The position numbers and the translations under genes are program-made. This document shows positions 1-64,000 of a stretch of DNA of 64,000 bases, piece after piece. Below the pieces are notes generated by a model. That model saw only the letters and a list, made by a program, of their open reading frames with translations. It searched no databases and had not been told where the DNA came from. This stretch comes from Bdellovibrio bacteriovorus (GTDB lineage: Bacteria; Bdellovibrionota; Bdellovibrionia; Bdellovibrionales; Bdellovibrionaceae), in assembly GCF_001592735.1 (NCBI RefSeq), contig NZ_LUKE01000001.1, positions 1,585,018 to 1,649,017 on the forward strand, read 5' to 3'. The number at the start of each line of letters is the position of its first letter. Positions within the stretch are counted from its first letter, which is position 1.

Positions 1-1
1 T

Positions 2-88
2 GAAGACGAAAGACTCACTCTTAGCCAAATCGAAAATCGGGATAAGATCCTAGATTCTATCAAAGATTTCCTAGGTAAAGGCCGCTAG
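2..88 (+). CDS. 3' end of upstream CDS, possibly DUF444 (YhbH/YeaH) protein, partial
   Basis: Only the last 28 codons are in the window, ending with TAG. The tail is charged and alpha-helical, with a segment reading IENRDKILDSIKDFL. In many proteobacteria a DUF444 protein, often preceded by the PrkA serine kinase, lies directly before spoVR, and this fragment ends 21 bases before a spoVR start. The assignment rests on that known gene order and a loose resemblance of the C-terminal helix, so it is an inference; the fragment alone identifies nothing. Confidence 0.45.
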   Translation, partial: EDERLTLSQIENRDKILDSIKDFLGKGR

Positions 89-109
89 GCCGTTCAGGGT
101 GGGGACCAC

Positions 110-1636
110 ATGGCTAATTTAACTCCGGAATTAGAAGCCGAACGCAAAAGAATCTGCCAGATTGCCAAAGACGCGGGGCTTGATTGTTTTGAAACAATTT
201 TCGAACTTATTACTTATGATCAAATCAGCCAATTTGCCGCTTATGGGGGTTTTCCCGTAAGATATCCACATTGGAAATTCGGGATGGAGTATGAACATCT
301 TTCTAAATCCTATGAATACGGTCTTTCAAAGATATATGAAATGGTGATTAACACGGATCCTTGTTACGCGTACCTGATGGAGGGAAACGCGATGATGGAT
401 CAAAAGCTGGTCATGGCGCACGTCTATGGTCACTGCGATTTCTTTAAGAACAATATCTGGTTTTCAAAAACCAATCGTAAAATGATGGATCAAATGGCGA
501 ATCATGCAACCCGCATTCGTCGTTACATGGATCGTTATGGGCAAGACACGGTGGAGAACTTTATCGACGTCTGCTTAAGCTTAGAAAACTTGATTGATCG
601 TTACAGCCCCTATGTGGAAAAGTCTGTGACTAAGTCCCCCGAGCCCGCCCGCAACCAGGAAAACTATCTTCTGCGTGTGGATCGTTCTTACATGCGTGAC
701 TATATCAACCCCCCTTCGTTCGTAGCCGAACAACGTGAAAAGGCCGAACAAGAAGCCATGGCCAAAGCCGCGCGCTTCCCGGCAGAACCGCAAAAAGACG
801 TTTTAAATTTCTTTATTCATCATGCGCCGTTAACTGACTGGCAGCAGGATGTGCTTTCGATCATTCGCGATGAAGCTTACTATTTTTCTCCGCAAGGAAT
901 GACGAAAACCATGAATGAAGGTTGGGCTTCTTACTGGCATTCAAAACTGATGACGACCAAAATCCTGAATGACTCAGAGATCATTGATTTTGCCGATCAT
1001 CACAGCGGTACGATGGCCATGGCGCCAAACGGTTACAACCCTTATAAAGTGGGTATTGAGCTTTTCCGCGATATTGAAGAGCGTTGGAATAAAGGCCAAT
1101 TTGGCCGCGAATGGGAAGAATGCGACGACGTGAACGAACGTAAGCATTGGAATAAAGACTTACGCTTGGGTCGCGAAAAAATCTTTGAAGTTCGCAAAGT
1201 TTGTAATGATGTGACTTTCATTGACCAATTCCTGACGGAAGATTTTTGCGTTCGCAATAAGCTGTTTGTCTATCGTTTTAATAAGAAAACTCAAAAATTT
1301 GAAGTCGACACGAAAGACTTTAAAGCGATCAAGGCACAGCTGTTATTTCATATGACGAACTTTGGTCAGCCGATCATTCGCATTGAAGATGCCAATTTCG
1401 AAAATCGTGGGGAATTGCTTTTAACTCATCTGCATGAAGGTATTGATATGCAGCCGGATTTCATGAGCGAAACGCTTAAAAACGTTTTCAAGATGTGGAA
1501 ACGACCGGTAAATATCGCAACAGTCATGGATGAAGCTCCGCAGCTTTTTAGATTCGACGGAAAAGAGTATACCCAACATAAGTTGGGAGAAGGTCCTAGC
1601 GCGAATCCAGCCACTGCTGAGACCAAAGAATCATGA
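110..1636 (+). CDS. SpoVR family protein
   Basis: A 508-residue protein of the SpoVR/YcgB family, the usual family length. The N-terminal half carries family features such as YGGFPVRYPHWKFGMEYE and a histidine-rich stretch around MAHVYGHCDFFKNN, followed by NEGWASYWH near residue 270. SpoVR was named for a role in Bacillus spore cortex formation, but most carriers, including this lineage, do not sporulate; the family usually travels with PrkA kinase and DUF444 as a general-stress module. The start is the ATG after GGGACC. Its stop overlaps the start of the downstream SUI1-type gene by four bases (ATGA), so they are co-translated. The biochemical activity is unknown. Confidence 0.9.
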   Translation: MANLTPELEAERKRICQIAKDAGLDCFETIFELITYDQISQFAAYGGFPVRYPHWKFGMEYEHLSKSYEYGLSKIYEMVINTDPCYAYLMEGNAMMDQKLVMAHVYGHCDFFKNNIWFSKTNRKMMDQMANHATRIRRYMDRYGQDTVENFIDVCLSLENLIDRYSPYVEKSVTKSPEPARNQENYLLRVDRSYMRDYINPPSFVAEQREKAEQEAMAKAARFPAEPQKDVLNFFIHHAPLTDWQQDVLSIIRDEAYYFSPQGMTKTMNEGWASYWHSKLMTTKILNDSEIIDFADHHSGTMAMAPNGYNPYKVGIELFRDIEERWNKGQFGREWEECDDVNERKHWNKDLRLGREKIFEVRKVCNDVTFIDQFLTEDFCVRNKLFVYRFNKKTQKFEVDTKDFKAIKAQLLFHMTNFGQPIIRIEDANFENRGELLLTHLHEGIDMQPDFMSETLKNVFKMWKRPVNIATVMDEAPQLFRFDGKEYTQHKLGEGPSANPATAETKES

Positions 1637-1977
1637 GCAATGTGCGTTTAGTTTTCAGTACCGATCCAAAAGATAAAATCGAATCCGAAAAGGATTCGAA
1701 AGTCGTGACTAACGAAACTGTCCAAGAAGGCCAGTTTACCGTAGTATTTCGCCTCGAAAAGGGCGGCAGAGGCGGGAAAACGGTCACGGTCATGGACGGA
1801 TTTCCCCGTAATGAAGAGTATCTCAAAGCCTTGGCCAAGGAATTAAAGGCTAAATGCGGCGTAGGGGGAACTCACCTCATTGGCGAAAAAGGTGGTACAA
1901 TTGAGATACAGGGCGACAAAAGAGACCAATTGAAGAAACTTTTAGAGTCCAAACGCATCAAGTTCAAGGGGATGTAA
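1633..1977 (+). CDS. SUI1/eIF1-like translation factor family (YciH-type)
   Basis: A 114-residue protein whose C-terminal two thirds is a SUI1 domain: GGRGGKTVTVMDGF, then LAKELKAKCGVGGT and a terminal GDKRDQLKKLL segment. In eukaryotes and archaea this fold (eIF1) monitors start-codon selection on the small ribosomal subunit; bacterial YciH homologues bind 30S and are linked to translation control under stress. The N-terminal 35 residues are polar and lysine/glutamate-rich. The ATGA overlap with spoVR places it in a stress operon, so a role in translation during starvation or a non-growing stage is a reasonable inference, not shown. Confidence 0.88.
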   Translation: MSNVRLVFSTDPKDKIESEKDSKVVTNETVQEGQFTVVFRLEKGGRGGKTVTVMDGFPRNEEYLKALAKELKAKCGVGGTHLIGEKGGTIEIQGDKRDQLKKLLESKRIKFKGM

Positions 1978-2031
1978 AACTGGACTATTTGACGCTTGTA
2001 TTTTCAAGATCTTCAAGTGAAGCTCAAAAAT

Positions 2032-2754
2032 ATGAATATGTTTACTACGCCCCAACCTATTATGCGAGGTGCGGCCTTGGCAGCTAAAAAGATCGTTATC
2101 GTTGATGACTACGAAGAAAGTTGTAAGCTTTTGGCTGAAATCTTAAGCTCGACGTACGACTGTTCTTATACTTCTGATAGCCAATCCGCTTTAAACTTAA
2201 TCAACCAAACTCGTCCGGATCTAATTTTATTAGATTATAAAATGCCCGGCGTGATGGGTGTCGATGTTTGTCGTATGGTTCGCGAAAGTGAAACAACGAA
2301 AAACACCCCCATCATCTTTGTTTCTGGCGCGGCTACAATCGACGAAAGAATCAAAGCTTTTGAAACGGGTGCGGATGACTTTATTTCGAAACCTTTTCAC
2401 GTAAAAGAACTGATCCTTCGAATTAAGGCCCGCCTTTCTGATAAAGAACCGGAAGTTACTTCCGAAATTTCCGCGGCGAACTTAAAGATGAATTTGCTAT
2501 CTCGCCAAGTTTTCGTGGATGGCGAGGAAGTGAACTTAACGCCAAAACAATTTGATATCTTGAAATTGCTAGTGGCAGCGAAAAACAACTTGGTCACACG
2601 CGAAAAGTGTTTGACTGAAATCTGGGGCGACACCGAAGTCACCTCACGCAACGTTGATTCTCAAATCAACTATCTAAAGCGCAAAATTCAAAAGTTCCAC
2701 GGCCGTATCGTCGCCGTGCCTTCGCTGGGTTACCGCTTAGAATCCCAAGAATAA
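2032..2754 (+). CDS. OmpR/PhoB-type response regulator
   Basis: Receiver domain followed by a winged-helix DNA-binding domain. The receiver has the acidic pair in VIVDDYEE, the phospho-accepting aspartate in LLDYKMPG, and the conserved lysine in ISKPFHV. The C-terminal part (NLTPKQFDILKLL through VPSLGYRL) is a Trans_reg_C domain. I start it at the ATG at 2032; ATG 2038 and a TTG at 1996 are also in frame and no strong ribosome site separates them. No histidine kinase lies next to it, so it is an orphan regulator here. A good terminator follows the stop, making it a single-gene unit or the last gene of the spoVR operon (54-base gap). Target genes cannot be read from the sequence. Confidence 0.92.
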   Translation: MNMFTTPQPIMRGAALAAKKIVIVDDYEESCKLLAEILSSTYDCSYTSDSQSALNLINQTRPDLILLDYKMPGVMGVDVCRMVRESETTKNTPIIFVSGAATIDERIKAFETGADDFISKPFHVKELILRIKARLSDKEPEVTSEISAANLKMNLLSRQVFVDGEEVNLTPKQFDILKLLVAAKNNLVTREKCLTEIWGDTEVTSRNVDSQINYLKRKIQKFHGRIVAVPSLGYRLESQE

Positions 2755-2761
2755 ATAAGAA

Positions 2762-2792
2762 AAAGGCTCGAGAAATCGAGCCTTTGTTTTTT
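2762..2792 (+). terminator. Rho-independent terminator
   Basis: GGCTCGA pairs with TCGAGCC across a four-base loop, extended by AAA/TTT, and followed by a T-rich run (TTTGTTTTTT). It lies seven bases after the response-regulator stop. Confidence 0.9.
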
Positions 2793-2860
2793 GATAATGT
2801 CTGCGGTCAAATTCCTTAAATCTTATCGACAGCCTTATAAACCAGGTTCATACTAATCAT

Positions 2861-3679
2861 ATGGATTCGGAAAGACCGCTTTTGATCGGGATCTCCGCCA
2901 GGATCTTATATGATCCTCCCGAAGGTTTTGAAATCAAAAAGAAAACAGTTCAATACCTTGAGGACAGCTTGGCACATCTAGTAACAAAACGGGGTGGCCT
3001 GATCTTTATGGTTCCTTCTTTAGAGATGCATTCAAGATTAGAAAAAAAGGATCTCGATGTTCATCAGTACGCTGACGTGCTGGATGGTTTAGTCTTGCAA
3101 GGGGGCGTGGATATTTCCCCCACCACTTATGGTGAAGAACCTATTGAAGTGATGAAAGATCATCGCACGGATCCCATCCGTGATCGTTACGAATTAAAAC
3201 TTTTAAAAGCTTTCGTGCAAAAAAAGAAACCCGTCTTAGGGATCTGCCGTGGTTTTCAGTTAATGAATGTTTTTAAGGGCGGAACCTTGTTTCAAGATCT
3301 GCCGACCCAGCATGAACACGGTGTCGCGCATCGTTCGGACAGCTATGATGCTTTTACCCACGCGGTGAAGGTTGTTAATGGCGGCATGATGGATAAAATG
3401 TACGAACGCAAGTTCGGCGAAATCGTTTCGATTCATCACCAAGGTGTAAATAAATTAGGAACCGGCTTGCAAATTGAGGCGGTTTCCGATGACGGTTTGG
3501 TGGAAGCTTTTAGCAGCACCGAAGAAGATTTCTATTTTGGTGTGCAATGGCATCCGGAATTTCATGCTGATGAAGAAGAAAGGTTCTTATCCGCAGAACC
3601 GCTGATGAAAGCCTTCTTAAAGGCCTGCAAGAAAGCAAAAGAGGCGACCCCTATCCAGGAACCGCCTCTTAATCCGTAA
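2861..3679 (+). CDS. C26-type class I glutamine amidotransferase (PuuD-like)
   Basis: A 272-residue protein of the gamma-glutamyl-gamma-aminobutyrate hydrolase family. Visible signatures are LVLQGGVDISP, the nucleophile elbow GICRGFQLMNV with the catalytic cysteine, a HHQGVN segment, and the C-terminal VQWHPEF containing the catalytic histidine and glutamate. Family members cleave gamma-glutamyl amides such as gamma-glutamyl-GABA in putrescine breakdown; no other putrescine genes are nearby, so the substrate is open. No signal peptide is present, so it is cytoplasmic. It converges on the RNA helicase gene with only 14 bases between stops. Confidence 0.88.
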   Translation: MDSERPLLIGISARILYDPPEGFEIKKKTVQYLEDSLAHLVTKRGGLIFMVPSLEMHSRLEKKDLDVHQYADVLDGLVLQGGVDISPTTYGEEPIEVMKDHRTDPIRDRYELKLLKAFVQKKKPVLGICRGFQLMNVFKGGTLFQDLPTQHEHGVAHRSDSYDAFTHAVKVVNGGMMDKMYERKFGEIVSIHHQGVNKLGTGLQIEAVSDDGLVEAFSSTEEDFYFGVQWHPEFHADEEERFLSAEPLMKAFLKACKKAKEATPIQEPPLNP

Positions 3680-3693
3680 GCTTAAATTAACGA

Positions 3694-5082
3694 CTACCTT
3701 TTTCCGCCGCCCTTATTGCCGCCGCCATGGCCGGCTTTGTGCTTACCACCACCGCCACCTTTGCCGCGACGATTAGATCCCGGGCCGCCTGTGGCATTTG
3801 CGTAATCCCGCTTAGGGGCACCGCCTTGGCCACCACCGCCTCCACGGCGTCCACCGTTGCGAGAGCGATTTTGCATGCGTTGAGCTTCAAGCAAAGCTTT
3901 GGCTTTTCCTGGGCTTAATACTTCGGCTTGTTCAATCGCAACTGAATGGTACGGATGATCTTTGATCACTTCCACCGGTTGGCGGGTGGTCTTTTCAATC
4001 GCCATCATAAAGGAGCGCTCTTCGGCCGTTGCAAAAGAAATCGCTTTTCCTTCAGCACCGTTACGCGCGGTACGACCAATACGATGAACGTAATTTTCTG
4101 GGATATGCGGCATTTCAAAATTAATCACGTGCGTGATGCCGTCAATATCAATACCGCGAGCCGCGATATCTGTCGCCACAAGTACGCGTACTTTTTCATT
4201 GCGGAAATCTTCTAAAGCACGTTGGCGTGCATTTTGTGATTTATCACCGTGAATGGCAGCGGCCGTGATGCGGTTTTTTTCTAATTTTTCAACCACCCGG
4301 TTTGCTCCGTGTTTCATCGCGACGAAAACTAAAACTTTATAAAGGTTGTTGTCTTTTAAAAGATGAACTAGCAAATCAAGTTTGTCTTTCTTTTCGACGT
4401 ACATGACTTTCTGTTCCACTTTTTCCGCCGTTGAAGAAACAGGTGTGACTTCGACTTTGTGGGGGCGGATCAAAATAGTCTCTGCCAATTTTTGAATTTC
4501 TGGCGGCATGGTGGCTGAGAAAAACAAGTTGTGACGTTTTTTTGGCATTAAAGGCAGAATTTTTTTAATATCCTGCATGAAGCCCATGTCCAGCATACGA
4601 TCGGCTTCGTCTAAAACGAAAATATCAACGCGATCTAATTTCAAATGTTTTTGCTGCTGAAGATCTAATAAGCGACCCGGTGTTGCGACTAAAACATCCA
4701 CCCCTTCACGCAAAGCCGTGACTTGGGCCCCTTGTCCAACGCCACCATAAATGACTGCGAATTTTAATTTCAAATTAGCGCCGTAAATTTTTAGATTATC
4801 GAAAATCTGAATCGCCAACTCACGTGTGGGGGTTAAAATCAAAGTGCGCGGAGCTTTAGGCTCTGGGCGAGATTGATAGCGCGAAAGATTTTGCAAGATT
4901 GGTAAAGAAAAGGCTGCGGTTTTACCAGTTCCGGTTTGGGCGATACCTAAAAGGTCCTTGCCCTCAAGTAACGGAGGAATCGCCGCCAATTGAATCGGTG
5001 TTGGCGTTTCGTATCCTGCTTCTTTTAATGCAAATTGAAGAGGGGCAATCAAAGGTAGGTCGGTAAATTTAGTAGTACTCAT
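3694..5082 (-). CDS. DEAD-box RNA helicase, RhlE-type
   Basis: A 462-residue ATP-dependent RNA helicase. The motifs occur in order: Q motif (TPIQLAAIP), Walker A AQTGTGKT, PTRELAIQ, VATPGRLLD, DEAD in VLDEADRML, SAT, and the C-terminal HRIGRTAR. The last 60 residues are rich in Gly, Arg and Lys (an RGG-like tail) that would bind RNA non-specifically. The RhlE group acts in ribosome assembly and RNA decay. The start is ATG 5082, although the upstream sequence lacks an obvious ribosome site. The next minus-strand gene (tadA-nudix) ends 30 bases upstream, so it may be co-transcribed with it. Confidence 0.93.
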   Translation of the reverse strand: MSTTKFTDLPLIAPLQFALKEAGYETPTPIQLAAIPPLLEGKDLLGIAQTGTGKTAAFSLPILQNLSRYQSRPEPKAPRTLILTPTRELAIQIFDNLKIYGANLKLKFAVIYGGVGQGAQVTALREGVDVLVATPGRLLDLQQQKHLKLDRVDIFVLDEADRMLDMGFMQDIKKILPLMPKKRHNLFFSATMPPEIQKLAETILIRPHKVEVTPVSSTAEKVEQKVMYVEKKDKLDLLVHLLKDNNLYKVLVFVAMKHGANRVVEKLEKNRITAAAIHGDKSQNARQRALEDFRNEKVRVLVATDIAARGIDIDGITHVINFEMPHIPENYVHRIGRTARNGAEGKAISFATAEERSFMMAIEKTTRQPVEVIKDHPYHSVAIEQAEVLSPGKAKALLEAQRMQNRSRNGGRRGGGGGQGGAPKRDYANATGGPGSNRRGKGGGGGKHKAGHGGGNKGGGKR

Positions 5083-5112
5083 GAGGGGGCAAGTTGTAAC
5101 AGCCCCACCAGA

Positions 5113-6042
5113 TTAGCGCAAGGTCGATCTCTTCTGAGCGGTTTTAAGCAATTTTTGCACGGCCCACAGGATGTCTTTTTGATATCCGAAAATCTCCCTC
5201 ACTTTAGAGGCTTGAATCCACTCAACCCCTTTGTGATAGTTTGTATCGTTCACAGGCTTGGGCTCCGTCCAAGGTTCCACCAATTCTGCTACGTAAAATA
5301 CGGTACGGCAGGCATAGCTTTCACCATTCCAGAAAAAATCGTACTTTCGTTCAAAAGCGGTTTCGGGCAGAACTTTCACGCGATAGCCGGTTTCTTCTAA
5401 GCACTCACGTTCCGCCGCCGCGACAGGGCTTTCACCCTCTTCGAGGCCCCCGCCAGGTAAAAAGAAATACGGCACTTGTGACGTCGGATCAATTGCATGA
5501 AAACCTAGGATTGTGTTCTTGTGAACGACGATTACGGAAGTTCTTTCGCGATAAATTTTTTGCGCTTTTTCGAATTTTTTTTCGTCGCGTTTATCTTGAA
5601 AAAAACCCGATATCAGCTTCTGACATTCGTCTTCTAAAATCCCACTTGAAACTTCGACGGTGTGATTTAAGCGTGGATCTTTTAATACGGAATAAAGACT
5701 TTCAACGGCCCCCCCCTTGGGGTCTTTGGCGCCATAGACCACTCTTGCCACGCGGGACTGTTGAATGGCGCCCGCACACATCACGCAAGGTTCTAAGGTG
5801 ACATACAAGGTGCAGTTATTTAAACGCCAGCTCCCTTTTTTTTGCGAAGCTTTATGAAGCGCAAAAAGTTCGGCGTGGCCTAAGGGGGTATTTTGTCGTT
5901 CGCGGGTGTTAATCGCATAAGACACAACACCTTCATCATCAACGACAATCGCGGCGATAGGAACTTCGCCTAAGACCGCCGCTTTCCGTGCTAAACGAAG
6001 AGCGGCTTTCATCCAATAGGTGTCTTTCTCTGGGCCTAACAT
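5113..6042 (-). CDS. Fusion of tRNA adenosine deaminase (TadA-type) and Nudix hydrolase
   Basis: A 309-residue two-domain protein. Residues 1-150 are a zinc-dependent TadA-type deaminase: HAE at 56-58 gives the zinc histidine and proton-shuttle glutamate, PCVMC at 85-89 the two zinc cysteines, and the following VARVVYGAKDPKGGA is typical of TadA, which makes inosine at the wobble position of tRNA-Arg. Residues 165-300 form a Nudix hydrolase with a complete box at about 197-219 (GGGLEEGES...ERECLEETGY). A charged helix at 140-165 links them. The start overlaps the terC stop by one base (TAATG). TadA proteins are normally about 150-170 residues, so the fusion is unusual; the reading frame is unbroken. 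Confidence 0.9.
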   Translation of the reverse strand: MLGPEKDTYWMKAALRLARKAAVLGEVPIAAIVVDDEGVVSYAINTRERQNTPLGHAELFALHKASQKKGSWRLNNCTLYVTLEPCVMCAGAIQQSRVARVVYGAKDPKGGAVESLYSVLKDPRLNHTVEVSSGILEDECQKLISGFFQDKRDEKKFEKAQKIYRERTSVIVVHKNTILGFHAIDPTSQVPYFFLPGGGLEEGESPVAAAERECLEETGYRVKVLPETAFERKYDFFWNGESYACRTVFYVAELVEPWTEPKPVNDTNYHKGVEWIQASKVREIFGYQKDILWAVQKLLKTAQKRSTLR

Positions 6043-6791
6043 TACTCAGAAACGCGTTCGTGAAGTTTGACGGGATTTGGTTTCGCCGTCTTCTTGCGCA
6101 TACGAATGTTAAGCATCTCAACAATCAAAGAGAACGCCATGGCAAAGTACACGTATCCTTTCGGTATATGGAACTCGAAGCCTTCGACGATCAAGGTAAA
6201 ACCGATCATCAATAGGAAGCTTAACGCTAGAACTTTTAATGATGGATGAGACTCCACGAAATCACTGATAGATTTCGCTGAAACGATCATCACGATCGTA
6301 GAAGCAATGACGGCGGCGACCATCACTGAGAGTTCTTTGACCATTCCGACAGCGGTGATTACGGAGTCCAAAGAAAAGACGATATCTAAAAGAAGAATCT
6401 GTAAAATCACCGCACCAAAAGAATGCGCGACGCCGGTTGATTGGCTGCCTTCAACCCCTTCAAGTTTGTGATGGATTTCGGCCGTACTTTTACCGATTAA
6501 GAATAAGCCTCCCAATACCAGGATCAGGTCACGGCCCGAGATCTCATGTCCCATCACGGCAAACAAAGGTTCGGTCAAGCCGATGATCCAAGAGAGAGAG
6601 AAAAGAAGGATAATACGAGTAATGACGGCCAAGCCCAAACCCATCATGCGGGCCTTTTGTTGCTGATCTTTTGGGAGCTTGCTCGCCAGAATCGAGATGA
6701 AAATAACGTTGTCGATCCCTAACACCAGCTCTAAAGCAAATAAAGTGGCAAAGGCGATCCAGATCTGCGGATTTGATAGTAATTCCATCAT
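6042..6791 (-). CDS. TerC family integral membrane protein
   Basis: A 249-residue membrane protein with about seven hydrophobic segments and the TerC acidic motifs within membranes: ELVLGIDNVIFISIL near the N terminus and LLDIVFSLDSVITAVGM in the middle. TerC proteins are linked to metal (manganese, tellurite) handling and to metallation of exported proteins. The ATG at 6791 has AAGGAG ten bases upstream. The stop overlaps the start of the TadA-Nudix gene, so the two form a translationally coupled pair, followed by the helicase. It is divergent from rpsU. Confidence 0.92.
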   Translation of the reverse strand: MMELLSNPQIWIAFATLFALELVLGIDNVIFISILASKLPKDQQQKARMMGLGLAVITRIILLFSLSWIIGLTEPLFAVMGHEISGRDLILVLGGLFLIGKSTAEIHHKLEGVEGSQSTGVAHSFGAVILQILLLDIVFSLDSVITAVGMVKELSVMVAAVIASTIVMIVSAKSISDFVESHPSLKVLALSFLLMIGFTLIVEGFEFHIPKGYVYFAMAFSLIVEMLNIRMRKKTAKPNPVKLHERVSE

Positions 6792-6916
6792 AGGGGGTGA
6801 GCTCCTTCTAAGTAGCTGGCCCTGATCATAAACTAGTTAGGGTGACTGAAAAAGGTCCATCGCAGGACGGCGGTTTGGGGGTCTTGCAATAACTTTATGC
6901 GTCACGACCACGGTAC

Positions 6917-6945
6917 TTGCCCCTTCTGTGCCGCTTTGTTATACA
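6917..6945 (+). promoter_or_regulatory. Sigma-70-type promoter for rpsU operon
   Basis: TTGCCC at 6917-6922 and TATACA at 6940-6945 are separated by 17 bases, the ideal spacing. Position about 40 bases before the rpsU start and the strength expected of a ribosomal-protein gene support it. Predicted from sequence only. Confidence 0.6.
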
Positions 6946-6985
6946 CTGTCCCTCTTATTCCACATGGGAAGGCAGGTGATTTGTC

Positions 6986-7186
6986 GTGGCAATGGTTAGA
7001 ATCAAAGACGGAGAGTCTTTCGAATCTGCGTTCAGAAAATTTAAAAAATCTTGCGAAAAAGCAGGTATTCTTTCTGAAGTAAAAAAACGTGAACACTTTG
7101 AAAAGCCTTCTGTAAGACTTAAAAAGAAGTCAATTGCTGCTCGTAAACGTGCAGTAAAAAAATCCAGAAAAGGTTGGAACGACTAG
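6986..7186 (+). CDS. rpsU: 30S ribosomal protein S21
   Basis: A 66-residue, strongly basic protein matching bS21: N-terminal [16 protein letters not shown], central [13 protein letters not shown], and an Arg/Lys-rich tail. S21 sits on the platform of the 30S subunit near the 3' end of 16S rRNA and assists initiation. The start is taken as GTG 6986, because AGGTG lies seven bases upstream; ATG 6992 is an in-frame alternative with a longer gap. It heads the macromolecular-synthesis cluster rpsU-yqeY-dnaG-rpoD. Confidence 0.96.
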
Positions 7187-7218
7187 TTTCCTTTTAAAAA
7201 GGTTATTGGTTAAATCTG

Positions 7219-7250
7219 GAGGCGACCTTTTTAGGTCGCCTTCGTTCTAT
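7219..7250 (+). terminator. Hairpin after rpsU, probable partial terminator
   Basis: AGGCGACC and GGTCGCCT flank a short T-rich loop, followed by TTCGTTCT, a weak T-run. In macromolecular-synthesis operons an intercistronic terminator after rpsU lets S21 be made in excess of primase; this hairpin fits that role. Confidence 0.6.
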
Positions 7251-7270
7251 TTGAACTATGGAGGTCCTTC

Positions 7271-7717
7271 GTGGAAGTCAGAGATAAAGTCACTGCAGAT
7301 ATCAAAGCAGCCATGCTTGCAAAAGATTCAGTGAAACTGGGAGCTTTACGCATGCTCCAAGCGGCCATCAAAAACCGTGAAATCGATATGCGTCCTAATC
7401 CGATCACGGCCGATGAAATCATGGGCGTCATCAAAAAACTCGTTAAACAACGTAAAGAATCTATCGACCAATTCCAACAAGCGGGTCGCCAAGATCTAGT
7501 TGATCAAGAAACTTCTGAATTAAAAATTCTTGAAGTGTACTTGCCGGCACAGATGAGCCACGAGCAAATCGAAGCTCTGGTGACAGAAGTTATTGCGTCT
7601 GTTGGTGCTAAAACCGTGAAAGACATGGGCCCGGTCATGAAAGAAGTGATCGCTCGTTCTGGTGGCACTGCCGACAACAAAATCGTCAGCGAAGTTATTA
7701 AATCTAAACTTGCTTAA
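7271..7717 (+). CDS. GatB/YqeY domain-containing protein
   Basis: A 148-residue YqeY-family protein, about the usual length. It is alpha-helical, with LGALRMLQAAIKNREID, ELKILEVYLPAQMS and the C-terminal ADNKIVSEVIKSKL typical of the family. The domain is shared with the tail of GatB, the amidotransferase that converts Glu-tRNA-Gln, and may bind tRNA, but no enzymatic function is established for stand-alone YqeY. The start is GTG 7271 with GGAGG six bases upstream. Its position between rpsU and dnaG is conserved in many bacteria. Confidence 0.93.
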   Translation: MEVRDKVTADIKAAMLAKDSVKLGALRMLQAAIKNREIDMRPNPITADEIMGVIKKLVKQRKESIDQFQQAGRQDLVDQETSELKILEVYLPAQMSHEQIEALVTEVIASVGAKTVKDMGPVMKEVIARSGGTADNKIVSEVIKSKLA

Positions 7718-7790
7718 GGTACCTGCTTCTTTCTGTAAAATTTCGGAACATTACCAGGTACCGAAATTTTACGAATAGAACCTGGTACCT
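7717..7790 (+). repeat. Long imperfect palindrome between yqeY and dnaG
   Basis: A 74-base near-palindrome centred at 7753/7754 that begins inside the yqeY stop codon and ends 11 bases before the dnaG start. The left arm (7717-7748) and the reverse complement of the right arm (7759-7790) share AGGTACC, a TTCT core and GTAAAATTTCGG, with a few mismatches. The inner pair GTAAAATTTCGG (7735-7746) and CCGAAATTTTAC (7761-7772) is perfect over 12 bases. There is no terminal T-run, so it is not an ordinary terminator. It may be a dispersed repeat, an RNA processing site or a regulator of dnaG read-through. Confidence 0.8.
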
Positions 7791-7801
7791 ATTGGAGTCT
7801 G

Positions 7802-9673
7802 ATGCGTTTTTCTCAAGATTTTATTGAGAGAGTTTCTGAAGCGAATAACATCGTCGACATCATCTCTCAATACACTCAGTTAAAACCAAGTGGCAGCGGC
7901 CTTATGGGCCGTTGTCCATTTCCGGATCATGCCGAAAAAACGGCGTCGTTTTCGGTATCTGAGACCAAGCAAGTTTACCACTGCTTTGGCTGTCATAAGT
8001 CCGGAAACATGTTTTCGTTCTTGCGCGACTATCAGGGCATGAGCTTTCCGGAAGCGGTGGAATATCTTGCGGGAAGAGCCAGCATCCCGATGCCAGCACC
8101 CGAAGCGCAAGACAACCAACAAGTCGATCAAGCGGCGGAAAAAAAGAAGTCGTTGTTAAAAGTAAATAAGCTCGCAGCTAATTACTTTTCAGAGCAACTT
8201 AAACGTGTTCCGTATGATCATCCTGTTAAAAAATACATTGCCAGTCGCGGACTTTCTCAAGAAGTCATTGAGCTTTTTGGAATTGGTTACGCAATTGCGG
8301 AATGGGATGGCTTAGAAAAACATTTGGCCGCACAGAAAGTCCCGATGCCCTTGGCTGAAGAGGCGAGGTTGGTTAAAGCGCGGACAAATAAATCCGGCTA
8401 CTTTGATATTTTCAGAGACCGCCTGATGTTCCCGATCTTTTCACCTATGGGTGAACCAATTGCGTTCGGCGGCCGTTATTTAGAAAAAAAAGAAACGGAG
8501 CCTAAATACTTAAACTCTCCTGAAACGCCGGTGTTTATTAAAGGCCGTGTGCTTTATGGATTGTCGCAAACAGCTCGCTATATCCGCAGCGAAGACATGG
8601 CATTGATCGTTGAAGGCTATATGGATTTGGTATCACTGTACCAATCCGGCATTAAAAACGTTGTTGCCACCATGGGAACGGCTTTAACGCCAGATCATGG
8701 AAAGATGCTAAAACGTATGACCAAGAATGTCGTAGCGCTTTTTGACGGAGACAGCGCGGGGATGGAAGCCGCCGAACGCAGCTTGCCGATCTTGCTGGCG
8801 GCCGATCTTTATCCAAAAGGGCTCACCCTTCCTAACGGAATGGACCCAGACGATTACGTGAAAAAGTATGGGGCAGACGCCCTTAAGGTAGAGCTAGAAC
8901 GCGCGCCTGACTTGTTTGCCATGATATTAGCGCGATGGATGGAGAGTTACCGGGGCGAGGCCTCAGAAAAGGTGAAGCTGGCAGATAAACTTAAACCTTT
9001 GTTTGTGGTGATCCCGGACTTGCGTTTACGTGACCTTTACTTGGCTGAGGCCGCTCAAAAAATGGGTGTAACCCTGCCATGGCTTCGTCAGGCTGTGGGG
9101 ATACAGGGATCTGGCCCTGTTTATTCGCAAAACAAGCCTGCGATGAGTCGAACAATTTCTTCCAGCGGAACAGGTCCAGTGGCTAACCAAAATCCTACGG
9201 AAGAAGCGTCTTCTAGTGGAGTGGACGGCAAAATTTCGCTTAAAGGAGCCTCAAAAGCGGAGCTTCTGCTATTAGGATTGGTACTCAAAAGTCGTGCCAA
9301 TTTTGATCAATTTGTGAATGAAAAAGTGGATGAAAGCATTGCTCATCCCGGAGTGAAAAAGATCTTGGAAAAGGCACTGGATGTCTATAGACAAGATCTA
9401 AATAAATTTGATAAGTTGACCAGTCTCCTTGTCTCTTACGTCGATCAGCCGGAATATCTATTTGAAGCGGGACCTACGGGGCCAACCGATCCGGGATTTG
9501 ATGAAGAGACAGAGATGAAGCTTTTGCGAGATTGCTTTAAGCGGGTTCGCCAGGATTTCTTGAAAGAGAAATCAAAGCAATTAGCACGAGATTTAAAAAC
9601 CGAACCAAGTTCGGAAAAGTTGGAACAGATTATGAATATTCAGAGAAACCGAATCTCTCTGAATAAAGGTTAA
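7802..9673 (+). CDS. dnaG: DNA primase
   Basis: A 623-residue replicative primase that makes the RNA primers for DNA synthesis. The N-terminal CHC2 zinc finger is visible at about residues 38-68 (CPFPDH then [11 protein letters not shown]), followed by the catalytic TOPRIM domain with LIVEGYMDL, a [13 protein letters not shown] segment and [11 protein letters not shown]. The C-terminal third, where the helicase-binding domain should lie, begins with a low-complexity serine/proline-rich linker around residues 440-480. The ATG has GGAG close upstream. It lies in the rpsU-yqeY-dnaG-rpoD cluster, 10-13 bases before rpoD. Confidence 0.97.
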
Positions 9674-9686
9674 AGGCAGGGTATTG

Positions 9687-11516
9687 ATGAAACCGAACCT
9701 ACCAAGTAAAGAAGGGAAAGAGCCCGTAAAGGTGCTTTCCCTGCAAGAACAAGAAACGTTGATTAAAGAAGAAATTCAACGGTTTCTGAAGCTTGCAAAG
9801 GAAAAGGGCGCGTTGACGATCGAAGAGATCAACGAGCTACTTCCTCCTGAAATTCTAGCACCTTCTGTGCTTGATACATTCATGCACGCCCTTGAGGGTG
9901 GTGGTGTAGTAATTTCAGACTTGTCTGAAACTTCGAAAGAGGAAGAGGGCGAAGGAACATTCCTTGAAAGCCCGGATTCTGAAGACGAAGAAGTCGATGA
10001 AGAAGAAAAAGCTGAAAGTGAAGACGTTAAGGGTAACGACCCTGTTCGCCTTTACTTACGTAAAATGGGCTCCGTATCACTTCTGACCCGCGAGGGAGAG
10101 GTTGAGATTGCTCGTCGTATTGAAAAAGGGGAGCGTGAAATCGTTCGTGCGATCCTTTTATCACCTTTAGGTACTTACGAGATCATCCAACTTGGAAAGC
10201 GTCTTGATGAAGGCCGTATCAAAGTTAAAGCGATCTTCCGTGGTCTTGAAGATGAAGACACCCAATACGATGAAAAAGAGTACATCGATAAAATTCACGA
10301 ACTTATCGGTAAAGTAACCGAATATCAAACTGCCGCTGGCAAGTTGTTCGTTACTTTGCGTAAAGAAGAGACCAACACCCCTGCTCGTCAAGCTGCCATG
10401 AAAGAACTGGTAGTAATGAACGACAAGTTGATGGCGAACTTTGAATCCGTGAACTTCAATCGTAAGACGATCAATCGCATCGTGATCAAGTTCAAAAACT
10501 TGGTGAATCGTATTGCGACTCTTCGTCGTCGTATCAAAGACGGTGTGGAACGCACGTTCTCTAAAGACGTTGTTTCAATGACCGAGCGTTTGAAGCTGAT
10601 TGATGCGAATGAAAAAGAATTAACTAAAATGACTCGCGACACGGGTTTGAATTACCAAAAATTCAAATCATACGTTCTTCAAGCGACAGAAGCTGAAAAA
10701 CGTATCGGTCGCTTAGATTCTGAAACAGAGATGAACCACAATTGGGTGAAGGAAACTTACACCGCAATTTGGAAAGGTGAGCGCGAAGCCGATGCAGCCA
10801 AGTCTGAGTTGGTGGAAGCAAACTTACGTCTCGTGGTTTCTATCGCGAAAAAGTACACCAATCGCGGTCTTCAATTCTTGGATTTGATCCAAGAAGGTAA
10901 CATCGGTTTGATGAAAGCCGTTGATAAGTTCGAATACCGTCGTGGTTACAAGTTCTCGACTTACGCTACTTGGTGGATCCGTCAAGCGATCACTCGCGCG
11001 ATTGCCGACCAAGCACGTACGATCCGTATCCCGGTTCATATGATCGAAACGATCAACAAACTTGTTCGTACATCTCGTTACCTTATCCAGGAACTTGGCC
11101 GTGAGCCGACCCCGGAAGAGATCGCAGATAAAATGGACATGCCAGTTGATAAAGTTCGTAAAGTTTTGAAAATCGCTAAGGAGCCGATTTCTTTGGAAAC
11201 CCCAGTGGGTGAAGAAGAAGATTCGCACTTAGGAGACTTTATCGAAGACAAAAAGGTCATCAATCCTGCAGAAGCGATTGTGAACCTGAACTTGGCAGAA
11301 CAAACTCGCCGTGTGTTGTCGACGTTAACTCCACGTGAAGAAAAAGTTCTGCGTATGCGTTTCGGTATCGGTGAAGAATCAGATCATACCTTGGAAGAGG
11401 TGGGTCAGGACTTCAACGTCACTCGTGAACGTATCCGTCAGATCGAGGCGAAAGCTCTTCGTAAGCTTCGTCATCCTTCACGTTCGAACAAACTTAAAGC
11501 GTTTGTTGATTCTTAG
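9687..11516 (+). CDS. rpoD: RNA polymerase primary sigma factor (sigma-70)
   Basis: A 609-residue RpoD. An acidic segment near residues 90-115 precedes region 1.2 ([16 protein letters not shown]). A long helical non-conserved region follows, then region 2 ([39 protein letters not shown]), region 3 ([15 protein letters not shown]) and region 4 ([31 protein letters not shown]). The start is taken as ATG 9687 with GGCAGGG upstream; a TTG directly precedes it. A strong terminator lies about 60 bases after the stop and ends the macromolecular-synthesis operon. Confidence 0.98.
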
Positions 11517-11574
11517 TCGGCCCGGGGCCAGCAGAGCCGAAGCGCTGGGGCGCGTGGGCTGAAGCAGTACCTTC

Positions 11575-11605
11575 AAAAGGGAGCCAATGAGGCTCCCTTT
11601 TTTTA
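11575..11605 (+). terminator. Rho-independent terminator after rpoD
   Basis: AAAAGGGAGCC pairs with GGCTCCCTTTT across a five-base loop, followed by a long T-run. Confidence 0.93.
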
Positions 11606-11828
11606 TTCCTCAGCATGGCTAAGCGTATTATTTACTGTGTTTCGTGCCTCTTTTTTAACCTCAAATCCACGTAATGCGATTTGAAGTCCTTTTTTCGGAT
11701 TAAAGCTTTGTACATATCTAAAAGTCGGATTTTGTGGTTTATTGCCGCCAAATTAAGTCGTTCACGTAGTTCATTAGATGTCCTTTTGTCTTCTGCGAAT
11801 GGCCCCCAAGCTTTCATAGGAGGCTCTC
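11606..11828 (+). other. Long leader region of the RRM gene, no convincing gene
   Basis: About 220 bases separate the rpoD terminator from the RRM protein start. A 61-codon open frame exists on the minus strand (11632-11817) but has no ribosome site. On the plus strand only the AGGAGG box at the end is clear. The length would allow a regulated 5' leader, as seen for cold-induced RNA-binding protein genes, but no conserved motif is recognised. Confidence 0.4.
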
Positions 11829-12149
11829 ATGGGAAAAAAACTTTACGTTGGTAACCTTTCTTACAGTGTTGATTCAGAACAATTAGGTTCTGTATTTGCT
11901 GAAGTTGGTAACGTTGATTCAGCAAACATCATCACAGATCGCGAAACGGGTCGCAGCAAAGGTTTCGGATTCGTAGAAATGGCTACTGATGCTTTGGCAT
12001 TAGATGCTATCTCTAAATTGAACGGTTACGAGCTTGGCGGTCGCGCTATGAACGTATCTGAAGCTAAACCACAAGAACCTCGCACTGGTGGCGGTGGTCC
12101 TCGTCGTGGTGGTGGCGGTTTCGGTGGCGGCGGATCTCGTCGTTACTAA
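11829..12149 (+). CDS. RRM-type RNA-binding protein with glycine-rich tail
   Basis: A 106-residue protein made of a single RNA recognition motif and a Gly/Arg tail. RNP2 is LYVGNLSYSV near residue 4 and RNP1 is KGFGFVEM near residue 45. The C-terminal 25 residues are almost wholly Gly and Arg. Such proteins resemble cyanobacterial Rbp and eukaryotic glycine-rich RNA-binding proteins, are often cold-induced and bind single-stranded RNA. AGGAGG sits six bases before ATG, and its own terminator follows, so it is a single-gene unit. Confidence 0.95.
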   Translation: MGKKLYVGNLSYSVDSEQLGSVFAEVGNVDSANIITDRETGRSKGFGFVEMATDALALDAISKLNGYELGGRAMNVSEAKPQEPRTGGGGPRRGGGGFGGGGSRRY

Positions 12150-12175
12150 TATCCGACTTTAAAACTCGATATATC

Positions 12176-12207
12176 AAGCCGACCCCTTAAAAGGTCGGCT
12201 TTTTTAT
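12176..12207 (+). terminator. Rho-independent terminator after RRM gene
   Basis: AAGCCGACC pairs with GGTCGGCTT across an eight-base loop and is followed by TTTTTATTTT. Confidence 0.92.
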
Positions 12208-12249
12208 TTTTGTAGTTGACCCAAGCACGGGGCTTTTTAAGCTTAACCT

Positions 12250-12753
12250 ATGAAGAAAAATATCTTTCAAATCATTGCGGTGGCTTTGGCATTCACTTTC
12301 TTGCAAGCATGTTCTCCAGGTGGCGGACTTGTCGCAAATAAAAGAGACGCAGAATTTTATAATCAGTTCGTAAATCCAACAAGCGACTGGCCTCAGGCAG
12401 AAAGCCGCGTGGCAGAACTTAAAGTTTTACAAATCAATGACGTCTACAATATGCGCTTTGCCCTTTTTGAAAATGGCAAAGTCTATTATCAGATTGATCG
12501 TTTGGGGAATGGCAACGGTACGTGGGTATATGAAAACGGAGCGATGAGCATCACCGCAACGCGCCCGATCTTTGATATGGAACTGACTTTTTCTGCTGCC
12601 GAAAAAGTGGGTGATAAAACGGTGGTCCGCTTTGTAGATCGATATGGATTTAACTCTGCTCCCGTTATCTTTAGAAATCCTGAAGCTTTAAAAAGCAAAG
12701 GTGTGAAGCCTGAGACTTTAAAAGAGTTTAAGGCTTCAGATAAAAATATCTAA
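12250..12753 (+). CDS. Hypothetical lipoprotein
   Basis: A 167-residue protein with a lipoprotein signal peptide: a basic start, a hydrophobic core and the lipobox LQAC with the lipidated cysteine at about residue 21. The mature part looks rich in beta strands, with no metal or catalytic motif that I recognise. It ends five bases before the alpha/beta hydrolase gene, so both are probably co-transcribed and act in or at the envelope. Function unknown. Confidence 0.8.
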   Translation: MKKNIFQIIAVALAFTFLQACSPGGGLVANKRDAEFYNQFVNPTSDWPQAESRVAELKVLQINDVYNMRFALFENGKVYYQIDRLGNGNGTWVYENGAMSITATRPIFDMELTFSAAEKVGDKTVVRFVDRYGFNSAPVIFRNPEALKSKGVKPETLKEFKASDKNI

Positions 12754-12758
12754 GCGCG

Positions 12759-13559
12759 ATGATTTGGTTGTGGGCGTTACTTCGCATTTTTTTAGTAGTT
12801 ATCGTTGTCGCTACCGCGGCAATTTACTTCTTTCAAGAGCGCGTGATTTTTTATCCTTATAAGTTGCCGGCAGATTTCAAATTCAATTTTAAAAATCCAT
12901 CCACAGAAAAAATTCTTAAAGTCGGTAAATCTGATATTCACAGTCTGTACTTTGAAGCTAAGGATGCTCCGGGTGTGATCGTGTACTTTCATGGTAACGC
13001 GGGGTCTTTAGAAGGTTGGGGAGAACTTGCTAGCGACTTTGTCGACCAAACTGGTTGGAATATTTGGATGGTGGATTACCCGGGATATGGCAAAAGCACG
13101 GGGCACATTACTTCAGAAGCCCAGTTGCATGAAGTGGCGGATGCGGTTTTTGCAGAAGCTGTAAAACTAAACCCGGGTAAAAAGGTCGTTATTTACGGAA
13201 GATCTTTGGGATCGGGGATTGCAAGTAGTCTTGCAACAAAAACCACGATTGATGGTTTGGTGTTAGAAACGCCATTTTATAATGTTGAAGCGATGGCGAA
13301 AAATATTTTTCCGTTCGTTCCGGGTTTTTTAGTTCGTTACAAGTTGGCTTCTAATGAAAGCATGAAATCTATCAAAGTCCCAGTCTTAGTGATTCATGGA
13401 ACGGCAGATGAAATTGTCCCCTTTGCTCAAGGCAAAAAGCTCTATGACGAATATCAAGGGCCAAAGACTTTCATGGAAATCCAAGGCGGGGACCACAACA
13501 ACTTAGACAGCATGGATAAATTCTGGCCTGCGGTGAAGCAGTTTTTGAAATCTATTTAA
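12759..13559 (+). CDS. Membrane-anchored alpha/beta hydrolase, BEM46/YfhR-like
   Basis: A 266-residue serine hydrolase. Residues 1-25 form a hydrophobic anchor (IFLVVIVVATAAIYFF). The hydrolase domain shows the oxyanion loop YFHGNAGS, VDYPGYGKS, the nucleophile elbow GRSLGSG, the acid in HGTADEIVPF and the catalytic histidine in GGDHNN. The BEM46 family is widespread and its substrates are mostly unknown. The ATG follows the lipoprotein gene by five bases with only a weak ribosome site. The domain probably faces the periplasm, inferred from the single N-terminal anchor. Confidence 0.88.
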   Translation: MIWLWALLRIFLVVIVVATAAIYFFQERVIFYPYKLPADFKFNFKNPSTEKILKVGKSDIHSLYFEAKDAPGVIVYFHGNAGSLEGWGELASDFVDQTGWNIWMVDYPGYGKSTGHITSEAQLHEVADAVFAEAVKLNPGKKVVIYGRSLGSGIASSLATKTTIDGLVLETPFYNVEAMAKNIFPFVPGFLVRYKLASNESMKSIKVPVLVIHGTADEIVPFAQGKKLYDEYQGPKTFMEIQGGDHNNLDSMDKFWPAVKQFLKSI

Positions 13560-13574
13560 GGATTTACGGATCAG

Positions 13575-13714
13575 GCTTTGAATAATCCCCAGACCTTCTG
13601 TTCTCTATCCAGCGACGTTCGATATGGCGACTCTTTTGGCTATATTCCGACGCTGGGGGTATCTAAATCCCCCATCCTGTGTTCTACTGGATCCATCAGC
13701 ATGGAGTTTAAAGC
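13575..13714 (+). ncRNA. Candidate structured RNA or leader upstream of infA
   Basis: This gene-free stretch can fold extensively. GCTTTGAAT (13575-13583) pairs with GTTTAAAGC (13706-13714) as an outer stem, ATCCAG (13607-13612) with CTGGAT (13687-13692), and ATATGGC (13622-13628) with GCTATAT (13639-13645). The G-rich strand at 13651-13659 has three competing partners: CCAGCG (13609-13614), CCCCAG (13587-13592) and CCCCC (13669-13673). Such alternatives are typical of switching leaders. A terminator and then the infA start follow. I recognise no known riboswitch, 6S or SRP motif. It may be a leader, a small RNA or a dispersed repeat. Confidence 0.45.
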
Positions 13715-13758
13715 GCACCATTCTTACTAAATTATTTGTTTTAATACTTAACGATTGC

Positions 13759-13792
13759 AAAAGCCGTCTTTAAAGGGCGGCTTTTTGTTTTT
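13759..13792 (+). terminator. Rho-independent terminator 17 bases before infA
   Basis: AAAAGCCGTC pairs with GGGCGGCTTTT across a short loop, followed by TGTTTTT. It ends just before the infA ribosome site, so it either ends a small RNA or attenuates infA. Confidence 0.85.
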
Positions 13793-13808
13793 AAAAGAAG
13801 GAGTTCCG

Positions 13809-14030
13809 ATGGCAAAAGACGATCTGGTCACCGTAGAGGGAAAGGTTTTTGATTTGTCGGGCGGTGGGACTTATTCAATCACTCTTGAAAATGGGGTGGC
13901 CGTGAAGGCGCGCCTGTGCGGCAAGATGAAAAAGTTCAACATTAAGGTTGTAGTTGGGGACCGAGTGAGCGTCGGGGTTTCTCCTTACGATCCGACTCAT
14001 GGTCTTATTCTTCACAGGCATAAATTTTAA
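13809..14030 (+). CDS. infA: Translation initiation factor IF-1
   Basis: A 73-residue S1/OB-fold protein matching IF-1 (usual length 72): VTVEGKVFDLSGGGTYSI, a central basic KARLCGKMKK, then VVVGDRVSVGVSPYD. IF-1 occupies the ribosomal A site during initiation. The frame is open further upstream but that part runs through a terminator hairpin. ATG 13809 with GGAG seven bases before it and the family length fix the start. Its stop overlaps the next ATG by one base. Confidence 0.93.
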   Translation: MAKDDLVTVEGKVFDLSGGGTYSITLENGVAVKARLCGKMKKFNIKVVVGDRVSVGVSPYDPTHGLILHRHKF

Positions 14031-14221
14031 TGTCTAATAAACGATGCCCCAACATGAATCACGGGAAAAGCAATCCCGGGGTCAAATTTTGTCCCAATTG
14101 CGGTGAGAAGTTTGCGGCTTTTACCGGTGCCAAGGTCTGCACAGTAGAACGGCACCGCGACCAGCGTAAATCCGGTGGCCATTACTGCTATGACTGCGGA
14201 AAAAACCTGCGGGCCACATAG
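14030..14221 (+). CDS. Small zinc-ribbon-like protein
   Basis: A 63-residue basic protein with two CxxC pairs (CPNCGEKF near residue 22 and CYDCGKNL near residue 53) plus further cysteines and histidines at the N terminus and centre, enough to bind one or two zinc ions. It starts on the infA stop (TAATG), so it is translationally coupled to infA. Small cysteine-rich proteins of this kind often bind nucleic acid or ribosomes, but no family is recognised. Confidence 0.8.
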   Translation: MSNKRCPNMNHGKSNPGVKFCPNCGEKFAAFTGAKVCTVERHRDQRKSGGHYCYDCGKNLRAT

Positions 14222-14280
14222 CGTCGAAGTCCAATCTTTTGATCCCTCGGACAACTTTTGATAGTGTCTTGTTTGGTTCT

Positions 14281-14357
14281 GGGGGGCTAGCTTAGTTGGT
14301 TAAAGCACGGTGCTCATAACACTGGGATCGGGGGTTCAAGTCCCTCGCCCCCTACCA
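14281..14357 (+). tRNA. tRNA with anticodon CAT (Met, or Ile2 if lysidine-modified)
   Basis: A full 77-base cloverleaf with encoded CCA: acceptor GGGGGGC/GCCCCCT, D stem GCTT/AAGC, anticodon stem CGGTG/CACTG with loop CTCATAA, and T arm GGGGG-TTCAAGT-CCCTC. The anticodon stem lacks the three G-C pairs of initiator tRNA, so it is elongator Met or Ile2. Identity determinants cannot be settled by eye. Confidence 0.95.
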
Positions 14358-14363
14358 TCATCA

Positions 14364-14392
14364 ACCGCCTTCTGGGCGGTTTTTGTGTTTTT
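14364..14392 (+). terminator. Rho-independent terminator after tRNA
   Basis: ACCGCC and GGCGGT flank a five-base loop and are followed by TTTTGTGTTTTT. Confidence 0.85.
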
Positions 14393-14414
14393 AGGGCTAG
14401 GATGGGTTTCTAAC

Positions 14415-15311
14415 GTGTCGAAATGTACATTCATTATCATTTTAATCATATTTACGGCTGTAATTTCTCACGGAGCGGAAGTTGCTATCACCATAGATGA
14501 TTTCAATCTTTCCAATAGCATTGGAATGGAGCCCTTAAAAAGGAACTCAGAAATACTTTCTGTACTGAAAAAGAATCAAATAAAAGCCATCGGATTTGTG
14601 ACGACGAAATATTTAAATGATCCAAAAGCGTTAAATGCCGTTAAGGCATGGTCTTCTGCGGGGCATATTGTTGGAAACCACACTGAAAATCACTGGAAGT
14701 ACAACGACAAGACACTTCACGAGTTCAGCGCTGATATTCTAGTTGCTGATAAAAAACTGCAACAGTTCCCCACCTTTCAAAAGATATTTCGTTTTCCCTA
14801 TCTTAAAGAAGGAGACTCCGTCGAAAAGCGTGACGGGATGAGAGACTTTTTAAAAGACAATGACTACACCAATGGTCACGTCAGCATTGATGCCTCTGAT
14901 TGGTATGTAAATATGCGTCTTATTGAAAAGATTAAGAAGGGTGACAAAGTCGATTATGAAAAATATCGAGACTTTTACCTGAAGCATATGTGGGATCGTT
15001 CAGATTACTACTCTAAACTTGCTCAGAAGACATTAGGCAAAGACATTAAGCATACGGTTTTGCTTCATCATAATTTGACCACCGCACTTTTCTTAGATGA
15101 TTTGATCAAGATGTATAAGCAGAAGGGGTGGAAGGTTATTTATGCTGAAGAAGCCTTTAAAGATGGCGTTTATAAACGCACCCCTAAAAATATCCCAGCT
15201 GGGGAAAGTATACTGTGGGCGATCGCAAAAGAAAAAGGCGATTCCTCATTAAGGTATCCGGCGGAAGACTCTATTTACGAAAAAGATGAAATGGACCGCT
15301 TAGGTCTTTAA
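14415..15311 (+). CDS. Secreted polysaccharide deacetylase (NodB-type)
   Basis: A 298-residue protein beginning with a signal peptide (FIIILIIFTAVISHGA). The NodB fold is marked by the first motif VAITIDDF with the metal and catalytic aspartates, the metal histidines in GNHTENHWKY, the RFPYLKEGD motif, the DASDW motif and a late LLHHN. Family members remove N- or O-acetyl groups from peptidoglycan, chitin or other glycans. The frame is open upstream through the tRNA, so I start at GTG 14415, where GGATGG lies nine bases upstream. In a predator it could modify its own or prey wall glycans; the substrate is not determined. Confidence 0.88.
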   Translation: MSKCTFIIILIIFTAVISHGAEVAITIDDFNLSNSIGMEPLKRNSEILSVLKKNQIKAIGFVTTKYLNDPKALNAVKAWSSAGHIVGNHTENHWKYNDKTLHEFSADILVADKKLQQFPTFQKIFRFPYLKEGDSVEKRDGMRDFLKDNDYTNGHVSIDASDWYVNMRLIEKIKKGDKVDYEKYRDFYLKHMWDRSDYYSKLAQKTLGKDIKHTVLLHHNLTTALFLDDLIKMYKQKGWKVIYAEEAFKDGVYKRTPKNIPAGESILWAIAKEKGDSSLRYPAEDSIYEKDEMDRLGL

Positions 15312-15319
15312 TCTACTGC

Positions 15320-15853
15320 TTAATGCTGATGAGGCACGCGGACTTCGATTCTTGAGTCGTAGCCCATTTCATTTAACTTTTTGACGGCGGCTTCAATGGT
15401 GGGCTCGGGGTTTTTCCAGTCTCTGGCCATGATCCATAAGTATTTTTGGCTGGGAACGCCAACTGCGGTCCAAGAGTAATCATCGGCCAAAGCGACGATA
15501 AGGTAATCAAACTTCAAGGGCCACCAAGGGCGAACTTTCCAGTGGGCGTTGGTGTCTTTGTTAATGACCCAACCGGTTTGTGGGATGGATTTTTTTTCTC
15601 CGGTGAAGGAGCCCTTATTGTAAGTAAAACTGATATCGATATTGTCGGCGTCAGGATCTAATTTATAGCTTTCAATCCCGTTGTGAACTTCTTTTTCAAA
15701 GCTGGTGAAGCGACCGGCAAGCACGTACCAAGGACCTTCGAACTTTTTTAAATCGACCTTATCCACCGTCTTAATAGGGTGAGAAGAGCAGGCCACCGTC
15801 ACTAGGGCACTAGGTAATACAATCAATTTTATTAAGGCCGATTTTAAATCCAC
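15320..15853 (-). CDS. Lipocalin lipoprotein (Blc-like)
   Basis: An outer-membrane-type lipocalin of about 177 residues. After a lipoprotein signal (LVTVACSS, lipidated Cys) comes the lipocalin start FEGPWYVLAGR, with the conserved tryptophan, then an eight-strand barrel with FDYLIVALADDYSWTAVG and LWIMARD, and a closing helix. Bacterial Blc-type lipocalins bind lysophospholipids or fatty acids. I choose GTG 15853, which has GAGAGG just upstream; an ATG at 15916 would add 21 charged residues before the signal peptide. It converges on the deacetylase with eight bases between stops. Confidence 0.88.
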   Translation of the reverse strand: MDLKSALIKLIVLPSALVTVACSSHPIKTVDKVDLKKFEGPWYVLAGRFTSFEKEVHNGIESYKLDPDADNIDISFTYNKGSFTGEKKSIPQTGWVINKDTNAHWKVRPWWPLKFDYLIVALADDYSWTAVGVPSQKYLWIMARDWKNPEPTIEAAVKKLNEMGYDSRIEVRVPHQH

Positions 15854-15965
15854 AAGCACCTCTCTTCGGCGCCACTTTATCATAAAAATTTTAAAATTCG
15901 AGCTGCGCTTTGACATGATTCAGTCTTGCGAAGACGCCTAAGGTATTTTCAGCTAATCTAAAAAA

Positions 15966-16760
15966 ATGAAGTTCATAAAGCTGTTTTTATCAATCGTTGT
16001 CGTTCTAAACTCATCAATTGCTATTGCTGGGAATAAAGATATCGGCCTGGATTATAATTTGGAGGCTGGCGCACAAAGCTATCCGTTAGGAGGCCTCGTA
16101 ACAGCGAAGGCCGGTTACGGGATTCCTTTGTGGGAATCCAATTCTACTGATGAAGAGCTTTTTTGGAAATACGGCTATCTAAGACCGAATATAGAGATCA
16201 ATACCGCAGGAGTCCTTAACCGAGGTGCTGCCTCTTTGGAATTTTATCCTGTGGCGATCCTGGGCCTTGTAGGAGGAGCGGGCTTTTCGGTGAGAAATTC
16301 TAGTTACTACAGTGATTTTAACTGCAATGATGTTTTATGTAATGAAACTCTGACCTATGAATTTCTTCGCGCCAGATTATTGGGTGGTTACAAAAGTTTT
16401 TTAGTCTCTATTATGGCAAAACATGAAAAATTCAAATCTAAGAATAAGATAAAGCCATTTTATGAAGAGATGTCTTACCTCGTGGGTGATATTGAAGGGG
16501 ACGACCTGAAGACTTTAAATGTTGTTGCTGGGATTAAACTAAGTGATCGATGGAATCTCGGGGTGTTGGCGATTTTCCAGAACTTTATCCATAGTGAAAA
16601 TAATAATTCTTCGATGTTTGTCGTCGGCAACTATAACGAAGGATTTTGGCAGGGCTCTTTAGGTCTGGGGCAATATAAATCAAGTCATCAGGAAAGTAAT
16701 TGTGCCGCTGTAGTTTCGGTGATTTACACAGGAAAAAAAGGCCTTTCTTTGTTGGATTAG
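15966..16760 (+). CDS. Hypothetical secreted protein, probable outer-membrane barrel
   Basis: A 264-residue protein with a clear signal peptide (LFLSIVVVLNSSIAIAG). The mature part has alternating aromatic and glycine residues with repeated short amphipathic strands (for example AKAGYGIPLW, GAASLEFYPVAILGLVGGAGF), typical of beta barrels. One cysteine pair (residues about 120 and 126) may form a disulfide. It lacks a C-terminal aromatic residue, so membrane insertion is uncertain. No family is recognised. It lies alone between the lipocalin and a decayed small frame. Confidence 0.65.
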   Translation: MKFIKLFLSIVVVLNSSIAIAGNKDIGLDYNLEAGAQSYPLGGLVTAKAGYGIPLWESNSTDEELFWKYGYLRPNIEINTAGVLNRGAASLEFYPVAILGLVGGAGFSVRNSSYYSDFNCNDVLCNETLTYEFLRARLLGGYKSFLVSIMAKHEKFKSKNKIKPFYEEMSYLVGDIEGDDLKTLNVVAGIKLSDRWNLGVLAIFQNFIHSENNNSSMFVVGNYNEGFWQGSLGLGQYKSSHQESNCAAVVSVIYTGKKGLSLLD

Positions 16761-16778
16761 GGTTGATAGATTTGAGGC

Positions 16779-16953
16779 ATGCAACAAAAAATTCAGGAAC
16801 TTATATCGTCATTAAATACGTCGAGCGATCGCGCGGCGGATTGAGCAATTAAAAATTAAATCGTCGTCGGCAAAACTTAAAAAACTTCTTCAAATAGAGA
16901 AGCGCAAAGCAGTTGTGATGGCGGTCCAAGAGGCACTTTTAAAGCTTAACTGA
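16779..16953 (+). pseudogene. Possible frameshifted small helical protein gene
   Basis: From ATG 16779 the frame encodes MQQKIQELISSLNTSSDRAA and then meets TGA. Shifting by one base near the GC-rich run at about 16833-16842 restores a coherent helical sequence continuing IEQLKIKSSSAKLKKLLQ to a TGA at 16951. The two halves look like one 57-residue lysine-rich coiled-coil protein broken by a one-base insertion. The ribosome site is poor, so the original start is uncertain. Confidence 0.3.
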
Positions 16954-17039
16954 ACATTACCCGGTTAAAAACGGCAGTTGTGAGGGCGCAATGTCCTTAG
17001 TAGGCTAAATTTAAATAAATTTATAAAACAAAATAAAGT

Positions 17040-17078
17040 TTGACGAATAAGTAATGTCTTCCTAATCTTTTGAGACAT
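17040..17078 (+). promoter_or_regulatory. Promoter with overlapping inverted repeat before the LAS peptidase
   Basis: TTGACG (17040-17045) and TAATCT (17063-17068) are spaced by 17 bases. The inverted repeat ATGTCT (17054-17059) / AGACAT (17073-17078) brackets the -10 box, a position suited to a repressor site. The surrounding 100 bases are AT-rich. Confidence 0.55.
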
Positions 17079-17132
17079 CGATGTAATTAAATATAAGTTT
17101 ATTATTGGCCATGAAGGCTGGAAGGATTTTTC

Positions 17133-18110
17133 ATGCGTTGGGTAAGGTCTACGTCGGTTTTTCTGTCATTACTTATAATGACCATCGGCTCTACATTTAT
17201 ATATTCCTCTATTTCGGGTGCGAATCAATTCGAAGATATTTCGGAGAATCCCGAGATGCCTAAAGTTTATCGAGTCCGTAATGGAGTTCGAAAAGAGATA
17301 TCATCGAATTCAAATAAGTCAGATATTATGGAAATGCTGCCAAGTTGGAAAGGGTGTTCCAGAAACTTATCAAGTACTGATACTTACCGATTCGAGTGCG
17401 CAGACTGTTCGGTGACCTTCACGCTTTCAGAAGGAGCGGAGAACGGGGGGCATAGTAATTCGACTCATACGGGAAGTAGACCTTTAGGTCAACTTCTTAC
17501 ACATTTAGAGGGCGTGCCTTATACAATCGTCAATGGAGCTCTAGAATTGACTTACGAGGCGGCAGACACTGCGGGTGAAGTTACTTTAAATGTTCATTGG
17601 ACGCTGCCCCACCCTCCCTACTCAGTAAGCCAGGATATTACCATTTATGCTTATGTCCCCGACCTCTTGAATATGACAGGCAATTCGAGTTTGATCACGT
17701 GGAACAATATCAATAGTCACCCGGGTGATGGGTATTACATGACTGAATTGGCTGGAGAAGCGTTGCTTGATGCTTTATCTACTTATAAGTGGCATGCAGA
17801 AAATGTCCTAAGTATCCCGCCTGGAAGCATTGTTATCCCGAATTCCGAAGGTGCAAGTCTCAAATATGGTGGCTTGTTCGATATTTTTAAGAATTATACA
17901 CATACTCATTGCACGCATCGTTTAGGAGATGACGTCGATATCGGCATGGCTTTGTTCAATTCGAGCTCGTATAAAGCTGATCTGTTAAATACGCTTGATG
18001 CGGCTTTGGTTGCTTTTGACTATAGCTATCCTAAAGCTTCAGAAAGTCCTGATGCTTCCCCTGCAGAGCAGGCAGTCACGGGATATCATTGGCATGCACA
18101 TTTTGAGTAA
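17133..18110 (+). CDS. Secreted LAS-type zinc peptidase candidate
   Basis: A 325-residue exported protein with an N-terminal hydrophobic signal or anchor (residues 8-30). A cysteine-rich segment and a beta-rich middle domain (about 95-180) precede a C-terminal domain with the LAS zinc signature: H262-x2-G265-x3-D269, and HWH at 319-321. This arrangement is shared by MepA, VanX and M15 peptidases, which cut peptidoglycan peptides. The final glutamate follows the zinc motif by only two residues. A good promoter with an inverted repeat precedes it, and another secreted protein follows after 13 bases. Wall cleavage, own or prey, is inferred. Confidence 0.65.
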   Translation: MRWVRSTSVFLSLLIMTIGSTFIYSSISGANQFEDISENPEMPKVYRVRNGVRKEISSNSNKSDIMEMLPSWKGCSRNLSSTDTYRFECADCSVTFTLSEGAENGGHSNSTHTGSRPLGQLLTHLEGVPYTIVNGALELTYEAADTAGEVTLNVHWTLPHPPYSVSQDITIYAYVPDLLNMTGNSSLITWNNINSHPGDGYYMTELAGEALLDALSTYKWHAENVLSIPPGSIVIPNSEGASLKYGGLFDIFKNYTHTHCTHRLGDDVDIGMALFNSSSYKADLLNTLDAALVAFDYSYPKASESPDASPAEQAVTGYHWHAHFE

Positions 18111-18123
18111 TTAGGAGAAATAT

Positions 18124-19137
18124 ATGAAAATCTGGATTTTTTTAACAGTCAGCTTGTTATCAGTACTTGCCGTCGCAGATCAGTGTCCACAACCGGCATC
18201 GGCAATTACTCCCGAAGTCTCATCTTCAATACAAAAAGATGAATCGGGAAATTATATCTACAAGTATTCGGTTTCAAACGGGCAAGAAGCGAAAGTTCCG
18301 ATCCGTCTTTTCTGGGTCGAAACTCAAGCGTGGCCGCAAGAAGTGAAGTCGCCTTTAAAGTGGAGAACTTTCGAGGAGGCCAAAACGTCAGCAAACTATG
18401 TGAACTGGATGTCATCCGTTCGCACAAGTAAGATTTCTCCGGGACAGAAGTTGGACGGGTTTGAATTCACTACTAAGGATCGGCCGGGTTTAATCAGAGC
18501 ATTTGTGTTGGGCCATAATCCTAACTATGAAGATAAGGTGGCGTATACAGATGTTCCGCGAGCAGAGAACACTTCTTGTCCCGGAATTTGGGAGGATGGT
18601 TCAAGTGTGGGTGGTAATGGAAAAGTTGCTGTCCTGATCGAGGGACCGGTTTCTAAAAATCAAGTATCACCAGTGCTCGTTCTGCGTAAAAACTCAAAAG
18701 AATCCTGGGCAGGATCCATAAGCGAAACAGAAACTCTTCATAGAGTTTCGCCTTTAGATAACGGAAAACTTGAATTATTGATCGTGCCTGATGAAAACCA
18801 GCGATGGAATTTAGCCGATATTGAGATAAGTTCTTTGGTATTTGGACGTGGGGAAGCCAAACCATCTTCTTCAAGGATTATCAAAGGATCGTACGGAAAC
18901 TTTGCAAATCCTGGGCTAGGAAAGACGATAAAGTCGGCATTGTTACTTACTTTCGACATCGAAAAGGTGAATCCGCTTTGTGGTATTGATCGCGCATTGT
19001 TCTTGAAAGGGAAACTTAAAGATGGAAAAGAGCTGATTTCTGGCGTCAAGATTAAGGGAGTGCCATGCACTATAGAGACATGGGTGAAGGAAGTGCCAAA
19101 AATTTTGAAGCACCGGGAGCCTTCTAAAACAGAATAA
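18124..19137 (+). CDS. Hypothetical secreted protein paired with the LAS peptidase
   Basis: A 337-residue protein with a signal peptide ending at about AVAD. The mature part begins with a cysteine and is rich in Ser, Lys and Val in a beta-sandwich-like pattern; further cysteines occur near residues 150, 290 and 315. No catalytic motif is seen. AGGAG lies seven bases before ATG, and the gene follows the LAS peptidase by 13 bases, so the two are an operon and may form a complex, for example enzyme and inhibitor or enzyme and anchor. That is speculation from position. Confidence 0.7.
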   Translation: MKIWIFLTVSLLSVLAVADQCPQPASAITPEVSSSIQKDESGNYIYKYSVSNGQEAKVPIRLFWVETQAWPQEVKSPLKWRTFEEAKTSANYVNWMSSVRTSKISPGQKLDGFEFTTKDRPGLIRAFVLGHNPNYEDKVAYTDVPRAENTSCPGIWEDGSSVGGNGKVAVLIEGPVSKNQVSPVLVLRKNSKESWAGSISETETLHRVSPLDNGKLELLIVPDENQRWNLADIEISSLVFGRGEAKPSSSRIIKGSYGNFANPGLGKTIKSALLLTFDIEKVNPLCGIDRALFLKGKLKDGKELISGVKIKGVPCTIETWVKEVPKILKHREPSKTE

Positions 19138-19195
19138 CACCTTAAATCATTGGACATTGTTGAAATTAGTACGAAAAAAAATAGAATGGCCATAA

Positions 19196-20641
19196 ATGAA
19201 AATTTTATGGCCGTTTCTATTAATTCTAAGTTTCAATATCTCTCTTGCTCAGCAATCGAGCATAGCGACACCGCCTGCCCCCACGGGCGACGCCGACAAA
19301 GTCACCATGCGCCGAGTGGCGAGTGTGTATGTCGCGGAAACTTTTATTAACGAACAAATCAAAAAATTTGGCGGCAAGTCTGAACTTTTAAAAGACTTGC
19401 ACTTAGATATGGATGCAAAAAAAGACCATCTGTATTTAACGGGACGCTTGCAGCTGCCTTTAGATCTTTTACAGACTGCAAATATCGATCGCCATCAAGG
19501 GGAGTTTAAGTTTCAGCTAGCGATTAAGCCTCGTGCTACTAAAGAAGGTCATTTAAAGCTGGAATTTCCTTTATCTGAAACATTCTTTTATCAGGCAAGC
19601 TCTAGAAATCCCAATAGGGATCGTGTCGTCGTGCCGGTGCATCTGCTGTCTTTGGCCGTGGCTTCGATGCGCGGATATATCGCCGCCCTGTCCGGAGATT
19701 TTTCCTCTTTTGATAAAAAGATGGAAAAACAGAAGATTGCGTTAAGAGAAGTGAAAAGAAACATCGGCAAAGAAACCAAAGAGGACGCACTTATAGATCT
19801 GGGCTTGCAGAAAAAATCAATCGAACTGCAAATTGAATCTTTAAAGGTAGAGCGTCTGCAAATTGAAAGAACGGCGAAAAGCCTAGCAAATATTTTAAGC
19901 TTCCTGGGTGAAGAGCAAGTGAACCTGAATGACGAAATCGAGGCCACCGAGAACTCGATCACTCTGAAAGTCCGCATCGGGCGCATCATTCCCTATCTTA
20001 AAGATATCAAAATGGCAGGCTTAAGAGTCAGCCATGATGCCAAAGACGGCGACGGAGAAGATTATCTAGTAATGGGTGTTGATTCAGCTCTTGAAGTCAT
20101 TCCTCCTAAAGCCGCACGTCAACCACGTAAAGAACGTGTCGGCATGAAAATTCCTCCATCCATGCTGATTCGTATCAACCAATCCGTCTTTAACAGTAAA
20201 GCCGTGATTGCCGCGCAAAAAGAAAAGCTAGGGGATAACGTTCAGGATCTGGATGTGGCCCTGAAAGAAGATGGCGTTCACGTGACCGGTAAGGTGAAAA
20301 AGTTTTTTATGACCATCCCTTTTGATACGACGGTGGATTTTGTAACGACAGAGCCGGATGTCTTCGAAGTGCGCTTGCGTGAACTGAATGTACGGGGCTT
20401 TGATTTTAAGTTTTTAACTAAATACGTGCTCGACGCCATCAAAGAACGTTTAGATAAAGCCCTGGCGGGTATTTGTACATTTGAATATTTGGGTGAAAAA
20501 GACGAAAGCCAGGTTCTGCGGGTGAAAGTGGAACCGAAAAATCTTGTCCCGGCTTTTCCGGATTTACATCTGGTGGCTGTGGACGTGGGAAATCGTGAAT
20601 TCTTATTAAAAGTTGGACGCATTGAAGGGGAAGCGAAGTGA
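19196..20641 (+). CDS. Hypothetical exported protein upstream of TAXI-like protein
   Basis: A 481-residue protein with an N-terminal signal peptide (FLLILSFNISLAQQ). The N-terminal and C-terminal thirds look beta-rich (LHLDMDAKKDHLYLTGRLQL, DLHLVAVDVGNREFLLKVG), reminiscent of lipid-binding barrel repeats, while residues about 160-240 form a charged coiled coil. No recognised family. Its last bases overlap the next gene (GTGA), so it is translationally coupled to the membrane-anchored binding protein and likely works with it in the periplasm. Confidence 0.75.
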   Translation: MKILWPFLLILSFNISLAQQSSIATPPAPTGDADKVTMRRVASVYVAETFINEQIKKFGGKSELLKDLHLDMDAKKDHLYLTGRLQLPLDLLQTANIDRHQGEFKFQLAIKPRATKEGHLKLEFPLSETFFYQASSRNPNRDRVVVPVHLLSLAVASMRGYIAALSGDFSSFDKKMEKQKIALREVKRNIGKETKEDALIDLGLQKKSIELQIESLKVERLQIERTAKSLANILSFLGEEQVNLNDEIEATENSITLKVRIGRIIPYLKDIKMAGLRVSHDAKDGDGEDYLVMGVDSALEVIPPKAARQPRKERVGMKIPPSMLIRINQSVFNSKAVIAAQKEKLGDNVQDLDVALKEDGVHVTGKVKKFFMTIPFDTTVDFVTTEPDVFEVRLRELNVRGFDFKFLTKYVLDAIKERLDKALAGICTFEYLGEKDESQVLRVKVEPKNLVPAFPDLHLVAVDVGNREFLLKVGRIEGEAK

Positions 20642-22026
20642 GTGCAGAGCAAAAGCCTTTAGATCAAGAAAAAGAATACCATTATGGCTTGCGTACGGTG
20701 ATGGAGCTTTTTGATATTGGTCCGACCGTTGCGATCACGGTCCTTTCCGTTTCTTTGCTAATTATTATCGCGGGGCTTGTGGCTTTCATTCGAAGTGCCC
20801 CGCCGTCAACGTTGATTATTTCAAGTGGACCTCCGGATAGTTACTTTCATAAAACGGCGCAAAGATACGCGAAACGCTTAGAAAAAAGTGGAGTCAAAGT
20901 TGAAGTCTTAACCTCTAACGGTTCTTTGGAAAATTTGGCCCGTCTTTCTGACCCTAAATCGAAAGTGGATTTGGCTATCGTTCAAGGGGGTCTGAGCGGG
21001 AAAGAATATAAGTTTGATGAAATGGTTTCGTTAGGAAGTATTACTAATCAACCGATGTTAGTTTTTTATCGGGGAAAAAATATGGAACTTTTATCCGAAC
21101 TTGCTGGGAAAACCATCGCGGTGGGTATGGAAGGCTCGGGCACACGTAAGCTGGCGTTAAGGCTGCTAAGTGTGAATGGAATTAAGGAAGAATCCTTAGG
21201 CAAGACAAAGCTTTTAAATATGGATGCTGATGCGGCCGCAGCAGCGTTAGAGAAAAAAGAAATCGATGCGGCCTTTATCATGAGTGAAAATGCATCTTAC
21301 GGAGATATTCGCAAAATGCTTCGTGCTGACGGTATTAAGCTTTATAGCTTTAAGCAGGCGGCGGCTTATGTGCGTAAAGTGGATTATCTCAACATCTTTG
21401 AGCTACCCCAAGGCTCTGTAGATTTAGGATTAAATATCCCTGCTCAAGATGTGACCCTGATTGGTCCCATGGTGGAATTGGTGGCATCTCACAATCTTCA
21501 TCCGGCATTATCCGATTTAGTTTTGGATGCGGCCACACAAATTCATGGCCGGGCGAGTTTATTTCAAAAACGGGGAGAGTTCCCAACACCGATTGAACAT
21601 TCGATCACAATAAGTGAAGATGCGACGCGATTTTATAAATCTGGCAAAAGCTTCTTGTATCGTTATCTTTCGTTTTGGTTAGCGAATTTATTAAGCCGAT
21701 TTGTTATCGTGCTATTGCCGATCTTAATTTTGTTAATTCCAGCGGTGCGCATGGTGCCGGCATTCTTTAGATGGCGCGCGCGTATTAAGATTCGCAGTCG
21801 TTATCGTGAACTTCTGCAGCTTGAACAGCGCTTTCGTCACGAAAAAGATCCCGCGCGCTTGGCTTACCTTAAAAGAAGTTTTGAGCGTATTGACAGCGAA
21901 ATCAGTAAAATGCGGGTGCGAGCCGCTTTTGCGGACCAGTTTTATATTTTGAGGGGCCATATCGATTACGTACGAAGTTTAATGAATAAAGACGGCAAGA
22001 TCGAAAGACCCGTGACAACTTTATAA
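20638..22026 (+). CDS. Membrane-anchored TAXI-family solute-binding protein
   Basis: A 462-residue protein with a membrane segment at about residues 33-53, a periplasmic TAXI-type binding domain (TLIISSGPPDSYFHKTAQ, SKVDLAIVQGGL, LAGKTIAVGMEGSGTRKLAL), a second hydrophobic segment at about 350-370, and a basic cytoplasmic tail with helical heptads. TAXI proteins normally are free periplasmic subunits of TRAP transporters; here no TRAP membrane subunits are adjacent and the domain is tethered at both ends, so it may act as a sensor or scaffold. The start GTG 20638 overlaps the previous stop by four bases. Confidence 0.82.
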   Translation: MSAEQKPLDQEKEYHYGLRTVMELFDIGPTVAITVLSVSLLIIIAGLVAFIRSAPPSTLIISSGPPDSYFHKTAQRYAKRLEKSGVKVEVLTSNGSLENLARLSDPKSKVDLAIVQGGLSGKEYKFDEMVSLGSITNQPMLVFYRGKNMELLSELAGKTIAVGMEGSGTRKLALRLLSVNGIKEESLGKTKLLNMDADAAAAALEKKEIDAAFIMSENASYGDIRKMLRADGIKLYSFKQAAAYVRKVDYLNIFELPQGSVDLGLNIPAQDVTLIGPMVELVASHNLHPALSDLVLDAATQIHGRASLFQKRGEFPTPIEHSITISEDATRFYKSGKSFLYRYLSFWLANLLSRFVIVLLPILILLIPAVRMVPAFFRWRARIKIRSRYRELLQLEQRFRHEKDPARLAYLKRSFERIDSEISKMRVRAAFADQFYILRGHIDYVRSLMNKDGKIERPVTTL

Positions 22027-22084
22027 GCTTTATTTGCTTTGCCGACGAAATTAGGATGAGATCTATTTAAAGGAGATCTTATCT

Positions 22085-22480
22085 ATGAAATCAAAAGTCA
22101 CCATGGTCATTCGTCTATTGTTGGGTTTCGTGTTTTTTGCATCAGGTATTGTTGGTCTTTTTAATCTTGTCCCACCGCCGCCGAATTTGCCAGAGGCTTT
22201 GCAGACCTTCAATAATGGTTTGATGGCTTCGGTATACTTTATGCCTTTCTTAAAAGCAGTCGAAACTATCTGCGGGCTTTTGTTGTTGATAAATTTCTTT
22301 GTACCATTAGCTCTGGTAGTCCTAGCTCCAATTGTGATCAATATCTTCTTAGTCCACGCGTTCTTAGCCCCAGAAGGATTGATCTTGGCGGTAGTCCTTG
22401 GCGCATTCATGATTTATCTTTCTTTTTTTGCTGAACCCTATAAGAACGTTATCAAGCAACTTTTTAAACCCAAAACTTAA
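22085..22480 (+). CDS. DoxX-like small membrane protein
   Basis: A 131-residue protein with four hydrophobic segments and the DoxX-type start VIRLLLGFVFFASGIVGLF. It contains a proline-rich loop (VPPPPNLPEAL) between segments 1 and 2. DoxX relatives are poorly characterised and have been linked to redox or quinone-related functions. AAAGGAG sits upstream of ATG. The stop overlaps the start of the next small gene by one base. Confidence 0.8.
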   Translation: MKSKVTMVIRLLLGFVFFASGIVGLFNLVPPPPNLPEALQTFNNGLMASVYFMPFLKAVETICGLLLLINFFVPLALVVLAPIVINIFLVHAFLAPEGLILAVVLGAFMIYLSFFAEPYKNVIKQLFKPKT

Positions 22481-22665
22481 TGAATAATAAAGACCGTGAT
22501 CCAAAAGAAACCGACGACGGTGAAAACGTCGAACCCTTAAAGGAGGGTGAGGATTTCTATGTGGAAAACGGTCTTTACGTTTTTACCGCCAAGTATCTTT
22601 TAGAACGGGGCTATTGTTGCAACAACGGATGTCGACATTGCCCGTACAAGGGTCCCGCGAAATAG
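22480..22665 (+). CDS. DUF5522-type small cysteine-rich protein
   Basis: A 61-residue acidic protein ending in a cysteine cluster, GYCCNNGCRHCPY, which is the hallmark of the DUF5522 family. The four cysteines and a histidine could hold zinc or an iron-sulfur cluster. The N-terminal half is Asp/Glu-rich. It is translationally coupled to the DoxX-like gene (TAATG). No function is established for the family. Confidence 0.82.
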   Translation: MNNKDRDPKETDDGENVEPLKEGEDFYVENGLYVFTAKYLLERGYCCNNGCRHCPYKGPAK

Positions 22666-22743
22666 TCTAATAGGTTACTAAGCGTTTACCAAAGTCACAT
22701 TTTTTTGAAGCATGATCTTAGTTGGCGTGCGTATTGAATGGTA

Positions 22744-22766
22744 GTTCCGAGAAATCTTCCCGGAAC
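22744..22766. other. Short hairpin in intergenic region
   Basis: GTTCCG (22744-22749) and CGGAAC (22761-22766) form a six-base inverted repeat in the 177-base gap before the next secreted-protein gene. There is no T-run, so it may be an operator or leader hairpin. Confidence 0.4.
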
Positions 22767-22842
22767 GTATATAAGCCGTTTTAAAGGCCAAGCTACGCCA
22801 TTTTGGGACCCTATTGTCGAAACTTAGGACACTGGAGTTTAG

Positions 22843-24642
22843 ATGAAAACTTTAAAGACTAGCCTTGCCGTCTTCTTAGCCGTCACTCAGTTATCGCAGA
22901 CCGCCCAGGCGGGATTGTTCGATATTTTTAAACCCCAGCCCAAGCCCGTTCCGACGCGTCCTCAGCCTCCATTAAAAGAAACAATGGCTACGATCAACAG
23001 TAAAGGCCGCTATCAAAACCTTTCGCAATGGGGACAGTGGAATATTATTTCAACTCGCTGGACAGCCGAGGACGAGCAAGGATTTTCTGATTTCGTGCAA
23101 GCCATCGGCAGATCGGACTGTCGCACGGTTGAGGATTGCATCTTTAATCCGGCAAATCCATTTTATGGTGGCGATCCGGGCCCAGAGCTTTATAAATTTT
23201 GGTCGGACTGTGCTGATTGGCCGTATTTCTTAAGATCTTATTACGCGTGGAAAAACGGGTTGCCGTTCATGTTCTCTCAAGGCATGCGTGCGGTGCCCTT
23301 AACGCCGGAACAACAAGCAGCCGTTGATGCCGGCACGGCTAAAGCTCAGACGGACATTCGCTATTCTGCAAACGGCAACGTGCCACTGCGCCAGGTGCGT
23401 ATTCCGCATCCGACGTTGGGATCTAATTTCTTTGAGATTCAAGATATCATCCAAGACTCTATCGCGACATCCACTTTACGCGTAGATCCCCGAACGGATT
23501 TTGGCGACACTTATACGCCAGCGATTCGTCACGGCGCCATCCGCCCAGGAACTATCGTGTACGATCCAAGTGGACATACCGGTGTCGTTTACGACGTGAC
23601 TGACGATGGAGAGGTCATGGTCTTTGATGCCTTTTCGGATAAAAAATCCGTTTCAAAACGTCGTCCCTATAGCAGCGACCGTTATACGCGTTCACGTATC
23701 ACGCACGGAGGATGGTTCCAAAACTTCCGTCCCGTCGTGATTGAAGGAGCGCAATTTGATCGTCGTACGGGAACTTATGTTGGCGGTGTTCTTAGAGCAT
23801 TAAAAAATTCGGAAATTGCTGACTACTCAACAGAAATGTTTGGCAATACGACAACTGCTGATGGGAAATCGGCCTATCTTGTAGAGACCGCAAGTGGATA
23901 CAAAGTCACGACGTCATTCCAAGAGTTTTTAAAACGCCGTTTGTATTTAAATGGGACGTACTCTGTTGATGTTCTGCGAGAGTTTAAAAACAAAATGACC
24001 GAAGTTTGTGACGACTTCCAAGCCAGAGCCAGTGGCGTCCAAGAGGCGACCACCCTGGGGATCGCGGCCCAACCTCACGTAGCGGTATTGCCTAACACCA
24101 TTTATGGTGGTGATGGGGTGTGGGAAACTCACTCAACACCAGGCGGAGACGTTCGTCGTCGTGGCTTAGTAAGAACGGCTTTAAAATCTGCTAAAGAATT
24201 AGTCGCGATGGTAAAATCCGGAAACCCTGACTATTCATACTATAGCACCGTCGAGGATCTTAAAGAGGATCTTATTGCGATCGCAGAAAACACGGTGAAA
24301 ACATGTTCGGTGACTTATACGAACACCGCGGGTCGTCCGGTGACTTTGACTTTAGAAGAAATGCTTCGTCGTGCGCCATTGATGTCATTTTCGCCATGGC
24401 ATTGTATTGAGCTTCGTTGGGGTGCAAGTTCCCCTCAAGAACTTCGCAGCTGTCCCGATATTAACGATCCGGTGAAAATGCGTTGGTACAAAGCACAGCA
24501 AACAATGCGTAACCAAATGGATCGGGATACGAATATCTTTACGGGATTTACTTTAGAAGGACTTGAACAAAATGCTTCTAAAATAGGTCCAGTAGACGCG
24601 CCGAATTTAAATTTAGTAGAGATCTTTAAAAAAGAACTTTAA
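22843..24642 (+). CDS. Large hypothetical secreted protein
   Basis: A 599-residue protein with a signal peptide ending at about TAQAG, then a proline/lysine-rich linker (KPQPKPVPTRPQPP). The segment near residues 240-265 (RPGTIVYDPSGHTGVVYDV) resembles the histidine region of NlpC/P60 or CHAP-type amidases, but no clear catalytic cysteine partner is placed; cysteines occur at about 98, 103 and 127. The remainder has no recognised domain. GGAG precedes ATG by six bases. A bidirectional terminator separates it from clpP. Confidence 0.75.
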   Translation: MKTLKTSLAVFLAVTQLSQTAQAGLFDIFKPQPKPVPTRPQPPLKETMATINSKGRYQNLSQWGQWNIISTRWTAEDEQGFSDFVQAIGRSDCRTVEDCIFNPANPFYGGDPGPELYKFWSDCADWPYFLRSYYAWKNGLPFMFSQGMRAVPLTPEQQAAVDAGTAKAQTDIRYSANGNVPLRQVRIPHPTLGSNFFEIQDIIQDSIATSTLRVDPRTDFGDTYTPAIRHGAIRPGTIVYDPSGHTGVVYDVTDDGEVMVFDAFSDKKSVSKRRPYSSDRYTRSRITHGGWFQNFRPVVIEGAQFDRRTGTYVGGVLRALKNSEIADYSTEMFGNTTTADGKSAYLVETASGYKVTTSFQEFLKRRLYLNGTYSVDVLREFKNKMTEVCDDFQARASGVQEATTLGIAAQPHVAVLPNTIYGGDGVWETHSTPGGDVRRRGLVRTALKSAKELVAMVKSGNPDYSYYSTVEDLKEDLIAIAENTVKTCSVTYTNTAGRPVTLTLEEMLRRAPLMSFSPWHCIELRWGASSPQELRSCPDINDPVKMRWYKAQQTMRNQMDRDTNIFTGFTLEGLEQNASKIGPVDAPNLNLVEIFKKEL

Positions 24643-24646
24643 TTGC

Positions 24647-24680
24647 AAAAAGGCGATCCTTGTTCAGGGATCGCCTTTTT
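24647..24680. terminator. Bidirectional terminator between convergent genes
   Basis: AAAAAGGCGATCC pairs with GGATCGCCTTTTT, so both strands end with a T-run. It serves the secreted protein on the plus strand and clpP on the minus strand. Confidence 0.9.
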
Positions 24681-24682
24681 AT

Positions 24683-25297
24683 TTATCCTGCTTCTTTCAG
24701 TTTCTTCCTTTTTCTTTCAATCACATGATCAATCAGCCCGAAGGACTTGGCTTCTTCAGGGCTCATGTAATGATCTCGCTCGAGGGTGCGTGTTAAAAAA
24801 TCGGCTCGCTTCCCGGTGTGTTCCGCGTAAATATCAATCATTCTTTTTTTTGATTTTACCAGTTCTTTAGCATGAATTTCGATATCCGTGACTTGACCGC
24901 CGATGCCTCCGTCACCTAAGTGCGGCTGATGTAGCAGAATTCGGCTATTAGGCATCGAGTGACGTTTGCCAGGTGTTCCCGCCGTTAAAAGAAGCGACCC
25001 CATGCTGGCGGCTAAGCCCAAACAGTAAGTCGCGACATCACAACGAACATGTTGCATAATATCGTAAATGGCCATGCCGGCGGAAACGGAGCCCCCGGGA
25101 GAGTTTATATACAAATGAATGTCTTTATCGGGATCATTCACCTCTAAGAAAAGCATTTGGGCTACAATCGAGGTTGCAACTTCGTCGGTGACAGCCGTCC
25201 CCAGAATGATGATGCGATCTTTTAAAAGACGGGAATAAATGTCATAGGTTCTTTCTCCGTTCGCGGTTGTTTCGGTGACGTGCGGGTGAATGGCCAT
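24683..25297 (-). CDS. clpP: ATP-dependent Clp protease proteolytic subunit
   Basis: A 204-residue ClpP. The triad is visible: Ser98 in GLAASMGS, His123 in LLHQPH, and Asp175 in [23 protein letters not shown] is also typical. The loop after His123 (LGDGGIGGQ) is slightly longer than in E. coli. The frame is open 50 codons upstream, but ATG 25297 has AGAGGAGG seven bases before it and gives the standard length. No clpX lies next to it in the window, unlike the usual clpP-clpX pair. Confidence 0.95.
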
Positions 25298-25383
25298 GGG
25301 TTCCTCCTCTTTGATTTTTATTAAATGAATTTGCAAAAAGAGTGCAGATAGAAAAACAAAGAAAAGTGTTTCAGCTTGATTCA

Positions 25384-25433
25384 CAAAAAAAATGTCTGCC
25401 AGTTTAATGAGAGAACAAAAAAGTACCTGCCAG
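25384..25433 (-). repeat. Direct repeats upstream of clpP
   Basis: On the minus strand CTGGCAG followed by two to four bases and a T-run occurs twice (25416-25433 and 25384-25402), about 32 bases apart, roughly three helical turns. They lie 90-135 bases before the clpP start and may be regulator sites. They resemble a sigma-54 -24 element only in the TGGCA part; no -12 GC follows. Confidence 0.45.
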
Positions 25434-25537
25434 CTTTCTAAAGGCATAACGACAAAAACAGGTCATCACGACGTCGTAAAACGGCCATTAGGTCTTCTTA
25501 TCGAAGCCATAACCGTACACCCACACGGTAATCGGAA

Positions 25538-25570
25538 ATAAAAAAAGGGAGCCACAAAGTGGTCTCCCTT
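25538..25570 (-). terminator. Rho-independent terminator after outer-membrane barrel gene
   Basis: Read on the minus strand, AAGGGAGACCAC pairs with GTGGCTCCCTT (one mismatch) around a three-base loop and is followed by a run of T. Confidence 0.85.
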
Positions 25571-25598
25571 AAGATCAGCTCAAACTCTTAAAGTTTTC

Positions 25599-26120
25599 CT
25601 AGAAATTGAAACTGACAGCTACATTTGAAAATTCGTATTTATAATTCACTTTATTACTGAACCAGTTGTAGATTGAGTAGTACTCAAAACCAACGGCCCA
25701 TTGTGAGTTCAAAGTGTAAAGAGCACCAATGGCCATGCTTGGACCTACTAAAGTCTCATCGCTGGTTGCTGCTAATGGATCTGCTGGATTTAAAACATCA
25801 TCCATGTTTGTTACAGCTAAGCCTGCACCAATATAGATATCCATATCGTTTTGGTCGTAAAGGTGAGAAGTTGCATGCACATCAAGTGTTGTGCTTTCAA
25901 ACTTTCCAACAGTACTGTTTTTAGTTGATTGCAAAAGCTTACCGCCCAAACCGAAGCTGCCCGTGCGGCGCTCGTAATCCAAACCAAAAACAGAGCTTGC
26001 TTGGGCAGAGCCCACCAACAATTTTACATTGTTTGTTCCATTTTTGATGTCTTCTCTTGATTGTGCGTTAGCGCTTAAAGCCATCATCGCACCGGCGATT
26101 AGAATCAATACCTTTTTCAT
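25599..26120 (-). CDS. Small outer-membrane beta-barrel protein
   Basis: A 173-residue protein with a signal peptide (ILIAGAMMALSANAQ) and eight or so amphipathic strands with aromatic girdles (VFGLDYERRTGSFGLGGKL, YIGAGLAVTN, WAVGFEYYSIYNW). It ends in FNF; a C-terminal phenylalanine is the usual signal for BAM-mediated insertion. It resembles OmpW/OmpA-like small porin folds in size. AAGGAG precedes ATG. It is a single-gene unit with its own terminator. Confidence 0.8.
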   Translation of the reverse strand: MKKVLILIAGAMMALSANAQSREDIKNGTNNVKLLVGSAQASSVFGLDYERRTGSFGLGGKLLQSTKNSTVGKFESTTLDVHATSHLYDQNDMDIYIGAGLAVTNMDDVLNPADPLAATSDETLVGPSMAIGALYTLNSQWAVGFEYYSIYNWFSNKVNYKYEFSNVAVSFNF

Positions 26121-26270
26121 CTACGTTCTCCTTGTTCAGTGTTGATCATCCGTGTTTCGTAGTTTGTGTTCGTAATATTAAAGGAGGGAAAAAAATCGGG
26201 ACCTCTCCGCTAAGATGCAAAACAGAGAAGCCCCAATCAGAAACACCATGCAGGCGGTGCCTCTTGAACT

Positions 26271-26498
26271 TTAAATTTGTGCCGAACTGTGAGGGCGGTC
26301 GTATTTTTTAAGCAAAGAGACCAATTGATCCTTTACTTCTTCTTCATGCAAACCGCACTTTGCTTGAACAAGCCCATAGATAGACTTTACACTTCCGCGA
26401 GTGCGCTCAATTTCTTCAATTGAAATGTCATCCCACGTTTTGTGAAGTTCTACCTTGAGAGAATTCCATTTTTCTTTTGGTATTTGCGTGTTCATCAT
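26271..26498 (-). CDS. CsbD-like small stress protein
   Basis: A 75-residue helical protein. KWNSLKVELHKTWDDIS, then RTRGSVKSIYGLVQAKCG and EEEVKDQLVSLLKKYD follow the CsbD/YjbJ pattern (tryptophan spacing, GxxxxxYG, helix of EE..K). CsbD proteins are abundant under general stress; their biochemical role is unknown. The start is ATG 26498, with AGGAG seven bases upstream; the open frame extends further but without a ribosome site. Confidence 0.7.
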   Translation of the reverse strand: MMNTQIPKEKWNSLKVELHKTWDDISIEEIERTRGSVKSIYGLVQAKCGLHEEEVKDQLVSLLKKYDRPHSSAQI

Positions 26499-26680
26499 AT
26501 GTACTCTCCTTGAGTAACGTAGGAGTGACATAGCAGGAATGGTTCCAAGCGTGAGATCGAATGTATTTGAGTACAAGCAAAAAGGGCCTTAAAATCGGGG
26601 AATTAATCCCCAATGGCGGGGCATTAATAATTGAAAAAGCATTGATGACAACTTGAGCCAAAAATCCGAAGCTTGTCTGT

Positions 26681-27601
26681 GTGAGGGCGTTAAAGAAGTT
26701 TCTTATATTAATATTAGTAGCGGGATTGTTATCAACACAGTCTATCTGGGCTGCCGAAGATCCACCAAAAGAAGTTGAAACATCTTATCTTGAGCAAACC
26801 AGAGCCGTCGTTTCGCAAAACGTGATTCGTCTTTCTGATAGTATCGATTCCCTGTTTGGAAATACCCAATACGAAGATAGATACAATTCGAGCACCTTAC
26901 ATGTATCACAAACCGTATACATGAAAGACGGCGTGCCCGGTGCAGATAGTTTAGAGGCCTCGTTAAATTTAGATCTACCCAATTTAAAAAAATTGGAAGG
27001 TCGCATTCGCGATTACTTTCTTTCTTCCGAGGAAAAACGGGCGGCAACAGGTTCTATTGCCCCTGGTGAAGAAGAATTAAGTTTGTGGGATTTTAATCAA
27101 GAAAGTGGAGTGATCGTGGCGTTGCCGGTGGATTACTTCCTTCGCCTGCGGGCGCGCCGTGAGATACTGACCGATCGTTTTGGACATTCTTTTTATCAAC
27201 AAGTGGGCTGGTCTAAAAGTAAAGAATGGGAATCTAAAACATCTCTAACATCAGATTCGGCCTTAAATAGGTACTTACTTTTCCGCTTTATTAACGATTT
27301 TAATTGGGCGATGACTAATAATGAACTGGGTTTCAGCCAAGGTCCGTCTTTGATTTATCAGATGTCTGATACGCGTGGGATTTCTTTTGATTTTCGTTAT
27401 AAAACGGCGATCGAAGCCAACTCATTTTTGACAGATCGACTTATCTTAGGCTCGGTATATCGGCAAGAAACTCCTTTGCAGTGGGTGTATATGTCTGTAA
27501 ACCCAGAAATCGCGTGGGAACGTGGATCTCATTTTCGTCCATTATATAATCTCTATCTGACGTTTGAATTTATTTTTGGTAAAAGGGATGAAAAAGGTTA
27601 G
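26681..27601 (+). CDS. Hypothetical exported protein upstream of parvulin
   Basis: A 306-residue protein starting GTG with a signal peptide (FLILILVAGLLSTQSIWAA). The mature part has long charged helices at first (VSQNVIRLSDSIDSLF) and then many strand-like segments with aromatic residues (FDFRYKTAIEANSFLTDRLILG), ending in an outer-membrane-like FEFIFGKRDEKG. It may be an outer-membrane or periplasmic protein. It lies two bases before a parvulin gene, so both probably share a transcript. No family is recognised. Confidence 0.7.
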   Translation: MRALKKFLILILVAGLLSTQSIWAAEDPPKEVETSYLEQTRAVVSQNVIRLSDSIDSLFGNTQYEDRYNSSTLHVSQTVYMKDGVPGADSLEASLNLDLPNLKKLEGRIRDYFLSSEEKRAATGSIAPGEEELSLWDFNQESGVIVALPVDYFLRLRARREILTDRFGHSFYQQVGWSKSKEWESKTSLTSDSALNRYLLFRFINDFNWAMTNNELGFSQGPSLIYQMSDTRGISFDFRYKTAIEANSFLTDRLILGSVYRQETPLQWVYMSVNPEIAWERGSHFRPLYNLYLTFEFIFGKRDEKG

Positions 27602-27603
27602 AA

Positions 27604-27876
27604 ATGAAAATCACCGTAAGTCATATTTTAGTACGTCATCAATATGAAGCCGAAGATATCTTGCGCGCTTTAGAAAACGGGAAAAGCTTTGAAGAGCTTG
27701 CTCGTAAACATTCCACTTGTCCTTCCGCGGCGGAGGGTGGGGCGTTAGGAACTTTTGGGTTGGGTCGCATGGATGAAGATTTTGAAGATGCGGCATTTGT
27801 TTTAAACGTCGGAGAAACCACAAAAAAGCCCGTACGCACTAAATTTGGTTATCATATTATTAAGCGCACGGCTTAG
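27604..27876 (+). CDS. Parvulin-type peptidyl-prolyl isomerase (PpiC-like)
   Basis: A 90-residue single-domain parvulin: VSHILVRHQYEAEDIL, the GKSFEELARKHSTCPSA segment, GGALGTFGLGRM and the C-terminal TKFGYHIIKRT. These contain the active-site histidines and the cysteine/methionine positions of the PpiC fold. There is no signal peptide, so it is cytoplasmic like E. coli PpiC. It accelerates cis-trans isomerisation of prolyl bonds. It follows the exported protein by two bases. Confidence 0.93.
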   Translation: MKITVSHILVRHQYEAEDILRALENGKSFEELARKHSTCPSAAEGGALGTFGLGRMDEDFEDAAFVLNVGETTKKPVRTKFGYHIIKRTA

Positions 27877-28006
27877 TTTCACGATACAAAAGCCCAGGAG
27901 TTTGTGGGATTGCAGTTTCTAACTGTGAGAGTTGTCAAATCGTTGAGATGCATTTGGGTTTCTTGCCATAACAGAGGATACTAAAAGCGATTACAGGAGG
28001 TATCAC

Positions 28007-28192
28007 ATGTTAAGAGCAGCCATCGCATTTTTTGTCTTAGCCATTGTCGCCTTTATTTTTGGCGCTTCCGGAATTGCCGGAATGTCTATGGAGATCGGAA
28101 GAATCCTACTCTTTGTCTTCTTGGTCTTGGCCGTGATCAGTTTTGTGATCAATCTTGTTTCGACAAGAGGGTCACGCGGACCGAAGCTATGA
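28007..28192 (+). CDS. DUF1328 small membrane protein (YtjA-like)
   Basis: A 61-residue protein with two hydrophobic helices (AIAFFVLAIVAFIFGASGIAG and ILLFVFLVLAVISFVIN) and a basic tail. The pattern LRAAIAFFVLA...FGASGIAG is characteristic of DUF1328/YtjA. Members are small inner-membrane proteins of unknown role. The AGGAGGT ribosome site eight bases before ATG is excellent, suggesting high expression. A terminator follows at once. Confidence 0.88.
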   Translation: MLRAAIAFFVLAIVAFIFGASGIAGMSMEIGRILLFVFLVLAVISFVINLVSTRGSRGPKL

Positions 28193-28215
28193 ACTAGTTT
28201 CGAGCTCCAGAAAGT

Positions 28216-28248
28216 AAAAAGCCCCGATTCCCGGGGCTTTTTCTTTTT
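28216..28248 (+). terminator. Rho-independent terminator after DUF1328 gene
   Basis: AAAAAGCCCC pairs with GGGGCTTTTT across a seven-base loop and is followed by CTTTTTT. The A-rich arm lets it serve the minus-strand gene as well. Confidence 0.9.
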
Positions 28249-28259
28249 TAGGACGTTTT

Positions 28260-28661
28260 CTAGTCTTCGTCCTCGTCGTAATCATCGTCTTCATCATCAT
28301 CGTCGTCGTCATCTTCATCATCTTCGTCCTCATCATCAAGGTCTTCGTCAGCCTCGATGCGAATCAACCAGCCCTCTTCGTAAGGATCTTCCATAATCAT
28401 GCTTGGATCATCGACAACCTGGTTATTCACTTCAATAACGGTTCCTGATACGGGTGAATAGATATCCAAAGGACCATCATCTGTTTCCAGTGTTCCGATA
28501 ACTACGTCTGAATCTACTTTTTCTTGTTCTGCGGGAAGTTCGACAGAGCTGATTTCTTCGAAATCTTCTAATCCATCTTCATTAATACCGATTGTGATCA
28601 CGCCATCTTCTTCGCGTATCCAAAGATAGCCCATAAAGTTTTTTACGTCGTCAGATGCCAT
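28260..28661 (-). CDS. GcvH-like protein lacking the lipoyl lysine, with acidic tail
   Basis: A 133-residue protein. Residues 8-105 follow the glycine-cleavage H-protein fold: GYLWIREEDGVITIGI, SVELPAEQEKV, then IYSPVSGTVIEVNNQVVDDP and the EDPYEEGWLIRI signature. The lysine that carries lipoate in GcvH, four residues before the DxYSP aspartate, is aspartate here (D62). The last 30 residues are almost all Asp and Glu. So it cannot act as a lipoyl carrier by the normal route. GAGGGAG precedes ATG. It lies about 100 bases after glnA. Function unknown; perhaps a binding scaffold. Confidence 0.75.
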   Translation of the reverse strand: MASDDVKNFMGYLWIREEDGVITIGINEDGLEDFEEISSVELPAEQEKVDSDVVIGTLETDDGPLDIYSPVSGTVIEVNNQVVDDPSMIMEDPYEEGWLIRIEADEDLDDEDEDDEDDDDDDDEDDDYDEDED

Positions 28662-28723
28662 TGTACTCCCTCAAGTTGCAATACATCTGGAATTTTAGGC
28701 GAATTTTTAGGTGCTTGTCCAGA

Positions 28724-28740
28724 GGGGAGATAATCTCCCC
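28724..28740. other. Hairpin after glnA without T-run
   Basis: GGGGAGA (28724-28730) and TCTCCCC (28734-28740) form a tight inverted repeat between the glnA stop and the GcvH-like start. Without a T-run it may protect the glnA mRNA end rather than terminate. Confidence 0.45.
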
Positions 28741-28758
28741 CCGGATTTTAACTGATTA

Positions 28759-30177
28759 TTAGCAATCGTAGTAAAGATGGAATTCGTAAGGAACCGGTCT
28801 TTGTTGAACCGGACGAACTTCTTTGTCGATTTTGTACTGAATCCAAGTTTCGATCATGTCATCGCTGAAAACATCGCCTTTTTTCAAGAAGCTGCTGTTA
28901 GCGGCCAAATTGTTCAAAGACTCTTCTAAAGTTCCTGGAACAGATGGGATTTTTGCGGCTTCTTGGGGGGGCAATCCATAGATATCTTTATCTAGTGGGT
29001 CACCTGGGTGAATTTTATTGATGATACCATCAATACCGGCCATCAAGATCGCGGCCTCCGCTAAATAGATGTTCGCCGTTGGATCTGGAGTACGGAATTC
29101 AATACGTTTTGCTTTCGGATTTGGACCTGAATTCGGAATACGCATTGCCGCAGAGCGGTTTTTAAAGCTGTAAGCCAATTTTGTCGGAGCTTCAAAGCCG
29201 GGAACCAAACGTTTATATGAGTTTGTCGTCGGATTAATAATTCCGCAAAGTGCCGGAGCATGCTTCAACACGCCACCAATATAGTACAACGCCATTTCAG
29301 AAAGACCTGCGTACTTGTTGCCCGCGAAAAGATTTTTTCCATCTTTCCACAAAGACATGTGGATGTGCATGCCTGAACCATTATCGCCGAAGATAGGTTT
29401 TGGCATGAACGTCGCCGTTTTACCATGACGTCTTGCCACGTTTTTAACGATGTACTTAAACCACATCATTTTATCGCCCATGTTCAAAGCAGTATCAAAA
29501 CGGAAGTTGATTTCGCTTTGAGCGGCGGCCACTTCATGGTGATGGCGCTCTACAGTCATTCCCACATTTTCAAGTTCTGCGCAGATTTCAGAGCGAAGAT
29601 CTTGTTGAGTGTCGGTTGGAAGAGCGGGGAAATAACCTTCTTTGGGACGAACTTTGAAACCAAGGTTGTTGCCACCTTCGTCACGGCCCGTGTTCCAAGA
29701 AGCTTCGTCACTGTCGATCATGTAGAACGCAGAGTTTGAAGTTTGTTCGTAACGAATATCATCAAAGATGAAGAATTCAGCTTCTGGTCCAAAGTAAGCC
29801 GTATCCGCAATGCCAGTTGATTGCATATAGGCGATAGCTTTTTTAACAACTTGGCGGGGATCACGATTGTAAGCTTGAAGAGTTTCTGGCAGGCACACGT
29901 CGCAAATCAACGACAGTGTTGGCATTGACATGAAGGGATCCATGATGGCCGTCGTTGCGTCGGGACGGATGATCATGTCAGATTCTTCGATACCTCTCCA
30001 TCCGCGGATCGAGCTGCCGTCGAAGCCAAAGCCTTCTTCAAAAGACTCTTCCGTCAATTGATGAAGGGGGATTGTTAAATGTTGCCAAGTTCCGATCATG
30101 TCACAGAACTTAAGGTCAACCATGCGTGCGCCTTTTTCATTGGCGAACTTCAAAGCGTCTTTTGCGGTCTTAATCAT
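28759..30177 (-). CDS. glnA: Glutamine synthetase, type I
   Basis: A 472-residue GS-I that makes glutamine from glutamate, ammonia and ATP, and the main entry point of nitrogen. Seen are the beta-Grasp domain, [12 protein letters not shown], the metal-binding [22 protein letters not shown], the ATP site [12 protein letters not shown] and [17 protein letters not shown]. The tyrosine of DIYGLPPQE matches the adenylylation site of GS-I-beta enzymes, so control by adenylyltransferase is likely. GGAGG precedes ATG. It follows glnB by 49 bases on the same strand. Confidence 0.97.
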
Positions 30178-30226
30178 CGTGGGGCCTCCGATGTTTGTTG
30201 TGGGGTGTGGTTTAAAATATAATATT

Positions 30227-30565
<339 letters not shown>

Positions 30566-30784
30566 TTAATTCTTTTGTGCAGGTTTGAATGAGCATAGAA
30601 AATAAATTGAAAAAACAAAAGCAAATCATTTCTTTTTATTCTTTTAATAACGCAAAACAAAAAGTGTTACTGCTCTAGAAAAATCACATTTTGACGAATT
30701 TGGTGTTGTTCGACCCTGTGGTTTTTGGTACACACGGCTTCTCTTTTTCGGAAAACCTATATTGTTGTCACGCTCGGGGGGGAT

Positions 30785-31387
30785 ATGACTACAACACGTT
30801 TTTTCGTCTATGGTTCTTTGTGTGAGGGGATGGTTCATTTCGCGAAGATTCAAAATTTCATTGAATCTTCGATATTTGCGCGTATTCAGGGTTCTGCCTA
30901 CCGCTTAAAGGTGGGTTTCCCAGCACTTATTAAAGAAGGACGTGATTTAATTCCGGGGCAGCTGGTCGAACTTAAGGGATCAGAACTGTTGGTAGGTCTT
31001 TTGGATGAATTCTTTGGCTTTAATCGCCAAGACCCAGAAAAAAGTCTTTATTGCCGGGACGAGATCGAAGTTTATCCAGAAGGCGCGACGGAGCCTGTCA
31101 AAGCCTGGGCTTACTTTTTATCTCCAACTAAGTTACCTATGAACGCCGTTAGAATTCCGGGTGGGGATTGGCAGAAGTCTTTAGAAGAAAAGCCTTCGTT
31201 GATTCAACAGCTCACGGAAAAACAAGCGGGTTACATCCAAAGATTAGGAAAATCTGTCGGCCGAGAGATTGTTCCTATTGATTTAGCTCTTTACAGAGAG
31301 CTGATGAACTTGGAATTAATCGTAGATAAAGGGCGCCGTTTGGCACTCTCTAAACTTGGCCAGGAAGTATTTAGACACCTTGCCTGA
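30785..31387 (+). CDS. Gamma-glutamylcyclotransferase-like (AIG2/GGCT fold) protein
   Basis: A 200-residue protein. The N-terminal 120 residues show the GGCT-like fold: FFVYGSLCEGMVHF with the phosphate-type loop, YRLKVGFPALIKEG, and LLDEFFGFN containing the acidic residue. The C-terminal 80 residues are helical (QLTEKQAGYIQRLGKS) and not part of the core fold. Family members cyclise gamma-glutamyl amines, but many have no tested activity. ATG 30785 follows GGGGGG. The 3' end overlaps the next gene. Confidence 0.78.
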   Translation: MTTTRFFVYGSLCEGMVHFAKIQNFIESSIFARIQGSAYRLKVGFPALIKEGRDLIPGQLVELKGSELLVGLLDEFFGFNRQDPEKSLYCRDEIEVYPEGATEPVKAWAYFLSPTKLPMNAVRIPGGDWQKSLEEKPSLIQQLTEKQAGYIQRLGKSVGREIVPIDLALYRELMNLELIVDKGRRLALSKLGQEVFRHLA

Positions 31388-31871
31388 TAATAAAACTCTT
31401 TTCCGCATTGTACTTATTGAGCCCGAGATTCCGCAGAACACCGGAAACATCGGGCGCAGCTGCGTAGCCACAAATTGCGAGCTGCACCTTGTAGGAAAAA
31501 TGGGTTTTGAAATCAACGACACAAATCTAAAACGTGCCGGGCTGGATTACTGGCCCCATTTGACATGGCATCGCCACGCGACGTTCGAAGATTGGTTTAG
31601 CAAGGTCGAAGACACTTCACGCATTTGGCTTTTCACGACGAAAACAAAACGCACTTATTTTGAACCTAAATATCAGCCGGGCGACTGGTTTGTTTTTGGT
31701 AAAGAAACAAAAGGTTTAGATCCAGATTTTCTTTTGCAACACCCAAAGCAAACCGTGACCATCCCGATGATCGGTGAAGGCGCACGCAGTCTTAATTTGG
31801 CCACCAGTGTGGCGATTGCGGCTTATGAAGGTGTTCGTCAAATGAACTATTCAACTTTTAAGGGGGAATAA
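31356..31871 (+). CDS. trmL: tRNA (cytidine/uridine-34 2'-O)-methyltransferase, SPOUT family
   Basis: A 171-residue SPOUT methyltransferase matching TrmL, which 2'-O-methylates the wobble base of certain tRNA-Leu. Motifs are RIVLIEPEIPQNTGNIGRSC, the MGFEINDTNLKRAGLDYW segment, FGKETKGLDP (motif 2) and the knot end IPMIGEGARSLNLATSVAI. The start is uncertain: TTG 31356 or TTG 31380, both inside the previous gene's end. AGGAAG before 31380 is the only ribosome-like site. Confidence 0.92.
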   Translation: MARKYLDTLPDNKTLFRIVLIEPEIPQNTGNIGRSCVATNCELHLVGKMGFEINDTNLKRAGLDYWPHLTWHRHATFEDWFSKVEDTSRIWLFTTKTKRTYFEPKYQPGDWFVFGKETKGLDPDFLLQHPKQTVTIPMIGEGARSLNLATSVAIAAYEGVRQMNYSTFKGE

Positions 31872-32564
31872 ATGAAGTATTTAATTCTGCTGTCTTTATT
31901 TGTCGGTCTTTCTGCTCAAGCAGAAACAAATCCCGACGATCTGGCAAAGCTTTATTCGCCCTTCATTCAAGGTGATGTTTTATACATCAAAGGTCGCATC
32001 GACAGTCATATTTATGACTATTTCGCGCGTGAAGCTAAAGCCATTCAAAAAGTTTCTACCGTAGATTTGAATTCTTTAGGCGGAAATACCGAGTGGGCTT
32101 TGATGGCGGCCGAAAAAATTAAAACGCTAAAACTAAAAACCGTCCTTCATAAAGGAAACTTTTGCGCTAGTGCGTGTACGTATTTATTTGCGGCGGGCTC
32201 TGCGCGAATGGCTGAAAAAGAAACTTGGTTTGGAATTCATGGGGTGCGTTTGGGTGCCGGTTACACGACAAGCTTCAATGGTCTTTGTTTTATTGAAATG
32301 GAAGATGGCACAAGGGTCTTTGAACCCCGTATGAAGGGCTGTCAGGATTTTCTAAATAAATGGTATGCGGTGACTTTGGATTGGACCAATAAAGGTTTTG
32401 ATTTCATGGAATCTAATGGGGTTTCTAAAGATCTTCGCGATACTTATTTTGCAATGCCTGATGACCCAGAGTGGCCTTCGCAATTAAATGTTCTAAGAAA
32501 ACCAGACTGGTTTCTAACAGTCTCGGAAGCAATCAAGTATCGCTTCGTAACAGAGATCCTTTAA
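31872..32564 (+). CDS. Periplasmic ClpP/crotonase-like fold protein
   Basis: A 230-residue exported protein with a signal peptide (ILLSLFVGLSAQA). It shows the serine-protease-like crotonase pattern of COG3904-type proteins: VDLNSLGGNTEWALMAAEKI, then FCASACTYLFAAGSARMA where SxC replaces the usual ClpP serine elbow, and GIHGVRLG. Activity is untested. ATG directly follows the trmL stop, with GGGGG before it, so they are co-transcribed. Its terminator lies inside the convergent ankyrin gene. Confidence 0.72.
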   Translation: MKYLILLSLFVGLSAQAETNPDDLAKLYSPFIQGDVLYIKGRIDSHIYDYFAREAKAIQKVSTVDLNSLGGNTEWALMAAEKIKTLKLKTVLHKGNFCASACTYLFAAGSARMAEKETWFGIHGVRLGAGYTTSFNGLCFIEMEDGTRVFEPRMKGCQDFLNKWYAVTLDWTNKGFDFMESNGVSKDLRDTYFAMPDDPEWPSQLNVLRKPDWFLTVSEAIKYRFVTEIL

Positions 32565-32877
32565 GACGCTGCCACCAAGTTTTTGGTGGCAATTTTTTTT
32601 CTAAAACCTCAATCAGCGCCGTGCGCTTGTAAGCTTTTGCGGCCTGCAGGGGTGTCAATCCATCAAATTCAGATTCAAGAGCGGGATCAGCGCCATTTTC
32701 TAAAAGAAATAGGGCGATATCGTCGTGGCCGGCGATGATGCTTGCGACTAGTGAAGTCGAAAGGATCTCAGGATGTTGGTAATTGGGATTTACACCATTG
32801 ATGATGTGATATTTGACCAGCTCAAAGTCGCCGGAACTCGCCGCTAGGTACATTTCTTTCCAATCGCCTGCTGACAT
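32533..32877 (-). CDS. Ankyrin-repeat protein
   Basis: A 114-residue protein with about three ankyrin repeats: YLAASSGDFELVKYHIINGV, VASIIAGHDDIALFLLENGADP and DGLTPLQAAKAYKRTALIEVL. Ankyrin repeats mediate protein contacts. The C terminus is basic (WWQRLKGSLL). ATG 32877 follows GGGAGG. The 3' end overlaps the convergent periplasmic gene by 32 bases. Longer upstream frame lacks a ribosome site. Confidence 0.85.
   Translation of the reverse strand: MSAGDWKEMYLAASSGDFELVKYHIINGVNPNYQHPEILSTSLVASIIAGHDDIALFLLENGADPALESEFDGLTPLQAAKAYKRTALIEVLEKKLPPKTWWQRLKGSLLRSDT
32571..32600 (+). terminator. Terminator embedded in the convergent ankyrin coding sequence
   Basis: GCCACCAA (32571-32578) pairs with TTGGTGGC (32583-32590) and is followed by AATTTTTTTT. 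It serves the plus-strand gene ending at 32564 while coding for residues near the C terminus of the ankyrin protein. Confidence 0.85.
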
Positions 32878-33067
32878 AATACCTCCCAAAGCGCCGGTAA
32901 ATCTGTATCGTAACCAAATGATGTCAAGGTGAGGACCGAAAAGAGCTGTCTTTGGTCGAGTCTTTGGTGGAAATCTCAATTTCTCGAATGAAATCGCAAC
33001 AATGACGCAGCTAGAAAAGGTCCGTTCGCTTGCACCCGTTGTCTATTTGGGTCTATTCTTGAAAACT

Positions 33068-35746
33068 ATGGTGACACAGATTCTTACAAAAATATTCGGA
33101 ACAAAACACGACCGCGAAATGAAGAAGATCCAACCTTTGGTTGATAAGATCAATTCACTTGAACCTCAAATGAAGGCGTTGTCGGACGATCAACTCAAAG
33201 CCAAGACTCCTGAATTTCAAGAGCGCTTAAAAAAAGGTGAAACGGTCGAAGACATTTTGCCAGAAGCCTTTGCGGTTTGCCGTGAGGCTGCGACTCGTGT
33301 TTTGGGCATGCGCCATTACGATGTTCAGTTAATTGGTGGTATCGTTCTTAATCGCGGCAACATCGCCGAGATGAAAACCGGTGAAGGTAAAACCTTAGTG
33401 GCGACTTTAGCAGTTTATCTGAATGCCCTAACAGGTAAAGGGGTTCACTTAGTCACCGTGAATGATTATCTAGTACGCCGTGATGCTGAGCACATGGGCC
33501 GCTTGTATGGATGGTTGGGTCTTACGACCGGTATCATCGTTCACGGGCTGAACGACCAACAACGTAAAGAAATGTACGCTTGCGATATCACTTATTGCAC
33601 GAACAATGAACTAGGCTTCGATTATCTTCGCGACAATATGAAATTCGATTTGAATGATTACGTTCAGCGCGGTCACAATTTTGCGATTGTGGATGAGTGT
33701 GACTCGATTCTTATCGACGAAGCACGTACGCCATTGATCATTTCTGGTCCAGCAGAATCTTCCACGGACAAATATTTGCAAGTAAATGCGATTGTTCCAC
33801 AACTTAAGCGCGATGTTCATTTCACCATGGAAGAAAAAACCAAAACGGTTTCTTTGACCGATGAGGGAAATGCGAAAGTTGAACAATTGATGGGTCTTTC
33901 AAATCTTTATGACCCGGAAAATATTGAAATTCTTCATCACATGTATCAAGGCCTTAAGGCGCACTATTTGTACCGCCTGGATGTTGAATACATGATTAAA
34001 GATGGTGAAATCGTGATCGTTGACGAATTCACCGGCCGTTTGATGCCGGGTCGTCGTTGGTCTGATGGTCTTCATCAAGCGATCGAAGCCAAAGAAGGTG
34101 TTGAAGTTAAATCTGAAAACCAAACTTTAGCGACCATCACGTTCCAAAACTATTTCCGTATGTACAACAAGCTTTCGGGCATGACGGGTACGGCGGACAC
34201 TGAAGCGGTAGAGTTTAATAAAATCTATAAATTGGCCGTGAATGTGATTCCGACCAATCGTCCAATCAAACGTATTGACGAAGAAGATGTTGTTTATAAA
34301 TCTGAAAAAGCAAAATTCAAGGCGATCACGGCCGACGTTAAAGAGCGTATGGCCAAAGGACAACCAGTTCTCGTCGGTACTGAGTCTATTGAAAAATCAG
34401 AAGCCTTAAGTGCATTCCTTCGTAAAGAAGGCATCAAACATGAAGTGCTAAATGCGAAACAACATGAGCGTGAAGCAGAAATCATTGCTCAGGCGGGCCG
34501 TAAAGGTGCCATTACGATCGCGACCAATATGGCGGGTCGTGGAACGGACATCATGCTAGGTGGTAACGCTGAGATGATGGCTAAAACTGCTGTGGGTAAC
34601 GACGACAGTCCGGAATACCAAGAAATGGTGCAAAAATTAAAAGGCCAGGTCGAAGCGGAACGCGCCGAAGTGCGTGCGCTAGGTGGCTTGTGCATTATCG
34701 GTACCGAACGCCACGAATCGCGTCGTATTGATAACCAATTACGTGGTCGTTCAGGTCGTCAAGGGGATCCAGGCGGATCTAAATTCTATCTTTCATTAGA
34801 AGACAAGTTGATGCGTATCTTTAACGGGGAACGCATTCAAAAAATCATGGAGATGTTAAACATCCCTGAGGATGAGCCGATCACCGCAAAAATGGTGACG
34901 AACGCTATTGAAGGCGCGCAACGTAAAGTCGAAGGCCATAACTTTGATATTCGTAAGAACCTAATGGAATACGATTCTGTTATGAACTCCCAGCGTGGTG
35001 CGATCTATGGCATGCGCCGTAAAGTTCTTGAAGGTCAAGACATCGAAAGAACGACACTTGATTGGTTGGGGGACGTTGTTTCTACTTTGTTAGACACTTA
35101 CGTTCCAGAAAACGTGAAAAAAGAAGAATGGAGCATCGAAGGATTGAACAATTCTTTGTCGCAAACATTCGGCTTTAAAATCGATTTAGAAAATAAACCT
35201 GTGAACTCTGAAACAGTCACCGATGCCGTAAAAGGTGGGGTGAAAACAGTTTTAGATCGTCAAAAAACTTCGATGGGTCCTTTCTTTGAACAAGTTCAAA
35301 AGATGATCTTGCTTCAAAGTATTGATACTCACTGGAAGAATCACTTGTACGTGATTGATAAATTAAAAGAAGGTATTGGTCTGCGCGGTTACGCCCAGAA
35401 GGATCCTTTGATTGAATATAAAAAAGAAGCTTTCAAGGCTTTTGAGAAGTTGAATGAAGTTATTAAAAAAGACGCGATTGAAAAAATCATGCGCGTTCAA
35501 TTAGTAGCTCAACAATCTGAAGAGCAAGTTTTAGAAAGCCTTCGCCCGGATGAGCCAGATTTGGATGGGTTGGATTACTCTTCTTCGACGGAAGCAGATA
35601 TCGGGCATTCACTTCCTGATTCTTCAGCGAATGCGCAACCTGAAAAACGTCGTATGACCTTCCAAAGCGGTCCACGCAATGACGATCGTCCGATGAATCG
35701 CGAAGAACGTCGCCGCATTGAAAAGTCTGGTAAAGGAAAACGCTAA
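33068..35746 (+). CDS. secA: Preprotein translocase ATPase SecA
   Basis: An 892-residue motor that drives proteins through SecYEG. From ATG 33068 the N terminus ([21 protein letters not shown]) aligns with known SecA starts; the open frame extends 22 codons upstream without support. Seen are Walker [23 protein letters not shown], the preprotein-crosslinking region, [13 protein letters not shown] and [10 protein letters not shown]. The C-terminal linker is rich in Asp, Ser and Arg and lacks the usual zinc-binding CxCxSGx8CH tail that binds SecB and phospholipid. The next gene begins directly at the stop. Confidence 0.96.
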
Positions 35747-36571
35747 TTGGCTCAATGCCCGAACTGTCATAATTCGGTCGAGATTCTTGATAGGCATTTG
35801 GGGACATTGTTTACTTGCCCCAAATGCAATGCCGTTTTCTTTGTCGATTGGAACGGGCAACCGGAAATGGCCAATCACGAAATAGAAGTCGAAGCTCCGG
35901 TGGAAGAAGCATTTGTTCCACCCATCGATGTTCCTCAAGCTCCTTACGAAACGAATATCGAGCCCACATATGTGGGTGAAATTCCGCAAAATATTCCTGA
36001 AGAAATGGCGCCGCCAGAAGAGCCTTATTTAGAACCTGCCCAGGAAATCCCTGCCGGTTCGGAGATACACACGCCCCAGGATTACCAGCAGCCTCAGGAA
36101 TACCAACAGAACTATCAAGACATTCCTGCTTATGGTGAAGAGCCTCCAGCGGAACAAGCTATAGTGCCGGTGGAAGCCGAGACGCCGATGGCGCAAGAAC
36201 AAGAAATTGATCCTTACGATTTCAATCAGGCTTTGGGGCAGCCACCTCCGCAACCTATGCAGCCGATGGGTTCGGATAATTCTGACTTTTCAGACATCGC
36301 CGCCTTTGGCAATACCAATGCTTCGTCGGGTCCTTTGTCCTATGTGGTGATCATCGATGGGATTGAATCCAGTCATCTTTTAAAGCAGCTAAAAGAAGCT
36401 ATGACGGATTCTCGCTTTGGGTGGGATGTTCAGGCGCTCATAGGTGGTATGGCTGGGGGCCGACTTATTCTAACCGGTCTTTCGCCCGCTAAAGCCTCTG
36501 TCTTAATCAACCGAATTAAATATCTGCCTTTTAAAATTTCTTGGAGGCAAGATGTACTCTCTAGCTCTTAA
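35747..36571 (+). CDS. Zinc-ribbon protein with acidic Pro/Glu/Gln-rich linker
   Basis: A 274-residue protein, starting TTG directly after the secA stop. Residues 4-30 are an MJ0042-type zinc ribbon (CPNCHNS, CPKCNAVFF). Residues 45-190 are a disordered linker dominated by Pro, Glu, Gln and Tyr. The last 80 residues (SYVVIIDGIESSHLLKQL ... LILTGLSPAKASVLINRI) form a compact alpha/beta domain that I do not recognise. Zinc ribbons of this type occur in myxobacterial and bdellovibrio regulatory proteins. It is in one operon with secA and the following coiled-coil protein. Confidence 0.75.
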   Translation: MAQCPNCHNSVEILDRHLGTLFTCPKCNAVFFVDWNGQPEMANHEIEVEAPVEEAFVPPIDVPQAPYETNIEPTYVGEIPQNIPEEMAPPEEPYLEPAQEIPAGSEIHTPQDYQQPQEYQQNYQDIPAYGEEPPAEQAIVPVEAETPMAQEQEIDPYDFNQALGQPPPQPMQPMGSDNSDFSDIAAFGNTNASSGPLSYVVIIDGIESSHLLKQLKEAMTDSRFGWDVQALIGGMAGGRLILTGLSPAKASVLINRIKYLPFKISWRQDVLSSS

Positions 36572-37139
36572 AACAGTTTTGTCCGTGATGCTTTCTTCCG
36601 TGGCTTTGGCCAGCGGCGGGGGTGGTCATGGTGGTGCCGAAGGCGGCGGTGAAGCTAAGCCCGAAAAAAAAGAGATCAAATCCGCTGAAGACAGCTTCAG
36701 TGTGGTGCAATCCCGGGTGCAAGGCTTAGAAGCCAAAGTGCATTCGGGCCAAGAAGAAATTCAAAAACTAATCACTGAAAAACAGCACACCAAAGATCCT
36801 GAAAAGGTGAACGAAATCATTCGTCAAATGCTGACCCTTCATAAGGAACTGGAAAAGAATTTAAAAGAGTACGATCAGCAAAGATCGCTTTTAAAATATC
36901 GATATCCTGAAAAAGCGGCTTCAGAAAAGCGCGAATACGAGCGCATTGAATTAAAAAGTATTGAAGACATGGAATCCCAAATGTCCATTGGAAGCTCCGT
37001 CAATCGCACGATGAAAAAGGTGCGTATGCAATACGGAAACCCTGAGCCCGAATCTAAAAAGGTTGAAAGCCATTCTAAAACGGCTCCATCTAAGCCGTCA
37101 CAACCGGGTTTAACGGACCCTGTAATCCTAAAAAAATAA
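36552..37139 (+). CDS. Exported coiled-coil protein
   Basis: A 195-residue protein with a signal peptide (LKTVLSVMLSSVALASG), a Gly/His-rich stretch and a long coiled coil (residues about 45-130, heptads of Leu/Val/Ile with charged residues). The tail is rich in Lys, Ser and Pro. Its start lies inside the end of the zinc-ribbon gene (20-base overlap) with GGAGG before ATG, so both are co-expressed. Probably periplasmic; function unknown. Confidence 0.75.
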   Translation: MYSLALKTVLSVMLSSVALASGGGGHGGAEGGGEAKPEKKEIKSAEDSFSVVQSRVQGLEAKVHSGQEEIQKLITEKQHTKDPEKVNEIIRQMLTLHKELEKNLKEYDQQRSLLKYRYPEKAASEKREYERIELKSIEDMESQMSIGSSVNRTMKKVRMQYGNPEPESKKVESHSKTAPSKPSQPGLTDPVILKK

Positions 37140-37230
37140 AATCAACGAGATGTCTTAACTTGAGACGTTTCACAAGGGGAAGTTTTGAAGCTTTCCCCGG
37201 AAACTGGTAAATTTAAAGACTGGGGGAACT

Positions 37231-37674
37231 ATGCTTCGATATATAGCTATTCCTGTCTTGCTTATGAGTTTTATGCTCTCGGCTTGTCAGACATCTATGT
37301 TGAAACAATATAACAAGGTTAAAGCCGGTATGGAAAAAGATGATGTTTTAGACATCATGGGCTCTCCTCAACGCACTCAACGCTTTCATGGTAAAGATCG
37401 TTGGACTTATGTATTTTATGATCAGCGCATTCGTTTTGAAAAAGAAGTTCACTTCTTTGAAAATAACGCTATTTACGTAGGTGATATCTGGCAGCCCGAA
37501 GAAAGCAAATCTGCGTTTGCCATGGATAAAGCTAATGATCAACGTAACGTGGAAATCGATTCCCAGATCGCTAAAGACTTAGAGACGCATCGCCGAGCTT
37601 ACGAAAGTTATGAATCGCAAGCGCGCGGCACCGATAAAGTGCGCTATCTTCCGACGTTTGAGCCTATTCGTTAA
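37231..37674 (+). CDS. BamE/SmpA-like lipoprotein
   Basis: A 147-residue lipoprotein with signal and lipobox LSAC. The region KVKAGMEKDDVLDIMGSPQRTQRF ... WTYVFYDQ is the SmpA/OmlA signature shared by BamE, a subunit of the outer-membrane barrel assembly machine. The tail after residue 100 is helical and charged, longer than E. coli BamE. GGGGGA precedes ATG. Its exact role in the BAM complex of this organism is inferred. Confidence 0.85.
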   Translation: MLRYIAIPVLLMSFMLSACQTSMLKQYNKVKAGMEKDDVLDIMGSPQRTQRFHGKDRWTYVFYDQRIRFEKEVHFFENNAIYVGDIWQPEESKSAFAMDKANDQRNVEIDSQIAKDLETHRRAYESYESQARGTDKVRYLPTFEPIR

Positions 37675-38340
37675 TCACTCAGCCTGGATAAGAACAGGCT
37701 GTCCTAGGACCGAGATGATTTCATAGCCATTGATGTTCAGGCTTGGTTCTTCAACATCGCCATACAAAGTGACGCCAACCCAATTCCAATCGGTTGGCCA
37801 AAACTCCACGACATTCTTCACAAAAATCTTAGACTTTTCGCTGCGACCGGGGATTTCGCCCGCGAATTCAATTTGGGTTAAAGGACTGCGTAAGATTTTG
37901 CTAAATGGAATCGGCAAAGACTCTAAAGTTCTTTGATCCGAAGCCACTAAGCACGGACCACGAACGATCAATGTGGGAATTGCGCCTGAAAAGGCAACCC
38001 CTTCTGCTTTAAATACAAAATCAATAGTCGGATACTTTTCACAGACGTTCACTGTTTTGCCGTCTTCATCTTTTACTAAGAAAAGACCTAAAGTGATTCC
38101 GGGGCCCGCCGAGGTTTGATCTAGGGAGGCATTTTTTAGCATCTGATATTTAAAGGCTTTTTTAAACTCTTCCGGGCTTGAATCTGAAAGATCGTATTCT
38201 GAATGTGTGCTTTCAGATGAAGAAGTGTCGTTGGCCACCCCGCGTTTTTCACCCAGTTTTTTATCTAATATAAAAAGACCTATTGGCAGCAAGGCCAATG
38301 CTAGAATGACTAAGAATGTACGAACGTATTTCTTTTTCAT
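37675..38340 (-). CDS. Hypothetical membrane-anchored protein
   Basis: A 221-residue protein with a basic start and an N-terminal membrane helix (FLVILALALLPIGLFIL) and a soluble periplasmic part rich in beta strands, ending VLGQPVLIQAE. No family is recognised. Start choice is open: ATG 38340 lies one base after the matrixin stop, while GTG 38352 overlaps it. The stop abuts the BamE-like stop on the other strand. Operon with the matrixin lipoprotein. Confidence 0.7.
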   Translation of the reverse strand: MKKKYVRTFLVILALALLPIGLFILDKKLGEKRGVANDTSSSESTHSEYDLSDSSPEEFKKAFKYQMLKNASLDQTSAGPGITLGLFLVKDEDGKTVNVCEKYPTIDFVFKAEGVAFSGAIPTLIVRGPCLVASDQRTLESLPIPFSKILRSPLTQIEFAGEIPGRSEKSKIFVKNVVEFWPTDWNWVGVTLYGDVEEPSLNINGYEIISVLGQPVLIQAE

Positions 38341-38341
38341 C

Positions 38342-38983
38342 TTAGTACTCACACTTAATGGTGTCTCGATCGGCGTTGGTTAGATCAACACGCACCGAAG
38401 CTCCGTTTAATATAGGCCACATAACGCTAGGAACAGTTTTTTTATGATCAAGTCCCAGGGCGTGCCCAAGTTCATGAACTAAAAGACTTTCTAAGTGAAC
38501 TTCGGCGGGGGTGGCCGGCTGATCGATATAATAATTAAAGTACTTATTATCGATGGCAATGTCAGTTTCGTAAAGCGTGCTGCCTGACCAATAGATCGTA
38601 GTTACGGCTTGTTGGTTTTTTTGCGCTTCTGCCCACGTCTGCATCCAATGAATGGTGCTCATTTTGTCTTTCTTGGCACTTTCCGTGGTGATGCCGTCAT
38701 TTCGTTCAAAGCGGAACAGTGTTAATCCGGCGGCATCATTCCAGTGTTGGGCGGCTTTTTTCAAAGTTTCGACGAATTCTTCAGGATAACTTTTATGAAG
38801 CTGTAAAACGACAGGGATATTTGATTTCCAGGAGACCCTTTGCCCGTAAGAGTTTTGTACAAAACCGCAATCTGCTTGAGCGGCACTGGCAAGCGCGTCC
38901 TCGTTGCCGGGCCCCAATGATGGCCCCTTTTCGCAGGCAACGAGCCCCAGAAATGCGAGAATGAGTAGAATCTGAGCAAACAT
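38342..38983 (-). CDS. Matrixin-type metallopeptidase lipoprotein
   Basis: A 213-residue lipoprotein (LVAC lipobox at Cys17) with a metzincin zinc motif HELGHALGLDH, in which His170, His174 and His180 bind zinc and Glu171 is catalytic, and a Met-turn in VPSVMWP. The fold upstream (VVLQLHKSYPEEFVETLKKA, AAQHWNDAAGLTLF) is typical of matrixins (M10). No pro-peptide with a cysteine switch is visible, though Cys39 lies near the N terminus. It is attached to the envelope. Substrate unknown; matrixin-like enzymes in predators may digest prey proteins, which is inference. Confidence 0.88.
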   Translation of the reverse strand: MFAQILLILAFLGLVACEKGPSLGPGNEDALASAAQADCGFVQNSYGQRVSWKSNIPVVLQLHKSYPEEFVETLKKAAQHWNDAAGLTLFRFERNDGITTESAKKDKMSTIHWMQTWAEAQKNQQAVTTIYWSGSTLYETDIAIDNKYFNYYIDQPATPAEVHLESLLVHELGHALGLDHKKTVPSVMWPILNGASVRVDLTNADRDTIKCEY

Positions 38984-39138
38984 ATGATTTCAGTTTACAC
39001 GTACTTTAGTGCGAAATCGTGGAGTTCCTTTGGTAAAGTAAAAGGACTCGACCTAAGTATAATGCAATTCTACGCAATTACCGCCCTAAAACATTTTTTT
39101 GTTTGCAAAGGGTTTCAAACTCGCATACATCGTTGTCC

Positions 39139-39999
39139 ATGATTGAACTGGTATTTTCTTTTATCCTAAGCACTTGGGGCGGCCTGACTGTCGTTCAGGA
39201 ATGGGCTGATGACCACATTGGTGGTTTTCAAGTGCTTACCGATAGAATCCATAAGGAAGAACAAATCCTTTGCGCTTTAGAACGCCAAGGAATGCTAGTT
39301 TATGACGGTCAGTGGAAAGAAAAGACACAGCTGCCTATCCCGGCAAGCTGTTTAAAAGACACAACACCTCAGATTGCCAACCCTATTCCGACGATCAGTT
39401 TTCGCAGCGAGACTCTTGCGTCCGTTCCTAATCAATCTTCCTGGGACCAGCGCATCGACATTCGCTTAAAAGACGAAGAACAGTATTCGCTTTTTTTTCG
39501 CCAAGATAAACAGCACGTGGGGGTGCATTCGACCGCAGGTTGGTCGATGTGGGTGGAACGTAAAACAGGGTGTATTCGTTACGAACTGAGCGACGCAAAG
39601 TCCTTAATGCACTTTAGACTAAAAGTGATGGGGAATATAAATCCACTTAAGGGTGTGGTGACGGACGTCAACAGTGTAGAAGCTTTGCACGTCAGCCAAA
39701 GTGAAGGAAAAGTTGAAAAGGCCCATGTCTTAGTTGGAAAAAAGCAAGAAGGCTTCACCCAACTAGTATTCCGTCGCGATAAAGACTCTTTAAAGAAAGT
39801 CGCTTCAAGTGAATCTAAAAAAGGTTTTAAAGAAGGCTTTCATGAATCTTGGGCTTCAAAGATCGGCGAAAAAGAACTGACGTTGTTTGCTGATGTAAAT
39901 TCAAAAAAATATCGTGACTTCGTGATGCAAGGTTTGCCGCTGGCTTTTGACAGGGTCAATCCGGAACAGCCTGTTCCGGAGACCGCTTTATTTCGATAG
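39139..39999 (+). CDS. Hypothetical protein with pilin-like N terminus
   Basis: About 286 residues. From ATG 39139 the protein starts MIELVFSFILSTWGGLTVV; the hydrophobic helix opening with IEL recalls type IV prepilins, but the glycine that prepilin peptidase needs is absent (serines precede it in the longer TTG 39103 frame). The remainder is polar, beta-rich and contains cysteines near residues 46 and 69. Start uncertain, with no good ribosome site. No family recognised. Confidence 0.55.
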   Translation: MIELVFSFILSTWGGLTVVQEWADDHIGGFQVLTDRIHKEEQILCALERQGMLVYDGQWKEKTQLPIPASCLKDTTPQIANPIPTISFRSETLASVPNQSSWDQRIDIRLKDEEQYSLFFRQDKQHVGVHSTAGWSMWVERKTGCIRYELSDAKSLMHFRLKVMGNINPLKGVVTDVNSVEALHVSQSEGKVEKAHVLVGKKQEGFTQLVFRRDKDSLKKVASSESKKGFKEGFHESWASKIGEKELTLFADVNSKKYRDFVMQGLPLAFDRVNPEQPVPETALFR

Positions 40000-40003
40000 G
40001 CTA

Positions 40004-40462
40004 TTAGTGATGGTGGTGGTGTTCAGAAGATGAATCCACGCGTGGTACTACTTTGAACGCGAATTCTTTATCTTTACCATCTTGTTTAAAACGAACCTTG
40101 ATCGTTTCATCTAATTTTACTTCACGTTTTGGATCAAAAAGCATGATGTGATTGCCACCAGCTTTAAGTTCCAAAGTCCCTTTTGCGGGAACAGTCCAAG
40201 TGTCTACTTTTTCCATCGCCATTTTACCGTCTTTTTCTAAAGTTTGGTGAGCTTCCACCGCTTTAAACGGCTCTGCTTTATTCACAGACAACTTAATTTC
40301 TTTATCCGAGTTGTTTGTGAAGGTTCCGTATCCCGCTGTTGCTGGGCTGCCTTTTACCGGCAAAAAGATTTTTCCCTCTGAAAGAATTAATGCCTCAGTG
40401 GCTTTAGCTTGGGCTTGTAGTCCCGCTAACACGATAGCAGACGCAAAAAGTATTGATCTCAT
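40004..40462 (-). CDS. Periplasmic copper chaperone, PCu(A)C-type, with histidine tail
   Basis: A 152-residue exported protein with signal peptide (ASAIVLAGLQAQA). The copper site follows H-x10-M-x21-H-x-M: VEAHQTLEKDGKMAM and GGNHIMLF. PCu(A)C delivers copper to the CuA centre of cytochrome oxidase together with Sco. The protein ends in five histidines, which could hold further copper. AAAGGAG precedes ATG, which overlaps the Sco stop (ATGA). Confidence 0.9.
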   Translation of the reverse strand: MRSILFASAIVLAGLQAQAKATEALILSEGKIFLPVKGSPATAGYGTFTNNSDKEIKLSVNKAEPFKAVEAHQTLEKDGKMAMEKVDTWTVPAKGTLELKAGGNHIMLFDPKREVKLDETIKVRFKQDGKDKEFAFKVVPRVDSSSEHHHHH

Positions 40463-41046
40463 AGTAGCTCCTTTATTTTTTGTAAAATTTCTTCAGAGGA
40501 TCGTGGGCTAGAAATCATATCCCGCACGCGTCCCTTTTTATCTAAGAAGTAAAGTCGATCGGTGTGGGCGATCGAATACCCCAGATAAGATTTTTTATTT
40601 TCTTCAATCATATAGCTGGCGCCGAAAAGTTTGATCGCCGCATCGATTTGATCTTTCGTACCAGTTAAGCCAATAAACGCAGGATTGAATTGTTCGGCGT
40701 AGGTGGCCACAGCGTCGGCGGTGTCGTTAGCGGCATCCACGCTGATAAAGATCATCTGCACCTTGCTACGCTCCTTTTCTGAAGCTTCTTTAATCGCTTG
40801 GGCCGTGTGGCTTAAGGCCATGGGACAGACATCGGGGCATTTGGCGTAACCGATATAAAGGATGTTCAGGGGCTTTGCTTTTTCCGCGAAGTGAAAGCTT
40901 TCCGCGCGATAGGTAAGAGTAAAGTCCCCGCCCAGGGTTGGACCTTGTTGGGCGTACTTGACACCAAAAGTGACCGCAATCGCTAGAAGTGCCGCCACGA
41001 TAACGGCGATGATAAATTGTTTTCTCATTAGGGTTACCATAACCAA
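40459..41046 (-). CDS. SCO1/SenC family copper protein
   Basis: A 195-residue thioredoxin-fold protein with an N-terminal membrane anchor (FIIAVIVAALLAIAVTFGV). Copper ligands are CPDVC and the histidine of IAHTDRLYFLD. It assembles the CuA site. Start candidates are TTG 41046 (GGAG six bases upstream), ATG 41040 and ATG 41028. Translationally coupled to PCu(A)C. A second Sco lies in the cytochrome oxidase operon at 48977. Confidence 0.9.
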   Translation of the reverse strand: MVMVTLMRKQFIIAVIVAALLAIAVTFGVKYAQQGPTLGGDFTLTYRAESFHFAEKAKPLNILYIGYAKCPDVCPMALSHTAQAIKEASEKERSKVQMIFISVDAANDTADAVATYAEQFNPAFIGLTGTKDQIDAAIKLFGASYMIEENKKSYLGYSIAHTDRLYFLDKKGRVRDMISSPRSSEEILQKIKELL

Positions 41047-41098
41047 GAAAGGCTCCAGAGTTAAGCTAGGACCCTATGCGCAACAACATGTTGCGGCT

Positions 41099-41731
41099 TT
41101 ATGCTTTCATGAAAGCATCGAAATCTTTAAATAGATCCTCTGACGCTTCAACTTGCATAATTATGACGTCATCTTTTTGCGCCAGCTTTCGTATCAGGGA
41201 TTCAGGTGGCAAAGGGCGTCTATCAGTAATCAAGAAAAAGCGGTAGCCCAAGATGCAAGTCTCAACGGCATTAAGATCCTCAACGCGGGCCCGTTGCGGC
41301 GGGGATAATGTAGCACTGTATTCGGGTTGAAAGGCCACCCAAAATTGGTAGTCGTTTTCTTCAAGAAACCGACCATTGTAATCCTGTGCCAGGCGCTCAA
41401 AACTGGTCCCCAATAAATCTTCGCCCTGGGAAGCCAAGATCAAATGTTGCTTCAAGGCTAAGCCCACGATGAAATACAATAAAGCCGTGCGCGAGGCCTT
41501 ATGATGGTGTTCTGCCCCAAAAAAAGTGTCGTAATAGTCAGGCTCAGTGGTCTTTTTTAAAAATTTTCGATCTTTAAAAAACTCGATCGTGAAAGCGACC
41601 GTACGATCAAAGCGTTTTATGCAGGATTCACAAAGCATCAGTGTCGGATTATCCTCTGCCTGCATCCATACGGGAAACAGGTTTTCCGCAAGCAGAGTCG
41701 CTTTTTTTGAACAAAGAGGGCAGTTTTCCAT
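41099..41731 (-). CDS. Hypothetical protein with N-terminal zinc-finger-like cysteines
   Basis: A 210-residue soluble protein. CPLC at residues 4-7 and CESC at residues 34-37 could bind one zinc ion. The middle is helical with HHHK near residue 75; the C-terminal half reads as an alpha/beta fold (CILGYRFFLITDRRPL, DVIIMQVEASEDLF). No ribosome site is visible before ATG. It is upstream of the Sco gene on the same strand (53 bases). Function unknown. Confidence 0.65.
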   Translation of the reverse strand: MENCPLCSKKATLLAENLFPVWMQAEDNPTLMLCESCIKRFDRTVAFTIEFFKDRKFLKKTTEPDYYDTFFGAEHHHKASRTALLYFIVGLALKQHLILASQGEDLLGTSFERLAQDYNGRFLEENDYQFWVAFQPEYSATLSPPQRARVEDLNAVETCILGYRFFLITDRRPLPPESLIRKLAQKDDVIIMQVEASEDLFKDFDAFMKA

Positions 41732-41767
41732 TTTTCAAAACTAACATGCGTCGCAATTCGAGGGTAT

Positions 41768-41831
41768 CTTTTACTGGCTTAAGAAGCAGGCGTTCTCCGA
41801 TAGGAGCACAAGGCTTCTTAAGAAGTAAAAG
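41768..41831. repeat. Inverted repeat with structured loop
   Basis: CTTTTACTGGCTTAAGAAGC (41768-41787) and GCTTCTTAAGAAGTAAAAG (41813-41831) are nearly perfect inverted copies, 25 bases apart; the loop itself holds CTCC/GGAG. No T-run follows on either strand. It lies in the 274-base gap between divergent genes. It may be a dispersed repeat, an operator or a DNA cruciform site. Confidence 0.75.
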
Positions 41832-42005
41832 AGTAAAGGTCGTCGAAATCTTGGACATCCTTTCTCCGTCTGTTCTCTAGGTCGAGATGTTATGAAGATG
41901 GCATCTGGATTGCAACTTCGGCTTTAACCAAATTTGGAGAAGTCGATCCTCCGCTAAGCTGCGAGTCCGGCGTATTTCTCTATTATTCATTTAAAGGAAA
42001 TATGT

Positions 42006-42437
42006 ATGAATACCTATCTAAAAATTATGGGTGCAGCAGCGGTGGTTTTAAGTGTGCAATCAGCAGTGGCTGGCAATGGCACTATTGGATCTTTTTCAAG
42101 ATCTGCATCATCTTCGACATCGTTAGTTAAAAAACTTACTTCTCGTTATGATATGAATGCCGTAAAGGGCAACATCATTACCATGCCAGATCAAGGTTAT
42201 TGCCGCGTTACCGAATATTCGAGTGCACTTTTGTGTAGTAGTGACTACTCATATGGCTTGGGATTTGGGAACTTAAGACAAATCGGTGAGATCAATTGCG
42301 AAAGTGGAAGCAAATTTTTTGTACTTACGCCATTGGATGTTAGTAAACGGGGTGACGTCGTGGTGGGATATCCCAGCACGTTTTACCAAAAAAATTGTCG
42401 CCAGTTTGAAAATGCACCCAATCCTAAAGTTCAGTAA
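42006..42437 (+). CDS. Hypothetical secreted protein
   Basis: A 143-residue protein with signal peptide ending SAVAG. The mature part has cysteines near residues 63, 74, 98 and 134, likely paired in disulfides, and mixed beta structure. AAAGGA lies seven bases before ATG. A terminator follows. No family recognised. Confidence 0.7.
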   Translation: MNTYLKIMGAAAVVLSVQSAVAGNGTIGSFSRSASSSTSLVKKLTSRYDMNAVKGNIITMPDQGYCRVTEYSSALLCSSDYSYGLGFGNLRQIGEINCESGSKFFVLTPLDVSKRGDVVVGYPSTFYQKNCRQFENAPNPKVQ

Positions 42438-42455
42438 CAAAGTGATTCTCTAACA

Positions 42456-42488
42456 GAAAGCCCTGAGCTCAAAGACTCGGGGCTTTTT
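42456..42488 (+). terminator. Rho-independent terminator after secreted protein
   Basis: AAAGCCCTGAG pairs imperfectly with CTCGGGGCTTT and is followed by TTT. It abuts the stop codon of the convergent gene. Confidence 0.8.
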
Positions 42489-42984
42489 AATCTTCGAAAT
42501 TTGCGTAGCCATCACCATCAATGTCGTACTCTTTAAAGTCAGGGGAAACGATCGAGGTTTCCGTGATACGACCTTCAGTGCAGTCTTCTAAAGTCTCTTC
42601 ATTCTCATAGTCGTAGTCACAAGAATCCGTGTTAATAGCAGCTTGAGAATAAATAATACGGTAAGCGATCAGTTTTTTGTTTTTATAAATTGCGACCACT
42701 TCATTCAATTCTGTTTCGCCGCGAGTGATGTAGCCGCCTTCTAAAATCGTATCACCCCACACGCGCACTTGATCTTCGGCAACTTCCATCAGTGCTTTTT
42801 CTAAAGCCGCAGGCAAGGTGCCTTCGCTGACCAGTTCTTTTTCTTCATAGATTTGTTCGCAAGTCGGGCCTTCGCAGTTGTTGAATTCTTCGATGATATC
42901 CCAGAATGAACTTTGTGGTCCCGAGCCTTGGGCTATTGTCGTAGTCAAAGCCATAAGAATAATGAAAGCGATATTTTTGGCCAT
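42487..42984 (-). CDS. Hypothetical exported acidic protein with EF-hand-like end
   Basis: A 165-residue acidic protein with signal peptide (IAFIILMALTTTIAQG). Cysteines at CEGPTC and CDYD/CTEG suggest disulfides. The last 16 residues contain a DxDxDG calcium-binding loop (YDIDGDGYANFED). The start is ATG 42984 with GGAG seven bases before it; the in-frame ATG 42996 overlaps that ribosome site. Function unknown. Confidence 0.7.
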   Translation of the reverse strand: MAKNIAFIILMALTTTIAQGSGPQSSFWDIIEEFNNCEGPTCEQIYEEKELVSEGTLPAALEKALMEVAEDQVRVWGDTILEGGYITRGETELNEVVAIYKNKKLIAYRIIYSQAAINTDSCDYDYENEETLEDCTEGRITETSIVSPDFKEYDIDGDGYANFED

Positions 42985-43058
42985 TGCAGTCTCCATGAGT
43001 GAATGACCCGCTTATAAAAGACGGGCGTCAGAGATTCCAATGCATGAAGGGGATTTTA

Positions 43059-44561
43059 TTATGCATTCTCTGCAAGAACGCGTTTTAGGACCTTGCCGCT
43101 GTCCCCTTTAGGCAGGGAGGCCATAAAAACGAACTGCTTAGGAATTTTAAACTTGGCGAGGTTCTGCAAGCAGTGCCGATGCAGATCTTCGCTGGAGATC
43201 TCTTTTCCCGGTACGATGAAAGCTTTACCCACTTCACCCCACTTATCATCGGGAACCCCGATGACAGCTGCTTCTAGGACATCGGGATGGGATCTTAAAA
43301 TCTGTTCGACCTCTGGGGGGTACACGTTTTCTCCGCCTGAAATGAACATGTCTTTTTTTCGACCTACGACATAGAAATATCCTTCAGAGTCGCGGCGGAC
43401 AAGATCGCCCGTATAAAGCCAGCCTTCTTTAATTGTTTCTTGGGTGGCCTTTTCATTATGCCAATATCCTTGCATGCACATAGGGCCGCGCAAAATCAAT
43501 TCGCCCACTTGATTTTCACCTAACTCGCGACCTTCGTTATCCACGACTTTGGCTTCGATATAAAAATTTGGAAATCCGATAGAACCAATTTTACGAAGGG
43601 CATCTTCTTCATTAAGTGAAAATACGTTCGGACCAAACTCTGTGAGGCCATAGCCCTGACGAATCGGAATGCCTTTTTTATCCCAAGTTTTTATAAGCTC
43701 TAAGGGCATCGGTTCGCCGCCCACAATGGCGTAGCGAAGTGAAGAAAGATCTAAAGAGGAAAATTTAGGGGAGCGTGCCATCATATCCATGGTTGTCGGT
43801 ACCCCAAACAAGATAGTGGCCTTTTCGTCGGCACTTAATTGTAAGATCTGATCGGCATCAAATTTTTTTAAGAAAACAACCTTTGCCCCGCGATGGATAA
43901 ATGGTGTCGTTAAAACATTCCAACCACCAGTATGAAAGAAAGGCAAAAAGATCACCGTCGAATCGGATTGAGAGATGTTAAGGCGGAAAGTCGTATTGAT
44001 CGAATTCCAAAAAAGCATTTTGTAATTCAGGATCGCGCCTTTGGGTGAACCGGTGGTTCCTGACGTATAAAGAATCATCACCGGATCACTTTCTTCCGGG
44101 ATAAAGCTGTAGTCGGTAAGATGGGCCTCTTTTTCTAAAAGCTCGGAAAAACTTTTTTCAGCCGAATGGGATTTTTGAAAAAGCAGGCGTTGCGGTTGTG
44201 CTGATGCCGGAAGATTCTTAACGATGTCGCGATAAGCTTCCTGAAATAAAACAAGCTTCGGACTTGAGTCCGTGATGATGTGATTTACTTCACGTTGGGT
44301 CAGGCGAAAGTTCACCGGCACCATGATGGCGCCTAATCTTTGCAATGCAAAAAATAAAAAAACGTATTCAAGTTCGTTGGTCGCTAAAACCGCGACGCGA
44401 TCGCCTTTGCGAATATTGAATTCTCGATGTAAAAGGTGTGCACCTTGATTGGCCAGGCGATAAAAGTCGGCGTAAGAAAATTCACGACCGGTATCACCAT
44501 CTTTGATGGCGATACTTTTCGGCGAATAGGTCTTCCAACGTTTTAGCCAATCTAATTCCAC
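43059..44561 (-). CDS. AMP-dependent acyl-CoA/acyl ligase
   Basis: A 500-residue ANL-family enzyme that activates a carboxylate with ATP as acyl-AMP, then usually forms a thioester. Seen are the P-loop LYTSGTTGSPKG, GYGLTEFGPNVF, YTGDLVRRDSEGYFYVVGRKKDMF with the hinge, and the catalytic lysine in GDSGKVLKR. Similar to medium/long-chain fatty acyl-CoA ligases. Start GTG 44561 with GAGG upstream. It follows the KAS III-like gene by 12 bases, so they form an operon. Confidence 0.92.
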   Translation of the reverse strand: MELDWLKRWKTYSPKSIAIKDGDTGREFSYADFYRLANQGAHLLHREFNIRKGDRVAVLATNELEYVFLFFALQRLGAIMVPVNFRLTQREVNHIITDSSPKLVLFQEAYRDIVKNLPASAQPQRLLFQKSHSAEKSFSELLEKEAHLTDYSFIPEESDPVMILYTSGTTGSPKGAILNYKMLFWNSINTTFRLNISQSDSTVIFLPFFHTGGWNVLTTPFIHRGAKVVFLKKFDADQILQLSADEKATILFGVPTTMDMMARSPKFSSLDLSSLRYAIVGGEPMPLELIKTWDKKGIPIRQGYGLTEFGPNVFSLNEEDALRKIGSIGFPNFYIEAKVVDNEGRELGENQVGELILRGPMCMQGYWHNEKATQETIKEGWLYTGDLVRRDSEGYFYVVGRKKDMFISGGENVYPPEVEQILRSHPDVLEAAVIGVPDDKWGEVGKAFIVPGKEISSEDLHRHCLQNLAKFKIPKQFVFMASLPKGDSGKVLKRVLAENA

Positions 44562-44573
44562 AATAAACCTCGT

Positions 44574-45581
44574 TTATGTGTCATAGCTCCATTCAAGAGC
44601 TAGTGCCGCCATGCTCATACCACCACCAGAACCCAACATAAAGACCAAATCGCCTTTTTTCATCTTCTTTTGGGCGACGGCGTCCGCCAAAGCCATGCCA
44701 ATCGAGGCAGAGCCGGTGTACCCGTAGCGATCCATCACGTAATGAGCTCTATCGCGAGGCAAGTTTAATTTATCCAAAGTTTCATAGATGCTTTGCACGT
44801 TAAACTGCGTGATAAAGAAATGCTTAATATCTTCAGGCTTTTTACGTATGCGATCCAAGAGAATGTTTGTTAATCGAGGCCAGTGAATACCATTGGTTTC
44901 TGGTGGAATGCGTTTTGGAAACGCCAGCAAGTGACCTCTGTCTTCGATCACTTGATGGGTTATCGGCTGCGCCGTTCCGCCAGCGTATATTCCCATGTGG
45001 TCATGGTAAATGCCTTCGGTGAACATTTCACTTTCGATAAAGCCTGAAGAATCTTTAGAGGGTTGTAAAACGGCGGCCCCGGCCCCATCAGCAAAAAGGG
45101 AGGCGATCTTATAGTCATCAAAGTTTAAATACTTACTCATGCCGTAGGCACCGACGACTAGAATGTTTTTATATTTCGTATCGGCGGCAATGTATTTTGA
45201 AGCAATATCGCAGCCTACAACAAAACCCGCGCAAGCCGTATTGATATCGTAAGTTCCAGAGTTTTTTGCGCCCATGCGATAAGCGACCACGGAAGCCGTG
45301 GATGGGGATAAATAGTCTGGTGTATCTGTAGAGACAATAATTAGATCTAAATCTAAAGCGCTAATGCCTGCGTTTTTCAAAGCTTGTTCGGCGGCGGGAA
45401 TAATAAGATCTGAGGTGCGTTGTTCAGGATTCATCCAGCGACGCTCGCGAATATTGCGCGAGGATTCTAAGAAAGTGCCGATGTCTTTTTTGTAAAGATC
45501 ATCAAAAAATTTATTAGTGACTACGCGTTCCGGTGCGTACATTCCTGTTCCTGCGATGGTGGCTTTTCTAATCGCTGTCAT
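44574..45581 (-). CDS. KAS III (FabH)-like thiolase-fold protein with altered active site
   Basis: A 335-residue protein of the 3-oxoacyl-ACP synthase III family. The nucleophile Cys117 is in NTACAGFVVG. The catalytic His of FabH (PHQAN) is Gln259 (ITQFN), and the Asn of GNTS is Tyr288 (GYTGSAS), so the usual decarboxylation pair is missing. The C-terminal glycine-rich loop is intact (GSGGGMSMAALAL). It may transfer acyl groups or form esters rather than condense with malonyl-ACP. Start ATG 45581 with AAGGA seven bases before. Divergent from the SDR gene. Confidence 0.87.
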   Translation of the reverse strand: MTAIRKATIAGTGMYAPERVVTNKFFDDLYKKDIGTFLESSRNIRERRWMNPEQRTSDLIIPAAEQALKNAGISALDLDLIIVSTDTPDYLSPSTASVVAYRMGAKNSGTYDINTACAGFVVGCDIASKYIAADTKYKNILVVGAYGMSKYLNFDDYKIASLFADGAGAAVLQPSKDSSGFIESEMFTEGIYHDHMGIYAGGTAQPITHQVIEDRGHLLAFPKRIPPETNGIHWPRLTNILLDRIRKKPEDIKHFFITQFNVQSIYETLDKLNLPRDRAHYVMDRYGYTGSASIGMALADAVAQKKMKKGDLVFMLGSGGGMSMAALALEWSYDT

Positions 45582-45723
45582 CTTCACATCCTTTGTTCAG
45601 ATGCTCATCTACAAAACATTTCTCCCGCTTTGGCAAGAAAAGAAATCAGTAGTATTTGCTCTATTCACAGAGCGAAAAACAGAAATAATTTGACGTCACC
45701 GGTGTGCGTGATAAATCCGAGAT

Positions 45724-46473
45724 ATGAAAAATATTAATTTCTCTTTCACAAATAAAAATGCGGTTGTTACGGGTGGCGCTTCTGGAATTGGTTTTGAAAT
45801 CACTCGAAGTTTTTTAACAGCGGGTGGCAATGTGTCGATCTGGGATTATTCTGAACAAGCGTTAAATAACGCCAAAACAGAATTAGCTCCTTACGCCAAT
45901 CAAATTCATTTACAACAAATTGATGTGACCAATCGTGAATCAGTGGCGAAAGCCGCAGCTGCTTTACCATGGGCTGTGGATATCCTTGTGAATAACGCCG
46001 GGATCACACGCGATAAATCTTTTGCGAAAATGGGAGCTGAAGATTGGGATGCGGTTATCAGCACAAATTTAACAGGCCTATTTAATGTCACTAAAACTTT
46101 GTTAGAAAAGTTTAATGCTTCATCGACGCACAAGCGCATCATCAATATTTCTTCGGTGGTGGGACTTTATGGAAATTTTGGTCAAACAAATTACGCCGCT
46201 GCTAAGGCGGGGGTGATTGGTATGACCAAAACTTGGGGCAAAGAATTGGGTCGCAAGGGTTTTACATCTAATGCCATCGCGCCTGGATTCATTATGACGG
46301 CGATGACCAAAGCTATGCCTAAAGAAGTGCTTGAAGGTATGGCTTCTAAAGTTCCCGTGGTGCGTTTGGGTGAAACGGAAGATATCGCAAATGCTGTTTT
46401 ATTCTTGGCAAGTGAGCAAGCCAGCTATATTAACGGCACAGTCTTAAGCGTCGACGGGGGCATTGTCCTTTAA
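45724..46473 (+). CDS. Short-chain dehydrogenase/reductase, FabG/PhaB-like
   Basis: A 249-residue classical SDR. The NAD(P) loop is TGGASGIGF, then NNAG, the catalytic Ser in NISSVVG, and YAAAK with catalytic Tyr and Lys; SVDGG ends the protein. This is typical of 3-oxoacyl-ACP/CoA reductases. No strong ribosome site precedes ATG. Divergent from the KAS III-like gene and followed by two alpha/beta hydrolases, it likely acts on the same acyl product. Confidence 0.9.
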   Translation: MKNINFSFTNKNAVVTGGASGIGFEITRSFLTAGGNVSIWDYSEQALNNAKTELAPYANQIHLQQIDVTNRESVAKAAAALPWAVDILVNNAGITRDKSFAKMGAEDWDAVISTNLTGLFNVTKTLLEKFNASSTHKRIINISSVVGLYGNFGQTNYAAAKAGVIGMTKTWGKELGRKGFTSNAIAPGFIMTAMTKAMPKEVLEGMASKVPVVRLGETEDIANAVLFLASEQASYINGTVLSVDGGIVL

Positions 46474-46510
46474 GCATCTATTTTAGATTTTTTGGCCGAG
46501 GGGGCTTTAA

Positions 46511-47503
46511 GTGAAATCATTCTTAGTTGTTCTGATGTTCGTTTGTTCTGCGTTTGTAGCGCACGCGCAGGAAACAAAACCAATCAAGGGCTTTGTCGCT
46601 ATTTCTTTAGAGCGAGAACTTTTTGTCGACTATGTGCCGGCAAAACGCAATCAACCGACGTTGGTTTTGATCAATGGTCTTACTTATAGCACTCGCCAGT
46701 GGGATTCCTTTGTTGAGCCTTTGATTAAAAAAGGCATCGGCATCCTTCGTTACGACCCGGTGGGGCAGGGACAAACACTGTTAAAGTATGCGCCGATGAC
46801 TCAAGTTGTTCCGGTAAAAAATCAGGTCGAAGATCTAAAGACTTTACTAAAAGCTTTAAATATTCCTGCACCTTATAATTTAGGTGGTCTTTCTTATGGG
46901 GGCGGGATCGCCGCAGAATTTGCGGCCGCAGATCCGGAGCTTATAAATGCCTTGATCTTAATGGCGCCATTCACTCAGCCGCTGGAACAAACTGACAAAT
47001 GGATTAAATCGCAAATTTGGGCAACTCGTAATATCTTTCCTTACAATAAAATTTCTGATGATGATCTTTATGATCATTTTCTTCATCAGATCGTATATTT
47101 GACCTACCCTCAGGCAGAGCCAATCGTGCTTGAAAATCCTTTTAAGCTCGAAGCGACCTTTCGCTTGGTTCAAGGGATTCGTAAAGCGCGTCCGATCGAT
47201 AACACCCAACTGTTACCGGCAAAATCTGTGCACTTAATGATTGCGCGCCAAGATCAATATATAGAGACAAAAGTTTTGGATGATTATTGGAATGCGGTTC
47301 CCCCATCGGCGCGAGCAAGTCGTCTTTACGTGAATAACTCTGAACATAAAATGGTGGAAGCGGTTCCTAACTTCACCGCGGCTTGGGTTTATGAAATCCT
47401 TAAAGGGAACGCCAAGCTTTATGAGGGACGCGACTTCGAAGGATATCCATTTGAAGGCGAAGTTCGTTCGGGGCAAGACCAAATCAAAGTAGGTCGTGAA
47501 TGA
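46511..47503 (+). CDS. Secreted alpha/beta hydrolase
   Basis: A 330-residue hydrolase with signal peptide (FLVVLMFVCSAFVAHA), so it acts outside the cytoplasm. Motifs are VLINGLTYS, YDPVGQGQ, the nucleophile elbow GGLSYGGG with Ser, MIARQDQYI acid and SEHKMVE histidine. The tail FEGYPFEGEVRSGQ is unusual. GTG start with GAGGGGG upstream. Overlaps the next gene by four bases (ATGA). Substrate unknown, perhaps a lipid ester. Confidence 0.85.
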   Translation: MKSFLVVLMFVCSAFVAHAQETKPIKGFVAISLERELFVDYVPAKRNQPTLVLINGLTYSTRQWDSFVEPLIKKGIGILRYDPVGQGQTLLKYAPMTQVVPVKNQVEDLKTLLKALNIPAPYNLGGLSYGGGIAAEFAAADPELINALILMAPFTQPLEQTDKWIKSQIWATRNIFPYNKISDDDLYDHFLHQIVYLTYPQAEPIVLENPFKLEATFRLVQGIRKARPIDNTQLLPAKSVHLMIARQDQYIETKVLDDYWNAVPPSARASRLYVNNSEHKMVEAVPNFTAAWVYEILKGNAKLYEGRDFEGYPFEGEVRSGQDQIKVGRE

Positions 47504-48279
47504 TCAACCTTGAAGTAAAAGAAAACCTCGCTCCCGAGGATGTCTTTTTCATTCATGGTAACTTAGCTTCCAACCGTTGGTGGATGCCGGCGGAAGAGGT
47601 TTGGAAAAAACAAGCACAAGGCAAAACTCACACGGGCTCTTTAATTTATGGAGAGTTTCGAGGTTGTGGGAAAAGTTCGGCCCCAAAAAGCCTTGATGAA
47701 GTCGACATGCAACTTTTTGCTGCGGATTTTATTTCACAGATCCGCACGCTGGATCGTGGGCCCGTCCATGTCGTTGGACACTCCACCGGGGGTTTGATCG
47801 CAAGTTTAATGTTGGCGCAAGCTCCCGAACTTTTTAAAAAAGCAGTGCTCCTGGACCCTGTTGGCGCGCAAGGAATCACCTTTGACCGTTCGATGATAAC
47901 TGCTTTTGAGCAGATGAAAACAGATCGCGGCCTCACCGGGGCGGTGATCGGATCGACTATTTATAAGAATGATTCTCAATCTGATTTCTTTCAACAAGTG
48001 GTCGTAGAGGACGCTTTTCATGCTGTAAAATCCGTAGGGCATTGGGTGCTTGAAGCCCTTGATGGGCTTGATGTTCGCGATAAACTTGCCGGCGTAAAAC
48101 ACCCGGTTTTAGTGCTTCACGGGGAACATGATAAACTTTTGCCTTTGTCTGATTCCCAGGCACTTGCGGAGCTTTTGCCGAACGGACAATTTGCGATTAT
48201 TGCTGATCAAGGACATTGCGCGAATGTTGAAAATCCGGAAAAGTTTGTCGGCCTGGTCCGCAACTTTTTGTTTTCTTAA
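47500..48279 (+). CDS. Cytoplasmic alpha/beta hydrolase
   Basis: A 259-residue hydrolase with FFIHGNLASNRWW, FRGCGKS, nucleophile elbow GHSTGG, LHGEHDKLLPL acid and QGHCAN histidine. No signal peptide, unlike its upstream neighbour, to which it is coupled by an ATGA overlap. Similar to many esterases, lactonases and peroxidases of the family. The two hydrolases may handle the same compound on different sides of the membrane. Confidence 0.85.
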   Translation: MINLEVKENLAPEDVFFIHGNLASNRWWMPAEEVWKKQAQGKTHTGSLIYGEFRGCGKSSAPKSLDEVDMQLFAADFISQIRTLDRGPVHVVGHSTGGLIASLMLAQAPELFKKAVLLDPVGAQGITFDRSMITAFEQMKTDRGLTGAVIGSTIYKNDSQSDFFQQVVVEDAFHAVKSVGHWVLEALDGLDVRDKLAGVKHPVLVLHGEHDKLLPLSDSQALAELLPNGQFAIIADQGHCANVENPEKFVGLVRNFLFS

Positions 48280-48377
48280 GGAGCATTGTCGCCACGCAGC
48301 ACAAATCACGAACTCGACGGGGACGGTGGAATTAGTTGCCCGCCTTTGCGTTTTAAGTTAGTTATCAACAATACATT

Positions 48378-48387
48378 ACAATATTGT
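48378..48387. promoter_or_regulatory. Palindrome upstream of cytochrome oxidase operon
   Basis: ACAATATTGT is a perfect 10-base palindrome 38 bases before the first gene of the oxidase operon, in an AT-rich region. It could be an operator; no matching regulator is known here. Confidence 0.35.
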
Positions 48388-48425
48388 GACAAAACTCTTT
48401 TGCGTTCTTCTAGGGGTGTCAGCCT

Positions 48426-48962
48426 ATGTCTGAAAATAGAGATGAATTTAATCGTGGTGGTTTAATCGCTTTCATCTTTTCGATGGTATTCTGTTTTGCC
48501 TTCTTCTTTTATTTAGTTGCTGTGAATAAAGGTGTGGATCTTGCGGAAAACGTGATTGATCCAAATGCTCCAGTTGAAGAGGGTGCCGTTCCCGTATTTG
48601 ATATTAATAAAATTGCGGAGCCTTGGGTTTCAACTCCAGAGTTGATCGCTTACGGTCAAAAAGTTTTCCAGACAAACTGTGCAATGTGCCACGGTGCTGA
48701 GGGTAAGGGGGATGGTGCTGCCGGTGCGGCTCTAAATCCAAAACCTCGTAACCTTGTTGAAGGTAAATGGACTCAAGGTGGCGGCGATATCGCTCACTTT
48801 AAAGTTCTTCAAAATGGTATTAAAGGAACTTCAATGGCATCTTACGGCCACTTTAAAGCGGCAGATCGTTGGGCCTTGGTTCACTTCATCGAATCTATTA
48901 CTCAAAACAAATCAAAAGATACTCCTGAGCAGATTGCTGAGTTTGCTAAAAGCGCAAAATAA
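48426..48962 (+). CDS. Membrane-anchored mono-heme cytochrome c
   Basis: A 178-residue cytochrome with an N-terminal membrane helix (LIAFIFSMVFCFAFFFYLVAV) and one heme site, CAMCH at residues 85-89; Met137 in GTSMASYGH is the likely second ligand. As the first gene of the cytochrome oxidase operon, it probably brings electrons to the CuA/heme c subunit, like the small cytochrome found next to alternative complex III and caa3 oxidases. AGGGG precedes ATG. Confidence 0.9.
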   Translation: MSENRDEFNRGGLIAFIFSMVFCFAFFFYLVAVNKGVDLAENVIDPNAPVEEGAVPVFDINKIAEPWVSTPELIAYGQKVFQTNCAMCHGAEGKGDGAAGAALNPKPRNLVEGKWTQGGGDIAHFKVLQNGIKGTSMASYGHFKAADRWALVHFIESITQNKSKDTPEQIAEFAKSAK

Positions 48963-48976
48963 ATAGGAACTTAAGA

Positions 48977-49858
48977 ATGCTACATCGTGGTTTGGTTCTA
49001 AATTTGAAGACTCTGGGGACGGTTCTATCTGCAGCCGTTCTCGTTATGTTTTCAACGGCCAGCCATGCAAAGTACGACGGTCAGCCGGCTCCGAAAGTGG
49101 CCAGCGAACAAGCCGAAGAACTTCAAGGTGTGGGTATTGATGAAAAGTTAGGCGCTAAGCTTGATTTGTCTTTGCAGGTTAAAGACGAAGCGGGAAACTC
49201 TGTTCCGTTAAGCACGTATTTTGACGGCAAACATCCGGTGATCTTGTCTCCGGTATACTTTTCTTGTCCAGGACTTTGCAACTTTCACTTAAACGGTCTG
49301 ACTGATGGCTTAAAGCTCATGGAAAAAGACTGGGGTGTGGGTGGTAAGTACCAAGTCATCTCTTTGAGTTTTGACTCAAAAGAAACTCCCGACTTGGCGG
49401 CGACTAAAAAACAGACTTACATGAAGATCTATGATCGCGCCGGTGCGGAAAAAGGCTGGCACTTTGTGACCGCTGATGAGGCGACAGTTCAGGCGATTAC
49501 AAAGGCTTTAGGATTTAAATTTCGTTGGGATGATAAAGCCAAAGAATGGGCGCACGCTTCAGCCGCGGTTATTCTGACTCCTGACGGAACGATTTCGCGA
49601 TATTTGCCGGGAATTCAGTTCCAGCCGCAAGATATCAAATTGGCTTTAAATGAGGCGACCGAAGGTAAGATCGGTAACTTCGTAGAACACTTGGTTTTAT
49701 ATTGTTTTAAGTATGACCCACAACAGAGCAAATACACTTTAGCCGCCTTCAATGTTATGCAGGTGGGTGGCGCGGTGATGGTTCTGGTGATGGCATTATG
49801 GTTATTGCCGGTTTATATTCGTTCTAAAAGAGCGAAGAACAAGTCGGCGGGGAGATAA
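48977..49858 (+). CDS. SCO1/SenC family protein with C-terminal membrane helix
   Basis: A 293-residue thioredoxin-like copper protein: Cys97 and Cys101 in CPGLC, His193 in WAHASAAVILTPDG. A signal peptide opens it and a membrane helix (VGGAVMVLVMALWLLPVYI) closes it, so the active domain faces the periplasm. It builds the CuA site of the adjacent CoxB. AGGA precedes ATG by eight bases. Longer than the Sco at 40459. Confidence 0.92.
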   Translation: MLHRGLVLNLKTLGTVLSAAVLVMFSTASHAKYDGQPAPKVASEQAEELQGVGIDEKLGAKLDLSLQVKDEAGNSVPLSTYFDGKHPVILSPVYFSCPGLCNFHLNGLTDGLKLMEKDWGVGGKYQVISLSFDSKETPDLAATKKQTYMKIYDRAGAEKGWHFVTADEATVQAITKALGFKFRWDDKAKEWAHASAAVILTPDGTISRYLPGIQFQPQDIKLALNEATEGKIGNFVEHLVLYCFKYDPQQSKYTLAAFNVMQVGGAVMVLVMALWLLPVYIRSKRAKNKSAGR

Positions 49859-49864
49859 AAGTAC

Positions 49865-50821
49865 ATGATGTGGTTTAATATAGCGAAGGCCCAATCCTTC
49901 ATGCCCACACAAGCAACCGAGATTGCGAAGCAGGTCGATAATCTGTATGGTTTCTTGTTGATCACAAGTTTAATTGCCTGCGTTCTTGTCATCGGGGGTA
50001 TGATCTATTTCGTTTGGAAATATCGTCGTAGAACTCCGAATGATAAGACCGCCTACATTTCTCACAATACATTCCTTGAGTTCTTGTGGTCATTCATTCC
50101 ACTAGTGATCTTTTTGGCGGTGTTCGTATGGGGTTGGTATATTTACCACGAAATGCGCTCAATGCCTAAAAATGCGTTGGAGATTAACGTCCTTGGTAAA
50201 CAATGGGCGTGGGAAGTTGAATACAAGAACGGTTATAAAACTGTGAACGAAGTGGTTGTGCCTATCGACCAAGACGTGAAGCTGATCCTGTCTTCAAACG
50301 ACGTGATCCATTCCTTCTTCGTCCCTTCTTTCCGTATTAAGCAAGACGCCGTTCCAGGTCGTTATACAGCTTTGTGGTTCCGCGCCAACAAACTGGGTGA
50401 ATTCCACATCTTCTGTACAGAGTACTGCGGAACTTCGCATTCAGGCATGATTGGTAAGTTGAAAGTCGTTTCTCGTGAAGACTTCGATAAATACTTAGAA
50501 GTGGGTCAAGAGGAGCGCAACCTGCCACTAGCGAAAAAGGGTGAAAAACTTTTCGCCGTGAAGGCTTGTGCTTCTTGTCACTCGGTTAATTCGCCAGCGA
50601 CGATGGTCGGTCCTTCTTTATTCCAAAAATTTGGTCATGAAGAAGAAATGAATGATGGAACCAAAATCAAGTTCGACGAAAACTATATCCGCGAATCGAT
50701 CTTAGAGCCGAACAAGCACGTTGTTAAAGGTTTCCAAGGCGGTATTATGCCGACTTTCCAAGGTCAGATTAATGAAAACGAACTCAACGCCCTTGTTGAG
50801 TACATCAAGGAATTGAAGTAA
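49865..50821 (+). CDS. coxB: Cytochrome c oxidase subunit II with fused cytochrome c
   Basis: A 318-residue caa3-type subunit II. Two membrane helices (about 28-52 and 75-95) precede the CuA domain with His149, Cys184, Glu186, Cys188, His192 and Met195 (CTEYCGTSHSGM). A cytochrome c domain follows with heme motif CASCH at 235-239 and MPTFQG as Met ligand region. It receives electrons from the membrane cytochrome. N-terminal residues 1-12 may be part of a short signal. Upstream GGGAG serves ATG 49865. Confidence 0.96.
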   Translation: MMWFNIAKAQSFMPTQATEIAKQVDNLYGFLLITSLIACVLVIGGMIYFVWKYRRRTPNDKTAYISHNTFLEFLWSFIPLVIFLAVFVWGWYIYHEMRSMPKNALEINVLGKQWAWEVEYKNGYKTVNEVVVPIDQDVKLILSSNDVIHSFFVPSFRIKQDAVPGRYTALWFRANKLGEFHIFCTEYCGTSHSGMIGKLKVVSREDFDKYLEVGQEERNLPLAKKGEKLFAVKACASCHSVNSPATMVGPSLFQKFGHEEEMNDGTKIKFDENYIRESILEPNKHVVKGFQGGIMPTFQGQINENELNALVEYIKELK

Positions 50822-50834
50822 GGAGCGCACCCAC

Positions 50835-52445
50835 ATGGCTACAAAATCAGCTCATCACGGTGACAATTATATTAATTTTGAAAAAGGCCTTTGGTCTTGG
50901 CTAACGACTGTCGACCATAAGCGTATCGGCTTGATGTACATGATCACTGTCATGTTCTTCTTCTTTGTCGGTGGGGTTATGGCCCTGTTGTTGCGTTTGG
51001 AACTTTTCACTCACAACACGGTTGCGAACTCGGGACAGATTCTTAAAAACGGCGACGTTTATAATCAGGTACTGACTTATCACGGGGCGATCATGGTCTT
51101 CATGGTTATCATCCCGGGTATCCCAGCGATCTTGGGTAACTTCTTCTTGCCTCTTCAATTGGGTGCAAAAGACGTGGCCTTCCCGAAAATCAACTTGGCC
51201 AGCTGGTACTGCTTTATGTTCGGTGCCTTGCTCGCGATTTTGACTTTCTTCTTTAAGAAAATCGACACGGGTTGGACTTTCTATACTCCGTACTCTATCC
51301 GCACGGGTACTGCGACGGTGATGATGGTTCTAGGTGCCTTCGTTATGGGTATGTCTTCCATCCTGACCGGTTTGAACTTCATCGTAACAGTTCATAAACT
51401 TCGCGCGCCGGGCATGACCATGCATCGTATGCCATTGTTTGTTTGGGCGCTTTATTCAACAGCAATCCTCCAGATGCTTGCGACCCCGGTACTGGGAATC
51501 ACACTGCTTCTTTTGGCTGTCGAAAAAATCTTTGGTGTTGGTATCTTTGATCCAGCTTTGGGTGGGGATCCGGTTTTGTTCCAGCATTTCTTCTGGTTCT
51601 ATTCGCATCCGGCGGTTTACATCATGATTTTACCAGCCATGGGTGTGGTGTCTGAGTTGATCTCTTGCTTCTCTCGCAAAGTGATCTTCGGTTACACGGC
51701 GATTGCATACTCTTCACTGGGTATCGCGGCGGTCTCGTTCTTCGTATGGGGACATCACATGTTCGTTTCAGGTCAGTCTGAAACAGCGGGTATTTTGTTC
51801 TCTTTCATTACGATGCTGGTCGGGGTTCCCACAGCAATCAAAATGTTCAACTGGGTCTCGACGCTTTATAAAGGTTCGGTCTCTTTTGATTCACCGATGT
51901 TGTTCGCCCTTGGATTTTTATTCTTGTTTGCGATTGGTGGCGTGACAGGTATCATGCTGGCAACTTTACCAATCGACGTTCACTTCCATGATACTTACTT
52001 CGTCGTAGCCCATTTCCATTACGTGATGGTGGGTGGTACGTTGATGGCGCTCATGGGTGGGTTCTATTACTGGTTCCCGAAAATGTTCGGTAAGATGTTC
52101 AATGAATCTATTGCGCGTCTTTCTTTTGTGTTCATCTTCATCGGTTTCAACGTGACGTTCTTCCCGCAATTCATCTTGGGTGCGATGGGTATGCCACGTC
52201 GTTATTTCGATTACATCCCGGCTTATGAAACCTTGAATCGTATTTCGACAGTGGGTTCTTGGTTGATCCTTACTGGATTCTTGCTGGGTCTTTGGACGAT
52301 TGTTCAAGGGATCCGTAAAGGTGAAAAAGCCGGTATCAATCCTTGGGGTTCAAAAACTTTGGAGTGGACAACGACGTCTCCTCCTCCTCACGACAACTTT
52401 GCGGTAGAACCTATCGTAACTGCGGGGCCTTATGAGTACAGATAA
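50835..52445 (+). CDS. coxA: Cytochrome c oxidase subunit I
   Basis: A 536-residue catalytic subunit with about twelve membrane helices. Heme a and heme a3/CuB ligands lie in LTYHGAIMVFMV, FWFYSHPAVYIMILP (His-Tyr cross-link region), WGHHMFV, and HDTYFVVAHFHYVM. It reduces oxygen to water and pumps protons. YSHP with tyrosine marks the A-type family. GGAG nine bases before ATG. Overlaps coxC by 14 bases. Confidence 0.98.
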   Translation: MATKSAHHGDNYINFEKGLWSWLTTVDHKRIGLMYMITVMFFFFVGGVMALLLRLELFTHNTVANSGQILKNGDVYNQVLTYHGAIMVFMVIIPGIPAILGNFFLPLQLGAKDVAFPKINLASWYCFMFGALLAILTFFFKKIDTGWTFYTPYSIRTGTATVMMVLGAFVMGMSSILTGLNFIVTVHKLRAPGMTMHRMPLFVWALYSTAILQMLATPVLGITLLLLAVEKIFGVGIFDPALGGDPVLFQHFFWFYSHPAVYIMILPAMGVVSELISCFSRKVIFGYTAIAYSSLGIAAVSFFVWGHHMFVSGQSETAGILFSFITMLVGVPTAIKMFNWVSTLYKGSVSFDSPMLFALGFLFLFAIGGVTGIMLATLPIDVHFHDTYFVVAHFHYVMVGGTLMALMGGFYYWFPKMFGKMFNESIARLSFVFIFIGFNVTFFPQFILGAMGMPRRYFDYIPAYETLNRISTVGSWLILTGFLLGLWTIVQGIRKGEKAGINPWGSKTLEWTTTSPPPHDNFAVEPIVTAGPYEYR

Positions 52446-53103
52446 TACAATGCACGGACACGGCACACCTAGAGCGCACGTTTCGCACCACTTCAAAACC
52501 GCGGAACAAGAATACCAATCTGGTAAAGAAGGTATCTGGCTGTTCATGGTGACAGAGATTTTGATGTTCGGTGCGATCCTTGTGGGTTACGGGATCTTCC
52601 ATAACATCTATCCTGATATGTTCTCTGAAGGGGCGAAAACTCTGGATTGGAAAATGGGTTTCATCAATACCCTGGTTCTGATCTTCTCTTCTTTCACCAT
52701 GGCGATTTCGATTTCCTTCATCCAGAAGAATCAAACTAAGAACGCGGCGATTGCTCTAGCAACGACGGTTCTGTGTGGTGCGATCTTCATGTGTATTAAG
52801 TACTTCGAATACTCACATAAGTTTCACTTAGGTCTTTACCCAGGTCGTTACTTAGATGTTGCTAAAGTCGGTGCGGAACACGCCAACCTTGGTATGTACT
52901 TCGGATTCTATTACGTGATGACAGGTCTGCATGGTCTGCACGTTTTGATCGGTATGGGTTTGATCACATGGCTTTTGATCAGAACCATCCGCGGGGACTT
53001 CCACTCTCAATACTGGATTCCAGTAGAGGGTGTGGGTATCTTCTGGCACATCGTCGACTTGATCTGGATCTTCTTATTTCCGCTTCTTTATTTGGTGGGG
53101 TAA
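52432..53103 (+). CDS. coxC: Cytochrome c oxidase subunit III
   Basis: A 223-residue protein with five to six membrane helices: GIWLFMVTEILMFGAILVGYG, the YFEYSHKFHLGLYPG loop, and FYYVMTGLHGLHVLIGMG with WHIVDLIWIFLFPLLYL at the end, all typical of CoxC/CtaE of the caa3 group. Starts inside coxA, so coupled. It stabilises subunit I and proton uptake. Confidence 0.95.
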   Translation: MSTDNTMHGHGTPRAHVSHHFKTAEQEYQSGKEGIWLFMVTEILMFGAILVGYGIFHNIYPDMFSEGAKTLDWKMGFINTLVLIFSSFTMAISISFIQKNQTKNAAIALATTVLCGAIFMCIKYFEYSHKFHLGLYPGRYLDVAKVGAEHANLGMYFGFYYVMTGLHGLHVLIGMGLITWLLIRTIRGDFHSQYWIPVEGVGIFWHIVDLIWIFLFPLLYLVG

Positions 53104-53106
53104 CAA

Positions 53107-53448
53107 ATGGCACATCACAATCACGAACATAACGACGCTAACGTTCTTCACCCGCACATCACGCCCATGTCGACTTACCTTAAAGTCGGCGGCGCGTTGT
53201 TTGGATTAACTTTCCTGACGGTCATTGCGCATCAGTTCCATCATCAAATGGGTGCTTTTGCTGCGGTGGTGGCGTTTGCGATCGCTTTGGTCAAAGCCAT
53301 TCTGGTTTTGTTGTACTTCATGCATTTGAAGGACGACACCAACATCAACCGTCTTATCTTTGCTTCGGGATTCTTTTTCTTGGCAGTATTGTTATTCTTT
53401 AGTGCCTTGGATATCTGGACTCGTGTTGTAGAGATCAGTCCGCTTTAG
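53107..53448 (+). CDS. Cytochrome c oxidase subunit IV (CoxD/CtaF-like)
   Basis: A 113-residue protein with three membrane helices and a histidine-rich N terminus (HHNHEHNDANVLHPHI). VKAILVLLYFMHLKDD is the marker of bacterial cytochrome c oxidase subunit IV. It helps assembly or stability of the oxidase. Three bases after coxC. Confidence 0.9.
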   Translation: MAHHNHEHNDANVLHPHITPMSTYLKVGGALFGLTFLTVIAHQFHHQMGAFAAVVAFAIALVKAILVLLYFMHLKDDTNINRLIFASGFFFLAVLLFFSALDIWTRVVEISPL

Positions 53449-53456
53449 TCTAAGTC

Positions 53457-54335
53457 GTGCTTAAGACCTACGCGGATCTTACCAAGTTTGGCATAGTCGT
53501 ATTCTCAGTTCTTACGGGACTCGTCGGCTATGCCACTGGATTTCAGATCGAACACACTTTCGACTGGATCCTCTTTTTCAAAGTCATTGCTGGTATCTAT
53601 TGCATCAGCTCAGGCTCATTAGCATTAAATCAAGTTCAAGAGTGGAAATTAGATCAGAAAATGCCAAGAACCGCGAAGCGTCCCATTGCTTCCGGTAAAA
53701 TCAAACCTGCGGCAGCCGGAATTATGGCTTTGGTTTTGATCTTTGTGGGTTCGCAGCTTTTATTTGAAGTTCAACCTGTTGCCGGTTGGGTGGGGCTTTT
53801 TTGTATCTTCCTTTACAATGTGGCTTACACCATGTGGTGGAAACGTCGTTGGGTTTTTGCAGCTGTGCCGGGTGCAATCCCGGGGGCTTTACCGGTGACG
53901 ATTGGTTATGCGGCGGCAAATCCTGATATTTTCAATGCCGAATCATTGTATCTGTTTTTAATTATGTTCTTATGGCAAATGCCGCACTTTTGGGTTTTAG
54001 CGATTAAGTACAAAGATGATTACGCCAAGGGTGGCATCCCGACATTGCCCGTGGCTTTGGGGATGGATCGCAGTCTTTTTCAAATCGGTCTTTATACTTT
54101 TGCGTATGTGGGTGTGGCATTAGCCGCGCCTTTATTTGTTCACGCAAGTTGGATGTTCGTGCTTTTGACGTTCCCCTTTGCGTTTAAGCTTTTGCAAGAA
54201 TTTTATCGTTATTATAAATCTAACGGCACAGAACGCTGGCTCGCGTTTTTCATGTGGCTGAATGTTTCGATGTTGGTGTTTCTGGTAATCCCAGTCATCG
54301 ACAAATGGAACTTTTTGTTCATTTCTTCGAACTAA
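53457..54335 (+). CDS. ctaB: Protoheme IX farnesyltransferase (heme O synthase)
   Basis: A 292-residue UbiA-family membrane prenyltransferase. The first aspartate-rich loop is replaced as usual by NQVQEWKLDQKMPRTAKRP, with conserved Asp, Lys and Arg; the later loop is KYKDDYAKGGIPTLPV. It adds farnesyl to heme B, giving heme O for the oxidase. GTG start, poor ribosome site, eight bases after the previous gene. The next enzyme, heme A synthase (CtaA), is not in the window. Confidence 0.95.
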   Translation: MLKTYADLTKFGIVVFSVLTGLVGYATGFQIEHTFDWILFFKVIAGIYCISSGSLALNQVQEWKLDQKMPRTAKRPIASGKIKPAAAGIMALVLIFVGSQLLFEVQPVAGWVGLFCIFLYNVAYTMWWKRRWVFAAVPGAIPGALPVTIGYAAANPDIFNAESLYLFLIMFLWQMPHFWVLAIKYKDDYAKGGIPTLPVALGMDRSLFQIGLYTFAYVGVALAAPLFVHASWMFVLLTFPFAFKLLQEFYRYYKSNGTERWLAFFMWLNVSMLVFLVIPVIDKWNFLFISSN

Positions 54336-54393
54336 GAGTGCCCCCGCCAAAACCATGATTCCTTAATCCTCGATGCACCGAAGGGTTAAAGTA

Positions 54394-54421
54394 GCCCAAC
54401 CTTGGTCTAAGTGTATTGGGC
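54394..54421 (+). terminator. Hairpin after cytochrome oxidase operon
   Basis: GCCCAA (54394-54399) and TTGGGC (54416-54421) pair across a 16-base loop, about 60 bases after ctaB. There is no clear T-run, so termination is uncertain. Confidence 0.35.
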
Positions 54422-54452
54422 TCCTGCCCAAGACCCCTACGGGGCTGGCGCG

Positions 54453-54479
54453 CAAAAATGCCGTCATGGCATTTTTGTC
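54453..54479. terminator. Bidirectional terminator
   Basis: CAAAAATGCC and GGCATTTTTG flank a five-base loop, giving a T-rich arm on both strands. It sits at the stop codon of the small minus-strand gene and downstream of the oxidase operon. Confidence 0.8.
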
Positions 54480-54582
54480 ACTTTTGAACTTCTTGGATTT
54501 TTGGATATAAAACGATCATTAAAAAAGCTTTAGTTACAGCTAAAAAGCGCCGAATAGTACGTAACTTGTCGTGGTTACGCAT
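54478..54582 (-). CDS. 34-residue small basic protein with ideal ribosome site
   Basis: From ATG 54582 a 34-codon frame encodes a protein starting MRNHDKLRTIRRFLAVTKAF and ending KIQEVQK. AAAGGAGGT, a near-complete complement to the 16S rRNA tail, lies five bases upstream. A terminator directly follows the stop. The sequence is a basic amphipathic helix with a hydrophobic patch (FLMIVLY), like small membrane-binding proteins. A further terminator lies 40 bases upstream, between it and the GST gene, so its promoter is unclear. Function unknown. Confidence 0.65.
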   Translation of the reverse strand: MRNHDKLRTIRRFLAVTKAFLMIVLYPKIQEVQK

Positions 54583-54620
54583 ATCGGACCTCCTTTGTTC
54601 TTTCGGACAATGAGGTTCAC

Positions 54621-54656
54621 CAAAAACGGATTTGGCGGAAGCAAAATCCGTTTTTG
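54621..54656 (-). terminator. Terminator after the GST gene
   Basis: CAAAAACGGATTT (54621-54633) and AAATCCGTTTTTG (54643-54656) form a 13-base stem. Its position 17 bases after the stop fits the minus-strand GST gene. Confidence 0.85.
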
Positions 54657-54672
54657 CATTTTTAAGACCTAC

Positions 54673-55332
54673 TTATTTAGTGCGAAGATCTTCTGGTGTA
54701 TCAATCTGTCTGAATGGATCGGCTTTGATAAAGGCCGGGTGTTTGGTGCAGTTTTCATAAATCTTAGTGAGCGTTTTGTATTTGCTGGTGTCGACTTTGA
54801 AGCGATTGCTGGTCAGCATTTGCGGGATTAAGAAAACATCGGCCATGGTGATTTCGTCACCAAAGGTGTATTTGCCAGAAAACTCGCTCGCAATATTTTC
54901 TAAGGTTTCTAAGCCTTGTGGCAACCAATGGGCCATCCAGCCTTCTTTCATTTCTTGGGAATATTGGTGCTTGGTTTCCATGTACTTCAGGGTTTTTAAA
55001 TTACCCATTGGGTGCATAAAGGAATTGATGACTTCGCAGAACTGACGAATACGGGCTCGTTTGTAAGGGTCTTTTGGCAGCAAAGGGTTTTGGGGGAAGA
55101 CTTCATCAAGATATTCCACAATGGCAAAAGATTCTGGAATTGCCTGACCATTATGAACCAACGTTGGTAATCCCCCTAAGGGATTTAGCTTCAAGTAAGC
55201 GGGATCTCGTTGTTCGTTTTTTAAAAGATTCACGGCTTTGTAGTCATAGTCCAAACCTTTAAGGTTTAAGGCTAAGCGAACGCGGTAAGAAGTAGAGCTT
55301 CGAAAATAGTTGTAAAGAACCAAACCAGCCAT
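54673..55332 (-). CDS. maiA: Maleylacetoacetate isomerase / zeta-class glutathione S-transferase
   Basis: A 219-residue GST. The N-terminal thioredoxin-like half has the zeta motif SSTSYRVRLALNLKGL with catalytic serines, GGLPTLVHNG and the glutathione-binding PESFAIVEYLDE. The C-terminal half is helical. Zeta enzymes isomerise maleylacetoacetate to fumarylacetoacetate in tyrosine breakdown, matching the fumarylacetoacetase-family gene at 56800. AAAGGA precedes ATG. Confidence 0.88.
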   Translation of the reverse strand: MAGLVLYNYFRSSTSYRVRLALNLKGLDYDYKAVNLLKNEQRDPAYLKLNPLGGLPTLVHNGQAIPESFAIVEYLDEVFPQNPLLPKDPYKRARIRQFCEVINSFMHPMGNLKTLKYMETKHQYSQEMKEGWMAHWLPQGLETLENIASEFSGKYTFGDEITMADVFLIPQMLTSNRFKVDTSKYKTLTKIYENCTKHPAFIKADPFRQIDTPEDLRTK

Positions 55333-55399
55333 GATAATTCCTTTAGATAATTGTTTAGAGTTTCCGTCTGAAACTTATATTCAGTCAAAGGACTTTGCG

Positions 55400-56125
55400 G
55401 TGCCGAATCGGTTTATCTTTTCGCTGCGTTTTTCAACGAAGGTCTTTTTTAGACTTTCGATGCTGGCTTTGATCATGATCGTTTTCATGACACTCTTCCG
55501 ATTGAATCTGTACTTTCTTTCTGTCTTTCATGCGACACCGGATGCCGTTTTTGTAGAGGTCGCTCAGTCCTTCCTGGCGGGGTTTCGCTTTGATGTGCTG
55601 ATTTTTGGATTTTTAATGATCCCGATTTATTTCTTGCTGATGATTCAGGCCTTTAGTGAAAAATGGCCCAGCGGAGTTTTGATCGGGTATAAGATTTATT
55701 TCGGGATTGTGTGGTCCTTAATCTGTGTGCTGACTTACATAGATTTTTTCCATTTTTCCAGATACGGGGCGCGCATGCGCTTTGCGGATTACACCTCGTG
55801 GAATTTTGCAAAATTAGTAGAAGAGATGGAGCTTTTGCAGCGCCATCAGGTTTTGATTTTCAGTGTGATCACAGTGATGTTATTAAGCTTAGGCTATATG
55901 CTGACAAAGTCGCTGCGCTTTGGTGAGTGGAAGGATGAGTTCTCTCCGCAAGCAGGATCAAAAATCGAAGTCGTTTGGCGTGTGGTGTTTCCTTTATTGA
56001 TCGTATTCTTGGCCGCCCGTGGCACCGTTGATGCGCATCATCTGGGTTTAGAGCACAGCGAAGTATCCAGCATGAAACCTATAAACGAAATGGCTTTAAG
56101 TCCAGTCTGGTGTTTCGATAAGTGA
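55400..56125 (+). CDS. Truncated LTA-synthase/phosphoglycerol-transferase-like membrane domain
   Basis: A protein of about 241 residues with five membrane helices. It looks like the N-terminal membrane half of LTA synthase or MdoB-type phosphoglycerol transferases (RYGARMRFADYTSWNFAKL, AARGTVDAHHLGLEHSEVSS) and stops where the catalytic sulfatase-like domain should start (INEMALSPVW). No sulfatase sequence follows before the next gene. It may be a remnant or a stand-alone domain. I start at GTG 55400 with AAAGGA upstream; ATG 55331 overlaps the GST start. Confidence 0.6.
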   Translation: MPNRFIFSLRFSTKVFFRLSMLALIMIVFMTLFRLNLYFLSVFHATPDAVFVEVAQSFLAGFRFDVLIFGFLMIPIYFLLMIQAFSEKWPSGVLIGYKIYFGIVWSLICVLTYIDFFHFSRYGARMRFADYTSWNFAKLVEEMELLQRHQVLIFSVITVMLLSLGYMLTKSLRFGEWKDEFSPQAGSKIEVVWRVVFPLLIVFLAARGTVDAHHLGLEHSEVSSMKPINEMALSPVWCFDK

Positions 56126-56237
56126 AACGCTTCGCTGTCCCTTTGCGTCGCAAGGGGCCGTTAGCAGATGGCAACAGCCTCATTTTGTGGGATTATTTAG
56201 ATCAGCTTCCTTTAAGGATGCATTGGAGGATTTTAGT

Positions 56238-56780
56238 ATGAAAAAGCTAACACTTGCTTTGGTAGCTATTCTTGGTTTTGCAGCAACGCCAGCGATGGCC
56301 GATATTGATTACGGTTTAGAAGTGGGCATTCGTCAGCAGTCGGGTGACGTAAAAAGTGGTTCTACGGATTCGCAAATGGGTTTGCAATTTGGCGCGACAG
56401 TGCATGCACCCCTTTCAGGTCCTTGGCATCTTCGTACCGGTATGTTGTACACCCAACGTCCGTTGGTTGTTAAAGCGACTCCGGATAATAAAGTCACCAT
56501 GAACTACTTGGATATCCCGGTCGCTCTTATGTACAAGTTTGAAGAAGGTGCGGGCGTTTATGCCGGTATTTCTTTAGCGATGAATTTGGATAAAAAAGCA
56601 GATTCTGGAACGGTTGAAGATGTAAAGTCACCAATGACTCCGTTTATTTTAGGTGCGACTTTCAAGTTTGCCGAAAATCTTGGCGCGGGAATCTATTACG
56701 AAACAGCTAGTGGTGAAGCCGCTAAAAATTTAGAAAACTATCGCGCCGTGGGCGCAAACTTGATGATCACTTTTGATTAA
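56238..56780 (+). CDS. Outer-membrane beta-barrel protein
   Basis: A 180-residue protein with signal peptide (LALVAILGFAATPAMA). Strands with alternating aromatics (DIDYGLEVGIRQQSG, YLDIPVALMYKF, LGAGIYYETASG) and a C-terminal LMITFD suggest a PorT/OmpX-type barrel. ATG 56238 has GGAGG eight bases before it; the longer frame to 56187 lacks one. Twenty bases before the FAH gene, so possibly co-transcribed. Confidence 0.75.
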   Translation: MKKLTLALVAILGFAATPAMADIDYGLEVGIRQQSGDVKSGSTDSQMGLQFGATVHAPLSGPWHLRTGMLYTQRPLVVKATPDNKVTMNYLDIPVALMYKFEEGAGVYAGISLAMNLDKKADSGTVEDVKSPMTPFILGATFKFAENLGAGIYYETASGEAAKNLENYRAVGANLMITFD

Positions 56781-56799
56781 TACTAAATAGGGACTTGTC

Positions 56800-57780
56800 G
56801 TGAAACTTGGTTCATTAAAGTCCCCACACAGCCGTGATGGGGAACTTTGCGTTGTAAGCAAAGATTTAAAAACGGCAGTAAAGGCGACACAAATCGCACC
56901 GAACTTGCGTGAAGCCTTAGAGCATTGGAAAGATAAAGAATCTGCTTTGCAGAAGCTTTATACAGATCTTAATGCGGGCACTGCGAAAGACTCATTCTTG
57001 GTGAATGAATCTGAATTCCATTCCGCGATGCCACGCACGTGGCTTTTTGCTGACGGCTCAGCTTTCATTCATCATATCAAGCTTGTGCGTATGGCGCGTA
57101 AAGCTCCATTGCCAGAGACTTTAGAAACCGTTCCTTTGATGTATCAAGGGGAATGCGGTCAGTTCTTAGCACCGACTGAAGATATTCCACAGCGTGATTT
57201 TTCTCACGGGACGGACTTTGAAGGTGAAGTGGGTGTGATCACGGATTTTGTACCGATGGGAATCACCCCGGAAGAAGCCTTAAAGAAAATCCGCTTATTA
57301 GTTTTAATTAACGACGTTTCTTTACGCGGCTTGATTCCAGAGGAATTAGCGCAAGGTTTTGGGTTTTTCCAAAGTAAACCAGCTTCAGCACTTTCGCCAT
57401 TCACGGTGACTCCGGATGAGTTAGGCACATCTTATCAAAATGGCCGTATCAATTTGCCGTTAACGGTGAATTATAATGGTGAATTCTTTGGTAAGGCCAA
57501 TGCGGGTGCCATGCACTTTCACTTTGGTCAGTTGATCGCGCACGCAGCGAAAACTCGTAACTTAGCAGCAGGCTCTATTATTGGAAGCGGAACAGTTTCT
57601 AATGATGTTCAAGGGGCAGGTTCAAGTTGTTTGGCTGAAAAGCGTATGATTGAACAAATTGAAACAGGTTCTATTAAAACGCCATTTATGAAGGCTGGGG
57701 ACACCATCGAGATGGAAATGCTTGATGAAAAAGGTCACAGCATTTTTGGGCGTATCTTTCAAAAAGTGAAGGCCGTTTAA
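56800..57780 (+). CDS. Fumarylacetoacetate hydrolase family protein
   Basis: A 326-residue FAH-family enzyme. The metal-binding core is seen in DFSHGTDFEGEVGVITD (acidic ligands), INDVSLRGL and SKPASALSPFTV, and in GSGTVSNDVQGAGSSC. The family hydrolyses fumarylacetoacetate to fumarate and acetoacetate. With maiA on the other side of the truncated gene it suggests tyrosine catabolism; homogentisate dioxygenase is not in the window. GTG start after AGGGA. Confidence 0.88.
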   Translation: MKLGSLKSPHSRDGELCVVSKDLKTAVKATQIAPNLREALEHWKDKESALQKLYTDLNAGTAKDSFLVNESEFHSAMPRTWLFADGSAFIHHIKLVRMARKAPLPETLETVPLMYQGECGQFLAPTEDIPQRDFSHGTDFEGEVGVITDFVPMGITPEEALKKIRLLVLINDVSLRGLIPEELAQGFGFFQSKPASALSPFTVTPDELGTSYQNGRINLPLTVNYNGEFFGKANAGAMHFHFGQLIAHAAKTRNLAAGSIIGSGTVSNDVQGAGSSCLAEKRMIEQIETGSIKTPFMKAGDTIEMEMLDEKGHSIFGRIFQKVKAV

Positions 57781-57797
57781 GCCTTCACTTGTTCTTA

Positions 57798-57818
57798 AGC
57801 TCCGGCTTTCCCGGAGCT
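57798..57818. terminator. Hairpin between convergent FAH and sodC genes
   Basis: AGCTCCGG (57798-57805) and CCGGAGCT (57811-57818) form a perfect stem with a short loop. There is no strong T-run on either side; partial terminator. Confidence 0.5.
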
Positions 57819-57830
57819 CTGATCTAAGTC

Positions 57831-58394
57831 TTAGTTAACAGCTTCAATAATTCCACACGCAATACGCGCGCCAGAGTTTCCAGCTGGTTGAGATTTAAAA
57901 TCGTCTTTGTCTTTATGAATAACAACCGCGCGACCTAAGATGCCGTTGGGTGCAGATTTCAAAGTCACGCCATTAACTGTGATTGTTGATTTCGCCACAC
58001 CTTTGCCATTCGCCATTAGATTTCCAAGATCCCCTTCGTGACGAGCTTTTGAATCTAAAGAACCATGTTGATGAGTGCTGCTGACAGTAAAGTGAGGTCC
58101 CGCAGACGCAAAATCCGCTTTGCTGCAATCGCCGACTTCGTGGATGTGGAAACCATGAGGTCCGGCTTTCAAGCCTTCAACCATCGACTCAACTTTCATG
58201 GCACCATTTTCTTCAGTGAAATGAATGATGCCTTTCACCTTTTGGCCATTAGCTGCCTTTAGAACGGCTTGAGCACGTGTGGGTGCTGGAGCTACTGGCG
58301 TTACCGCCGCTGTTGTTTCTTCTGCTTTCTTTTGAGAGTGCGAGCAAGAAATCATCATTGCCGAAATCAAGGTCAGAGCGATCACCGTTTTCAT
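57831..58394 (-). CDS. sodC: Cu/Zn superoxide dismutase lipoprotein
   Basis: A 187-residue lipoprotein (lipobox MISC, Cys17) followed by an Ala/Pro-rich linker and a Cu/Zn SOD domain: GFHIHEVGDC with copper histidines, GPHF and HQHG, the zinc-loop RHEGDLGNL, and GNSGARIACG with the second disulfide cysteine. It removes superoxide in the envelope. ATG 58394 with AAAGGAG upstream; the longer frame to 58484 is not supported. Confidence 0.94.
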   Translation of the reverse strand: MKTVIALTLISAMMISCSHSQKKAEETTAAVTPVAPAPTRAQAVLKAANGQKVKGIIHFTEENGAMKVESMVEGLKAGPHGFHIHEVGDCSKADFASAGPHFTVSSTHQHGSLDSKARHEGDLGNLMANGKGVAKSTITVNGVTLKSAPNGILGRAVVIHKDKDDFKSQPAGNSGARIACGIIEAVN

Positions 58395-58517
58395 CAAATA
58401 CTCCTTTGTTGTTAAAAACAGGAAATATTCTAACACTGTCAAAATAGAACGGCCAAGAGCATTATAAGATGACACGACCTTCACGAGCTCTGAAGCTTAA
58501 GACTCCGAGGAGATTTT

Positions 58518-61500
58518 ATGATCTTAAATGCGCTATTGGCTTTTTCTGTTTCTCTTGTCATCGCACAGGAAAAAGTTCAGGTAAAAAACGTCACACCCCA
58601 AGGTTATGTAAAATCAGTGGATCAGATTCGCATTGAGTTCGCAAAACCCATGGTTAAGTTCGGCGAGATAAACTTAGCATTTCCGGCTAAAAGCAATTGT
58701 TTTCAAGGAGGTCAAGGGCGCTGGGTCGATACTCGTAATTGGGTTTATGACTTTAAAGAAACTTTACCCGGTGGTAAATCTTGCGGCATTTCTGTTGGTG
58801 ATAAGGATTTTAAATTTAACACGGGTGGATCGCACATCGTTTCTGTATTTCCTCGTCAGTATCGTCCGATTGAGCCAGATCAAAATTTTATCCTCATTTT
58901 AGACAGCCCCGTAAAAAAGGACACAGTGGCAAAAGGGGCTTATTTTGTCGTGGCTGGATTAGGGGATCGCATCCCACTGCAAGTGGTTGAGGGATCGGAA
59001 GCAAATAAAGTCAAAGCAGCTGCTGAAAAAGAATATAAATACGAAGATGAAGAGTTAAAAAAGAAATACTGGATCGTAGTTAAATCTTCACGTCTTTTCC
59101 CACCACAAGCGGAAGTCAGCCTTGTCTGGGGTAAAGAAGTTCAATCGGAATCAGGTAGTACTTCGCCAGAACCAGAAAATTTTGCTTTTACGGTGGTGGA
59201 ACCCTTTAAAGCAAGTTTTTCTTGCGAACGTGAAGCCGCGAATAAACCTTGTGTGCCTATTTTAGGTTTCCGCTTAAGTTTTTCAGGCTCTATTTCAACA
59301 GCAGATGCGAAGAAAATTTATTTAGAAGGTGCAGACAAAAATAAAATTTACGCTTCCGGTTTAGATGATCCCAAAGATCGCACCACGTTGCTTGAGTTTA
59401 AAGGCCCCTATCCACAAAAAGCCGAATATCAACTGGTGATTCCTTCAGGTCTTAAAGATGAAAATGGACGAGAGCTCAGTAACAAGGCGCAATTCCCTTT
59501 AAAAGTAAAAACGGGCGAAGATCCGGCGTTGTTAAAATTTTCAGCCTCTTTTGGTTTGTTAGAAGCGGGGCCAGAGGCGGCGATTGCTGTCACACTACGC
59601 AGAGTTGAAAAATCCTTAAGCACGCAGTTTATGGGATGGACGGGACAGTTGACGGCCGATAAGTTTGCGCAAATTCTTAAGGTTCTCAACGAAATCGAAA
59701 ATAATCCTTACGATTCCACGCGATTAAAAAGCATGAAGTCTTTCCCCGCAAAAAAGATTCAAGTGCAAAAGCCTTTGAAGGCTTCGGACGTGGAAGTTGT
59801 GGGAATTCCACTTAAAGAAAATGGCTTTTATGCCGTTGAAATTGAAAGCCCTTTGTTAGGACAAAGTTTATTAGATAAGAAAACGCCTTATTTTGTTAGA
59901 ACAGCGGCATTAGTCACAAGTATGACGACTCATGTGAAATACAACGACGATGAAGCCTGGGTGTGGGTGACGCGTTTGCAGGACGCCCACGTGGTCGACG
60001 GTGCTAAGATAAAAATCTATGACGTCAAGGGCCAAGAAGTGGCCCAAGGGATCAGCGGTGCCCAAGGCATGGCGCGCTTAAAGTTTAATAAACCGGTTTC
60101 AAAACTTCCTAATATTTCTGAAGGACGTTACACATCTGGGTTTTTTGTAGTTGCTGAAAAAGGAAATGATTTTACATTCACTCATTCATCTTGGGATAAC
60201 GGGATTGAAAACTGGCGCTTCCAATTAGGTCTTTATGGCGGTGATTCAGGAGTTATCGGACATGCGATTTTAGATCGCACGCTATTCCGCCCCGAAGAAA
60301 AGCTTTCAGCTAAAATTCTTATCAGAAAAACTGCTGAAAAAGGTTTAAGCCTGCCGAGTGGAAAAGAGTGGCCAAGCAAGGTCAGCTTTAATCACGAATC
60401 GGGTGTTCAAAATTTTGATCTCCCTTTGAAGTGGAATAAAAAGACCGGCGTGGCTTTGGTTAACTGGGCGCTCCCCGCCGGCATCAAGATGGGTTCTTGG
60501 TCCATGACTTTAAAAGTTCCTAAGGGAAGTTCTGATCTGAATGTGGGGCAATTTTCGGTGGACGCATTTCGTATTCCACTTATGCAGGTGCAGATTCAAG
60601 GTCAGCCCGAATATATGTTAGAAAAGAATATCGCGCTTCAATCGCAAGTTCGATATTTCTCTGGCGGGGCCGCGCCTAACTTGCCAATCAAGGTTCGTTG
60701 GAGTGTGGAACCCGACGGATTTGTGCCGCAAGATTCTGATTTGCAAGATTATAGCTTTGCAAACGGATCCGTGAAAGAAGGTGTATTCCGTTCAGGTGAA
60801 GACGAAGGCGCCCGTCATATCCCTCAAGCTGGGACCTTGGAGGTGAAGACAAATGATCAAGGTGTCGCAGATATCAAGATTAATAGTATTAAGTATTCTG
60901 CGGGTCCTCAACGACTGCGTGCTGAAGTGGAATATAAAGATCCAAATGGTGAAATTAAAAATTCCGTAAGATCATTTGGCTTATGGCCGTCGCAATTGGT
61001 TTTAGGTATTAAAACCAAATCATGGTGGGCAACCCAAAGCTCAGTGGAATTTGAGGTCGTAGCTTTAGATGTCATGCAAAAACCCCAAGTGGGGCAAAAA
61101 GTTCAGGTCGATCTTTATACCAGCAATTACTATTCACATCGTAAGCGTTTGGTGGGTGGTTTTTACGCCTATGAAGATTTCACCGAAAATAAGAAAATCG
61201 GCGAGCTTTGTCGCGGCGAAACCAACGCCCAGGGACTTTTTAGTTGTGTGGGACAAAGCAAAGTGAGCGGTTCGGTCTTAGCCGTTGTTCGATCCAAAGA
61301 CAGCAAAGGTCGGGAAAGCTTTGCGCGGGTTAATCAATGGATTGTGAAGCCTGGCGAAAACCAATGGTTTGGTTCTGATGATCACGATCGCGCGGATCTG
61401 ATTCCATTCAGAAAATCCTATGATCCGGGTGAAGTGGCAGAACTGCAATTGCGCACTCCTTTCCCAGAAGCAAAAGTCTTAGTGACGGTGGAGCGTGATT

Positions 61501-63956
61501 CGATTCTTTATTCAGAAGTCATTGATGTGAAAGGCGATCGTCCTGTCATCAAAGTGCCTATAAAAAAAGAATATGCCCCGAACGTGGTGATTTCTGCTTT
61601 TGCTGTGCGGGGGCGTCTTAATGGTCCAAAACCTACGGCGTTGATTGATTTAGGTAAGCCTTCGATGAAATTAGGAATGGCGAATGTCCGTGTGGGCTTA
61701 AAGGAAAATACTTTAAAAGTCTCGGTTCAATCGGATCGCAAAACCTATAAGGCTCGGGATAAGTCTCAAATTACAGTGAAGGTGCAAGACTTCAAAGGTC
61801 GTCCGGCAGCCAACGGTGAAGTCGTTTTAGTAGCCGTGGACGAAGGCCTTTTAGAGCTTCGCGATAATAAAAGTTGGAACTTGCTGCAAGAAATGATGAA
61901 GATGCGTGAACACCGTATGGAATTTGCGACCGCACAGACGTTGGTTATTGGGCGCAGACATTTTGGTTTAAAGGCCTTGCCAATAGGAGGCGACGGCGGT
62001 GGGGGATTAAGACGTGAACTTTTTGATTCGCTTCTTTATTGGAATCCTTCTGTAAAACTTAATGCGCAAGGTGAAGCAAAAGTGGAAGTTCCGCTCAATG
62101 ATTCCACGACCAGTTTCCGCATTGTGGCGATTGCGACTCAAGGGCTTGATGAATTTGGCACGGGATGGACAAGCATTCAGTCCTCGCAAGATATCATGAT
62201 CATGCCGGGTCTTGCCGGGGTCGCACGTCAGGGGGATGATTTTGCCGCGGGATTTACAGTCCGTAATGCCACTAAAGAAAAACAACAGATCGCAGTGTCT
62301 TTAAAAACGCTGCCGGATGTTTCGGGCTTTGGTGTGCAAATGGTGTCGCTATCCCCAGGTGAATCAAAGGAAGTTCAGTGGAATATCAAAGTTCCGGTGA
62401 CGGCGTCTTTAGATTACATTGTGACCGCAAAAACTCCTCAAGGAAAATTCTTAGACGAAATTAAGAAGGCCCAAAAAGTATTACCGGTCCGTGTTGCTAG
62501 GGTTTATCAAAGCGAGTGGGGACAGTGGCCCGAATTTTCGAAGTTGTCATTGCAAGCGCCAGAGGGGGCTTCCCAAAAAAGCCTGGTATTTGAAGTTAGT
62601 GAAGGCTTGGGTGGGTCAACGACCGGTTTAAAAGAGTATTGGGAAAATTACTATTACAACTGTCTTGAACAACAAGTTTCTAAAGCGGTGTCCTTAAAAG
62701 ATAAAAAATTATGGAGTCAGATTTCTGCGAAGTTTGGATCTTACTTAGATAGTAACGGTTTATTAAAATACTTCCCCTCGTCCACTGAAGGCAGTGTGAT
62801 CCTAACCGCTTACGTTTTAAGTGTTGCGAATGAAGCGGGCTTAGAAATAGATGACGGTATCGAAGACCGCATGCTCTATGCTTTAAGCCAGTATGCAGAG
62901 GGACGCTTAAAAACAAATGACTTTAGTTATGCTGATGGCAATTTACGTAAGGTGATGGTGTTTGAGGCCTTGTCTCGGCATCGTCGTTTGAATTTGGACC
63001 TGCTCACGTCCATTGAGTATCTGCCATCACAATGGCCACTGCATACTTTAGTTGAATGGTATCAAATCTTGCTTTGGGAAAAGGACGCTCCGAACAGAGC
63101 TAAAGAATTGCAAAACTTAGAAAGCATTTTGCGTAATAAGTTTTATTTCTCTGCCAAGCGTTTGCAACTGCGCGATGAAGGTTTAGAAAAAATGCCGTGG
63201 ATGATGCGTGATACAGAGAGTGCTTTGATTCGTTTGGTGTTAACAACCATGTCTCAAGAAAGCTGGCAAAGTGACGTGCCACGTCTGTATTCTGGCCTGA
63301 TCAGTCGCCAAGAGAATGGAAATTGGCAAACGACCACAAACAATGCTTGGGGTCGGGTTATGATGGATAAGGTGAAGCAAAAGTATTCTAAAGACAAAGT
63401 CGAAGGCAGCTTTAGCTTTAAACTGGGAACGCAAACTGCGACCCATTCATGGGCTAAAGCCCAAGAGGGTGCTTACGAGCTTCCTTGGCAAACTGAAAAT
63501 CTGACCACGTGGAATCAGCAAGGTGCAGGAAAACCTTGGATCACGGTTTCAGTGAAGGCGGCAGTTCCGGTCACCAAACCTATTTTTGCCGGATTTAATG
63601 TTGAAAAGACCATTACACCCGTAAATCAGAAGAAAAAGGGTGCATGGAGTGTCGGGGATGTCGCTAAAGTCACGTTAAAGGTGAAAACGCCAGCCCCTCA
63701 ATCTTGGGTCGTGATCGAAGATCCGGTGCCAGCGGGGGCGAGCATTTTACAAAGCTCGTTTGCAACGGCCACCGAACGCAAAGAAGAGCTTATCCGCAGC
63801 TATTATTCATGGTTTAATAGTGAAGAGACCATGGAGTACACGATTCGTTTTAATCAACCCGGAGCTTTCGTTTTACCGATTTCCAGAGTTGAAGCGATGT
63901 ACAGTCCGGATTTATTTGCGGAACTTCCAGAGTCTCAGTGGGTGATAGAAAAATGA
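58518..63956 (+). CDS. Bacterial alpha-2-macroglobulin family protein
   Basis: An 1812-residue secreted protein with a signal peptide (LLAFSVSLVIAQ) rather than a lipobox. It has many MG domains, the alpha-2-macroglobulin core motif LNDSTTSFRIVAIA near residue 1195 and the thioester site CLEQ at 1382-1385, within YYYNCLEQQVSKA. Such proteins trap attacking proteases by covalent linkage and work with penicillin-binding protein 1C. The bait region is not obvious. GAGGAG precedes ATG. Its stop overlaps the next start. Confidence 0.93.
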   Translation: MILNALLAFSVSLVIAQEKVQVKNVTPQGYVKSVDQIRIEFAKPMVKFGEINLAFPAKSNCFQGGQGRWVDTRNWVYDFKETLPGGKSCGISVGDKDFKFNTGGSHIVSVFPRQYRPIEPDQNFILILDSPVKKDTVAKGAYFVVAGLGDRIPLQVVEGSEANKVKAAAEKEYKYEDEELKKKYWIVVKSSRLFPPQAEVSLVWGKEVQSESGSTSPEPENFAFTVVEPFKASFSCEREAANKPCVPILGFRLSFSGSISTADAKKIYLEGADKNKIYASGLDDPKDRTTLLEFKGPYPQKAEYQLVIPSGLKDENGRELSNKAQFPLKVKTGEDPALLKFSASFGLLEAGPEAAIAVTLRRVEKSLSTQFMGWTGQLTADKFAQILKVLNEIENNPYDSTRLKSMKSFPAKKIQVQKPLKASDVEVVGIPLKENGFYAVEIESPLLGQSLLDKKTPYFVRTAALVTSMTTHVKYNDDEAWVWVTRLQDAHVVDGAKIKIYDVKGQEVAQGISGAQGMARLKFNKPVSKLPNISEGRYTSGFFVVAEKGNDFTFTHSSWDNGIENWRFQLGLYGGDSGVIGHAILDRTLFRPEEKLSAKILIRKTAEKGLSLPSGKEWPSKVSFNHESGVQNFDLPLKWNKKTGVALVNWALPAGIKMGSWSMTLKVPKGSSDLNVGQFSVDAFRIPLMQVQIQGQPEYMLEKNIALQSQVRYFSGGAAPNLPIKVRWSVEPDGFVPQDSDLQDYSFANGSVKEGVFRSGEDEGARHIPQAGTLEVKTNDQGVADIKINSIKYSAGPQRLRAEVEYKDPNGEIKNSVRSFGLWPSQLVLGIKTKSWWATQSSVEFEVVALDVMQKPQVGQKVQVDLYTSNYYSHRKRLVGGFYAYEDFTENKKIGELCRGETNAQGLFSCVGQSKVSGSVLAVVRSKDSKGRESFARVNQWIVKPGENQWFGSDDHDRADLIPFRKSYDPGEVAELQLRTPFPEAKVLVTVERDSILYSEVIDVKGDRPVIKVPIKKEYAPNVVISAFAVRGRLNGPKPTALIDLGKPSMKLGMANVRVGLKENTLKVSVQSDRKTYKARDKSQITVKVQDFKGRPAANGEVVLVAVDEGLLELRDNKSWNLLQEMMKMREHRMEFATAQTLVIGRRHFGLKALPIGGDGGGGLRRELFDSLLYWNPSVKLNAQGEAKVEVPLNDSTTSFRIVAIATQGLDEFGTGWTSIQSSQDIMIMPGLAGVARQGDDFAAGFTVRNATKEKQQIAVSLKTLPDVSGFGVQMVSLSPGESKEVQWNIKVPVTASLDYIVTAKTPQGKFLDEIKKAQKVLPVRVARVYQSEWGQWPEFSKLSLQAPEGASQKSLVFEVSEGLGGSTTGLKEYWENYYYNCLEQQVSKAVSLKDKKLWSQISAKFGSYLDSNGLLKYFPSSTEGSVILTAYVLSVANEAGLEIDDGIEDRMLYALSQYAEGRLKTNDFSYADGNLRKVMVFEALSRHRRLNLDLLTSIEYLPSQWPLHTLVEWYQILLWEKDAPNRAKELQNLESILRNKFYFSAKRLQLRDEGLEKMPWMMRDTESALIRLVLTTMSQESWQSDVPRLYSGLISRQENGNWQTTTNNAWGRVMMDKVKQKYSKDKVEGSFSFKLGTQTATHSWAKAQEGAYELPWQTENLTTWNQQGAGKPWITVSVKAAVPVTKPIFAGFNVEKTITPVNQKKKGAWSVGDVAKVTLKVKTPAPQSWVVIEDPVPAGASILQSSFATATERKEELIRSYYSWFNSEETMEYTIRFNQPGAFVLPISRVEAMYSPDLFAELPESQWVIEK

Positions 63957-64000
63957 AGATAAAGAAGTATCGTTATCTTATGGTAGGCACAATCTTGGTC
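63953..64000 (+). CDS. 5' end of next gene, probably penicillin-binding protein 1C
   Basis: Sixteen codons are in view (MKIKKYRYLMVGTILV), a basic start with the beginning of a membrane anchor. It overlaps the alpha-2-macroglobulin stop (ATGA). In many bacteria the gene after such a protein is pbpC, a peptidoglycan synthase; the sequence seen is too short to prove it. Confidence 0.45.
   Translation, partial: MKIKKYRYLMVGTILV

Follow-up and report, generated by a model that had tools for sequence, protein, structure and literature searches.

A second infA gene of Bdellovibrio bacteriovorus is preceded by a promoter-like element of the rrm type and an intrinsic terminator

The stretch of Bdellovibrio bacteriovorus DNA analysed here (the window; 64,000 nucleotides, contig NZ_LUKE01000001.1 of assembly GCF_001592735.1, positions 1,585,018 to 1,649,017) carries the divergent copy of the two infA genes in this genome, which encodes a paralogue of initiation factor IF-1 and is followed by a gene for a small zinc-ribbon-like protein (Table 1). 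A zinc-ribbon-like gene also lies 3' of infA in three other genomes (G013, G014 and G015). The same infA paralogue is present in 20 other species of the genus, and in 19 of the 21 species it stands directly behind an rrm gene, the products of which are RRM RNA-binding proteins of about 100–120 residues with a glycine-rich tail. The window also has an rrm gene, with its own terminator, but unlike the rrm–infA pairs of its relatives (loci L044–L063) it has two genes between rrm and infA. Intervening genes were found in this genome only, and the full-length relatives of the hydrolase in eight species adjoin neither rrm nor infA. Outside the genus the rrm–infA pair persists, and at three such loci (L152, L165 and L167) the rrm stop codon overlaps the infA start, which suggests translational coupling. 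The persistence of the pair beyond the genus, in some cases with this overlap, indicates that the rrm–infA operon is probably old.

Table 1. Features between the rrm gene and the second infA gene, in positions of the window.
Feature	Position	Strand	Remarks
Two-box element before the rrm gene	11715..11743	+	2 mismatches
Conserved rrm leader	11745..11828	+	Covariance model R1, 90 bits
rrm gene, RRM RNA-binding protein	11829..12149	+	106 aa; Pfam RRM_1, 5.3e-21
Intrinsic terminator after rrm	12176..12208	+	
Two genes separating rrm from infA	12250..13559	+	167 aa, unknown; 266 aa, alpha/beta hydrolase
Local hairpin (from the earlier note)	13608..13657	+	Non-conserved; upstream of the promoter-like element
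TTCGATATGG	13618..13627	+	Similar to TTCGATCTGA, a block semi-conserved ahead of rrm promoters (leader alignment)
Two-box promoter-like element TATCTA-N12-TGTGTTCTACT	13660..13688	+	Exact match to the rrm-gene consensus
CACCATTCTTACTAA, possible rrm 3'-end remnant	13716..13730	+	HHSY-stop here, RRSY-stop in relatives
Intrinsic terminator before infA	13759..13792	+	G+C-rich stem followed by a T-run
Ribosome-binding site of infA, AAGGAG	13798..13803	+	From sequence
Second (divergent) infA, IF-1 paralogue	13809..14030	+	73 aa
Zinc-ribbon-like protein	14030..14221	+	63 aa; overlaps the infA stop

From the hydrolase stop at 13559 to the infA ATG at 13809 runs a 249-base intergenic stretch, in which an earlier note on this DNA had described a gene-free, switch-like structured region that could be an attenuator, a new small RNA or a dispersed repeat. 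The region is indeed gene-free: no credible gene lies within 13560–13808, and small open reading frames at 13578–13730 on the forward strand and 13605–13760 on the reverse strand had no match in Pfam. A dispersed repeat is excluded, since the full sequence was matched only once in the genome. The Rfam scan that the note had asked for returned nothing at the gathering level for the infA leader region, and the weak matches below that level mostly track the terminator. By DNA comparison, none of 65 further Bdellovibrionaceae genomes showed a stretch homologous to the infA leader; within the genus the terminator alone was matched, and across the family the similarity amounted to short matches.

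The terminator that had been reported shortly before infA is real. It consists of a 12-pair stem (13759–13785) and a T-run to 13792, 16 bases ahead of the ATG, and when folded alone it has a z value of -2.4. An intrinsic terminator also lies between rrm and infA in 12 of 20 relatives, where the stem ends 17–31 bases ahead of infA. The terminator is a common trait of the rrm–infA pair, and no special device of this genome; its presence here and in these relatives makes an attenuation-like arrangement plausible.

Upstream of the terminator lies an element that is shared with the rrm genes. The alignment of rrm leaders contains the pattern TTTGG-N3-TATCTA-N12-TGTG(T/G)TCTACT about 110 bases (108–116) 5' of the rrm start codon, and in the relatives a conserved leader (alignment A1) comes next and runs for about 75 bases as far as the ribosome-binding site. 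The copy on the infA side matches without mismatch, with 17 bases from TATCTA to TCTACT, and is the sole exact site in the genome; it stands 149 bases ahead of the infA ATG, outside the range of the rrm genes. A third genomic copy precedes an rrm paralogue elsewhere (L108), while a match at a further gene (L114) was rejected as apparently due to chance. Across 19 aligned sites, which take in the infA site of the window, TATCT is invariant, the second box is nearly invariant, and the 12-base spacer is fixed in length with an information content near zero. Constant spacing around a random spacer sequence fits promoter boxes, or another DNA site bound by protein, and not paired RNA. From these patterns we infer that the element is a promoter of the rrm type. 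The semi-conserved block upstream of the rrm promoters, which has a look-alike here, differs among species in its distance to the boxes.

The same features could be explained if the element were an operator for a transcription factor of the rrm genes, the promoter lying elsewhere and the terminator serving to end the hydrolase transcript. Fixed spacing and near-invariant boxes suit a protein-bound site of this kind equally well, and both boxes are far from the sigma-70 consensus. However, in relatives the element stands about 110 bases 5' of the start codon and immediately ahead of the conserved leader, as would be expected of a promoter, and no further pair of conserved boxes resembling a promoter came to light. 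We regard an operator as an unlikely explanation.

The reading that we prefer, with a probability of about two in three, is that the infA region descends by rearrangement from part of an ancestral rrm–infA operon, with its own rrm-type promoter, a terminator, and read-through to infA. Transcription of infA would begin at the rrm-type promoter copy that lies before it, probably near 13695, so that the outer stem and the hairpin of the earlier note would lie mostly upstream, outside the RNA made from the element. The RNA would cross about 100 bases, passing the possible rrm remnant and then the rrm-type terminator, where many transcripts would end; a fraction presumably reads through to yield infA and the zinc-ribbon gene. 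The output of infA would thus be the product of promoter activity and read-through, as in relatives with infA behind the rrm terminator, in which infA would also be expressed by read-through unless a promoter overlaps the terminator. The RNA from 13695 to the terminator is predicted to be unstructured, the segment 13695–13758 folding no better than its shuffles (z = 0.66).

Within this transcript, CACCATTCTTACTAA is similar to the rrm 3' ends of relatives, which read CGCCGTTCTTACTAA and encode RRSY before the stop. Of 2000 shuffled sequences, 8 gave a stop-anchored match as good, as did 5 of 1989 pieces taken at random from the window (about 0.3%); the likeness, over about 15 bases, is suggestive of derivation from an rrm 3' end, and is not proof. 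The simplest history would be that a second copy of promoter, rrm, terminator and infA arose, and that rrm was then deleted between promoter and terminator. No closer relative was found that preserves an intermediate of this history intact. In genome G007, the element and the rrm leader stand directly on infA, with rrm absent between them (L055, 1388–1500; L195), and infA directly behind an rrm promoter has been seen in two species.

The structure attributed to the region fared less well. The fold of the whole region had a z value of -1.55, with 11 of 200 shuffles equally good, and that of 13574–13700 a z value of only -0.79, both at the level of chance or barely better. For the G-rich strand CGCTGGGGG (13651–13659), said to have three mutually exclusive partners, the complementary segments are present, but the pattern is within chance, as 19 of 300 shuffled sequences contained some 9-mer with three partners. 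The sole notable fold is the local hairpin at 13608–13657, with a z value of -3.66 at the place as chosen; when the place was left free, 5 of 200 shuffles held a 54-base segment as stable. It was not kept in the aligned leaders of relatives. Because the hairpin and most of the outer stem lie upstream of the promoter-like element, they would belong to promoter DNA rather than to leader RNA. A stability somewhat above chance is nevertheless a point against the operon-piece reading, which gives the hairpin no role.

That stability, together with a terminator ahead of infA, would suit a cis-acting attenuator, in which an RNA starting near 13570 controls infA by switching among the hairpin, pairings of GCTGGGGG, and the terminator. 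Against this, no upstream pairing partner was found for the terminator stem, the three-partner pattern is not rare, the stem is unconserved in relatives, and the conserved boxes behave as DNA. Neither a conserved aptamer nor a competing anti-terminator was seen in the infA region, which has no match in Rfam and no conserved upstream structure. Of the attenuator proposed earlier, the terminator and its counterparts in relatives stand, and with them a plausible attenuation-like layout, but a structured or switching RNA is unsupported, and we consider such a device very improbable. A dedicated small RNA of about 100 bases, starting near 13695 from a promoter of its own and ending at a terminator of its own (13792), is more improbable still: it would be suitably flanked by the promoter-like element and the terminator, but its body is unstructured, it was not found in the 65 other family genomes, and it would arise anyway as the stopped infA leader, so that a short terminated RNA from the infA-side promoter is possible and would be a by-product. 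Most likely, then, the region before infA is largely ordinary, and a new RNA switch there is unlikely.

If there is any switch in the neighbourhood, it is more likely to be the rrm leader than the infA leader. The covariance model R1 had a match in 37 of 66 Bdellovibrionaceae genomes, and in the 27 cases with a readable downstream gene the leader precedes rrm 26 times and infA once; no Rfam family matched the copy in the window (11745–11828). Ahead of the window's infA, the model gave 5.6 bits (E = 1.7) at 13723–13808, which is not significant. A helix GUCGUUC/GAAUGGC is paired in 98.6% of alignment cells, with one compensatory double change, and scores far above slid versions of itself; its margin over column shuffles is slight, 23–30 of 500 equalling it, and its covariation is weakly supported. 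In a second possible pairing, UUUGUCUUCU would bind AGGAGGCAAA at the ribosome-binding site; it is kept in 90.6%, but without any double change its covariation is nil and the pairing is unsupported. Among rrm paralogues, those at L123, L130–L132, L134–L137, L139, L140 and L144 have other conserved-looking leaders, of the forms GTCTCTCTTGAGT...GGGCATAGTGCC... and CCCGTGTGAGTG...TTCGAAGGCTTCCTCGGG, suggesting that RRM genes carry several leader classes, with at least two other types.

We can postulate, as a tentative and rather doubtful extension, that in Bdellovibrionaceae an RRM protein and the infA paralogue are controlled together through an undescribed class of promoter and an undescribed leader RNA, which may sense temperature or a protein by means of the GUCGUUC/GAAUGGC helix or, alternatively, of UUUUGUCUUC pairing at the ribosome-binding site, and that the window's infA kept the promoter and lost the leader.

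The earlier premise that IF-1 is not usually controlled through a leader is incomplete. In E. coli, IF1 is cold-induced via one of two infA promoters, P1 and P2, and the longer transcript from the cold-activated promoter is preferentially translated (PMC6511841). The likeness to the present locus lies in a promoter that gives a longer leader; neither an RRM neighbour nor a leader terminator is described for the E. coli gene, and cold induction was shown there, not here (PMC6511841). A cyanobacterium requires a similar RRM protein for cold adaptability, and cyanobacterial genes of this kind carry conserved cold-response boxes in the 5' UTR (PMC9333190). These share with the Bdellovibrio genes an RRM protein with a glycine-rich tail and a conserved leader, a likeness at the level of description (PMC9333190). 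The window's infA leader is without the rrm leader. The closest parallels are the rrm–infA pairs of other Bdellovibrio species (L044–L063), which have the same infA paralogue, the promoter-like element, and a terminator of the same kind just before infA; in the window, infA differs in having a copy of the element to itself, and the rrm leader is lacking there. A two-box promoter class is known in the genus from B. bacteriovorus, whose FliA promoters in the attack phase have the consensus TTAAG-N16-CCGATA (PMC3627812), but TATCTA and TCTACT do not match that consensus. The start sites published for B. bacteriovorus come solely from the attack phase (PMC3627812).

Any part that the locus plays in cold adaptation would be a guess based on what the genes do. 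The supposed switch at infA was a false lead, and in its place the analysis puts a picture open to test, of a second IF-1 of Bdellovibrio tied to an RRM protein, together with a promoter-like element and an rrm leader, both conserved, and often a terminator between the two genes. If this picture is true, RNA-binding proteins and the initiation of translation would be connected in a predatory bacterium.
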